Both the position numbers and the translations under genes were made by a program. 40,378 bases of DNA from NCBI RefSeq assembly GCF_025210435.1, contig NZ_JAOART010000148.1:1-40378 (forward strand). Reading direction: 5' to 3'. Below the pieces are notes generated by a model, which searched no databases, had not been told where the DNA came from, and saw only the letters and a program-made list of their open reading frames with translations. Of the stretch, positions 1 through 40,378 are shown in pieces (positions within the stretch are counted from its first letter, which is position 1; every line of letters begins with the position of its first letter). This stretch comes from Anaeromicrobium sp. (GTDB lineage: Bacteria; Bacillota; Clostridia; Peptostreptococcales; Thermotaleaceae).

Positions 1-156
1 TCACAAGCGAAAGTGTGAATCTTCGTATATAGGTTCATGTGTCATGTTGGAGTAGCATAGGATGTTGTGACGTTCCAGGGTTCCAAAGATTTTCAATATA
101 TTTTCCCTTATAGGCAAGTTACTGTATAAAGAAAGCTTAGTGTTGCGAAATCTATA
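1..156 (+). repeat. Dispersed structured element, copy 1 (5' part outside window)
   Basis: This is the 3' two thirds of an element repeated at 784-1000 and 21918-22133, closely matching copy 2 apart from scattered substitutions. It keeps the inner hairpin region (CACAAGCGAAAGTGTG), the GTTGTGACG block near 67-75, the 3' arm of the long helix near 84-107 (with changes) and the conserved tail ending GCGAAATCTATA. No gene follows it on the plus strand: it runs into a palindrome and then the 3' end of a minus-strand gene. So at least this copy is not the leader of a downstream gene. Confidence 0.75.
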
Positions 157-195
157 AGGCATATGAAAAGAATAAATTAGTCTTTTCATATGCCT
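157..195. repeat. AGGCATAT-ended MITE-like repeat, short form (copy A)
   Basis: A perfect 15-bp inverted repeat (157-171 with 181-195) surrounds the 9-nt core ATAAATTAG. Both ends (AGGCATAT/ATATGCCT) and the core (AATAAATTAGTC) are shared with the longer repeats at 21777-21840 and 25271-25428, so this is the minimal, internally deleted form. It starts exactly where structured element copy 1 ends and overlaps the stop codon of the minus-strand gene at 194, where it could also act as a 3' hairpin for that mRNA. Confidence 0.7.
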
Positions 196-607
196 AAATT
201 TTTACAACTCTCTCAAATTGGGATCTACCCTTTAATCTTAATATTAAAAATGGATTGTATACTGCATCAGTAACCGTACTATCCTTTGATGATTCTATTA
301 TGGAGTAATCCACATACAAATAGTCTTCATCACTGTATAATTCTTTTAAATTAATATTATATCCTACATCATTTTGTTTTTTACCTACTATTAATAAATA
401 AGTTTGTCCATTAATTACTTGAGAATGGAAACCTTCCTTATGTTTATTATTGAGTATCCACGTGGATAATTGTTCCTTATTAGATATTTTTTCAACTTTC
501 ATGGTTGTGTAAGCTAGGGAATTATTTTTAGAGTTATATTTAAAACACCCATATAATAATATGATAGATACGCATATTAGACTTATGATAAACAAGATTT
601 TTTTCAC
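194..607 (-). CDS. Lipoprotein with PrcB C-terminal-like domain
   Basis: A short exported protein of about 137 aa. I prefer the GTG start at 605-607: an AGGGGG ribosome site lies 9 nt upstream and translation then begins directly with a lipoprotein signal peptide (VKKILFIISLICV..., lipobox-like LLYGC). An ATG ten codons upstream lacks a ribosome site. The C-terminal ~90 residues (YLLIVGKKQNDVGYNI, then a strand-rich tail ending FLILRLKG) resemble the PrcB_C family, named for a treponemal protease-complex inhibitor; the usual GGY is VGY here. The function is not known; a membrane-anchored, extracellular role is inferred. The gene is single and convergent with the structured element on its 3' side. 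Confidence 0.7.
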   Translation of the reverse strand: MKKILFIISLICVSIILLYGCFKYNSKNNSLAYTTMKVEKISNKEQLSTWILNNKHKEGFHSQVINGQTYLLIVGKKQNDVGYNINLKELYSDEDYLYVDYSIIESSKDSTVTDAVYNPFLILRLKGRSQFERVVKI

Positions 608-783
608 GATAAAGTGCCCCCTATACTGATTCTTCATAATGTTAGACTTATTATAACTTAAAAAGTTCCTGGAAAAAATTAAAAATAGATTAAAATTATG
701 TTACAAAAATATTATTAATATATCTACCCAATAATAAGAACCTTAAAATTAAATGTGGAAATTATATAGATTTCTGGTGTACA

Positions 784-1000
784 AACTTGCTTTATGCCGG
801 CCTACTTCAGGAAAATATATTGAAAATTTTTTCCATTGAAGTCCTTGTCACAAGCGAAAGTGTGAATCTTCGTAGATAGGTTCATGAGTCATATTGGAGT
901 AGCATAGGATGTTGTGACGTGCCTCAATTCCAAAAATTTTCAATATATTTACCTTCGTAGGCAAGTTACTGTATAAAGACAGCTTAGTGTTACGAAATCT
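784..1000 (+). ncRNA. Dispersed structured RNA-like element, copy 2
   Basis: A complete copy of about 217 nt. Visible nested helices: CTTTAT (790-795) with ATAAAG (973-978); GCCTAC (800-805) with GTAGGC (957-962); a 23-nt arm (809-831) with 932-954, one mismatch; and inner GTCACAA (847-853) with TTGTGAC (912-918), enclosing a small GAAA-capped hairpin. Copy 3 differs in the long helix but keeps complementarity on both sides, so pairing is conserved rather than sequence. A conserved single-stranded tail (TTAGTGTTACGAAATC) follows. The secreted PepSY-like gene starts 134 nt downstream. I could not match it to an RNA class from memory; no terminator is visible after it. Confidence 0.6.
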
Positions 1001-1133
1001 ATAAAGGAAATAATAATAAAAAAAAACATAATTTTAAAAGGGGAACATTATTTATATAATATACGTCATAAATATGTACAAAACATTAAAGAAGAATAAT
1101 CATGTTAAGAAATTATAAGAAGGGGAGATGAAA

Positions 1134-3188
1134 ATGAAGGGGATTATATGTAAAATTTTAGTGTTAATGCTCTTGCTCACTAGTTTTGGAAGTACCATGG
1201 CCTTTGGTGAAGATATGGGATTAGAGGATGCAATACATAAAGCTAAAGAAAAAGTTAATGTACCGGATACGTATAAAAAATTTGATTATAATGTGTATAC
1301 CATAAGTGATAAAAAAATATGGGGAATGAATTGGATAAATGAAAAGACTAGTGAATCTATTCATGTATCCGTTAATGAAGATGGAGAGATGATATCCTAT
1401 AGATATTACGATGGGAAGTACCATAAAGAAAATAAAATACCTAGATATAGTAAGGATGATGCCATAAAAATTGCCAAGGATTTTATAAAGGAAATGGACT
1501 ATAGTTTACTAGATAAGGTGAAATATGAATATGATAAAAAAGAAAAATTACCTGTTAGGCAATATCGTATGTTTTTTTATAGGGTAATAGACAATATTCC
1601 CTTTTATGAAAATGGTATAGAAGTAAGTGTAGATTCCCATAGGGGAAAAGTGATTAGTTACAATAAAATGTGGGATAATATAAAATTCCCTAGTAACAAG
1701 AATATTATTAGTGAAGAAAAGGCTAAGGAAATATTTAAAAAGGATCTAGGATTAGAATTGGTTTATAAATTTAAATATGAAGAGGACGCTGTAAAAGCCT
1801 ATTTAGCATATGTACTCAAGTATGATAGACAAAATAGTATAGATGCTAACAGGGGAGAAGTGGTGAAGGCTGATTATTATTATATTGACTATCCAAGATA
1901 TGAAAATGTTACTATGAAAGAAGATAAAGCCCTTGGACGCTCCCTGTCTCCAGAAGAACAAAAGGCTGTAGATTCTTCTAAGGATATAATGGGTAAAGAA
2001 AAAGCAGAAAAAATAGCTAGGAGTATAGATGAATTAAAAATAGGAAATGAATATGAATTAAAAGATGCTAACATATATAAGGTTCATAGAGAAAATGAAA
2101 GATTCAAGTGGGAGTTATATTTCAAAAAGAAAGAAGATAAAGAATATGTAAATGTAAGTGTGGATGCTAAGGATGGGAAGGTATTAAGTTTTTATAAGGG
2201 TAGAGATTATACGGATGAAAAGGGAAAATATGAAAAAGAAGAAGCGAAAAAAATAGTAGAAAAATTCTTAGAAAAGTTTTCTGTAGATTATAAGAACACT
2301 GCTTATAAGGAGTATGATGAAGTATCCTATGAAAATGTAGAAACTCCTACTTATTACACCTTTACTTATAGAAGACTGGTAAACAATATTCCTGTAAGAG
2401 ATAATTTCATAAGGGTTACTTTTAACAATATAACAGGAGAGATTCAATCATATAATTTAAATTGGTTTAATGTGAAATTCCCAACAGGAAAAACCATATC
2501 CCTAGATAAAGCATATGACATTATGTTTAAACAAATGGGTATGGAACTAAACTATAGAAGAAGATATGAAAAGCCTAAATCAGTACCTATTAACAAAAAC
2601 TACAATGTGGCTTTAGTATATTCCGTAAAAGGCCATTACCCAGTTATATACCATGGCATAACTGGCAAACTATTAGACCATAATGGAAAACCTATAATAA
2701 TAGAAATGGAAGAAAACAATAAGGTTATAAGTGGCCATAAATATGAAAAAGAAATGAATGGATTAAGGGAATATGGCATATTGTCAATGAAAAAAGGATT
2801 CCAACCAGATGGTAAAATACTTCAAAGGGACTTTTTAAGGTTAACACTAGATGCTTTGGGACAGCATTATAATAAAGATAATATGGATGAAATGTATAGG
2901 GTCCTAATTAATGAAAACATCATTAAGGAAGAAGAAAAAAATCCAGAAGGTATGGTTACAGAAAAGGATGCTACTAAGTTCGTAGTAAGGGCCTTAGGCT
3001 ATGAGGAAATAGCTAAATCAGGAGAAATATTTAAGTATCCATATGATTCTAATAGGCTAGATAAAGAATATATTGGATATATTACTATAGCTAACAAGTT
3101 AAGTATTATTAAGGATGAATTCAACCCTAATAAGGATTTAACAAATGGAAGAGCAGCTTATATGATATACAACTATTTAACTAGATAG
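1134..3188 (+). CDS. Secreted YcdB/YcdC (PepSY-like) protein with SLH-like C-terminus
   Basis: An exported protein of 684 aa. The ATG at 1134 is 8 nt from AAGGGGA; the ATG at 1128 is only about 2 nt from it and in frame, so it is less likely. Residues ~1-27 form a signal peptide (ILVLMLLLTSF...MAFGED). Two similar ~220-residue halves follow, each with the pattern of a PepSY/YcdB unit (xxxDAIKIAKDFIKE; RMFFYRVIDNIPFYENGIEVSVD; later FTYRRLVNNIPVRDNFIRVTF). The last ~130 residues (QPDGKILQRDFLRLTLDALG, NPNKDLTNGRAAYMIYNYL) look like degenerate S-layer-homology repeats, suggesting cell-wall attachment. PepSY units are linked to protease propeptide or regulatory roles; the specific role is unknown. 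Single gene, with its own terminator. Confidence 0.82.
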   Translation: MKGIICKILVLMLLLTSFGSTMAFGEDMGLEDAIHKAKEKVNVPDTYKKFDYNVYTISDKKIWGMNWINEKTSESIHVSVNEDGEMISYRYYDGKYHKENKIPRYSKDDAIKIAKDFIKEMDYSLLDKVKYEYDKKEKLPVRQYRMFFYRVIDNIPFYENGIEVSVDSHRGKVISYNKMWDNIKFPSNKNIISEEKAKEIFKKDLGLELVYKFKYEEDAVKAYLAYVLKYDRQNSIDANRGEVVKADYYYIDYPRYENVTMKEDKALGRSLSPEEQKAVDSSKDIMGKEKAEKIARSIDELKIGNEYELKDANIYKVHRENERFKWELYFKKKEDKEYVNVSVDAKDGKVLSFYKGRDYTDEKGKYEKEEAKKIVEKFLEKFSVDYKNTAYKEYDEVSYENVETPTYYTFTYRRLVNNIPVRDNFIRVTFNNITGEIQSYNLNWFNVKFPTGKTISLDKAYDIMFKQMGMELNYRRRYEKPKSVPINKNYNVALVYSVKGHYPVIYHGITGKLLDHNGKPIIIEMEENNKVISGHKYEKEMNGLREYGILSMKKGFQPDGKILQRDFLRLTLDALGQHYNKDNMDEMYRVLINENIIKEEEKNPEGMVTEKDATKFVVRALGYEEIAKSGEIFKYPYDSNRLDKEYIGYITIANKLSIIKDEFNPNKDLTNGRAAYMIYNYLTR

Positions 3189-3192
3189 ATTA

Positions 3193-3220
3193 ATACGCAG
3201 CCCTTAGCTGCGTATTTTTT
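3193..3220 (+). terminator. Rho-independent terminator of the YcdB-like gene
   Basis: A 9-bp perfect stem (3193-3201 with 3207-3215), 5-nt loop, then a run of T at 3215-3220. It starts 5 nt after the stop codon. Confidence 0.92.
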
Positions 3221-3226
3221 ATGTAT

Positions 3227-3253
3227 CAATATGTAAGAATTTCTTACATATTG
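3227..3253. promoter_or_regulatory. 27-nt perfect palindrome, operator candidate
   Basis: Arms CAATATGTAAGAA and TTCTTACATATTG are exact reverse complements around a single T. It sits just after the preceding terminator and about 70 nt upstream of the ABC operon. It has no T run and an odd centre, so it is more like a protein-binding dyad than a terminator. A weak extended -10 (TGTGATATT, 3282-3290) lies downstream, so a dimeric regulator bound here could control the operon. No regulator gene is adjacent. Confidence 0.5.
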
Positions 3254-3322
3254 GTAACAATTAAGTTTATTTTAAGAAAAATGTGATATTATTTATATGT
3301 TATTCTAAGGTAAAGTTGAGGG

Positions 3323-4039
3323 GTGATATTTATTAATACTATAGATATTAAAAATGTTAGGAAAGTTTTTAGAGTTGGAGAAGAAAAGGTGGTGGCCTTA
3401 GATGATGTATCATTAGAGGTAAAACCAGGAGAGGTATGTTGTTTATTAGGCACATCAGGGTCAGGGAAATCTACTTTACTAAATATGATGGCGGGCCTAG
3501 AAAAACCTACTAAGGGTATGATTAGTATAGCAGGTCGTAGGGTTGATAAAATGACGGAGGAGCAATTGGCTACCTTTAGGCAAAAGGAGATAGGATTTGT
3601 ATTTCAATCATATAATTTGCTTACTGCCCTTACGGCCCTTGAAAATGTCAGTTTACCTTTGACATTCAGAGGGTTTAGTAAAAAGGTTAGGGAAAAGCAT
3701 GCCAAGGAAATATTAGAGGCAGTAGGTCTTGAAAAATATATAACCCATAAGCCAACTCAGATGAGTGGGGGACAACAACAAAGAGTTGGTATAGCTCGTG
3801 CCTTTGTAAGTAAACCTCCTATAGTTTTTGCAGATGAGCCAACGGGAAACCTAGATTCTAGTACTACCAAGGAAGTCATGAACTTAATATTAAAAATAGC
3901 TAAGGACAATAATCAAACCTTGATTATTGTAACCCATGATAGAAGTATTGCAAAATATGCAGATAAGGTTGTCTATATATTAGATGGAAATATACAAAAG
4001 ATAGAAATTAGGGAGGAGAAAGAATGTACAGAAGAATAA
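3323..4039 (+). CDS. MacB/LolD-type ABC transporter ATPase
   Basis: The ATP-hydrolysing subunit of a MacB/LolD/FtsE-like exporter, about 238 aa. Walker A GTSGSGKST is at ~43-51, Q-loop FVFQ at ~92-95, signature MSGGQQQ from ~147, Walker B IVFADE at ~167-172 and the switch His in VTHD at ~205. The start is uncertain: the GTG at 3323 abuts the GAGGGG ribosome site, whereas an ATT codon at 3332 would be optimally spaced, and no ATG fits. The downstream gene overlaps its end by 16 bp, so the two are translationally coupled. Together with the permease at 5990 it should form an ABC complex; the substrate is unknown. Confidence 0.9.
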   Translation: MIFINTIDIKNVRKVFRVGEEKVVALDDVSLEVKPGEVCCLLGTSGSGKSTLLNMMAGLEKPTKGMISIAGRRVDKMTEEQLATFRQKEIGFVFQSYNLLTALTALENVSLPLTFRGFSKKVREKHAKEILEAVGLEKYITHKPTQMSGGQQQRVGIARAFVSKPPIVFADEPTGNLDSSTTKEVMNLILKIAKDNNQTLIIVTHDRSIAKYADKVVYILDGNIQKIEIREEKECTEE

Positions 4040-5997
4040 GTGCTTTGCTAGTATTACTACTTGCAATAGTTAGTGTTAATACTACTGTTTTTGCCTATGA
4101 ATACAGTAGTTCACCAAGAATGGTTATAGGAAGAAATATGGATACACCTGTATTTAATGCAGGGGAAGAGGTGAGATTAGCTATTCCTTTAGATAATGAT
4201 TCTACTTTGAAGGCTCGTCATATACTAATGTATCCCGTTATAGAAGATCCAAATGAATTTCCCTTTGAAATAGATAAGGCTACTATTAAAAAAAATGTAG
4301 GATCTATTAATGGCCAGGGAAGTGAAAAAGTTCCATTCTATTTAAAAGTTAAGGAAAATGCTGAGGATAAGGTCTATACGATAAATTTTAAAGTTGATTA
4401 TGAAGCGGAAAATGGAAGTGCTAGCAGTGATTCTCAAAATCTTTATGTAAGAATAACTAATGATAAGGATCAGCCTAAGGTTAAAATTTCAGATATAAAA
4501 CTTCCAAGTAAGGAAATACCATCAGGAAAGGTAAGTAAAATAGAATTAGATTTAAATAATAAATCTGATTTAGATATTAAGGGTTTAGAAGTTAAAATAA
4601 CAGGTTTTGATAATAAGATAACCCTATCTGACTATATGGATATTCAGAAAATAGATAATATAAAAGCTAAAGAATATGCAAAGGTAAAATATAATATAAA
4701 AGTTGACTCAGAAGTTGAATCGGGAACTTATAATTTAACTTTAGAAATGAAGTATAAGGACAAATATGATAAAGAATATGAGCAAAAGGAAAATATATAT
4801 TTACCAATATCAGGGGGAAATGATCAGGAACTGAATTTAGCCTTAGAAAACATATCTAGCCCTAAGGAAGTTTCTCCCAACGAAGACTTTAGTTTGAGTT
4901 TCAATTTAAAAAACAAGAGTCCTTATGATGCCAAATCTGTGAAAGTAACAGTGGATCCAGGAGATAATATATTACCAAAATCATCATCTATTAAAAGTGT
5001 AGGCACTTTAGGAGCAGGGAAAGAACAACAATTAAAATTTGTGTTATTCGCTAAGGATGGAGCAGAATCTAAGAACTACCCAGTTAAAGTAAGTGTAGAA
5101 TATAAAATATCAGGAGAAAAAACTCAAACCTTTGAACAATATGTGGGAGTTTTTGTAGATGACAAGGGAGTAAGTCAAAACCCTAAAATAATAATAGATA
5201 ATTATAACTATGGAAAAGAGTTCATAAAGGCTGGAGAAGTATTTAATTTAGATTTATCTTTCTTTAATACAAACTCAGCCAAGACAGTTAAGAATATAAA
5301 GGTAACATTAAAACCAGAAGAAGGTATATTCTCTCCTGTAGGAAGTAGTAATTCTTTCTTTATAGAAAACATAGGAAGTAAAAGTAGAGTTTCTAAGACA
5401 ATGAAGTTAAAGACAAAGCCTGATGCAAAATATCAGGACTATAACATAACTGTAACCATGGAGTATGAAGATGGTTCAGGAACTAAATATACGGCTGAAG
5501 AGACTATAGGAGTGCCTGTAATCCAAGATTCACGATTAGTAGTATCCCATGTGGAACTACCAAATGACATATTTGTAAATACACCAGCAAGTATATCTGT
5601 AGATTTTTATAATATGGGAAGATCTCAAATTAGGAACCTTATGATAAATACAAAGGGTGACTTTAGAATAAAAAATGGAACATTATACGTGGGAAATTTA
5701 GAAGCTGGAAATGATAACTACTATGATGCAACTATTACTCCTGAAAAGGAAGGAGAAGCTAAGGGAACTGTAATATTTGAATTTGATGATGAGGTTGGAA
5801 ATCACCAAATAATAGAAAAGGAAATAAGTATAAATGCCCAAAAGGAACCAGAAATAGAAATGCCTGAAATGCCTAAAGAAGAAGAAAAATCTTCTAAAAC
5901 AAAATGGATAATAGGACTTGCTATTTTAGGAGTAGGAGGATTCATTTTCTATAGAAAGCGTAAAAAGAAAACAGAGGAAGTGGGTATAGATGAATAG
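4024..5997 (+). CDS. Membrane-anchored COG1361/CARDB-type extracellular protein
   Basis: A 657-aa surface protein with an N-terminal signal peptide (ISALLVLLLAIVSVNTTVFAYE), a long extracellular region of ~4-5 repeated Ig-like beta domains (each with an 'xxNKSxxDxKGLEVKI / GSGTKYTAEE' type pattern, as in COG1361 S-layer-like and NEW3/CARDB domains), an acidic Pro/Glu linker near 615-625, one C-terminal membrane helix (~629-645, WIIGLAILGVGGFIFY) and a basic cytoplasmic tail. The gene overlaps both neighbours (ATPase upstream by 16 bp, permease downstream by 8 bp). It is therefore probably the extracytoplasmic partner of this ABC system, perhaps binding substrate or linking to the wall. That role is inferred from position. 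Confidence 0.82.
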   Translation: MYRRISALLVLLLAIVSVNTTVFAYEYSSSPRMVIGRNMDTPVFNAGEEVRLAIPLDNDSTLKARHILMYPVIEDPNEFPFEIDKATIKKNVGSINGQGSEKVPFYLKVKENAEDKVYTINFKVDYEAENGSASSDSQNLYVRITNDKDQPKVKISDIKLPSKEIPSGKVSKIELDLNNKSDLDIKGLEVKITGFDNKITLSDYMDIQKIDNIKAKEYAKVKYNIKVDSEVESGTYNLTLEMKYKDKYDKEYEQKENIYLPISGGNDQELNLALENISSPKEVSPNEDFSLSFNLKNKSPYDAKSVKVTVDPGDNILPKSSSIKSVGTLGAGKEQQLKFVLFAKDGAESKNYPVKVSVEYKISGEKTQTFEQYVGVFVDDKGVSQNPKIIIDNYNYGKEFIKAGEVFNLDLSFFNTNSAKTVKNIKVTLKPEEGIFSPVGSSNSFFIENIGSKSRVSKTMKLKTKPDAKYQDYNITVTMEYEDGSGTKYTAEETIGVPVIQDSRLVVSHVELPNDIFVNTPASISVDFYNMGRSQIRNLMINTKGDFRIKNGTLYVGNLEAGNDNYYDATITPEKEGEAKGTVIFEFDDEVGNHQIIEKEISINAQKEPEIEMPEMPKEEEKSSKTKWIIGLAILGVGGFIFYRKRKKKTEEVGIDE

Positions 5998-7306
5998 TTT
6001 AGACCTCTTTAAAATGGCATTTAATAACTTATGGAGAAAGAAAACTAGGACCTTTTTAACTGTACTAGGTGTAATAATAGGGACTACCTCTATCGTAGTA
6101 ATGATATCCCTAGGCATAGCAATAGATACGGAATTTAAAAAGAGCATGGGAGAAATGGGAGATTTAACAGTTATAGAAGTTAATGCAGATGGATACATGT
6201 ACAGGGATGAATCTGATAGTAGGGATAAAAAAGATGTTAAGCTAGACGATACGGCCATAGCTACTTTTAAGAAAATAGATGGAGTAGAGGCTGTGACTCC
6301 TGAGAAAAGAATGCATATGAGAATTGGAGTAGGAAAATATATAGCTGACATGAGAGTCATAGGGATAGACCCAAGTGTTATGAAAGACTTTGGTCTTGAA
6401 GTAGAAGAGGGAAGGTTATTAGCTCCAGGAGATAAGACAGTTTTAGTATTTGGTAAGGACACTTTAGAATTTTTTAGAAATCCTAGAGTTAGAAACGAAG
6501 AAGAACCTCCCACTGTGGATGTACTGGGAAATAAGTTAATATTAACATCAGATAGATACTTTGGAGAAAGAAATGCAAAACCTCCTTCAGATTACAAAGC
6601 TCCTAAGCATTATGCGGCCAAGGGAGTAGGTATATTAAAAGAAGGTGGCAGAAATGGTTACAGGGCCTATATGAGCATAGAAGAGATGTTAAAGATAGAA
6701 GAAGAAGACGAAAAAACAAAAAAGGATTCATCAAACAGAAGAAGAGATAGGGATGAAAATAAATATGAAACCATAAAAGTTAAAGTTAAAGATGTGGAAA
6801 GTGTAGAAAGCGTAGAGACTGTTATAAAGAATATAGGATATGAGACCTTTAGTTTAACGGATATGGTAAATAATATGAAAGAAACAACTCAAAAGATAGG
6901 GTTAATACTAGGGGGTATAGGTGGCATAAGTTTATTAGTAGCTGCCATTGGTATTACAAATACTATGATAATGAGTATATATGAAAGAACTAGAGAAATA
7001 GGTGTAATGAAGGTAATTGGAGCTAAGCTTTCTGATATTAAAAAATTATTTTTAATAGAGGCGGGCATGATAGGCCTTACGGGAGGATTAGCAGGACTTA
7101 CTTTCAGTTATCTAGTATCCTTTGGATTAAATAAGCTGGCAGGAGGTATGATGGGTGGAGGACCTGACACAAAAATTTCTGTCATATCTATAGAATTAGC
7201 CCTAGGAGCCCTAGTATTTTCATTTATCATAGGAGTTGTGGCAGGATATTTACCTGCAAGACGTGCCATGAACTTAAGTGCTCTTAAGGCAATCAAAAAT
7301 GAATAA
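5990..7306 (+). CDS. MacB/FtsX-family ABC permease
   Basis: A 438-aa permease with the MacB layout: first membrane helix at ~20-43 (LTVLGVIIGTTSIVVMISLGIAI), an extracytoplasmic MacB_PCD-like region of ~250 residues, then three helices from ~300 on (IGLILGGIGGISLLVAAIGI; the helix around GMIGLTGGLAGLTFSYLVSF; VFSFIIGVVAGYLPA). Typical FtsX motifs are present: TMIMSIYERTREIGVMKVIGA before helix 3 and LPARRAMNLSALKAI at the C-terminus. A highly charged insert (~235-260, EEEDEKTKKDSSNRRRDRDE) lies in the external domain. MacB-type systems use ATP hydrolysis to move periplasmic or extracellular substrates mechanically rather than through a pore. Confidence 0.9.
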   Translation: MNSLDLFKMAFNNLWRKKTRTFLTVLGVIIGTTSIVVMISLGIAIDTEFKKSMGEMGDLTVIEVNADGYMYRDESDSRDKKDVKLDDTAIATFKKIDGVEAVTPEKRMHMRIGVGKYIADMRVIGIDPSVMKDFGLEVEEGRLLAPGDKTVLVFGKDTLEFFRNPRVRNEEEPPTVDVLGNKLILTSDRYFGERNAKPPSDYKAPKHYAAKGVGILKEGGRNGYRAYMSIEEMLKIEEEDEKTKKDSSNRRRDRDENKYETIKVKVKDVESVESVETVIKNIGYETFSLTDMVNNMKETTQKIGLILGGIGGISLLVAAIGITNTMIMSIYERTREIGVMKVIGAKLSDIKKLFLIEAGMIGLTGGLAGLTFSYLVSFGLNKLAGGMMGGGPDTKISVISIELALGALVFSFIIGVVAGYLPARRAMNLSALKAIKNE

Positions 7307-7314
7307 ATCAATAG

Positions 7315-7341
7315 AAGACCACTAATTATGGTGGTCTTTTT
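7315..7341 (+). terminator. Terminator of the ABC operon
   Basis: An 8-bp stem AAGACCAC/GTGGTCTT (7315-7322, 7331-7338), 8-nt loop, then T's to 7341. It lies 8 nt after the permease stop codon. Confidence 0.9.
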
Positions 7342-7405
7342 ACTTATATATTTAAAGGTGAAGTTTATATTATAATTAACTAAAAGAAATATGACGAGGT
7401 AAAAT

Positions 7406-8122
7406 ATGAAAAAGAAGATTTCAACATTAATAATAATTATTGGATTAATAATTATTTTATATCCAAAGGTAGAAGAAACCTATAACAATTATGAACAAGA
7501 AAAATTAATTAAATATTGGGAAGAAAATATGTCCTCTATAGATAGTGACGTAAATGCCTTAGAGGAAGATAAAGAAAATTTATTAGGAGAAAATGATACA
7601 ATTATTCATGATAAAACTCTTAATAATGAAATTGATCTAGAGATTTCTAATGAAAAGGAAATTAGAGAAGAGAAAAAAAGAAAAGAAGAAGAAAGAAACC
7701 TTAGACAAGTATATATAGATGAGCATATGGAAGGCATGCTTAAGATAGATAAAATAAATTTATATTTGCCAATTTTAACAGATGCAACTAAAGAAAATCT
7801 AAAAATTTCTGTGTCCAGCATAAAAAATACGGGAAAGACAGGTCAAATAGGTAACTATGCCATAGCAGGTCATAGAAGTAAGACATATGGTAGGAATTTT
7901 AATCGTTTAGATGAACTCACTGAAGGAGATTATATAAAGGTTTTTCATAAATCTAAGGAGTATGTTTATATTGTCACAGAGAAGCTTTTAGTAAAACCTA
8001 ATGAAGTATGGGTTTTAAGTGGAAATGGAAATGACAAGGAAATTACTTTGATTACCTGTGATCCTATGATTAATCCAACCCATAGACTAATAATTAAGGG
8101 AATGATTATAAAAGAAGAATAA
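7406..8122 (+). CDS. Sortase, class D-like transpeptidase
   Basis: A membrane-bound cysteine transpeptidase that cleaves LPXTG-like signals and attaches surface proteins to the wall. Of 238 aa, residues ~5-20 form an N-terminal membrane helix, ~25-100 a highly charged Glu/Lys stalk, and ~108-236 the sortase barrel. The catalytic triad is visible: His156 (IAGHRS), Cys218 (TLITCDP) and Arg227 (PTHRLIIKG). The TLxTC pattern fits class D rather than housekeeping class A. A TATAAT box at 7371-7376 is a plausible -10, without a clear -35. The likely client is the LPKTG adhesin two genes downstream. After the stop there is only a weak hairpin (8133-8140/8148-8155), so some readthrough into the riboswitch unit is possible. 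Confidence 0.92.
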   Translation: MKKKISTLIIIIGLIIILYPKVEETYNNYEQEKLIKYWEENMSSIDSDVNALEEDKENLLGENDTIIHDKTLNNEIDLEISNEKEIREEKKRKEEERNLRQVYIDEHMEGMLKIDKINLYLPILTDATKENLKISVSSIKNTGKTGQIGNYAIAGHRSKTYGRNFNRLDELTEGDYIKVFHKSKEYVYIVTEKLLVKPNEVWVLSGNGNDKEITLITCDPMINPTHRLIIKGMIIKEE

Positions 8123-8198
8123 TCCTAGCTATAATTTGTATGTTTTCTACAAATTGTGATAAAATAGAATAAAATTAAACAATTTATATTAAAAATTA

Positions 8199-8285
8199 TT
8201 CTTCACCGATAAGGGCAAACCAAGGGAAATCTTGGGACGCAAAGCTAAAGGGCCTTACATTAGATGGTAGCCAGTTTTCGAAGGA
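8199..8285 (+). promoter_or_regulatory. c-di-GMP-I (GEMM-I) riboswitch
   Basis: The GEMM-I signature is present in order: GGGCAAACC (8213-8221), a GAAA-capped hairpin, GGGACGCAAAGC (8234-8245), GGGCC, and GGTAGCC near 8266-8272 for the second helix. A closing helix can form between 8199-8204 (TTCTTC) and 8280-8285 (GAAGGA). That 3' strand overlaps the Shine-Dalgarno AAGGAGG (8281-8287) of the transglutaminase-like gene, and no terminator fits before its ATG at 8297. Ligand-stabilised closing would therefore hide the ribosome site, predicting translational repression at high c-di-GMP; the direction is inference. Confidence 0.93.
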
Positions 8286-8296
8286 GGAATTTTATT

Positions 8297-9088
8297 ATGC
8301 TAAAAAAAGTATTAGTATGTTTTATTATGGTAGTGATTTTTACTACAAATTTTTCATTTGCAGAGGATGATCATATTTTTGATAAAAGTCAATTACATAA
8401 GGGGGTTATCAGTGGAAATTACCATATAAATAATATTCATGGGATAAAAATTATGATACAAAAGGGAAAAGATAAACATTTTTATAATTTGGAGAAAAAT
8501 AAATATTATCCTTTGGCCTTTGGTAATGGAGAGTATTTTATTGCCATACTAGAATCGGTTGAAGGAAAAAAATATAAGGTAGTAGCCCATGAAAAAATAA
8601 ATTTAAATTTAAAGGATGAAAACATTGTATATTTAAATTCAACGCAAACTATAAATTGGAATAATAACATGGAATCAATAATAAAAGCTAAGGAATTAAC
8701 AAAAAATCTGAAGACAGACAAAGAAAAAATTACAGCTATTTACAAATATATTATTAACAATATTTCCTATGATAATGAAAAAATCCCTTATATTAATAAG
8801 AACTATGTTCCCAATATAGAGATTACATATGAAGTGAAAAAGGGAATTTGTTATGACTATACTTCTTTATTTGCTTCCATGTTAAGAAGTATAAACATTC
8901 CTACAAAACTAGTTAAAGGAAATAAAAATGATATAAATACTTACCATGCTTGGAACGAAGTTTATATTAGTGATACAAATGAGTGGATTATAATAGATAC
9001 TACTTACGATGCTCATTTACTTAAAAATAATTTATCCTATTCCATGATTAAGAATTCAAATGAATATTTTTCAAAGGGAAAATATTAA
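8297..9088 (+). CDS. Secreted transglutaminase-like protein under c-di-GMP riboswitch
   Basis: Of 263 aa. A longer in-frame ATG at 8264 lies inside the riboswitch aptamer; the true start is the ATG at 8297, 9 nt after AAGGAGG, which gives a clean signal peptide (MLKKVLVCFIMVVIFTTNFSFAED). The C-terminal half is a papain-like transglutaminase core with Cys185 (KKGICYDYTSLFASML), His217 (YHAWNEVYI) and Asp234 (WIIIDTTYD). Such bacterial domains act as cysteine proteases or amide-transfer enzymes, usually outside the cell; the substrate here is unknown. Its place between a sortase and an LPXTG adhesin suggests maturation or turnover of surface proteins, which is inferred only from position and shared c-di-GMP logic. 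A terminator separates it from the adhesin. Confidence 0.9.
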   Translation: MLKKVLVCFIMVVIFTTNFSFAEDDHIFDKSQLHKGVISGNYHINNIHGIKIMIQKGKDKHFYNLEKNKYYPLAFGNGEYFIAILESVEGKKYKVVAHEKINLNLKDENIVYLNSTQTINWNNNMESIIKAKELTKNLKTDKEKITAIYKYIINNISYDNEKIPYINKNYVPNIEITYEVKKGICYDYTSLFASMLRSINIPTKLVKGNKNDINTYHAWNEVYISDTNEWIIIDTTYDAHLLKNNLSYSMIKNSNEYFSKGKY

Positions 9089-9127
9089 TGAATATTATAG
9101 AAAATAAAATAGAAAATGAAATGCATG

Positions 9128-9166
9128 TCCAATGGATAGTTTAATATAACTATTCCATTGGATATT
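9128..9166 (+). terminator. Terminator after the transglutaminase-like gene
   Basis: TCCAATGGA (9128-9136) pairs with TCCATTGGA (9154-9162), extended by TAGTT/AACTA with one bulged T, then TATTTT. It indicates that the adhesin gene has its own promoter. Confidence 0.8.
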
Positions 9167-9316
9167 TTAATATACATATAATACGAAAATTCTACCTTTT
9201 CATACGTTTTTTCTTACATTTTGTGAAATAAGAACCATGACAAAAGGACTAAATGATAAAATATTAAATAATACCTGATGAAGTGCCACACGTTTTCAAA
9301 AATATAGCTTATGAGC

Positions 9317-9344
9317 TTTATAATGAACTGAAATTCATTATAAA
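9317..9344 (+). promoter_or_regulatory. Stem-loop in the adhesin leader
   Basis: An 11-bp perfect stem (9317-9327 with 9334-9344) with a 6-nt loop lies 55 nt before the adhesin start. It is followed by an A/G run rather than T's, so it is not a terminator; it could stabilise the mRNA or bind a protein. No c-di-GMP-I or -II aptamer motif is visible in 9167-9398, and no convincing promoter could be assigned there. Confidence 0.35.
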
Positions 9345-9398
9345 AAGGGGGGATTTCAATTTTAAATTATAAAAATTTAATATGGAAGGAGGCTCTTG

Positions 9399-12300
9399 AT
9401 GAAGAATTTTTACAAGGGTAGTAATCCATGGGTAAGTTTATTTACCATTGTAGTTTTATTGCTACAAGTTTTTCTACCATTTATTCAGATTGTTGGATTT
9501 GCTGCTGATGATAGTGGTGGATTAACAATTAGCCAGTCTGTTAATAAAACTAAAATAAAACCAAAGGAAGAAATTACTGTTAAGTTAGATTATTCCAGTT
9601 CTAATATTGATAATAACTTTTATGATGTGGAATTATCCTATACTCTACCCCCTGGTGCCATATACAAATCAGTAACTAGGTCAGGTCATGTTATAGAAGA
9701 CCCCATATATGATCCATCCACAAGAAGGGTAACTTTCAAATTAGGAGATAGACTTTCAACTACTGATAAAAGCTTATTTCCATCGGGGGGGAATGGATTT
9801 GTAGAGGTTAAGTTTGCATTTCCTAGTCCAAGTGTATATCCTAATGGGAAAACTATAAAGTTAAATAAAGCTGAGCTTAAAGGAAAGCTTAATAGTTCTT
9901 CTGGAACTTTGAAAACAGCATATGGTAATATTGTAAACTTGACCATGTCCTTGGCAGATAGTTGGATTATTACTAAAACAGCACCAAAAACCGCTACAAT
10001 TTCTACTAATCCAAATCAAAAGGAATTGAAAGTAGATTATACTATTAATTTAAGTGGTGGAAATATAAATCTTAAGGATGTGGAAATAGTAGATACTCTA
10101 CCCCAAAATGGAACATTTGTATCATCAACTATTACACCTACTAGCAGAAATGGCAATACATTAACTTGGAAATTATCAGATGTTATTGCTGGTAAAACTA
10201 CATCTATAAATGTGAAAATAAAATTTCCCATATTTAGAAATTCAGGTGATGTGGGGGTAAAAGAAGGAGATAGTCGTAGAAATAGTGTTTCTGTTACAGG
10301 GTATCCCATAGAAATGAAGGATGATGGCACCATAGGAAAATGGTCCCAAAAGATAGACTTTAAAGAATCATCTGCCAGTGCTACTACTGGATTTATTAAG
10401 TCTACGGCAGTTTGGAAAGTAGACACTTCTGGTCCAGAGAAGGTAAAACTTACTAAAGATCCTAGGGTAAAGGAAGTGCAAGTAGGTTATAATGTACGTT
10501 TAATTAATGGTGATATAGATTTAAAGGACGTGGATTTATCCTATAGATTACCAGATGATGTAATATATAAATCCTCAGAAGGTGGAGTTTACGATGAAAA
10601 CAATCACACAATTAATTGGCACTTTGAAGATGTTTCTGTAAGCAATCCTCCAAATAAAAGAGTTGTAGTAAAATATAAGATTGATAGACAAGGTAGTGGA
10701 ATTGGTGTAAAACATAATTCTATACGATCAAATACTGCTATGGCAAGGGCATATCCTATAGAAATAAAGGATGGAAAGATTGTTAAAGGGGATACACCTG
10801 TAACATTCAATCCAGCTAGTCATAGTATAACTACTAAATTTATTAATTCAGATGAACAGTGGTATATATATAAGGGAGCTTTATCAAAATATACTATTCC
10901 AAATGATGATTCAAAGAATACTAAAGAAATGGTATACACAATTACATTGAATACTACGGATAATGGGGATTATAATATACCCTTAAAAGAGGTAACCATA
11001 ATAGATACATTGCCTCAAGATGCCCAATATATATCATCAAGTATTAATCCAATTAGTATGGTAGGTAATAAGATTACTTGGAAGCTTACGGATGTATCTC
11101 CTAAAAATACTCCAAGTATAATTGTTAAAGTAAAATATCCTATAGATAGGAATAATTTGGGAATTGGAGTAGTGCCTAATTCTACACGTACCAACTCTGT
11201 TTTTGTGGAAGGATATCCTATTGAATTAGATCATAATGGAGATGAAATAAAGTCTTCTGAAAAATTAGTATTTAAAACTAATATAGCCAATGCTACTACT
11301 AATTTTGTAAGTCCACCAGATCCTAAGCCTAAATTTAATCTAGGAATTTATGATTATAATTCCGATAAAAATTTTGGTCATGGAGATGAAATAATCTACA
11401 CAATTGACTTTAATAATATAAAAGATAATGGTCATACCCTATCTAATGTGGTTATTACAGATGAAAATTTATCAGAACATATAGATTTTAAAGAAATATA
11501 TTTGGGAAGGTCTTTACTATCTGCAAATTATACCTTTGCATATAAGACTAATAAAAAGGGATGGATAAATGATAGTACATCTCGTAATACTCAAAGTGAA
11601 AATATAATAAATATAAGCTCATTGAGTTTAGATAGTGATGAATATATAAGGGGTATTAGGTTAATATATGATACTATTCCTGTAAACTTTAAATTTTCAG
11701 AAAAGATAAAGTTAAAGGGAATGGTAAAGAGTTTAGCAAGTAATAATTCATTCATTGAAAACAATGCTAATTTAGAATATGGATTTAATGTATTTACAGG
11801 TAATACAAGAAAGTCCTTATCTGATGGCATAAATTTTAAAGTACTAATAGATAAGGCTTGGATTTCCCATTTGGAAAAGAAAAAACTTACTGAAGATGAA
11901 AACTATGCCCACTACACTTTAGAAGACATAGAGTTTGAATTATTAGCTACAAACCATGGCCGATTAGGAACGGGTTCCTTGAAAAAACCTATTTTAATAG
12001 ATGTGGTTCCTAATGGATTTGAATATTTAAGCAACAATAAGTGGAAAAGCACATGGAATACATTAAATGGACATATACCAGAACCAAAATTTGAAAAATA
12101 CGAGAATTATCCAAACCTTGGTGAAACCACACTAAAATGGTATTGGAATGATTATGACCTTCCAAAGGGTAAAAGTATTAGATTAAAGTATGATCTGAGA
12201 ATCAAAAGTTATGCAGATGTAGGAGTACATACTAATAAATTATATATGATAAGTGAAGGTGAATACTTAACAAGTGCTGGTATTAATATTGAACCTGATA

Positions 12301-15300
12301 GTGAGGATTTAGACAAGGACCCTACTACTAGTAACCGTCTAGTGGGAAATCCATCAAATATTAAAGTTAGGGAAACACCTGCCCTTAATGCCTATAAGTG
12401 GGTAAGAGGAGAATTTGATGGTGATAATTACAAACGTCTTAATGAAAAGGGAAGTACAACACCTGGAGGTTCTGCTGACTATAAATTAGAGGTCTTTAAT
12501 GGAGGAAATGTTCATGTAAATAATATTGAAATTATAGATATTCTTCCTTACATTGGAGATACGGCAGTGTTAAATCCTAGTCAGAAAAGAAAATCCCAGT
12601 GGAGTCCCTATTTAATAAAAAAATTAAGTGAAGGAAATTTACCTATAGTAAAGGATTCTAATGGAATTATAACCCATGCCAATGTGGAAGTATATTATAG
12701 TACAGCTACAGACCCAGTCCGTAAAAAGGGAACGGGAGAAATAGGAAGTGAAAATCCTAATTGGTCTAAGAAACCACCTAGTGATATTACTAGTGTTAGG
12801 TCCTTAAAATTTTTAATAAATGGTTTTGATGATTCTAGAGGACTAGAACCAGGTAATATACTTACTCTACATTGGAAAATGAGATCTCCTGTGGGAGCTC
12901 CCACTAGTGGTGAGGTTGCATGGAACTCTATTAGTATGAGTGGAGAAACATTAGATAGTAAAGGAGATAGAGTATCCTTACTGCCAGCTGAGCCCCTAAA
13001 GGTGGGTATTGAAGTTAAAACAAATCCAATTGGGGAAATTGGGAATTTCATATGGTTTGATAAAAATAATGATGGATATCAAAACGATGGGTATGATGAT
13101 CAATCGGCAGGCATAAATGGAATTACTGTTAATCTTCACAAGAAGGATTCGGGAACAGATAATTGGAATATAGTAGATACAACCTTAACAGGAAATGATC
13201 ACCAAGGAAATCCTGGATATTATTTATTTCCTTATTTAGAAAGGGGTAATTATTATGTATCCTTTGAAATACCTAATTATTATAAGGTAGGCAAGAAGGA
13301 TGCCCATATACCTGAAACAACAACAAATGATGATTCTAAGGATTCGGATGGATACGAAGACGGGTCTACTATACGTACAGCTGAAATGGTTATAGACACT
13401 AGTAGTGAGTCTACACGTAAAAACCATAATGTAGATTTAGGATTAATCCAGTCAAGTGGATTGCCTAGTCTTAATGTGAAAAAGACAGCCATAGGGTATA
13501 AGAAAACTGATGGCACAGAAGTTTTATTTAATGGAACTAAAGGACCAGTAAATAAGGATGAAACCATACTTTATGAGATATTAGTTGAAAACAATGGTAC
13601 AGTTCCCCTTAATAATATTAGATTAGAAGATGAAATGGTAAATGAAGGATTTAAATTTACTAAGGCCACATTTACAGATCCTAATTCTAATGAAAAGGAA
13701 TTTGAACCTATAGATGAAGATCTTAATGTGATTTATAAAGATACTCCTAATACATTGACTGTAAATACATTAGGAGTAAATGAAAAATATGAATTTTATG
13801 GAGAATATAAAGTTATTGAAGCAGATGCTAATGAAGCTTGTGATAATAAAAACCCTGTGAAAAACACATTAAAGGTATGGGCTAATGAGTTAAAGGATAA
13901 TACAGACCCTACCAATCCACCATGTAAGGAAGTGGAAGAGACAGTACATATATCAGCCCTACGTTTAGAAAAGATAGTTTCTCAAATTAAAAGAAAAGAG
14001 AAGACGGAATTTGAAAATGTTACAGATATATCTAATTTAGCCGTTGAAGTGGGAGATATTATAAAGTACAAGATTACTGCATACAACGAAGGAAGTATAG
14101 ATTTAGACCATGTAAAGATAGATGATCCTAAAGTAAATCTATTACAACACGACCTTGGAACTATAGAAAAGGGTAACTCAAAATTTATTGAAGTACCATA
14201 CACTGTATCAGAATCTGATTTATCAAGTTCTATTTTAAATGAAGCCTTCGCTACAAATGATCATATTCGATATGAAGTAAAAGGGGAAAATAAAGTTTAT
14301 GTTAAAGACCTTACAGTTACAAAAACTGTAACGAAGATAAATGGAAAGGCAGCAAAGAAAAGGGATGGTAAGTTCATTGCTAATGTGGGGGATAAGATAG
14401 AATATACCATATCATTTAAAAATACAGGAAATTCTCCCCTGACAAATGTTAAGATAATTAAAGACGAATTAAGAACTTCTAGAAATTCTGATTCTCCTGA
14501 TACATTAGAATCGGATAAAGTAGTTTTTTCTACTTTAGGTGTTGGACAAAGGAAGGTCTATAAGATCAATTATATAGTAAAAGAAGAAGATATAGGAAGC
14601 AAAGGTACTACCCTACCTATTAATAATTATGTAGAAGCTATTAGTGAAGATACACAAATAATAAAGACGAGTAGTGTAAATGTGGAAATAGCCCATTTAG
14701 AAATTGAAAAAACAGCAGATAAGGGGCCTTATGCTGTGGGAGATTCAGTTAATTACACAATAGAAGTGACAAATAAAGGAAGTGTCGATCTTAACAATAT
14801 AAATATTAATGATCCTCTACTTGCTGATATAACAAACAAAAAAATCACATTACTTGCAGATAGGACAAGCTTAAATAATTCACAGATACTAAAGGGTTCT
14901 TACATGGTAAAATCATCTGACTTACTAGAGGGGTCGGATAATAATATTGAGAATGCCAAGATAAAAAATACTGTGACGGCTAAACATGACTATATAGGTA
15001 CTAAGGATGCTAATGTAGTAGTAGATACATTTGGAATAAATCTTGAAAAAACAGTATATATTGGTTCTTACCAATCTGGTCAAGTGGGGGGAGAACTTGC
15101 TGTAGGTCTAAAGGATCAACCGGTCACTTACATATTTACTGTAAAAAATACGGGAAGTACACATTTAGACCATATTAAGATTACAGATTTAAACTTGAAA
15201 AATAGTTCTGGACATGATTTAACCCAAGGTCATATGAACAAAGTAAGGGGTCATTTGCCTCTAGTACCTGGTGAGGAAGTAGCTTATTATTATGAGACAA

Positions 15301-18300
15301 ATATTAATGGCGATTTAACAAATACTGCTAGGGTTACAGGGAATCCAGTTGATCTTAATGGAGATGATATAGGTAAAATTCCAGAGGATAAAAATCCTTA
15401 TGATAGTGATACGGCCCAGGTAGATGAAGTAGCTCCAAAGATAACCATTGATAAATCTATACTAACTGGTCATGGTGATACAGTTACCAAATCAGTGTAT
15501 AGGGAAACAAATGATCCAATAACATATGTATTTACTGTAAAAAATGAAGGAGATACTTATATAAACAATATTTCCATTGTTGATGAACCTTTAGGACTTA
15601 AACCTAATACATGGCCTACAAGGGGAAAAGTGTTTTTAGGACCTGGAGAAACTACAACTTACCAATATAAGAGTACAGTAGAAGGTTCTCTTACAAACAT
15701 TGCTAAAGCCATAGGAGATGCTACAGATTCAAATAAAAATAAATATCCTAAAATTCCACTTGTTGAAAGTAAGGAAAGTAGTGCCAAAGTATATGTGGTA
15801 AATCCACAGGTAGAAATAGAAAAGACAGTGGCTAATGGACATATAGACCATATTAGTAAATCATCTGATGTGGTAAGTGATTATAAGGATGGACCTATTA
15901 CCTATTTCTTTAGGGTAATTAACAAGGGGGATACATATCTTCACAATATTAGAATAAATGATTCAAAGCTAGGTATAAATAAATCTAAAATGCAGTTAGG
16001 AAGTGGAGATGATACTAAGGCATTAGCTTCTGGAGATGACATAATCTATTACTATCATACTAAAATTAATGGTGATATTACTAACGAAGGAGAAGTTATA
16101 GCTACTCCATCAGACTCAAGTGGTAATAAATTAGTAGGTATATTAGATGATGTATCCCATGAGGATACGGCCAATGTTAAAGTATTGGGTAAAATAGGAG
16201 ACTATGTATGGCTAGATTCTAATGCTGATGGAATACAAGATAGTGATGAAAAGGGTATTAAAGGAGTTAAAGTTACTTTAACAAATGATTCAAATACTAC
16301 TAATAAACATAGGATTACAGATATTCATGGTAAATATTTATTTGAAGATCTAGAATCAGGTAAATACACTATCACAGTAGATACAAATACCCTAACCCCT
16401 AATGGACTAGTAATATGTAAGGATTCTTATCCAAAAGATTTAAGTTCAGATAGTACAACAAAGGTTACCCTTAAAGATGGTGAGATTATTCATACTGTTG
16501 ACTTTGGGTATAAACACTCAGGAAAGTTAGAAGGAATAGTTTGGATGGATTTCAATAAAAACGGTAAGAAAGATTCAGAAGAAGAAGGTCTTGAAAATAT
16601 TATTCTTAGTCTTACACGTAAAGGGGATAATAAAACTTTTAAAGAGGCTACTACTGATGGGGATGGTAAATACACCTTCAATGATTTACCAGAGGGTGAA
16701 TACATTGTAAAAGTAACTATGCCCGAGGATAAGAAGCTAGAACAAGTTTATGATCCTGATGGTACCCTTGATCATATGAATACTGTTAAACTACCTGCTG
16801 GAGGTAAAAAAGATAAGATAGATTTTGGATATCTTTACTCAGGTGCTATAGGTGATACAATATGGTATGACTTAGATGAAGATGGTATAAAAGATGAAGG
16901 TGAAGAGGGTATTAAAGGAATAGGGGTAAGGTTAGTTCGTAACTCAGATGGTAAGAACTTTACTACTAAAACAGATTCAGAGGGTAAGTATATATTTAAT
17001 GACTTACCTAAAGATAAATATGTTGTAACAGTGACTATGCCTAAAGATAAAAGGTTAAAACAAGTATCTGACCCTGTAAATAACAAATCATCTGATGACA
17101 CCTATGAACCTAAAAATTCTTATACTATTGATTTAGATAAGGGTGAACAAAATCTAACAGCAGATTTTGGATATAATCATACAGGTTCTATTGGAGATTA
17201 TGTATGGCTAGATCTAGATGGTGATGGAGATGAAGATCTTCATGAAAAGGGTATTAAACATATTAAACTCATATTGAAGGATAAATCAGGAAAAATATCC
17301 GACAAAAGGGTCATAACAGGTAATGATGGAGAATATCTATTTGAAAAATTACCTTCTGGTGAGTACACCATTGAAGTAGATATATCAACCATACCTAAAT
17401 ATTTAAAACCTAGTTATGATTTAGATAGTACTCCTGATAATCATACTTCAGTAAAGCTATCCCTTGGAGAAAACAAAAAAGATGTGGACTTTGGGTATGT
17501 AAGTACAGGGTTCATAGGAGATAGGGTTTGGAAAGATGAACATGATTATGGAGTCCATAATAGGGATGAAAAGGGTATTGATGGTGTAAAAGTAACCCTA
17601 TATCTTAAAGAAAACCATGTTTTCAAAGAAAAAGGGATTACTACTACTAAAGATGGTGGTAAATATTTCTTTGACAAACTTATTATGGGAGAATACAAAA
17701 TAGAATTAGATGAAAGTACCCTTCCAGAAGAAAACATGTATGTAACATATAATTTGGATGGAGAAAAGGATAATACTACAACAGTTATTTTGTCTGAAGA
17801 TAACATATCAACAGACAAAGTGGATTTTGCATATAGATCAGCCATTCCAAACTTGACTATCCAAAAGGAAGCTAACAAAGAAAATGTGGAAATTGGTGAT
17901 ACTATAGAATATACATTTACTATAAGGAATGAAGGGGAGACTGTTGTAGAAAATGTATATGTAGAAGATGATATGTTAAGCTTTAGAAAAAACATGGGAA
18001 CTTTAACAGTAGGTCAAGCCGTATATGAAAAGGTAGAGTATATGGTATTACAAAGGGATATTCCAGATTCAAATATTAAAGTGGCTAAAACCTATGACAT
18101 TGTAAATATAGCCCAAGTTTATAGTGACCAAACGGAAAAAGAATCTTCTAATGAATGTATAGTAAAACTTAATACAAATCCTGGATTAATGTTGAAAAAA
18201 ACAGGACCTAGAGGAACTGTTCAAATTGGAGATGAAATTGAATATTCTCTATTCCTTATGAACGAGGGAGATACAGTGGTACATCATGTGTACTTAGAGG

Positions 18301-19760
18301 ATGAATTAATAGGATTTAGTAAATACATAGATGAGCTTACTGTTGGTGAAGCTGTATACGAATCAGTACATTATACTGTTAAAGAAAAGGATGCACCTAA
18401 GCTTAAAAACATAGCCACGGCAAAAAGTAAAGAGACGGGTACTATAAGATCTAATGAGTGGATTGTAGATGTTCAAATTAATCCAAATCTAAGATTTATG
18501 AAATCAGGTCCTATAGGTTCTGTTAAAGTTGGAGATGACATATCATATTTATTCAGTGTACAAAATATAGGTGATACTGTAATAAAAAGTGTATATGTGG
18601 AAGACTCCATGCTGAATTTTAGTAACATAATTGAAGATCTTAAGGTAGGTAGCTCGAAGGAACTTCATCCAAATACTTATAGGGTAACACAAGAGGATTA
18701 TTGGAGAGGATTTATAACAAATAGGGCAGAAGCTTATTTTACAGTATCTGAAACTGTTTATGGCTCCGTATATAAATCTGAGAAAATCACTTCCACATGG
18801 ACCATACCTGTAATTGAAGCAGATAAAGATCTGAAGATAGAAAAAACTGTAGATAAAAAATCTGCTAAAGTGGGAGATGTGCTTAACTACACTATTAAAG
18901 TAACAAATACAGGTGACGTTAGATTAGATAATATCCATATTATAGATCCTTTAATCCATTTAGATGACATTATATCACTTGAAAAGGGTGAATCTAAAGT
19001 GTTCACGGGAACCTATAGGGTGAAAAAATCTGATGAACATAAGGGCAAAATCATTAATAAAGCCATAGCAGATAGTAAGGATACGGATTCTGTAAGCAGT
19101 ATTGTAGAAACAAAAATAGTAAAAGAACCGGACGATGGTTCTTCAACTGACAGTGGTGGTTCAACTGGTGGAGGTGGTGGCGGTGATTCAACGCCAGATA
19201 AACCTGATAAACCAGATAAACCAGATAAACCAGATAAACCAAGTGGTGGAGGTGGTGGAGGTAATCCTCCTAAGTCAGAAGAACCGGAGGAACCAAAGGA
19301 ACCAGAGGTGCCTGTAACAGAAGAAGTACCAAAGAATGAAGAAGTACCAAAGGAATTAGAGGAATCTAAATCACAGGATACGCCAAAAGAACCAGATCAA
19401 TTAAATCTAAATAAAGTAACTAATGAGGATACACCAATAAATGGGGTTGTGAAAGTTCCAGAGGGTGGTATGGTTAATATAAAAGAAGAACCATCAAATG
19501 GAAAAGTAACTATTGATGAAAATGGAAATTGGAAGTACACGCCAAATCCAGGCTTTGTAGGTAAAGATAAATTCACAATAAGAGTTACGGATGAAAATGG
19601 AAATGAAGAAGAAATTATAGTAGAAATAGATGTGGAAGAAATACCCCTTGGAATTATGAGTACCCTTCCAAAGACGGGAGAAGAAAATAATTTAGGATTA
19701 TATCTATTTGGCTCCATGTTAATTTTAGTTGGTGTAATATTGAGAAGAAGGGTTATATAA
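9399..19760 (+). CDS. Giant LPXTG-anchored adhesin with DUF11 and SdrD B-type repeats
   Basis: A wall-anchored protein of 3,453 aa. The ATG at 9399 is 6 nt from GGAAGGAGG; a TTG one codon earlier is less likely. Order: signal peptide (~1-36); several DUF11/isopeptide-like beta domains (~40-1200, with recurring 'DVEIVDTLPQNGTFVSS' type motifs); an SdrD B-type domain at ~1210-1350 (IGNFIWFDKNNDGYQNDG); more DUF11 domains (~1360-2260); five consecutive B-type domains (~2264-2810, motif IGDxVWxDxxxDGxxDxxExGI with Asp-rich likely Ca2+ sites); four further DUF11 domains (~2815-3240); a Gly-rich and PDK-repeat wall-spanning linker (~3245-3335); a Big/cadherin-like domain (~3340-3418); LPKTG at 3423-3427, a hydrophobic helix and RRR tail. 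The likely role is adhesion or cell-cell contact; the sortase at 7406 is a candidate anchor enzyme. The gene ends in a strong terminator. Confidence 0.95.
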   Translation: MKNFYKGSNPWVSLFTIVVLLLQVFLPFIQIVGFAADDSGGLTISQSVNKTKIKPKEEITVKLDYSSSNIDNNFYDVELSYTLPPGAIYKSVTRSGHVIEDPIYDPSTRRVTFKLGDRLSTTDKSLFPSGGNGFVEVKFAFPSPSVYPNGKTIKLNKAELKGKLNSSSGTLKTAYGNIVNLTMSLADSWIITKTAPKTATISTNPNQKELKVDYTINLSGGNINLKDVEIVDTLPQNGTFVSSTITPTSRNGNTLTWKLSDVIAGKTTSINVKIKFPIFRNSGDVGVKEGDSRRNSVSVTGYPIEMKDDGTIGKWSQKIDFKESSASATTGFIKSTAVWKVDTSGPEKVKLTKDPRVKEVQVGYNVRLINGDIDLKDVDLSYRLPDDVIYKSSEGGVYDENNHTINWHFEDVSVSNPPNKRVVVKYKIDRQGSGIGVKHNSIRSNTAMARAYPIEIKDGKIVKGDTPVTFNPASHSITTKFINSDEQWYIYKGALSKYTIPNDDSKNTKEMVYTITLNTTDNGDYNIPLKEVTIIDTLPQDAQYISSSINPISMVGNKITWKLTDVSPKNTPSIIVKVKYPIDRNNLGIGVVPNSTRTNSVFVEGYPIELDHNGDEIKSSEKLVFKTNIANATTNFVSPPDPKPKFNLGIYDYNSDKNFGHGDEIIYTIDFNNIKDNGHTLSNVVITDENLSEHIDFKEIYLGRSLLSANYTFAYKTNKKGWINDSTSRNTQSENIINISSLSLDSDEYIRGIRLIYDTIPVNFKFSEKIKLKGMVKSLASNNSFIENNANLEYGFNVFTGNTRKSLSDGINFKVLIDKAWISHLEKKKLTEDENYAHYTLEDIEFELLATNHGRLGTGSLKKPILIDVVPNGFEYLSNNKWKSTWNTLNGHIPEPKFEKYENYPNLGETTLKWYWNDYDLPKGKSIRLKYDLRIKSYADVGVHTNKLYMISEGEYLTSAGINIEPDSEDLDKDPTTSNRLVGNPSNIKVRETPALNAYKWVRGEFDGDNYKRLNEKGSTTPGGSADYKLEVFNGGNVHVNNIEIIDILPYIGDTAVLNPSQKRKSQWSPYLIKKLSEGNLPIVKDSNGIITHANVEVYYSTATDPVRKKGTGEIGSENPNWSKKPPSDITSVRSLKFLINGFDDSRGLEPGNILTLHWKMRSPVGAPTSGEVAWNSISMSGETLDSKGDRVSLLPAEPLKVGIEVKTNPIGEIGNFIWFDKNNDGYQNDGYDDQSAGINGITVNLHKKDSGTDNWNIVDTTLTGNDHQGNPGYYLFPYLERGNYYVSFEIPNYYKVGKKDAHIPETTTNDDSKDSDGYEDGSTIRTAEMVIDTSSESTRKNHNVDLGLIQSSGLPSLNVKKTAIGYKKTDGTEVLFNGTKGPVNKDETILYEILVENNGTVPLNNIRLEDEMVNEGFKFTKATFTDPNSNEKEFEPIDEDLNVIYKDTPNTLTVNTLGVNEKYEFYGEYKVIEADANEACDNKNPVKNTLKVWANELKDNTDPTNPPCKEVEETVHISALRLEKIVSQIKRKEKTEFENVTDISNLAVEVGDIIKYKITAYNEGSIDLDHVKIDDPKVNLLQHDLGTIEKGNSKFIEVPYTVSESDLSSSILNEAFATNDHIRYEVKGENKVYVKDLTVTKTVTKINGKAAKKRDGKFIANVGDKIEYTISFKNTGNSPLTNVKIIKDELRTSRNSDSPDTLESDKVVFSTLGVGQRKVYKINYIVKEEDIGSKGTTLPINNYVEAISEDTQIIKTSSVNVEIAHLEIEKTADKGPYAVGDSVNYTIEVTNKGSVDLNNININDPLLADITNKKITLLADRTSLNNSQILKGSYMVKSSDLLEGSDNNIENAKIKNTVTAKHDYIGTKDANVVVDTFGINLEKTVYIGSYQSGQVGGELAVGLKDQPVTYIFTVKNTGSTHLDHIKITDLNLKNSSGHDLTQGHMNKVRGHLPLVPGEEVAYYYETNINGDLTNTARVTGNPVDLNGDDIGKIPEDKNPYDSDTAQVDEVAPKITIDKSILTGHGDTVTKSVYRETNDPITYVFTVKNEGDTYINNISIVDEPLGLKPNTWPTRGKVFLGPGETTTYQYKSTVEGSLTNIAKAIGDATDSNKNKYPKIPLVESKESSAKVYVVNPQVEIEKTVANGHIDHISKSSDVVSDYKDGPITYFFRVINKGDTYLHNIRINDSKLGINKSKMQLGSGDDTKALASGDDIIYYYHTKINGDITNEGEVIATPSDSSGNKLVGILDDVSHEDTANVKVLGKIGDYVWLDSNADGIQDSDEKGIKGVKVTLTNDSNTTNKHRITDIHGKYLFEDLESGKYTITVDTNTLTPNGLVICKDSYPKDLSSDSTTKVTLKDGEIIHTVDFGYKHSGKLEGIVWMDFNKNGKKDSEEEGLENIILSLTRKGDNKTFKEATTDGDGKYTFNDLPEGEYIVKVTMPEDKKLEQVYDPDGTLDHMNTVKLPAGGKKDKIDFGYLYSGAIGDTIWYDLDEDGIKDEGEEGIKGIGVRLVRNSDGKNFTTKTDSEGKYIFNDLPKDKYVVTVTMPKDKRLKQVSDPVNNKSSDDTYEPKNSYTIDLDKGEQNLTADFGYNHTGSIGDYVWLDLDGDGDEDLHEKGIKHIKLILKDKSGKISDKRVITGNDGEYLFEKLPSGEYTIEVDISTIPKYLKPSYDLDSTPDNHTSVKLSLGENKKDVDFGYVSTGFIGDRVWKDEHDYGVHNRDEKGIDGVKVTLYLKENHVFKEKGITTTKDGGKYFFDKLIMGEYKIELDESTLPEENMYVTYNLDGEKDNTTTVILSEDNISTDKVDFAYRSAIPNLTIQKEANKENVEIGDTIEYTFTIRNEGETVVENVYVEDDMLSFRKNMGTLTVGQAVYEKVEYMVLQRDIPDSNIKVAKTYDIVNIAQVYSDQTEKESSNECIVKLNTNPGLMLKKTGPRGTVQIGDEIEYSLFLMNEGDTVVHHVYLEDELIGFSKYIDELTVGEAVYESVHYTVKEKDAPKLKNIATAKSKETGTIRSNEWIVDVQINPNLRFMKSGPIGSVKVGDDISYLFSVQNIGDTVIKSVYVEDSMLNFSNIIEDLKVGSSKELHPNTYRVTQEDYWRGFITNRAEAYFTVSETVYGSVYKSEKITSTWTIPVIEADKDLKIEKTVDKKSAKVGDVLNYTIKVTNTGDVRLDNIHIIDPLIHLDDIISLEKGESKVFTGTYRVKKSDEHKGKIINKAIADSKDTDSVSSIVETKIVKEPDDGSSTDSGGSTGGGGGGDSTPDKPDKPDKPDKPDKPSGGGGGGNPPKSEEPEEPKEPEVPVTEEVPKNEEVPKELEESKSQDTPKEPDQLNLNKVTNEDTPINGVVKVPEGGMVNIKEEPSNGKVTIDENGNWKYTPNPGFVGKDKFTIRVTDENGNEEEIIVEIDVEEIPLGIMSTLPKTGEENNLGLYLFGSMLILVGVILRRRVI
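16190..17835 (+). repeat. Five tandem SdrD B-type domain repeats inside the adhesin
   Basis: Repeat units begin near 16191, 16520, 16844, 17189 and 17510, each ~325-345 bp. Each opens with a variant of IGDYVWLD and closes with 'DFGY'. The nucleotide sequences have diverged, so this is an old protein-level duplication rather than a recent array. The fifth unit has a weaker Asp motif (KDEHDYGVHN). Confidence 0.8.
19194..19238 (+). repeat. 9-bp tandem repeat (CCAGATAAA x5) in the adhesin linker
   Basis: Five units encode Pro-Asp-Lys; four are identical and the second differs by one base (CCTGATAAA). Flanking Gly-rich codon runs are also repetitive. Such units are prone to copy-number change by slippage without breaking the frame, which would alter the length of the wall-spanning region. 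Confidence 0.85.
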
Positions 19761-19763
19761 TTT

Positions 19764-19794
19764 AATAAGACAGGGGTTTGTCCCCTGTCTTATT
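19764..19794 (+). terminator. Strong terminator of the adhesin gene
   Basis: A 13-bp perfect stem (19764-19776 with 19782-19794), 5-nt loop, GC-rich at the loop side, ending in T's to 19796. It lies in the convergent gap before the LytTR regulator. Confidence 0.93.
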
Positions 19795-19826
19795 TTAGTA
19801 TAATTGAAATTTTTAATTTTCAAATG

Positions 19827-20570
19827 CTAATATTCAAGTAATTGTTTCAATAAAGATGCTTTATTTCTGCTTACAGGGATTTTCTTATGACAATTTTTTA
19901 AAATTATATCGTATGCATATCTAATACAAGGAATAAGACGTTGAATTTTATCTAAGTTTATTAAATAACTCTTGTGGCATCTAAAGAAGTTTTGATCTCC
20001 TAATTTATTTTCATAATAATTTAAAGTTTTGGAGGAACTATATTTATAATCTTTTGTCTGGATAGTAATGGTTTTTCCATTAGCTTCAAAATATAAAATA
20101 TCTTCAATAGGTAGAAGGACAATATCGCCACTATCATTTGCAAATATTTTCTTGAAAGTATCATTATAATTAGAAGTCACATCCAATATGTTTTTATGAT
20201 TTAAATTTGAATTATATTTTAATAACTTATCTATACATTGATCCATTCTACGGGGCAAAATTGGTTTAAGTAAATAGTCAATTGCATTTACTTCAAAGGC
20301 ATTTAGGGCATATTCATCATAGGCAGTAACAAATACAATTTTAATGTTTTCAAACATATTAATGATCTGCCCAGCAAGGGATAAACCATTTATAGTAGGC
20401 ATATCTATATCTATAAAAAGAACATCTGGATTCAATGTTTTAAGATTTCCCAATGCCTCAAGGGGATTAGAATAGACTCCTACGATTGATATTTGTTCAT
20501 ATTTATTTAAAATTTTAGTAAGAAGGTTTAATGCACTTTTTTCGTCATCAATTAATACGGCTTTCATCAT
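19827..20570 (-). CDS. LytTR-family response regulator
   Basis: A 247-aa transcription regulator. The N-terminal receiver domain (~1-120) has acidic Asp8/Asp9, the phospho-acceptor Asp54 (FIDIDMP), Thr82 (VTAYDEYAL) and Lys102 (LKPI). The C-terminal LytTR DNA-binding domain (~140-245) shows the typical 'DILYFEANGKTITIQT' and 'FFRCHKSYLINLDKI' blocks. The start has AGGAGG 6 nt upstream. No histidine kinase gene is next to it, so it is an orphan in this window. LytTR regulators often control surface or secreted proteins, and the adhesin lies convergently alongside, but a regulatory link is only a guess. Confidence 0.92.
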   Translation of the reverse strand: MMKAVLIDDEKSALNLLTKILNKYEQISIVGVYSNPLEALGNLKTLNPDVLFIDIDMPTINGLSLAGQIINMFENIKIVFVTAYDEYALNAFEVNAIDYLLKPILPRRMDQCIDKLLKYNSNLNHKNILDVTSNYNDTFKKIFANDSGDIVLLPIEDILYFEANGKTITIQTKDYKYSSSKTLNYYENKLGDQNFFRCHKSYLINLDKIQRLIPCIRYAYDIILKNCHKKIPVSRNKASLLKQLLEY

Positions 20571-20677
20571 ATATAACCTCCTGTTTTCATAATAAAAGTA
20601 ATTTTATTTAAAAGGGATATAAGAGTATTTTTTTGTAACCCTATATTAGAAATATATGCCCATTTACTACTAGCGTT

Positions 20678-21697
20678 TTACTCTTTATATAATACCCTAT
20701 CATCAATAGAATCAATAGACTTGCATCCGGTAAGGACCATAGCCGACTTAATATCTGATTTTAATCTATCTAAATAGATTCTTACACCTTTATCCTGTCC
20801 ACCAAAGGAAGTCATAACAAAGGGTCTACCAATTAATACGGCATCAGCCCCTAGGGCAATCATCTTAATTACATCAATTCCACTTCTAACTCCACCATCA
20901 GCAAGGATAGTAATCTTTCCACCTACAGCCCTTGAGATTTTAGGAAGAACATCTGCCACACCAGGAGTGTGATCTAGAACCCTTCCTCCATGGTTAGACA
21001 CTACTATGGCATCTGCTCCTGTTTCTACAGCAAGTTCTGCTTCATCTACGGTCATAATCCCCTTTAATATGAAGGGTAAATTAGTACTATCTACAATTTC
21101 TTTTATCTCGTCTACTGTTTTTGGTGTTACAGGTTTTCCATGGAGGGCCAATGTGATTAGACCACAGGCATCAATATCCATACCTACTGCAAAGGCACCA
21201 GCCTTCTCTGCTTTTTTAATTTTCTCTATAACATTTTTATTCTCCCAGGGCTTTATTATTGCAATTCCTTGTCCGTTGTATTTTTCCAAAGTTTCTAGAT
21301 TTTTAATCAAGAATGAATCTACAGCCGTATCTCCTACCATAGGATAGATACCACCATCTAGGCAACCCTTTATAACCCAAGATATATATTCTTCCTCAGA
21401 AAATTTACCTCCCATGTTTAAAGTTGTCCCTGAAACAGGAGCAGCAAACACGGGAATATCTAATTCTTTTCCAAATAAATGTATAGATGTATCCGGATCC
21501 TTAACATTATGTATAGTTCTCATATTTACTTTATATTTATTTAAAGATAATACATTAGATTTAAAGGAACTACCAGTACCCTTTCCTCCCATTCCAGGAA
21601 CTTGGCCACTACAAACGGTACCATCACATACTTTACATACACTACAACTTCCTCTTAGATTTAATCGTCCATCTCTTAATACATCAGGAAAATTCAT
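20678..21697 (-). CDS. FMN-dependent alpha-hydroxy-acid oxidase/dehydrogenase with N-terminal Cys cluster
   Basis: A 339-aa TIM-barrel flavoprotein of the lactate/glycolate oxidase family, which oxidises L-2-hydroxy acids to keto acids. Family residues are present: FMN-side AAP (~85-87), Lys212 (ILKG), catalytic His236 and Arg239 (SNHGGR), DGGVRSG from Asp267 and GR at 290-291. The N-terminus carries Cys18, Cys21, Cys24 and Cys29 (CSVCKVCDGTVC), absent from textbook lactate oxidases and suggestive of a metal or Fe-S site in an anaerobe; O2 need not be the acceptor. AAGGAGG lies close upstream of the ATG. A minus-strand promoter is plausible (TATAAT, complement of 21732-21737, with TTTTCA 17 bp upstream). 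It is monocistronic. Confidence 0.87.
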   Translation of the reverse strand: MNFPDVLRDGRLNLRGSCSVCKVCDGTVCSGQVPGMGGKGTGSSFKSNVLSLNKYKVNMRTIHNVKDPDTSIHLFGKELDIPVFAAPVSGTTLNMGGKFSEEEYISWVIKGCLDGGIYPMVGDTAVDSFLIKNLETLEKYNGQGIAIIKPWENKNVIEKIKKAEKAGAFAVGMDIDACGLITLALHGKPVTPKTVDEIKEIVDSTNLPFILKGIMTVDEAELAVETGADAIVVSNHGGRVLDHTPGVADVLPKISRAVGGKITILADGGVRSGIDVIKMIALGADAVLIGRPFVMTSFGGQDKGVRIYLDRLKSDIKSAMVLTGCKSIDSIDDRVLYKE

Positions 21698-21776
21698 TTA
21701 AATACCTCCTTAAGTTCTTCTCTTAATAAATATTATAAGTTTCAATTGGCAATTTGAAAAGAGTCATATGCTTATT

Positions 21777-21840
21777 AGGCATATTTAAAAAATAAATTAG
21801 TCATTTCACTGGTTATTTGAATTATTTCTTTCATATGCCT
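21777..21840. repeat. AGGCATAT-ended MITE-like repeat, medium form (copy B)
   Basis: A 64-bp copy with ends AGGCATAT and ATATGCCT and internal AATAAATTAGTCATTTCACT followed by GGTTATTTGAATTA. It equals the two ends of the 158-bp copy at 25271-25428 with the middle deleted. It lies in the 475-bp gap between the oxidase and pyridoxamine kinase genes, ~78 bp before structured element copy 3. No coding potential; no clear target duplication. Confidence 0.72.
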
Positions 21841-21873
21841 TATTAAAAATCTATATAAAAGTTTAAAATAGTT

Positions 21874-21884
21874 TATAATATAAT
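21874..21884 (+). promoter_or_regulatory. Possible -10 region before structured element copy 3
   Basis: Two overlapping TATAAT boxes (21874-21879 and 21879-21884) would place a transcription start near 21890, about 28 nt before the element. No good -35 is seen. Confidence 0.35.
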
Positions 21885-21917
21885 GGTAAATGAGCGTTTA
21901 TAGATTCATTATTTATA

Positions 21918-22133
21918 AACTTGCTTTATGTGAGCCTACTTCAGGAAAATATATTTTAATTTTTATCCATCTAAGTCGCCTGTCACATGCTAAAGTGTAA
22001 ATTTTAAAACTAGGTTCATGTGTTATGTTGACTATGCTTAAGATATAGTGACGCTCCAGATTCCTAAAAATTAAAATATATTTTCCTTCGTAGGCAAGTT
22101 ACTGTATAAAGTAAGCTTAGTGTTACGAAATCC
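21918..22133 (+). ncRNA. Dispersed structured RNA-like element, copy 3
   Basis: A complete copy of ~216 nt. Helices: CTTGCTTTAT (21920-21929) with ATAAAGTAAG (22106-22115, one G-U); GCCTAC (21934-21939) with GTAGGC (22090-22095); a perfect 23-bp helix (21943-21965 with 22065-22087); inner GTCAC with GTGAC. Compared with copy 2, the long helix has several substitutions and every one is matched on the opposite strand. The tail TTAGTGTTACGAAATC is identical to that of copy 2. The pyridoxamine kinase gene starts 40 nt after its end. A cis-regulatory leader, a processed small RNA and a mobile repeat are all possible; the gene contexts of the three copies have nothing obvious in common. Confidence 0.62.
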
Positions 22134-22172
22134 ATACAATATAATTTCTAAAAAGAGGGGGAAAAATATAAT

Positions 22173-23042
22173 ATGAAGCATTTAGTAAAAAGAGTAGCGG
22201 CAGTACATGATTTGTCAGGGTTTGGAAGAGCATCCTTGTCTGTTATAGTACCCATACTATCCACTATGAAAGTTCAGGTGTGTCCATTACCTACAGCCGT
22301 TTTGTCTACCCATACGGGAGGATTTGAAGGATATAATTTTATAGATTTAACAGAGACCATGGAACCTACCATAGAACATTGGGAAAAATTAGGCATAAAT
22401 TTTGATTGCATATATAGTGGTTTTTTAGGATCTCCTAAACAAGTTAATATAGTATCAAAATGTATAGATACCTTTAAAAGGGAAGACAATATAGTAGTAG
22501 TAGACCCTGTTATGGGGGACAATGGAAAACTATATGATACTATGGATGATGAAATGGTAACTAATATGAGAGGATTAATAAAGAAAGCAGATATAATAAC
22601 TCCTAATTTTACGGAAGTAATGTATCTTTTGGGAGAAGACCCAGGAAAAGAACCAGATCCTAAAAATATAAAGGAGTATCTTATGAGGCTTTCTGAAATA
22701 GGGCCTAATATAGTTATAATAACTAGTGTTCCAGATAAGGATAAGAGAACTAGTGTAGTTGCCTATGATAAAAAATTCAATAGATTTTGGAAAGTAAGTT
22801 GTGAATACATACCAGCCCACTATCCTGGAACTGGAGATTCTTTTACTAGTGTAGTTATAGGAAGTTTATTACAGGGAGACAGCTTACCAATGGCATTAGA
22901 CCGTGGAGTACAATTTATAAGTTCTTGCATTAAGGCCAGTTATGGTTTTGATTATAAGGAAAGGGAAGGTATTTTACTAGAGTTAGTTTTAGAGAATTTA
23001 AAAATGCCTATACTCATGAGTAGTTATGAATTATTAGAATAA
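22173..23042 (+). CDS. Pyridoxamine/pyridoxal kinase
   Basis: A ribokinase-family enzyme of 289 aa that phosphorylates the B6 vitamers pyridoxal, pyridoxine or pyridoxamine to feed the PLP pool in the cytoplasm. Typical features: N-terminal VAAVHDLSGFGRASL substrate loop (~8-22), TAVLSTHTGG (41-50), DPVMGD (111-116), TPNFTE (143-148), and the GTGDSF anion hole with catalytic Asp222 near the C-terminus. The length is normal for PdxY/PdxK. AGAGGGGG provides the ribosome site. It follows structured element copy 3 directly and precedes a nitroreductase by 71 bp; a weak promoter may lie in that gap (TTGCAT...CATAAT, 19-nt spacer), so an operon is not certain. Confidence 0.88.
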   Translation: MKHLVKRVAAVHDLSGFGRASLSVIVPILSTMKVQVCPLPTAVLSTHTGGFEGYNFIDLTETMEPTIEHWEKLGINFDCIYSGFLGSPKQVNIVSKCIDTFKREDNIVVVDPVMGDNGKLYDTMDDEMVTNMRGLIKKADIITPNFTEVMYLLGEDPGKEPDPKNIKEYLMRLSEIGPNIVIITSVPDKDKRTSVVAYDKKFNRFWKVSCEYIPAHYPGTGDSFTSVVIGSLLQGDSLPMALDRGVQFISSCIKASYGFDYKEREGILLELVLENLKMPILMSSYELLE

Positions 23043-23113
23043 AAAATTTAAAAAAGTCCTTGCATTTAACAAAGAGAAAATGAACATAATAATTTGTAAG
23101 GAGTGTGATTTGA

Positions 23114-23668
23114 TTGAATTTTTATGATGTAATAAATAAAAGAAGTAGTGAGAGAAGTTTTAAAGATACACCCATATGCGAAAAGAAAATGGGAAGGATA
23201 ATGGAAGCTACCATGAAATCTCCTTCTTGGAAAAATCAAAGTTCTTACAAAATCATTTTAGTAAATGAAAAATCAGAAAAGGATAAATTGGCTGGAGCTG
23301 TTATGAATGATGGAAATAACGGAGAAAATGCTTTAAGAGAGGCTCCAATGGTGGCCGTTGTAGTAGGAAATCCAAATGTTTCTGGAAAAATTGGAGACAA
23401 AGAATACTATTTAGTAGATGGAGCCATTGCCATGGAACATCTCATTTTGGCAGCTACTAATGAAGGTTATGGTACTTGCTGGATCGGTGCAATTGATGAG
23501 GCTACGGTAAAGAGTACTTTGAACATACCTGATGAATACAAGGTTATAGGTGTGACTCCCATAGGAGAAGTAAATAAACATGAAGCACAAGACAGTAATA
23601 CTCATATGTCTGATCATGTGTTCATAAACAAATGGGAAAATAAATTTAATAAGGACAAACTTAACTAA
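23114..23668 (+). CDS. Nitroreductase-family FMN protein
   Basis: An NAD(P)H:FMN oxidoreductase-like protein of 184 aa. The TTG start follows AAGGAG by 10 nt and no closer in-frame ATG exists. Family motifs: KRSSERSF near 9-16 (FMN phosphate contact), PSWKNQSSYKIILVN (~36-50) and GYGTCWIGA (~116-124), plus the VIGVTPIGEV strand. The length is short but normal for small anaerobe nitroreductases. The physiological substrate cannot be read from sequence. There is no clear terminator before the downstream promoter at 23686. Confidence 0.88.
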   Translation: MNFYDVINKRSSERSFKDTPICEKKMGRIMEATMKSPSWKNQSSYKIILVNEKSEKDKLAGAVMNDGNNGENALREAPMVAVVVGNPNVSGKIGDKEYYLVDGAIAMEHLILAATNEGYGTCWIGAIDEATVKSTLNIPDEYKVIGVTPIGEVNKHEAQDSNTHMSDHVFINKWENKFNKDKLN

Positions 23669-23685
23669 GTTACTTAAAATGTAGT

Positions 23686-23715
23686 TTGACAATTCTGCTC
23701 ATGTTAATTTATACT
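23686..23715 (+). promoter_or_regulatory. Sigma-A-type promoter of the SNF transporter
   Basis: TTGACA (23686-23691), an 18-nt spacer and TATACT (23710-23715). It predicts a start near 23722 and a leader of about 227 nt before the transporter ATG. Confidence 0.7.
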
Positions 23716-23727
23716 AAATGAGGTAGT

Positions 23728-23932
23728 ATACTATTTATAAAATAGTATGGTAGATTAAATTGTTTTTTTAAGAGTAAGATGGCAGAATAGTAGGACAACA
23801 TTATAGTAATTAAATTTTTTAGAATATTACTATGCCCTCCTGCGGAGGGCTTGTATTATTGAGAGTTAAATTATCCACTAAGGGTGAGATTTCTTAATAA
23901 TATGAGTCCACCATCTGGAGGGTTTTATTATT
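23728..23932 (+). promoter_or_regulatory. Structured leader of the SNF transporter mRNA
   Basis: Hairpins in order: ATACTATTT/AAATAGTAT (23728-23736, 23740-23748); ATAGTAAT/ATTACTAT (23803-23810, 23826-23833); a GC-rich 7-bp stem GCCCTCC/GGAGGGC (23834-23840, 23844-23850); and a composite hairpin AATAATA...TCCA/TGGA...TATTATT (23896-23932) ending 2 nt before the ribosome-binding region. The CCCTCC at 23835-23840 could alternatively pair with GGAGGG at 23917-23922. It may be an attenuator or riboswitch; I do not recognise a known class. Confidence 0.4.
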
Positions 23933-23948
23933 TTAAGGCGGTGATAAT

Positions 23949-25271
23949 ATGGAGCAAAATAATTCTAGAGAAACTTGGGGTTCAAAATTAGGGTTTATAT
24001 TAGCTTGTATAGGATCTGCCATCGGACTTGGAAACATATGGATGTTCCCTTGGAGATTGGGACAATTTGGAGGCGGAGCATTTTTAATACCATATTTAAT
24101 CTTTGTATTCCTATTAGGAACTACAGGACTTATGGGAGAGTTTGCCCTTGGGAGATCTCAACAAAGGGGAGCCATAGGAGCATTTGAGAAAGTTTTTAAA
24201 GAAAAGAAACTTCCTGGAGGAACATTAATAGGAACCATACCTGTAATAGCTCAGACGGGTGTATTTATATTTTATTCTGTAGTTGTAGGATGGGTATTGA
24301 GATTCTTTGTATTTGCCCTTAGGGATGAATTTAAAACTATGGATATAAATACGGCCTTTGGGAATTTTGCAGGTCATACGGAAAGTATAGGTTGGACTAT
24401 AGGTGCCATACTTATAACATTGTGTATAGTAATTTTAGGTGTTAAGAGTGGAATTGAAAAAGTAAGTAAAGTAATAATGCCTGCTCTATTTGGTATTTTT
24501 ATTATGCTTATGATAAATACTCTACTATTAAAGGGGTCTATGGAAGGAATTAAATACCTATTATTACCTGATTGGTCTTATCTTTTAAAAATAGACACTT
24601 GGGTAATGGCATTAGGGCAAGCTTTTTTCACTGTTTCACTAGGAGGAGCAGGTATGGTTGTTTTGGGAAGTTATTTACCAAAGGAGATGGATATACCTTC
24701 ATCCGCATTTAGTACAGCACTATTTGATACACTAGCAGCCCTAATGGCAGCGTTTATTATAATACCTGCAGCCTTTGCCTTTGATTTAGATCCAGGAGCA
24801 GGACCACAATTATTATTTATAACTATGCCAAGAATATTTAATATGATGGGTGGAGGATATGTATTTGGAATACTATTTTTCCTATGTTTAGTATTTGCGG
24901 CCATATCCACAGAAATAGTACTCATGGAAGTTGCTGTGGAAGCATTTATGGATAAATTGGGTATGAAAAGGACTAGTAGTGCTTTATTGACAGCTTGCAT
25001 AGGAATTGGAACTGGATGCCTTTTAAGTACAAATATGGAGTGGTTTGGCAAGTTTGCTGACATGGTTGCCATATACTTATTGCCATTTAGTGCTCTTTTA
25101 GCAGCCATAGCATTTTTCTGGATTTATGGAATAGATAAAGCTAGAAATGAAATCAATAGAGGTGCTAAAATAAAAATGGTGAAACATTGGGAAATATTAG
25201 CTAAATATATATTTGTATTTACAGCAACGGCAGTTTTAATTTTAGGAATTTTATATGGGGGAATAGGTTAA
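23949..25271 (+). CDS. Sodium-dependent transporter, SNF/NSS family
   Basis: A 440-aa inner-membrane Na+ symporter of the neurotransmitter:sodium symporter family (LeuT fold), likely importing an amino acid. The family signature is in TM1: WGSKLGFILACIGSAIGLGNIWMFPW, with the unwound GSAIGLGN region, then GGGAFLIPYLIF and GEFALGRS. TM6 (VMALGQAFFTVSLGGAGMVVLGSYL) carries the second unwound segment. About 11 hydrophobic helices and the short length match bacterial 11-TM members such as MhsT/TnaT rather than 12-TM LeuT. AAGGCGGTGATAAT upstream supplies the ribosome site. The gene has its own promoter and a long folded leader; a MITE-like repeat begins on the last base of its stop codon. Confidence 0.92.
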   Translation: MEQNNSRETWGSKLGFILACIGSAIGLGNIWMFPWRLGQFGGGAFLIPYLIFVFLLGTTGLMGEFALGRSQQRGAIGAFEKVFKEKKLPGGTLIGTIPVIAQTGVFIFYSVVVGWVLRFFVFALRDEFKTMDINTAFGNFAGHTESIGWTIGAILITLCIVILGVKSGIEKVSKVIMPALFGIFIMLMINTLLLKGSMEGIKYLLLPDWSYLLKIDTWVMALGQAFFTVSLGGAGMVVLGSYLPKEMDIPSSAFSTALFDTLAALMAAFIIIPAAFAFDLDPGAGPQLLFITMPRIFNMMGGGYVFGILFFLCLVFAAISTEIVLMEVAVEAFMDKLGMKRTSSALLTACIGIGTGCLLSTNMEWFGKFADMVAIYLLPFSALLAAIAFFWIYGIDKARNEINRGAKIKMVKHWEILAKYIFVFTATAVLILGILYGGIG

Positions 25272-25428
25272 GGCATATTCAAAAAATAAATTAGTCATTT
25301 CACTGGTTATTTGAATTACTTTCTTCGTTATGGAATCGCTTACATATATTCAATATGCTCGCTCACCATGTCTTGAAAATAATCCAAATCCCTCAGAAAA
25401 CTGATAATTTTATTTCTTTCATATGCCT
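25271..25428. repeat. AGGCATAT-ended MITE-like repeat, long form (copy C)
   Basis: A 158-bp copy with terminal AGGCATAT/ATATGCCT. Its left ~55 bp match copy B, and its right end (TTTCTTTCATATGCCT) matches copies A and B; the unique ~90 bp middle is missing from both. It contains no ORF of note. It lies between the transporter stop codon and the transporter terminator, so it is transcribed as part of the 3' UTR. Confidence 0.75.
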
Positions 25429-25439
25429 AATAATTAGGA

Positions 25440-25479
25440 TAAAGGATGGTTAAATGTTAACCATCCTTTAATTATTTTT
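25440..25479 (+). terminator. Terminator of the SNF transporter gene
   Basis: A 14-bp perfect stem (25440-25453 with 25457-25470), 3-nt loop, then ATTATTTTT. It is separated from the gene by the 158-bp repeat. Confidence 0.9.
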
Positions 25480-25595
25480 GGAAATGAATGTATAAGTATG
25501 CAAATATATATATAAACTAGTTCTCCTTACTGTGTTTGTAAATGTATACATGTTTGATATACTTATAATATAAAATATGGTGGGGAGCGTGAAGG

Positions 25596-26528
25596 ATGAA
25601 GAAAATTATTGTGCCTATTTTATCTACAGCTATGATTTTTACAGGATGTTTAAGTATGGAAAGGTCAATGGAACAAAGGGTAGCAATAGAAGCAGTAAAT
25701 ATGGAATCACATAAAATAATGGCTCAATATAATCATCTTATTGAGGAGGAAAGCAAACCTGAAGATGTAATTTTATTTATTGATAATAATGTGGATTATT
25801 TATCAGAAGAAAATGCAGATGAAATAATGGTAGACCTATTTGATTATTTATCCTCTTATGGAGACGTATATATGGATAAACTATTTAAGGATAAAACTCA
25901 GGAAACTTTAAATAAGATTTTTCCAAATGGATTTGATGAAAGTGAAATTCATCATATATCTGATAGGAGGATTAAGGAACTTTTAAGAGAAATAGTTAAT
26001 GGTAGATATAAGTTTGTTAGATTTGAAGGTAGTTATTATCCAGTTGTGGATTATGACTATTTAAAAAGGTATAGTCCCTATGTTTCAGATGGAATAAAAG
26101 ATTATTTTAAATTAATGGGAAGAGAATCGGCAAAAGTCATGGTTAAGGATGGAACTTTAAGTATAAGTTGGGATGAACTAGGAGAAAGATTAATCCAGGT
26201 TGAAACTTATTTAGAAAAATATCCAGACTCTTCTTTTAAGAAGGAATGTACAAGTCTATATTTAACATATCTTCAGGTGTATATATGGGGAATGGAAGAT
26301 ACACAAGTAGACAAGGAAAATTCTATCATATTGGAAGAGGCATATAATAGTTATGAAAAGATGGCTAGGAAATATAAAGATACGAATATAGGAGAAATGC
26401 TGGGACAATATGTTAATATTTTAGATAAAAATAATAGGATAATAAATGAAAATATTGAAAAGTCTAGAGACGGATTATACAAAAATGCCATATCTATACT
26501 AGATAAAGAAATGGAAAATGGTCAGTAA
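25596..26528 (+). CDS. Hypothetical lipoprotein
   Basis: A 310-aa protein that I do not recognise. It has a lipoprotein signal (MKKIIVPILSTAMIFTGC, lipobox FTGC with Cys18), so it is predicted to be anchored outside the membrane. The mature part is almost entirely helical and charged. The C-terminal half (LIQVETYLEKYPDSSFKKE ... ILEEAYNSYEKMARKYKDT) has spacing reminiscent of TPR/YfiO-like helical repeats, which is only a resemblance. GGGGAG lies 8 nt before the ATG. Its terminator overlaps its stop codon. It lies just ahead of the sigma-54 activator gene, and with only 43 bp between them and no visible promoter the activator may be expressed by readthrough. Confidence 0.7.
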   Translation: MKKIIVPILSTAMIFTGCLSMERSMEQRVAIEAVNMESHKIMAQYNHLIEEESKPEDVILFIDNNVDYLSEENADEIMVDLFDYLSSYGDVYMDKLFKDKTQETLNKIFPNGFDESEIHHISDRRIKELLREIVNGRYKFVRFEGSYYPVVDYDYLKRYSPYVSDGIKDYFKLMGRESAKVMVKDGTLSISWDELGERLIQVETYLEKYPDSSFKKECTSLYLTYLQVYIWGMEDTQVDKENSIILEEAYNSYEKMARKYKDTNIGEMLGQYVNILDKNNRIINENIEKSRDGLYKNAISILDKEMENGQ

Positions 26529-26543
26529 TCACTGGCCATTTTC
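26514..26543 (+). terminator. Terminator overlapping the lipoprotein stop codon
   Basis: GAAAATGGTCAG (26514-26525) pairs with CTGGCCATTTTC (26532-26543, one G-U), 6-nt loop containing the stop codon. The downstream T run is short, so partial readthrough is likely. Confidence 0.6.
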
Positions 26544-26571
26544 TTTAGGCATATAGAAGGAGGAACTTTTT

Positions 26572-28572
26572 TTGGAGAAGGAAATGATCATATGTGGAGA
26601 TGAAAAAATTAAGAACCCTTGGGCTCAATTTATGGATAGGGCATATATGAAAGAGGGTTTAGTTAGAAAAATAATATATGACTCATGGATTAGAAGTAAA
26701 GACTATGGAATAGATCCCTTTGTGGATAAAATAAAGATAAGCCTTACGGATAAAGAACTTCATGAAAGGTATGAGTGTTGTACCCAACTTACCAAAAGGG
26801 CAAAGCCCTTTATGGATAGTTTAAATAAGATTGTAGGAAGTTCTAACCTCATAATAAGACTTACAGATAAGGAAGGATATGTACTAGACTTTTTAGGAGA
26901 TGGTACTTTAGTTGAAAAATATGGAGAATTAAATTTATATAAAGGGTGCAATGTGAAAGAAGAAAGTATAGGAACTAATGCCATTGGATTAGCCCTTATT
27001 ATTGAAGAAGCTATACAAGTTGTGGGAGAAGAGCATTATTGTAAAATATATCATAATTGGACTTCATCAGCTTGTCCCATAAGGGATGAGAATGATAATT
27101 TAATGGGAGTATTAAGTATAACAGGGGTCAGCTATGAAGTTCATCCTCATACCCTAGGCATGTTAATGGCAGCAGCTCAAGCAATTGAAAATGAATTGAA
27201 ATTAGAAAAAAGTAATAAACAATTAGATCTAGCCAACAAGCATTTTCACGCTATTATGGAATCCATATCAGAAGGCCTTATATGTACAGATAATGAAGGG
27301 ATCGTTATGGATATAAATTTATTTGCGAGAAGATTCTTGAAGATGAAGGAAGCGGATATAATTGGAAAAAACATTAAAAGTATATTATATAAAAAGGATT
27401 ATAAAAAGATAAGAGGATCCATGAGCGGTTGCAAAAAAATGGAAGAAGAGGAAATTTATTTTAAAACGGAAAAGGGAAGAACAGACCCTTGTATAGTAGA
27501 TATAACACCTATAAAAGTTTTAGCTTCAAATGAAATAGAAGGAGTAGTAATAACTTTTAAACAGGAGAAGATAGTACATAAATTAGTCAATAAAATAGTA
27601 GGGGCTCAAGCTAGATTTACTTTTCATGATATATTAGGCCAAAGTATTAATATCAAAAGTGCTAAAAATATGGCTTCCTTAGCAGCTACTACAGATACAA
27701 CAACCCTTTTACTAGGTGAAAGTGGAGTAGGAAAAGAAATGTTTGCTCAAGCCATACATAACGGAGGAGAAAGAAGTGGAAAACCCTTTGTAGTATTAAA
27801 TTGTGGAGCCATACCTAGAGACTTAGTGGCAAGTGAACTATTTGGATATGTGGAAGGTGCCTTTACTGGAGCTAAGAGGGGAGGCCATCATGGAAAATTT
27901 GAGCTTGCAGACGGAGGAACAATATTTTTAGATGAGATAGGAGATATGCCCCTAGATGCACAGGTGAGTTTACTTAGGGTACTAGAAACTAAACAGATAG
28001 TTAGAATAGGAGGACATGAAGTAATTCCTATAGATGTTAGAGTTATAGCCGCAACTCATAAGAATTTAGAAAAGGAAGTGGAAAGGGGAAACTTTAGGGA
28101 AGATTTATTCTATAGATTAAATGTAATGCCCGTGTCTATCCCATCCCTTAGGGAAAGAAAAGAAGATGTGAGTATTTTTGCCGATTATTTTATAAATAAA
28201 TTTACAAAGAACATGAATAAGGATATTAAGGGAATAGACAAGAGTTTTTATAAGGCCTTAAAGCGTTATTCTTGGCCAGGAAATGTGCGTGAATTACAAA
28301 ATGTTATTCAATTAGTCATAAATATGATATCAGATAGGGAATATATAACAAAAAATAATTTGCCTAATCATATATTAGAAAAGACCCTGTTACCAGACAT
28401 AGAGTTAGATGAAAATTTATATTCCCTTGAGGATATGGAAAAAATGGCCATAATAAGGACTTTAAAAATAACAAAAAATAATTTAGCTTTAACGGCTAAA
28501 ATACTAGGCATAGGAAGAAGTACTTTATATAGGAAAATGGATAAATATTTAATTAAAAGTGTATTAAAATGA
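26572..28572 (+). CDS. Sigma-54-dependent activator, AcoR-like (GAF-PAS-AAA+-Fis HTH)
   Basis: An enhancer-binding protein of 666 aa that remodels sigma-54 RNA polymerase. The TTG start is 8 nt from GAAGGAGG. Domains: GAF-type sensor ~60-205 with the AcoR hallmark [13 protein letters not shown] and [21 protein letters not shown] ~222-330; AAA+ ~350-575 with Walker A GESGVGKE (382-389), the sigma-54 contact loop GAFTGA (429-434) and Walker B IFLDEI (451-456); Fis-type HTH ~617-662 ([20 protein letters not shown]). There is no receiver domain, so it senses a ligand or redox state directly. Two dyads directly after its stop codon, and a -24/-12 promoter 165 bp downstream, make the antiporter operon its probable target. 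Confidence 0.94.
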
Positions 28573-28578
28573 AACAAA

Positions 28579-28630
28579 TGTATCGAATTGAAACAGGTGT
28601 ATACAAGCACTAGTGTATCAAAATGAAACA
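28579..28630. promoter_or_regulatory. Tandem dyads, candidate enhancer for the sigma-54 activator
   Basis: Two copies of TGTATC-N5-GAAACA (28579-28595 and 28614-28630), 35 bp apart. Each is an imperfect inverted repeat, as expected for a Fis-type HTH dimer. They begin 7 bp after the activator stop codon and lie ~110-160 bp upstream of the -24/-12 promoter, normal enhancer spacing. A further AATGAAACA half-site overlaps the end of the activator gene. Confidence 0.62.
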
Positions 28631-28636
28631 AAACAT

Positions 28637-28670
28637 AAAACAGGATGTTGTGAAACATCCTGTTTTATTA
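28637..28670 (+). terminator. Terminator of the sigma-54 activator gene
   Basis: A 13-bp stem (28637-28649 with 28654-28666), GTGA loop, then TTTTATTATT. It isolates the antiporter operon from upstream transcription. Confidence 0.9.
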
Positions 28671-28736
28671 TTCTGAAAAATATATTTATATTGAAAAGTC
28701 TATATTAGAGGGAGATGTTAAAAAAATATCTAAGTA

Positions 28737-28753
28737 TTGGCTTGAATTTTGCA
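28737..28753 (+). promoter_or_regulatory. Sigma-54 -24/-12 promoter of the antiporter operon
   Basis: TTGGC (28737-28741) and TTTGCA (28748-28753) with exactly 10 nt between the invariant GG (28739-28740) and GC (28751-28752), matching TTGGCA-N-TTGCA. The predicted start is near 28763, 33 nt before the first ATG at 28796. Enhancer-like dyads and a sigma-54 activator gene lie directly upstream. Confidence 0.82.
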
Positions 28754-28795
28754 TATAGTAGTTGTATAAATAAAAGAATTGATTTGGGAGGAAAA

Positions 28796-29287
28796 ATGAA
28801 TAATTTTATGAAGTTCATTATAATTTTTAATGTATTTTTTATTATACTTGCAGAAAAATTTAACGTGGAAGTTTTAGTTATGGGACTTATTGTTAGTTTG
28901 TCCATAAGTATTTTCAATAAAAAACAAATGGAAGGCGTAGGAAAACGAAGAGCATTTCTATTTAAAAAAACTTTATATTTTATTCTATATGGGGGAGTAT
29001 TGGTTAAGGAAATAGTCATAGCTAATATTCAGGTAGCTAAAATAGTTCTTAGTCCAAAGATGAATATATGCCCTAAAATAGTAAGCTATGAAACTAAATT
29101 AATGTCTAAAATTTATCAAACTATTTTGGCAAACTCCATAACCCTAACTCCAGGGACCTTAACTATGGACTTAAAGGACAATATACTTACAGTACATTGT
29201 TTGAGAGAAGAGGATAGCCTTGGTTTAAAGGATTCTAAGTTTGAACAAATACTATTAAAGATTGAGGAGATTGATTATGACAAATAG
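28796..29287 (+). CDS. mnhE: Mrp/Mnh antiporter subunit E (MbhA-like)
   Basis: First gene of a multisubunit cation/H+ antiporter operon, 163 aa. An in-frame start at 28715 would lie upstream of the sigma-54 promoter, so I choose the ATG at 28796, 5 nt from GGGAGG. Two N-terminal membrane helices (KFIIIFNVFFIILAE, VLVMGLIVSLSISIF) precede the MNHE core with 'VKEIVIANIQVAKIVLSP' and 'ANSITLTPGTLTMDL', which are characteristic of the family. The E subunit is needed for assembly and activity of Mrp complexes. It overlaps mnhF by 11 bp. Confidence 0.9.
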   Translation: MNNFMKFIIIFNVFFIILAEKFNVEVLVMGLIVSLSISIFNKKQMEGVGKRRAFLFKKTLYFILYGGVLVKEIVIANIQVAKIVLSPKMNICPKIVSYETKLMSKIYQTILANSITLTPGTLTMDLKDNILTVHCLREEDSLGLKDSKFEQILLKIEEIDYDK

Positions 29288-29528
29288 TATTTTTATCATA
29301 TCCATAATAGTCCTTAGTATAACTATTATGATATGCATGATAAGAGCCTTTATAGGCCCTACTAAATTAGATCGGTTAGTAGTAATAAACGTAATAGGTA
29401 CTAAAACTATAGTTTTAATATCTATAATATCTTTCATATTGCGTGAAACTTACTTTATAGACGTGGTATTAGTTTATGCCCTTATAAGTTTTGTAGCTAC
29501 TACTGTCATTGCAGGGGATTGGAGGTAG
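29277..29528 (+). CDS. mnhF: Mrp/Mnh antiporter subunit F (MbhB-like)
   Basis: A small membrane protein of 83 aa with three helices and the family pattern IRAFIGPTKLDRLVVINVIGTK in the middle. I chose the ATG at 29277 (GAGGAG 8 nt upstream) over a TTG five codons earlier. It overlaps the end of mnhE, which implies translational coupling. Confidence 0.9.
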   Translation: MTNSIFIISIIVLSITIMICMIRAFIGPTKLDRLVVINVIGTKTIVLISIISFILRETYFIDVVLVYALISFVATTVIAGDWR

Positions 29529-29534
29529 AAGGTT

Positions 29535-29834
29535 ATGAAGATGGTTTTTATAACAATGTTTTTACTAGGAGGATTATTTTTCTTCTCTGTAGGAACTATT
29601 GGAATAATAAGGTTTCCAGATTTACAAACGAGAATACATAGTGCTGCTAAATGTGATACCTTAGGAGCTGTATTATGTTTATTAGGATTAGTTATATATG
29701 GTGGTATAAGTTTTGTATCTTTAAAAATTTTGCTAGTAATAATATTTATTTGGGTTACAAATCCTACGGCAACCCATTTAATAGGAAAGGCTAGCATGAA
29801 AAGTGGGGAAGTAAATAATCATGAAGATATTTAG
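29535..29834 (+). CDS. mnhG: Mrp/Mnh antiporter subunit G (MbhC-like)
   Basis: A 99-aa membrane subunit with three helices. The PhaG/MnhG signature IIRFPDLQTRIHSAAKCDTLGA is complete, followed by NPTATHLIGKAS near the end. GGAGG lies 9 nt upstream of the ATG. It overlaps the next gene by 14 bp. Confidence 0.93.
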   Translation: MKMVFITMFLLGGLFFFSVGTIGIIRFPDLQTRIHSAAKCDTLGAVLCLLGLVIYGGISFVSLKILLVIIFIWVTNPTATHLIGKASMKSGEVNNHEDI

Positions 29835-30060
29835 TGTTATTATGATCATATTTTTAATTGTATCTGCCATATGTGCATCTGCCATAAAAAATTTATTGTC
29901 AGCAGTTATTGTTTTTATGGCCTATTCACTAGTAATGGCCATATTGTGGCAACAGCTTAATGCTCCAGATCTAGCCATAACAGAAGCTGCTGTAGGAGCA
30001 GGGATAACTACTTTGTTATTTGTAATTACCCTAAAGGAGATAAGGGGTGTAAAAAAATGA
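29821..30060 (+). CDS. MbhD-like subunit (DUF4040; C-terminal part of MrpA as a separate protein)
   Basis: A 79-aa, three-helix protein matching the MbhD/DUF4040 domain: LLSAVIVFMAYSLVMAILW, then the conserved QLNAPDLAITEAAVGAG and a final helix. In classical Mrp systems this domain is fused to the C-terminus of the large MrpA subunit; here, as in Mbh-type complexes, it is free-standing. It overlaps both neighbours by a few bases. Confidence 0.88.
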   Translation: MKIFSVIMIIFLIVSAICASAIKNLLSAVIVFMAYSLVMAILWQQLNAPDLAITEAAVGAGITTLLFVITLKEIRGVKK

Positions 30061-30344
30061 GAAAAATCATATCCATAGTCTGTACCCTTACAATAATAGG
30101 TGTATTGTTAATGGGAATAACTAGTTTACCCCATTTTGGTGATGAAGATATTTTAAAAAATAGACCTTTAGCTAATAAATATATAAAAGATGGATTAAAG
30201 GATACGGGAGCTACTAATATAGTAACAGGAATTATATTAGATTATAGGGCCTTTGATACTTTTGCAGAAGCTACAGTACTTTTCACAGGAATAATATGTG
30301 TAATGATACTTTTAAAAAAGGGAGATGAAGAGTTAGATGAATAG
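30057..30344 (+). CDS. MbhE-like subunit (MrpA C-terminal domain)
   Basis: A 95-aa membrane protein: one N-terminal helix, an external loop with SLPHFGDED and YIKDGLKDTGATNIVTGIIL, then DYRAFDTFAEATVLFTG, the typical MbhE/MrpA-tail motif, in the second helix. It starts 4 bp before the preceding stop and overlaps mnhB by 8 bp. Confidence 0.87.
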   Translation: MRKIISIVCTLTIIGVLLMGITSLPHFGDEDILKNRPLANKYIKDGLKDTGATNIVTGIILDYRAFDTFAEATVLFTGIICVMILLKKGDEELDE

Positions 30345-30750
30345 TGTTATTTTAAGAGAAATTCTAAGATTTCTAATTCCCTTAATACAAGTCTTTGGAA
30401 TTTATGTAATATTATTTGGTCATTTATCTCCTGGAGGAGGATTCTCAGGAGGTACCATAATGGGAGTTAGTTTTATACTCTATAGACTAGTGAGTGATAA
30501 AAGAGAAGTTAGGTATAAACTATCCTATGAAAAGCTTATGAAGTTCATGTGTTTATCCCTAGTCTTTTATGGATTACTAAAGGGATACTACTTTATAGGA
30601 GATTCTTTTCATTTACCTGTAATTCCATTGGGGAAAGTAGGTCATATACTTAGCGGGGGAGCCATATTACCCCTTAATATGGCAGTTGGAATTATAGTAG
30701 CCATAACAGTATATTTTCTATTTTCACTTTTTTATGAAGGAGAAATATAA
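30337..30750 (+). CDS. mnhB: Mrp/Mnh antiporter subunit B (MbhF-like)
   Basis: A 137-aa, four-helix subunit. MnhB landmarks are present: ILRFLIPLIQVFGIYVILFGHLSPGGGFSGGTIMG at the N-terminus and AVGIIVAITVYFLF at the C-terminus. It is the expected neighbour of subunit C in the membrane complex. Confidence 0.93.
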   Translation: MNSVILREILRFLIPLIQVFGIYVILFGHLSPGGGFSGGTIMGVSFILYRLVSDKREVRYKLSYEKLMKFMCLSLVFYGLLKGYYFIGDSFHLPVIPLGKVGHILSGGAILPLNMAVGIIVAITVYFLFSLFYEGEI

Positions 30751-30752
30751 AG

Positions 30753-31106
30753 ATGAAGAGTTTAACTACAAATTATTACGAAACCGGGTCCATAATATTA
30801 TTTGGCATAGGGTTTACCATGTTGTTACTTCATAACAACATAATTAAAAAAATAATAGGAATGAACATAATGGATACGGCAATTTTTCTATTTTTCATAG
30901 GAAAAGGATATGTCCATGGAAAGGATGCTCCCATAATAAGAGAAGGAGCAGTAGGTTATATAGACCCAGTACCAAGTGCCCTTATGCTTACAGGAATAGT
31001 AGTAGCAGTAAGTGTAACCGCGTTTTTATTAGGATTAACAGTAAGACTATATAAAGCATATGGAACAGTTGAATTAGATGAAATTATGAAAATGAGAGGT
31101 GATTAA
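30753..31106 (+). CDS. mnhC: Mrp/Mnh antiporter subunit C (NuoK/MbhG-like)
   Basis: A 117-aa, three-helix protein homologous to NuoK of complex I. Family landmarks include GMNIMDTAIFLFF (NuoK-like helix 2) and DPVPSALMLTGIVVAVSVTAF (helix 3). It is placed 2 bp after mnhB and 2 bp before the first large antiporter-like subunit. Confidence 0.92.
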   Translation: MKSLTTNYYETGSIILFGIGFTMLLLHNNIIKKIIGMNIMDTAIFLFFIGKGYVHGKDAPIIREGAVGYIDPVPSALMLTGIVVAVSVTAFLLGLTVRLYKAYGTVELDEIMKMRGD

Positions 31107-31108
31107 TA

Positions 31109-32578
31109 ATGAATGTTATGAGAAGTAGTCCCCTTATTATTATACTATTACTTTTTATTACGGCCTTTTGTATGCCCATTATGAAGAAGAATAAAAGAGT
31201 GAAAATTCTATCAGGTATAAGTTTAAGTTTAAGCCTTATATTTTCTGTGGTAAATTTTATAAATGTATTGAATAATGGTCCATTTTCATATAGAATAGGC
31301 CACTATGATTCTCCTTGGGGAATTTCATTTTATATAGGAAATGTAGAATCTATCATGGGTGTTGTTTTTACATTAGTGGCCCTTTTAGTCATGTCATATA
31401 GCTATATGACCATTGAAAAAGAAATATCAAAAAAGAGGGTAAATCTGTATTATACTTTAATGAATCTCTTATTAGGATCATTGCTTGGTATAGTATTTAC
31501 CAATGACTTGTTTAATGGATTTGTATTCTTAGAAGTGAGTACTTTAGCAGGTTGTGGAATAATAGTAATCAAAGATAAAAAGGAGAATATAAAGGCCACT
31601 TTAAAGTATTTAGTTTTAAGTAGTTTAGGTTCAGGATTAGTATTAATGGGAATTGCCTTTATATATCCTGTATCTGGATATCTTGATATGGATTTCATAG
31701 GTAAATCTATCCTATCTCTAGAAGGAGGAAATAGAAACCTAATAGTAATAAGTGCATCCTTGTTTACTATAGGTTTAGGAGTGAAAAGTGCCATGTTCCC
31801 CCTTCACGTATGGCTACCAGATGCCCATTCATCAGCTCCATCACCTTCAAGTGCCATTTTATCTGCTTTGGTTTTAAAGCCACCCGTATTATTTTTGATA
31901 AAGATTTTATACAAGGTGTATAAAATTCAAATATTAAAAGAAATGGGGATATTAAATATATTATTGGTTTTAGGAAGTATAGGAATGATAGGTGGTTCCA
32001 TATTTGCCATGAACCAAAAGGAAGTAAAGAGAGTAATAGCCTACTCTAGTGTGGCCCAAATGGGATATATATTTTATGGAATTGGTCTTGGAAGCAAGCT
32101 TGGAGTGGTTATGAGTATATTCCATATGATTGGTCATAGTTTAACTAAATCAGCACTATTTTTAATAGGTGGTTCCATGATTAAAAAGACTGGTTCTAAA
32201 TATGTGAAGGATTTGAAGGGAATAGGAAGGGAGATGCCTATTACACTGGGATTGTTTACATTATGTGCCTTATCCATGGTGGGAATTCCCATACTACCAG
32301 GTTTTATTAGTAAGTGGAAACTAGCCTTAGCTACTATAGAATCAGGGAAAATATATTTAATAGGTATAATACTTCTTAGTAGTTTGTTAAATGTTGCTTA
32401 TTATTTCCCTATAGTTATAAATGGATACTTTGGCCATGAAAACCTAGAAGGAAAGACATACATGAGTAAAGAACTTAGAAAACCTAAGATAATCCCAATG
32501 GGAATTTTGGTTATATGTGTAATATTAACTGGAGTGTTTTCTATTCAAATAATAGACTTTATAAGTAAAGGTTTTTAG
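31109..32578 (+). CDS. mnhD: Antiporter-like large subunit 1 (MnhD/MbhH-like)
   Basis: A 489-aa, ~14-helix proton/cation-translocating subunit of the NuoL/M/N-MrpD superfamily. The key charged residues can be located: Glu142 in FVFLEVSTLAG (TM5), Lys226 in GLGVKSAMFPLHVWLPDAH (TM7) and Lys257 in ALVLKPPVL (TM8). The usual LKTG after TM8 is KPP here, which is unusual and may alter the helix break. Gene order matches MbhH of membrane-bound hydrogenase operons. Confidence 0.9.
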   Translation: MNVMRSSPLIIILLLFITAFCMPIMKKNKRVKILSGISLSLSLIFSVVNFINVLNNGPFSYRIGHYDSPWGISFYIGNVESIMGVVFTLVALLVMSYSYMTIEKEISKKRVNLYYTLMNLLLGSLLGIVFTNDLFNGFVFLEVSTLAGCGIIVIKDKKENIKATLKYLVLSSLGSGLVLMGIAFIYPVSGYLDMDFIGKSILSLEGGNRNLIVISASLFTIGLGVKSAMFPLHVWLPDAHSSAPSPSSAILSALVLKPPVLFLIKILYKVYKIQILKEMGILNILLVLGSIGMIGGSIFAMNQKEVKRVIAYSSVAQMGYIFYGIGLGSKLGVVMSIFHMIGHSLTKSALFLIGGSMIKKTGSKYVKDLKGIGREMPITLGLFTLCALSMVGIPILPGFISKWKLALATIESGKIYLIGIILLSSLLNVAYYFPIVINGYFGHENLEGKTYMSKELRKPKIIPMGILVICVILTGVFSIQIIDFISKGF

Positions 32579-32587
32579 GAGGCATAT

Positions 32588-34033
32588 ATGAAATTTTTTG
32601 TATTGATTCCCATAGTTTTTCCTATAATTATGGCCATCATAAGTACTAGGTTGAAGTTTGAAAACGAGAGAGACAGAAACGTATTTTTATATGCTACAGT
32701 AATATTGAATTTAGCAGTATTAGTGGAGCTGTTCATACAAGGAGAAGCCTTTACTATTCATTTGGTAAAGATAAGTTCCTTTTTAGATGTATATTTTAAG
32801 ATTGATAAACTTGGAATATTATTTTCAATACTAGCTTCTACCCTTTGGATATTTACTACTAGTTATTCAATCGAGTATATGAAACATGAAAAGGATGAAA
32901 AAAGATTTTTTACCTTCTTTTTAGCTACCCTAGGCATAACAGTGGGTATAGCTCTATCGGCAAATTTATTTACCATGTATATATTTTATGAATTATTGAC
33001 CCTATCCACCTTTCCATTGGTTATCCATGCAGAAAGTAAGGATGCCTTATATAGTGGTAAAAAGTATCTTATATACTCCTTTGGAGGAGCCACATTGGCT
33101 CTACTTGGAATGATGATCCTATATAGTATTACTAATAATTTAGACTTCATACCAAAGGGTGTGGTTATGGGTTTAAGTTACGATAAGACTTTAATGCTAA
33201 TAGCCTATATGAGTATGTTCATAGGTTTTGGAGTAAAGGCAGCCATGGTACCACTACATTCCTGGCTACCAGCAGCCATGGTGGCACCAACTCCAGTAAG
33301 TTCATTACTTCATGCGGTGGCAGTTGTAAAATCTGGAGTATTTGCCCTAATAAGGGTAAGTTATTTTCTAGTGGGAGCTCAAGTCATAAGAGAAATAAAT
33401 GGAAATGTATATATAAGTATTTTAGTAGTGCTAACTATTTTGATGGGATCTTTCTTAGCTCTTCATCAGGATAACTTAAAAAAGAGACTTGCATATTCTA
33501 CCATAAGTCAGCTTGGATATATTGTACTTGGAATTGTCCTTCTAAATAAGGAAGCCTTGACAGGGGCCATAATGCACTTAATAAATCATGCAGTAATTAA
33601 AATAACCCTATTTTTCTGTGTTGGAGCCATATATTATAAGACCCATAAAAAAAATATAGGAGAAATTGAGGCCATAGGAAAAAATATGCCCATAACCATG
33701 TGGTGTTTTTCCATTGCTGCCATATCATTAATAGGTATACCACCTACTAATGCCTTTGTAAGTAAGTGGTATCTGGCCTTAGGTGGACTTGATGATAAGG
33801 TAATATTTCCTATAATCATATTGTTAAGTGCATTCTTAACGGCCATGTATATATTACCTATAGTAGTTACAGCCTTTTTTCACATAGAAGAAAATAAGGA
33901 TGAAAGAAATCTAGATCCATCTAGAAAGATGTTAGTACCTATTATAACCTTAACGGGAATAATAGTATTTTTAGGCTTATTCCCCAACGTGGTTTTAAAT
34001 TTTGTTAAAAGTATAGTTGCAGAAGTTTTATAG
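32588..34033 (+). CDS. Antiporter-like large subunit 2 (MnhD-like)
   Basis: A second NuoL/M/N-superfamily subunit of 481 aa with ~14 helices: Glu135 (YIFYELLTLS), Lys217 (GFGVKAAMVPLHSWLPAAM) and Lys248 (VAVVKSG). The second half contains HAVIKITLFFCVGAIYY (TM12 Lys). It is clearly paralogous to the flanking subunits but diverged, so not a recent duplication. Start 9 bp after the previous stop, AGGAGG upstream. Confidence 0.9.
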   Translation: MKFFVLIPIVFPIIMAIISTRLKFENERDRNVFLYATVILNLAVLVELFIQGEAFTIHLVKISSFLDVYFKIDKLGILFSILASTLWIFTTSYSIEYMKHEKDEKRFFTFFLATLGITVGIALSANLFTMYIFYELLTLSTFPLVIHAESKDALYSGKKYLIYSFGGATLALLGMMILYSITNNLDFIPKGVVMGLSYDKTLMLIAYMSMFIGFGVKAAMVPLHSWLPAAMVAPTPVSSLLHAVAVVKSGVFALIRVSYFLVGAQVIREINGNVYISILVVLTILMGSFLALHQDNLKKRLAYSTISQLGYIVLGIVLLNKEALTGAIMHLINHAVIKITLFFCVGAIYYKTHKKNIGEIEAIGKNMPITMWCFSIAAISLIGIPPTNAFVSKWYLALGGLDDKVIFPIIILLSAFLTAMYILPIVVTAFFHIEENKDERNLDPSRKMLVPIITLTGIIVFLGLFPNVVLNFVKSIVAEVL

Positions 34034-34052
34034 GAAGGAGGTTAGCAGAAAT

Positions 34053-36017
34053 ATGACAAATATAATGATTTTAGGCCTTATAATATTACCAGCCATAGGT
34101 GCAGGAGTGGGTTTTTTAATCGGTATGAAAAGTGAAAAATATAGAGATTTGTTCAATGTAATGATAACTGCTTTCACACTTCTTTTAATAACATCCATGT
34201 ATAGGCAGGTATTGTCATCGGATATAAAAGTAATTATTCCAGATATAATGGGAACGGGATTGGAATTAAAATTAGATTCATTTAGATATATATTTGTGTG
34301 GGTTACTAGTTTCATTTGGTTTTTATGTACCCTTTATTCAACGGGGTATCTTATTAGGTATAAAAATAGAAATAGATACTACGCATTTTTCATGCTCACA
34401 TTAAGTAGTACTATAGGTATATTTTTATCTAATAATATATTAAATTTATTTACCTTCTTTGAAATAATGTCATTCACATCCTATGCTCTCATAATCCATG
34501 ACCAGGATAAATATTCCTTAGATGCGGGAAAATCATATCTTAGTATGGCCATAGGAGCAGGACTTGTGTTATTAATGGGAATATTTTTATTATTTGACTA
34601 CACTGAGACTTTAAATATAGAGGAAATACCTCATAAATTGCACATGTTAGGTAACTTAAAATATATAATAAGTACTTTAATATTAATAGGATTTGGTGCT
34701 AAGGCCAGTGTATATCCATTGCATATTTGGCTTCCAAAGGCCCATCCGGCAGCACCTACACCTGCCAGTGCCATACTATCTGGTATTTTAATTAAAACAG
34801 GTATATTTGGCATGATTATAACTGTAAACATGCTTATGGAATCGGATTTTGCCTTATCCATCATAATGTTAGGTTTTGGAGCCATAAACATGTTCTTTGG
34901 AGGATTTATGGCCCTATTCCAAAGGAATATAAAAAGGATTTTAGCCTATAGTAGTATGAGTCAGGCTGGATATATCCTATTAGGTATGGGCCTTATAGGT
35001 ATACTAGAAGAAAAGGGGTTAGCTGTATATGCTACCTTATACCATATATTTAACCATGCCCTATTTAAAGTACTATTATTTATGGGAGCTGGAATCATAT
35101 ACATGGTATTACACGAACTTAGTATAAATAAGATACGTGGATTTGGAAGGCATAAAAAAATAGTAAAGGGAATGTTTTTAATAGGATTATTAGCCATAAC
35201 GGGAACGCCAGGATTCAATGGTTTTATAAGTAAAACATTACTTCATGAGGCTTTAGCTGAGGGGGCTCACCTTTATCACAATGGATACTTTATGTTATTA
35301 GAAATAATCTTTTATATGAGTAGTGCCTTTACGGTTGCCTATTTGTTAAAGATATTTGTCTTTGTATTTATGAAAGAAAATCCAGAATTCTATGGACAAT
35401 ATAAGGAACATGTTAAGAAAAGGTCTTTAATTCCTATGATTGTATTAGGAGTTACCATCATGTACATTGGCTTTAATCCCCAAGTATTAGAACCCCTTTT
35501 AAAGAGATCTTTAAGTACTTTTAATATAGAAGAGAGTATACACCTTCATATATATACCTTCCATAATATAAAGGGCTCTTTGATTTCTACAATAATAGGA
35601 TTGATCATATATTTTGCATATGTCAATAGGGTTCTATTAAAGGATAAATCATATGTAAACCCCACATTAGGATGGATAAACCTAGAAGAAAACATATATA
35701 AACCTGTAATATTCACTACATTTAAGGCAAGTTCTTTCCTATTTCACATTATAGATAAGATGGTTGTTAGTAGTGTCTACTTAGTGGCAGATGGGATGAA
35801 GGCCATAAGTGAAATAGACATAGATATAAGTAAAAAGAGAAATATAAGGGTTAAAAATATAATAAGTCCTCAACGGGTTATGGAAGAAATGGAAGATTAT
35901 AAATATAGTGTTTCTCAGGTTATGGGGAAAATAAACTTTAGGGTAAATAGTTTAATGTATTCAGTTGTAATATTTGCCATTGTCTTTGCCACCGTATTGG
36001 CATTGATGATTAATTAA
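34053..36017 (+). CDS. Antiporter-like large subunit 3 (MrpA/NuoL-like) with C-terminal extension
   Basis: A third superfamily member, 654 aa. The ATG at 34053 follows GGAAGGAGG; a TTG 12 codons earlier overlaps the upstream gene and is less likely. Glu137 (TFFEIMSFTSYAL), Lys217 (GFGAKASVYPLHIWLPKAHP) and Lys248 (ILIKTGIFG) are conserved, as is HALFKVLLFMGAG. Beyond residue ~480 there is an extra ~170 aa: a helix, an amphipathic segment (IDKMVVSSVYLVADGMKAI) and a last membrane helix (SLMYSVVIFAIVFATVLALMI), similar in idea to the lateral arm of NuoL. It is the last subunit; no hydrogenase genes follow. Confidence 0.9.
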   Translation: MTNIMILGLIILPAIGAGVGFLIGMKSEKYRDLFNVMITAFTLLLITSMYRQVLSSDIKVIIPDIMGTGLELKLDSFRYIFVWVTSFIWFLCTLYSTGYLIRYKNRNRYYAFFMLTLSSTIGIFLSNNILNLFTFFEIMSFTSYALIIHDQDKYSLDAGKSYLSMAIGAGLVLLMGIFLLFDYTETLNIEEIPHKLHMLGNLKYIISTLILIGFGAKASVYPLHIWLPKAHPAAPTPASAILSGILIKTGIFGMIITVNMLMESDFALSIIMLGFGAINMFFGGFMALFQRNIKRILAYSSMSQAGYILLGMGLIGILEEKGLAVYATLYHIFNHALFKVLLFMGAGIIYMVLHELSINKIRGFGRHKKIVKGMFLIGLLAITGTPGFNGFISKTLLHEALAEGAHLYHNGYFMLLEIIFYMSSAFTVAYLLKIFVFVFMKENPEFYGQYKEHVKKRSLIPMIVLGVTIMYIGFNPQVLEPLLKRSLSTFNIEESIHLHIYTFHNIKGSLISTIIGLIIYFAYVNRVLLKDKSYVNPTLGWINLEENIYKPVIFTTFKASSFLFHIIDKMVVSSVYLVADGMKAISEIDIDISKKRNIRVKNIISPQRVMEEMEDYKYSVSQVMGKINFRVNSLMYSVVIFAIVFATVLALMIN

Positions 36018-36127
36018 AATAGGTTTTGTGGAAAAATTTACGAAGTTTACATTTGAAGAATTTTAGATTTAGAAAAAATCCATACTAATTAATGTTAAGG
36101 TAATAAAAATTAGGAGGATTAACGTTC

Positions 36128-36340
36128 ATGAAAAGAAATGCTAAACAAAACTTACAGGGTTGCTTAAATAAGTTAGATCAAATTAAGAATGATTTGACTA
36201 ACGCAAGTGGAACCATTGAAAATCCTAATACTAAAAAGAAAATAGAAGAAGAGTTAAAGAAAGTTGATGCCATGATAGACTCTACGAAAGGTATAGTTAG
36301 TAACGTGGTACAGGAAAAGCACTCTGGAGGAATTCACTAA
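36128..36340 (+). CDS. Small coiled-coil protein of unknown function
   Basis: A 70-aa, soluble, highly charged protein, predicted helical, with heptad-like spacing (KLDQIKNDL, KKIEEELKKVDAMI). AGGAGG lies 10 nt before the ATG. No signal peptide or membrane segment. I do not recognise the family; its size and composition resemble small DUF1657-like clostridial proteins, but that is not a firm match. It lies 110 bp after the antiporter operon with no terminator between, so it may be co-transcribed. Confidence 0.65.
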   Translation: MKRNAKQNLQGCLNKLDQIKNDLTNASGTIENPNTKKKIEEELKKVDAMIDSTKGIVSNVVQEKHSGGIH

Positions 36341-36347
36341 AAATAAC

Positions 36348-36377
36348 CCCCCTTTTAATTAAAGGGGGCTTTTATTT
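36348..36377. terminator. Bidirectional terminator between convergent genes
   Basis: CCCCCTTT (36348-36355) pairs with AAAGGGGG (36361-36368), 5-nt loop, followed by CTTTTATTTTTT; the reverse strand also ends in a T-rich tract. It serves the small plus-strand gene and the convergent small membrane protein gene. Confidence 0.88.
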
Positions 36378-36384
36378 TTTGCAG

Positions 36385-36630
36385 TTATTTTTCTTTTTCT
36401 TTTCTACATACGTTACAGAGGGTATCACAAGTTCCAACAGCAGTAATACCAGCAAATATACCATATATTACATTGTCTATTGGGGAGCTGTAACGTAAAA
36501 ATACAAATCCTCCAGCTATACCTAAAGGTATAGCCAGTAGATGGGCATACTTACGACTTAATCCGAATTTTTCAAGGGTTTCTACAATTGCATAGATTAT
36601 GGCTGCTAGTATGGCAAGTTTAGAAGTCAT
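36385..36630 (-). CDS. Small membrane protein of unknown function
   Basis: An 81-aa protein with two or three hydrophobic helices (LAILAAIIYAIVETL, LLAIPLGIAGGFVFL, VIYGIFAGITAVGTCDTL) and a Cys-containing basic tail (CNVCRKEKEK). It has a near-perfect ribosome site, GGAGGTGA, 6 nt before the ATG, so expression should be efficient. The size and layout are holin-like, but no lysis gene is nearby and I make no functional claim. Confidence 0.7.
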   Translation of the reverse strand: MTSKLAILAAIIYAIVETLEKFGLSRKYAHLLAIPLGIAGGFVFLRYSSPIDNVIYGIFAGITAVGTCDTLCNVCRKEKEK

Positions 36631-36699
36631 AGTAGGTCACCTCCGATTTATAATATGAAAAGTAGGACAAGTTGTTACTTAAATTAGGCAGTATATATG

Positions 36700-36708
36700 T
36701 GTTATAAT
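36700..36708 (+). promoter_or_regulatory. Extended -10 promoter element of the MFS gene
   Basis: TGT directly followed by TATAAT (36703-36708), with a start near 36715, 33 nt before the ATG at 36748. This agrees with choosing the downstream start for the gene. No good -35 is seen. Confidence 0.5.
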
Positions 36709-36747
36709 TATCTGAATGTGATTTTTACAAAAAACGGAGGACAATTC

Positions 36748-37902
36748 ATGAATAAACTTTCAATTAAATTTTTCACCTATTATTTTGTGTATTTTGGAAG
36801 TCTTCCTATGTTTACTTTGTTTATTCCCATATTTCTAAAAAATAAGGGGTTTACTCAAACTAAGATAGGCATACTTTTATCACTAGCACAAATAATAGGA
36901 ATAGGAGCCATGCCCTTTTGGGCCAATATAACGGACAAAAGCAAGAGTAAAAATAATGTACTTAAAGGGATTTTAATATGCTCTGCCATTGCCATGTTTA
37001 CCTTTAGTAAAATGGATAATGAGTATTTTTTATATATTCTTTATGGATTATTTGCCTTTTTCAATTGTGCCCTAATATTTTTAGGAGACACTATAACTTT
37101 AGAAGTGGCAGATAAGAATAATTTAGATTATGGAAAGATAAGGATAGGTGGAACACTAGGCTTTAGTGTTTTTGCCATAGTTGCGGGGAAAATTGCATCT
37201 ATAAAATTAGATTATGTGTTTATAGCATATGTAATAGTTATTATACTGTCCATAGGTGTTTTAAGTACTCTACCAAAGGTGGAAGGACACGGAACTAAGA
37301 AGAATAAGGGGAATGTAGGTTTATTGTTAAAAAATAAAAGTATTAGAATAGTATTATTTTTTAATGCCATGATCTTTATAACCATAGCCTTTTATAATTC
37401 CTTCTTTTCAATTTACTTTAATGAACTTACTGGAGACAGTTTATTGATGGGGGTAGCATTTTTTATGGCAGCTTTTACAGAAATGCCTTTTCTGTTAAAG
37501 TCTAAATACATATTAAAAAAGATGGGACCTTACAAACTTATGATGAGTGGCCTAGTTGTCACTTGTGTTAGATGGATAATTATGAGTTTTAACTATAATC
37601 CATATATGGCCATACTCCTTCAATGTCTTCATGGTTGGGGATTTATAGTATTTACTTATGTAATGATAAATTATGTTTACAACAATGTGCCTAAGGAACT
37701 AAGAGCCTCAGGCCAATCTTTAGTATCTTTAAGTGGTGCAGCAGGAGTATCAGGCATAATAGGAAATCAATTAGGCGGATATTTATCAGATGTATTCGGA
37801 GTTAGAAATGTATTTTTAGGAAATGGAATATTTTTATTAGGGGTAATAATACTTATGATGTGTTTTTATCCGAGGGATAAGGCTTGTGAAGATGGAATGT
37901 AA
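36748..37902 (+). CDS. MFS transporter (MFS_1-like)
   Basis: A 384-aa, 12-helix secondary transporter. I use the ATG at 36748 (CGGAGGA 6-7 nt upstream, after a TGT-TATAAT promoter); an ATG 17 codons earlier overlaps the -10 box. Helix 1 FFTYYFVYFGSLPMFTLFIPIFL and the loop GFTQTKIGILLSLAQIIGIGAMPFWANITDK match the LacY/nucleoside-symporter-like MFS_1 group, with DYGKIRIGGTLGFSVFA in helix 5 and YNNVPKELRASGQSL in the second half. The substrate is not readable from the sequence. Single gene with its own terminator. Confidence 0.88.
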   Translation: MNKLSIKFFTYYFVYFGSLPMFTLFIPIFLKNKGFTQTKIGILLSLAQIIGIGAMPFWANITDKSKSKNNVLKGILICSAIAMFTFSKMDNEYFLYILYGLFAFFNCALIFLGDTITLEVADKNNLDYGKIRIGGTLGFSVFAIVAGKIASIKLDYVFIAYVIVIILSIGVLSTLPKVEGHGTKKNKGNVGLLLKNKSIRIVLFFNAMIFITIAFYNSFFSIYFNELTGDSLLMGVAFFMAAFTEMPFLLKSKYILKKMGPYKLMMSGLVVTCVRWIIMSFNYNPYMAILLQCLHGWGFIVFTYVMINYVYNNVPKELRASGQSLVSLSGAAGVSGIIGNQLGGYLSDVFGVRNVFLGNGIFLLGVIILMMCFYPRDKACEDGM

Positions 37903-37958
37903 TTGGAAAAAGATAAATAATAAGGGTGTTAGTATAATATTTTAAATAGAGTATAATG

Positions 37959-38008
37959 ATAGTAGGTTATTTAGTATAATATGTATATTAAATAACCTAC
38001 TATTTTTA
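37959..38008 (+). terminator. Terminator of the MFS gene
   Basis: A 15-bp stem (37959-37973 with 37989-38003), loop of 15 nt, then a TTTTTA tract. It marks the limit of resident sequence before the recombinase genes. Confidence 0.8.
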
Positions 38009-38102
38009 TATATTATAATTATTATACATATATAATATAGGTGGTACAGTATGTTTACTATGTAGTACGATAATTATAAGGTTAAGGTAGGAGGTATAGT
38101 TA

Positions 38103-39236
38103 TTGAAAGTACAAGAAGTTAAGATAGAGAATAACATAAGAAGATATATGTTATTAGATGATAATGGATTACCAATTATTCCAGTAGTAAAATACTTAAA
38201 GTATCTTGATAATGGCGAAAAAAGTTATAATACACAAAAGACTTATTGTTATTCTTTAAAACTATATTTTGAGTATTTAAAAGAAATAGATGTTGATTAT
38301 AGAAAAGTTAATGTTAATATATTGTCTGACTTTGTTGGTTGGCTTAGAAATCCTAATGAAAATACTAAAATAATAAACCTAAAGCCAACTAAGGCTAAAA
38401 GAACTGAAAAAACAGTTAATTTAATAGTAACAGTTGTAACTAATTTTTACGATTACCTATTTAGGTCAGAAGAATTAAATAATGATATGATTGATAAACT
38501 TATGAAACAAGTTTTTACTCGTACAAATAGGCATTATAAAGACTTTCTATATCATGTTAATAAAGATAAACCCTCAAATAAAAATATTCTTAAAATCAAA
38601 GAGCCACGAAGAAAACTAAAGGTTCTTACAAAAGAAGAAATAGAAATAGTCTATAATGCCACAACTAACATTAGAGATGAATTTCTTATAAAACTACTAT
38701 TTGAAACTGGTTTGCGAATAGGCGAAGCACTTTCTCTATTCATTGAGGATGTTATCCATTCCCATGACAAAGGACATAGGATTAGATTAGTTGATAGAGG
38801 GGAACTTCAAAATGGTGCAAGATTAAAAACTGGAGAGAGAGAAATATACATATCGCAAGAGTTAGTAGATTTATTTGATGATTATGCTTATGATATTTTA
38901 GATGAATTAGAAATTGATACTAATTTCTTATTTGTGAAATTAAGAGGTGAGAATAAAGGTGAACCATTAGAATATCAAGATGTCAGTGCTTTATTTAAAA
39001 CACTCAAAAAGAAAACTGGAATAGATGTTCACCCTCACCTTTTAAGACATACTCATGCTACTATGTATTATCGTGCTACAAAAGATATAAAACAAGTACA
39101 AGAGCGTTTAGGACATTCACAGATACAAACTACTATGAATATGTACGTACACCCTTCTGATGAAGATATAAGAGCGGATTGGGAGATAGCACAACCATCA
39201 TTCAAACTAAACAAAGGAGATACGAATGATAAATAA
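38103..39236 (+). CDS. tnpA: Tyrosine recombinase, Tn554 TnpA-like
   Basis: A DNA strand-exchange enzyme of 377 aa. The TTG start is 8 nt from GTAGGAGG. The N-terminal core-binding domain (~35-150, SYNTQKTYCYSLKLYFEYL) is followed by the catalytic domain (~175-350) with the full set: Arg205 (TGLRIGEAL), Lys242, His312-x-x-Arg315 (PHLLRH), His338 (LGHSQIQTTMNMY) and nucleophile Tyr348. The N-terminus 'KVQEVKIENNIRRYMLLDDNGLPIIP' and the overall length are typical of Tn554 TnpA rather than XerC/D. The gene overlaps the next by 11 bp. Confidence 0.88.
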   Translation: MKVQEVKIENNIRRYMLLDDNGLPIIPVVKYLKYLDNGEKSYNTQKTYCYSLKLYFEYLKEIDVDYRKVNVNILSDFVGWLRNPNENTKIINLKPTKAKRTEKTVNLIVTVVTNFYDYLFRSEELNNDMIDKLMKQVFTRTNRHYKDFLYHVNKDKPSNKNILKIKEPRRKLKVLTKEEIEIVYNATTNIRDEFLIKLLFETGLRIGEALSLFIEDVIHSHDKGHRIRLVDRGELQNGARLKTGEREIYISQELVDLFDDYAYDILDELEIDTNFLFVKLRGENKGEPLEYQDVSALFKTLKKKTGIDVHPHLLRHTHATMYYRATKDIKQVQERLGHSQIQTTMNMYVHPSDEDIRADWEIAQPSFKLNKGDTNDK

Positions 39237-40263
39237 TACAATAAGTATTTTAGGATATAATACTATAAATGGTTATAATGATAAAATTACTCAAACTTTA
39301 TCAAAGTATACTGAAATAACAATAAATGAAGATAAATCAGCAAACTATAAAGAGATTGAAACAGATTATTTTTTAGAAAATGATAAATGGCATATAGACT
39401 TCTTTGGTAGTATAGAACAATTTAGAGAGCAAGTTGAAAATTATAAATACACACGAAAAAATATTTCTTTTCTATTTGATAATGACAATATAAAAAAAGA
39501 AATTAAATGTATAGTTTTCAGTAAATTATTTTCTGATGAATGGAAATTACAAACAGCCTTAATATCACGTATGTATTTAATAAAAAAATTAGCAGTATTT
39601 ATAAATAAAAAGTATCCTAATCTAAATTCGATATTTGAATTAGATTTTAAAAAAGCAAATATTGAATGGATAGATTGGTTGAGTGTTAATGGTGTAAGAA
39701 CTATTAAAAAAAACAACAATAATAGTAAAATCATGGGAAGAGATTCTTTTACAAAGACAGACACTGTTAAATTTTTAGAAAAAATATATATTGGTCTAAT
39801 AAACTTAACAGATGAACGAGAAGAATGGGAAAAAGACAGATGGGATATCAGAAATTTAGAAAAGTATGGGATAGCATATAATACGTCAAGTCAACTTCAT
39901 TATATTAATTTTGAGAAGATAAATAATATCAATATACGAGAAGCATTAAAGAAATATATTAAGAAAAAACTAATCTCTAACAATAAATTTTCTTGGAGTT
40001 CAGCACTGAATTATTTAAAATCTATTCCTCAATTTATAAACTACATCTGTGAATTAGAACCTACTTGGAATGATTTAAAGGGATTAGAAAGATATCATAT
40101 AGAAATGTATATAGAATGGTTAAATACTTATGCTAACGAGAATTTAAGGCGAAAAGATGCTAATCCTAAAAGGTATGTATCAACATCATTATCGATTGTT
40201 CAAAAGTTTTTATCAGATATTCAAATAAGAGAGAATGATGTAACTCATATTTCGCATAACTAA
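39226..40263 (+). CDS. tnpB: Tn554 TnpB-like recombinase, C-terminally truncated
   Basis: A 345-aa protein coupled to tnpA (ATG inside the tnpA end, AAAGGAG upstream). By position, and from recurring TnpB-like features (a long N-terminal region with an acidic start, a core-binding-like block near 245-335, HYIEMYIEWLNTY-like helix), it corresponds to TnpB. As I recall, TnpB of Tn554 is about 630 aa; here the reading frame stops before any R...HxxR...Y catalytic domain. Probably truncated by an insertion or frameshift just before the next gene; alternatively a non-catalytic partner. It cannot be resolved without the sequence to the right. Confidence 0.6.
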   Translation: MINNTISILGYNTINGYNDKITQTLSKYTEITINEDKSANYKEIETDYFLENDKWHIDFFGSIEQFREQVENYKYTRKNISFLFDNDNIKKEIKCIVFSKLFSDEWKLQTALISRMYLIKKLAVFINKKYPNLNSIFELDFKKANIEWIDWLSVNGVRTIKKNNNNSKIMGRDSFTKTDTVKFLEKIYIGLINLTDEREEWEKDRWDIRNLEKYGIAYNTSSQLHYINFEKINNINIREALKKYIKKKLISNNKFSWSSALNYLKSIPQFINYICELEPTWNDLKGLERYHIEMYIEWLNTYANENLRRKDANPKRYVSTSLSIVQKFLSDIQIRENDVTHISHN

Positions 40264-40293
40264 TTTTACCAAATATAAAGTATAAAAATCTAT

Positions 40294-40346
40294 CATAAAT
40301 TCCATTATTATAGAAGTAAGAGAATAAAGAGAGGATGGAATTTATG
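40294..40346 (+). other. Stem-loop covering the start of the right-edge gene
   Basis: CATAAATTCCAT (40294-40305) pairs perfectly with ATGGAATTTATG (40335-40346), 29-nt loop. The 3' arm includes the ATG at 40344, and the ribosome site AGAGAGG straddles the end of the loop, so a transcript entering from upstream would hide its start. Such start-sequestering hairpins limit translation of several transposases from outside readthrough. Confidence 0.6.
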
Positions 40347-40378
40347 CATAATATAGACTTTCGCTTTAAAACTCATAA
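40344..40378 (+). CDS. Start of an unidentified gene running off the window
   Basis: Only 11 codons are visible (MHNIDFRFKTH), with AGAGAGG ~9 nt upstream. It begins ~80 bp after the truncated tnpB-like gene, within the stem-loop. A transposase of an inserted element is a reasonable guess from context, but the sequence is too short to say. Confidence 0.35.
   Translation, partial: MHNIDFRFKTH

Follow-up and report, generated by a model that had tools for sequence, protein, structure and literature searches.

Bacterial MITEs are often regarded as neutral fold-backs. The portions of the published accounts on which we draw describe several families of intergenic repeats that bear comparison with the element considered here. 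RUP (Repeat Unit of Pneumococcus) is an intergenic MITE linked to IS630-Spn1, with TA insertion, 108 copies and a length of 107 bp (PMC2229807, PMC3049150). In pneumococcus such repeats show only a modest strand preference, the leading-strand share being 60.8% for BOX, 60.9% for RUP and 63.3% for SPRITE, with over-representation between convergent genes (PMC3049150). The BOX repeats of Streptococcus pneumoniae are folded, co-transcribed with their neighbours and proposed to be IS-mobilised, and boxB has an orientation-dependent effect on expression (PMC3049150). The repeats bcr1-bcr3 of the Bacillus cereus group are MITE-like and intergenic, often lying in UTRs or between operon genes (PMC3446304), while ERIC and Correia are fold-back repeats with effects on the stability or the cleavage of the mRNAs in which they are co-transcribed, effects that in ERIC depend on orientation (PMC2229807, PMC3049150).

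The element described here is present in three copies in the window, by which we mean the whole 40,378-nucleotide stretch of Anaeromicrobium sp. DNA that was analysed. As in the accounts of RUP, it is an intergenic MITE with TA insertion and terminal inverted repeats (TIRs) resembling a resident IS630 element (PMC2229807, PMC3049150). Unlike RUP (107 bp, 60.9% on the leading strand, in excess between convergent genes), it is 239 nt long, has a structured inner domain, is ~90% co-oriented in tandem contexts and lies mostly between co-directional genes (PMC3049150). Compared by description, it shares with bcr1-bcr3 the character of a MITE-like intergenic repeat (PMC3446304) and differs from BOX, which is built of modular boxA/B/C and is 60.8% leading-strand (PMC3049150). 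ERIC and Correia, unlike the element, have been described in Gram-negative bacteria; here the sequence comparison consisted of the Rfam search only. By its mobility the element, as judged from its sequence, belongs with the IS630-linked MITEs such as RUP, and by its likely action it would, on analogy, resemble the ERIC, BOX and bcr repeats that are carried in mRNAs. We recognised no report describing it in the portions of the open-access literature that were searched. It resembles the known IS630-linked MITEs but is not a plain one. Our reading, to which we give a probability of roughly 0.55, is that the element is a MITE of the IS630-linked kind whose core is constrained and probably acts in cis as RNA.

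Limits, copy number and distribution

Alignments of 30 and 31 copies fix the ends of the element and its length of 239 nt (Table 1). A sequence-only reading had proposed three copies of a structured RNA-like element in the window, and all three exist, but the limits it gave to the two full-length ones (784-1000 and 21918-22133) were too narrow, and the conserved tail that it described is the 3' TIR, which in copy 1 has the sequence TTAGTGTTGCGAAATC. Copy 1 is partial, as had been said, because its contig (C108) begins inside the element. Copy 3 resembles one copy from a Marinisporobacter sp. McD1.33 MAG of the same family (G015) and some of those from a second genome of the same genus (G001). 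The nested helices, the central helix and the GTCAC/GTGAC closing pair are all present as had been described; the central-helix arms of copy 3 (21943-21972/22058-22087) are 90% complementary, and the inner domain is flanked by conserved AAGTC and GTTCC. With respect to the neighbouring genes, Pfam agrees with the assignments made beside copies 2 and 3, whereas copy 1, for which no neighbour had been named, is followed by an ORF on the other strand.

Table 1. Element copies, their parts and their neighbours in the window
Feature	Position	Strand	Basis
Copy 1, 3' part only	1..156	+	nhmmer model positions 84-239, 173.8 bits
147-aa ORF, weak PrcB_C match	194-637	opposite to copy 1	Pfam
Copy 2, full-length, 239 nt	765..1003	+	alignment, exact ends
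5' terminal inverted repeat of copy 2, TATAGATTTC; outer TA is the target dinucleotide	765..774	+	ends of 127 copies
Core domain GCCTA...TAGGC, modelled as R1	800..962	+	covariance model, 196.8 bits; regional identity
Long central helix, 5' arm	809..839	+	87% complementary to 924-954; covariation in G001
Inner domain: GTCAC/GTGAC helix, hairpin GTGAATCT/AGGTTCAT, CATAGGAT stretch	847..918	+	column identity
Long central helix, 3' arm	924..954	+	inverted repeat with 809-839; covariation in G001
3' terminal inverted repeat of copy 2, GAAATCTATA	994..1003	+	alignment and ends of 127 copies
PepSY/DUF4901 protein gene, neighbour of copy 2	1128-3188		Pfam
Copy 3, full-length, 238 nt, diverged subfamily member	21899..22136	+	alignment, nhmmer
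Phos_pyr_kin-family kinase gene, neighbour of copy 3	22173-23042		Pfam

The window holds several other features. A second hairpin repeat, with the sequence AGGCATAT...AAATTAGTC, is also dispersed; its copies in the window are at 157-212, 21777-21832 and 25271-25326 (with an inverted partner at 25394-25433). It lies near two of the window elements and elsewhere is the insertion target of an element copy. A c-di-GMP-I riboswitch (RF01051, 63.8 bits) at 8204-8282 (+) overlaps the called start of an ORF at 8264-9088 and lies upstream of a giant ORF of 3454 aa (9396-19760, +), the first 1368 aa of which match DUF11 and SdrD_B-like domains, so that its product is probably a giant surface protein.

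The element is highly repeated. When as many as 3 mismatches are allowed, its core 18-mer TAGGCAAGTTACTGTATA has 295 matches in the own genome (a 3.96 Mb draft in 148 contigs), far beyond the chance level of 3 given by a reversed-pattern control. This corresponds to ~290 copies, which at 239 nt each make up, by arithmetic, nearly 2% of the genome; copy counts by contig are approximate, because the draft assembly breaks at the element repeats and at an IS630-family element. Such breaks are seen at window position 1 and at ends of C37, C39, C42, C94, C114 and C137. The R1 covariance model of the core gives a lower bound of at least 150 own-genome copies, the best 150 of 6857 loose candidates all having E <1e-27 (weakest 1.6e-28). 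Stretches totalling 534 kb, selected for containing elements, yielded 173 pieces of the element. Of these, 128 are essentially of full length, and 127 were aligned after leaving out one that is cut by a contig end; these are copies among the matches listed by the searches and not a random sample.

The median pairwise identity of the own-genome family is 0.87 over the whole element, and on this measure it looks like the younger family and resembles a recent burst. Among the 81 matches listed for G001 there are 78 distinct copies that are near-complete, and here the median identity is 0.65 with flanks included and 0.70-0.81 in the core; judged by this divergence, the G001 family is the older one. 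Our analyses of it use 74 of the 81 rows, four further full-model matches, two fragments and one self-antisense row having been left out.

The checks suggested by the sequence-only reading included an Rfam search and a covariance model. In Rfam at the gathering score, the riboswitch is the sole match in the whole window and the element has none; at E values up to 10, copy 2 gives nothing credible. R1 finds further copies in the own genome, G001 and G015 (five match rows in the last, two of them self-antisense). The same three genomes (G000, G001 and G015, own genome counted) are the only ones with R1 matches among 17 of the family and, under stricter filters, among 149 of the order. Several candidates from elsewhere, among the matches listed, were rejected: a Lachnospiraceae genome (L045) and three viral contigs have an 18-mer match without an R1 match, and blastn matches of 24-35 nt in G014, G036, G057 and G059 lie at loci that R1 does not recognise. 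A plasmid or phage origin was likewise set aside, blastn giving no match in the two collections searched.

Mobility and a probable IS630-family partner

The element is a MITE. The outer nine columns of its TIRs, TATAGATTT/AAATCTATA, have an identity of 92-98% on the 5' side and of 91-100% on the 3' side (n=127). TA stands at both outer ends in 106 of these copies, an equal non-TA dinucleotide in three (AA, AA and TG) and unequal dinucleotides in 18, the target duplication being of 2 bp (TA). When the element at C11:24601 is left out and its flanks are joined, they align with G001 without interruption, a clean empty site; in a set of eight empty-site alignments only two are clean. Moreover, the copy at C129:57634 interrupts a copy of the second hairpin repeat at its TA, and deletion derivatives occur that consist of ends only, for example at C119:45186-45300 (45186-45251 plus 45246-45300). 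The 239-nt element carries no transposase gene, and overlap with called ORFs of at least 80 aa is seen in three of the 136 copies examined for it (ORFs of 101, 549 and 89 aa). As a separate observation, the own-genome locus L097 around C5:6806 has a type-A element inside the middle of an old type-B element, and at the orthologous position in G001 the type-B element is uninterrupted.

A candidate source of transposase is resident. Pieces of a DDE_3 (PF13358, IS630-family) transposase lie at five own-genome contig ends according to Pfam; a sixth remnant, at C107, is unrelated-looking and contains a stop. The outer end of the five pieces, in one of them, is TATAGATTTCGTGGTAAAGACTTTGTTTTATGT. Aligned with this single readable IS end, the best element copies score 21 and 19, with means of 14.2 for the 5' end and 10.6 for the 3' end, against a mean of 3.6 (sd 1.8, max 15) for random 40-mers. 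Past the outermost nine bases, likeness to the IS persists at the 5' end (mean 6.7, best 14; random mean 2.9, 99th percentile 8.0) and is slight at the 3' end (mean 3.7, best 10). Among the findings named beforehand as refuting the sequence-only proposal was an exact match to the end of a known insertion sequence; the element ends approach this in resembling those of the resident IS630-family element, but the match is not exact. The element is very likely mobilised by the resident IS630-family transposase, an enzyme that is inferred and not proven because the IS body and the other IS end, when looked for in the own genome, were not found. In G001 there is neither a DDE_3 match nor a match to the own-genome transposase, and its elements therefore have the look of old copies in which the centre has been kept.

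Fold, covariation and conservation of the core

The ~165-nt core is probably a folded domain that has been maintained by selection over longer times, and not inert filler. The alternative is that we are dealing with an ordinary IS630-type MITE, a selfish fold-back without a host role. Its core conservation would then derive from source elements and gene conversion between copies, and its arm complementarity either from a DNA hairpin that aids transposition or from template-switch correction of imperfect palindromes. We consider this unlikely, but some of the evidence that follows favours it.

Copies 2 and 3 fold better than 200 of 200 dinucleotide shuffles (z -4.95 and -4.75), and the opposite strand of copy 2 exceeds its own shuffles even more (z -6.58). 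The compensatory changes that had been described between these two copies had been taken to mean selection on RNA structure, and covariation does hold in G001. Of the base pairs that make up the arms and the closing helix (34 pairs, 74 copies), 90% are Watson-Crick; compensatory changes (at least 3 copies changed on both sides) occur at 21 of the 34, as against 3-6 pairs with slid partners and a mean of 7.9 (max 14) with shuffled ones; columns 82/204 appear in all four Watson-Crick states plus A-C. In the inner hairpin, 2 of 11 pairs covary (shuffled mean 1.0). RNAalifold found almost no structure in the whole G001 alignment and was rerun on the core. The step from covariation to selection on RNA was too quick, however, as the own-genome singletons are equally frequent on paired and unpaired sites (62 on 110, or 0.56 per site, versus 28 on 48, or 0.58 per site, in 127 copies) and show no preference for wobble-keeping changes (G-U to A-C, 8:8); for variants in up to two copies the ratio is 22:24. 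Nor do the singletons avoid the columns conserved in G001 (0.63 against 0.49, p 0.30), whereas variants in up to three copies do so (0.98 against 1.67, p 0.018). Exchange between subfamilies leaves some helix positions unpaired, pair 74/161 being mismatched in 18 of 127 copies. That the young own-genome copies are without clear post-insertion constraint is what would be expected of an ordinary MITE.

The types of pair present are also relevant to the question of which strand, if any, acts. The arms fold on either strand, and in 57 of 74 G001 cores it is the opposite strand that folds to the lower energy. In 29 arm pairs of G001 there are 1907 Watson-Crick combinations, 25 G-U and 109 A-C; three pairs account for 73 A-C to 3 G-U, and the other 26 for 36 to 22. 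The own genome, with the ends included, has 226 A-C versus 139 G-U. Arm pairing that is overwhelmingly Watson-Crick and without a plus-strand wobble preference again suits the ordinary MITE. By itself the A-C excess would speak for the minus strand; strand-biased mutation could also produce it, because the copies share one orientation. The inner hairpin of G001, counted apart from the arms, has 85 G-U and 48 A-C, and its wobbles, some of them fixed, point to the plus strand.

In G001 the ends of the element have decayed while the cores are mostly full length, with median pairwise identities of 0.33 in the flank, 0.43-0.50 in the TIRs, 0.70-0.73 in the arms and 0.81 in the centre. Even where the core identity is >0.93, in 18 nearest-neighbour rows, TIR identity reaches only 0.50-0.57 (medians; the ends are harder to align). 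Gene conversion could be the cause of part of this gradient, and a smooth rise from flank to centre is indeed its expectation; the existence of derivatives reduced to their ends, as in C119, is also in keeping with an ordinary MITE. What conversion does not explain is that neighbouring columns of the G001 core range from 99% to under 50% identity; of its 170 columns, 52 vary in at most 5% of copies and 24 in at least 40%. It likewise counts against an ordinary MITE that these cores have stayed mostly full length in a genome with no detected DDE_3 transposase. Of the motifs that flank the helices, AAGTC (0.97-1.00) and GTTCC (0.89-1.00) hardly vary in the 74 G001 copies, CATAGGAT being less conserved (0.61-0.97); in the 127 own copies most columns of the inner domain are 0.84-1.00 identical and some are variable. 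With respect to shared positions, 13 G001 copies have both flanks in own-genome loci and four of the 13 have an element in the same gap; we make no claim from this, because the own loci were preselected for elements and one of the four is the insertion of a type-A into an old type-B element.

Orientation and a possible role in host transcripts

The copies are not oriented at random. Starting from 145 own-genome copies of at least 150 bits, we retained 136 near-complete ones, of which three overlap ORFs and nine have no neighbour (ORFs being called mechanically). Between co-directional genes, 84 copies run with the genes and nine against them (p 2e-16), the element lying at a median of 38 nt after the upstream stop and 90 nt before the downstream ORF. 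In G001 the corresponding counts are 57 and 5 (p 3e-12), with convergent element pairs accounting for three of the five exceptions. Such biases are unexpected for a near-symmetric MITE and thus tell against the ordinary fold-back. Four convergent pairs (plus then minus, with 3' ends facing at a short distance) were observed in G001, at C2:312542/312773, C8:109271/109453, C17:36931/37167 and C3:422/661.

The orientation could instead be set by the replication fork, through an insertion preference or leading-strand selection, so that co-orientation with genes would be a by-product of the leading-strand bias of the genes themselves. In favour of such a replication-linked element, all copies have the same orientation in 27 of 34 contigs with at least two analysed copies, and of the 32 copies whose neighbouring genes are convergent or divergent, 28 follow the leading strand as inferred from the GC skew of the fetched stretches (partial contigs). 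Where genes and this skew are discordant, seven copies follow the genes, five the skew, and four oppose both; seven '++' copies, which oppose the leading strand as inferred from partial contigs, argue in the other direction. Third-position skew in 20-kb stretches, where several cases are ambiguous or at contig ends, gives about five discordant copies that follow the skew against their flanking genes, ~3 that follow the genes against the skew and ~4 that are antisense to both. Gene direction and replication direction both appear to matter, and they are not fully separable; that the fork alone should be responsible seems doubtful to us.

Of the two possibilities offered by the sequence-only reading, a dispersed small RNA or an RNA-bearing mobile repeat, mobility has been borne out (TIRs, TA duplications, an empty site, an IS630-like partner) and nothing here supports a free-standing small RNA. 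An independent small RNA gene family with its own promoter would fit the discrete ends and strong folding, but is highly improbable given that a scan of 600-1200 (sigma-70 type; one copy) gave no promoter-like site inside copy 2 and no terminator-like site, and that the copies sit so close between co-directional genes.

We return, then, to an IS630-linked MITE with a constrained RNA core. That this core acts in cis as RNA within host transcripts, for example as a compact, polarity-neutral spacer or as a processing or stability element, is for us an evenly balanced proposition on the present comparisons. More generally, RNA action of the core is likely but unproven: the covariation and the conserved motifs speak for it, the arm mismatches, the singletons and possible gene conversion against it. 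What the sequences show are traces of past transposition, the copy number, the orientation bias, the covariation and the conserved motifs next to the helices; from these we infer the mobilising enzyme, RNA as the active molecule, its action in cis and the direction of selection. The scheme that we propose is one in which transposition would be orientation-blind or nearly so, and selection would clear those gaps between genes that are transcribed of antisense copies. Folded into a long closed stem with the conserved inner domain, the sense RNA would be located between cistrons and might act there on processing or stability, or against polarity. The orientation bias would arise because the sense transcript carries a benign or useful fold, while an antisense insertion would yield RNA complementary to the non-palindromic core that hundreds of sense transcripts contain, and most such insertions would be lost.

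More tentatively still, the element may be a mobile cis-acting RNA module whose cores are seeded sense-wise between operon genes; as the ends decay, as they have in G001, dozens of cores might be retained as working RNA elements (processing, stability, anti-polarity), and the result would be a domesticated MITE family forming a genome-wide set. With two congeneric species, ~90% co-orientation, helix covariation and ends that decay round a mostly intact core, the question of whether bacterial MITEs become RNA regulators would be directly testable, and the natural replicates are already supplied by the young own-genome copies, the old G001 copies and the empty sites.
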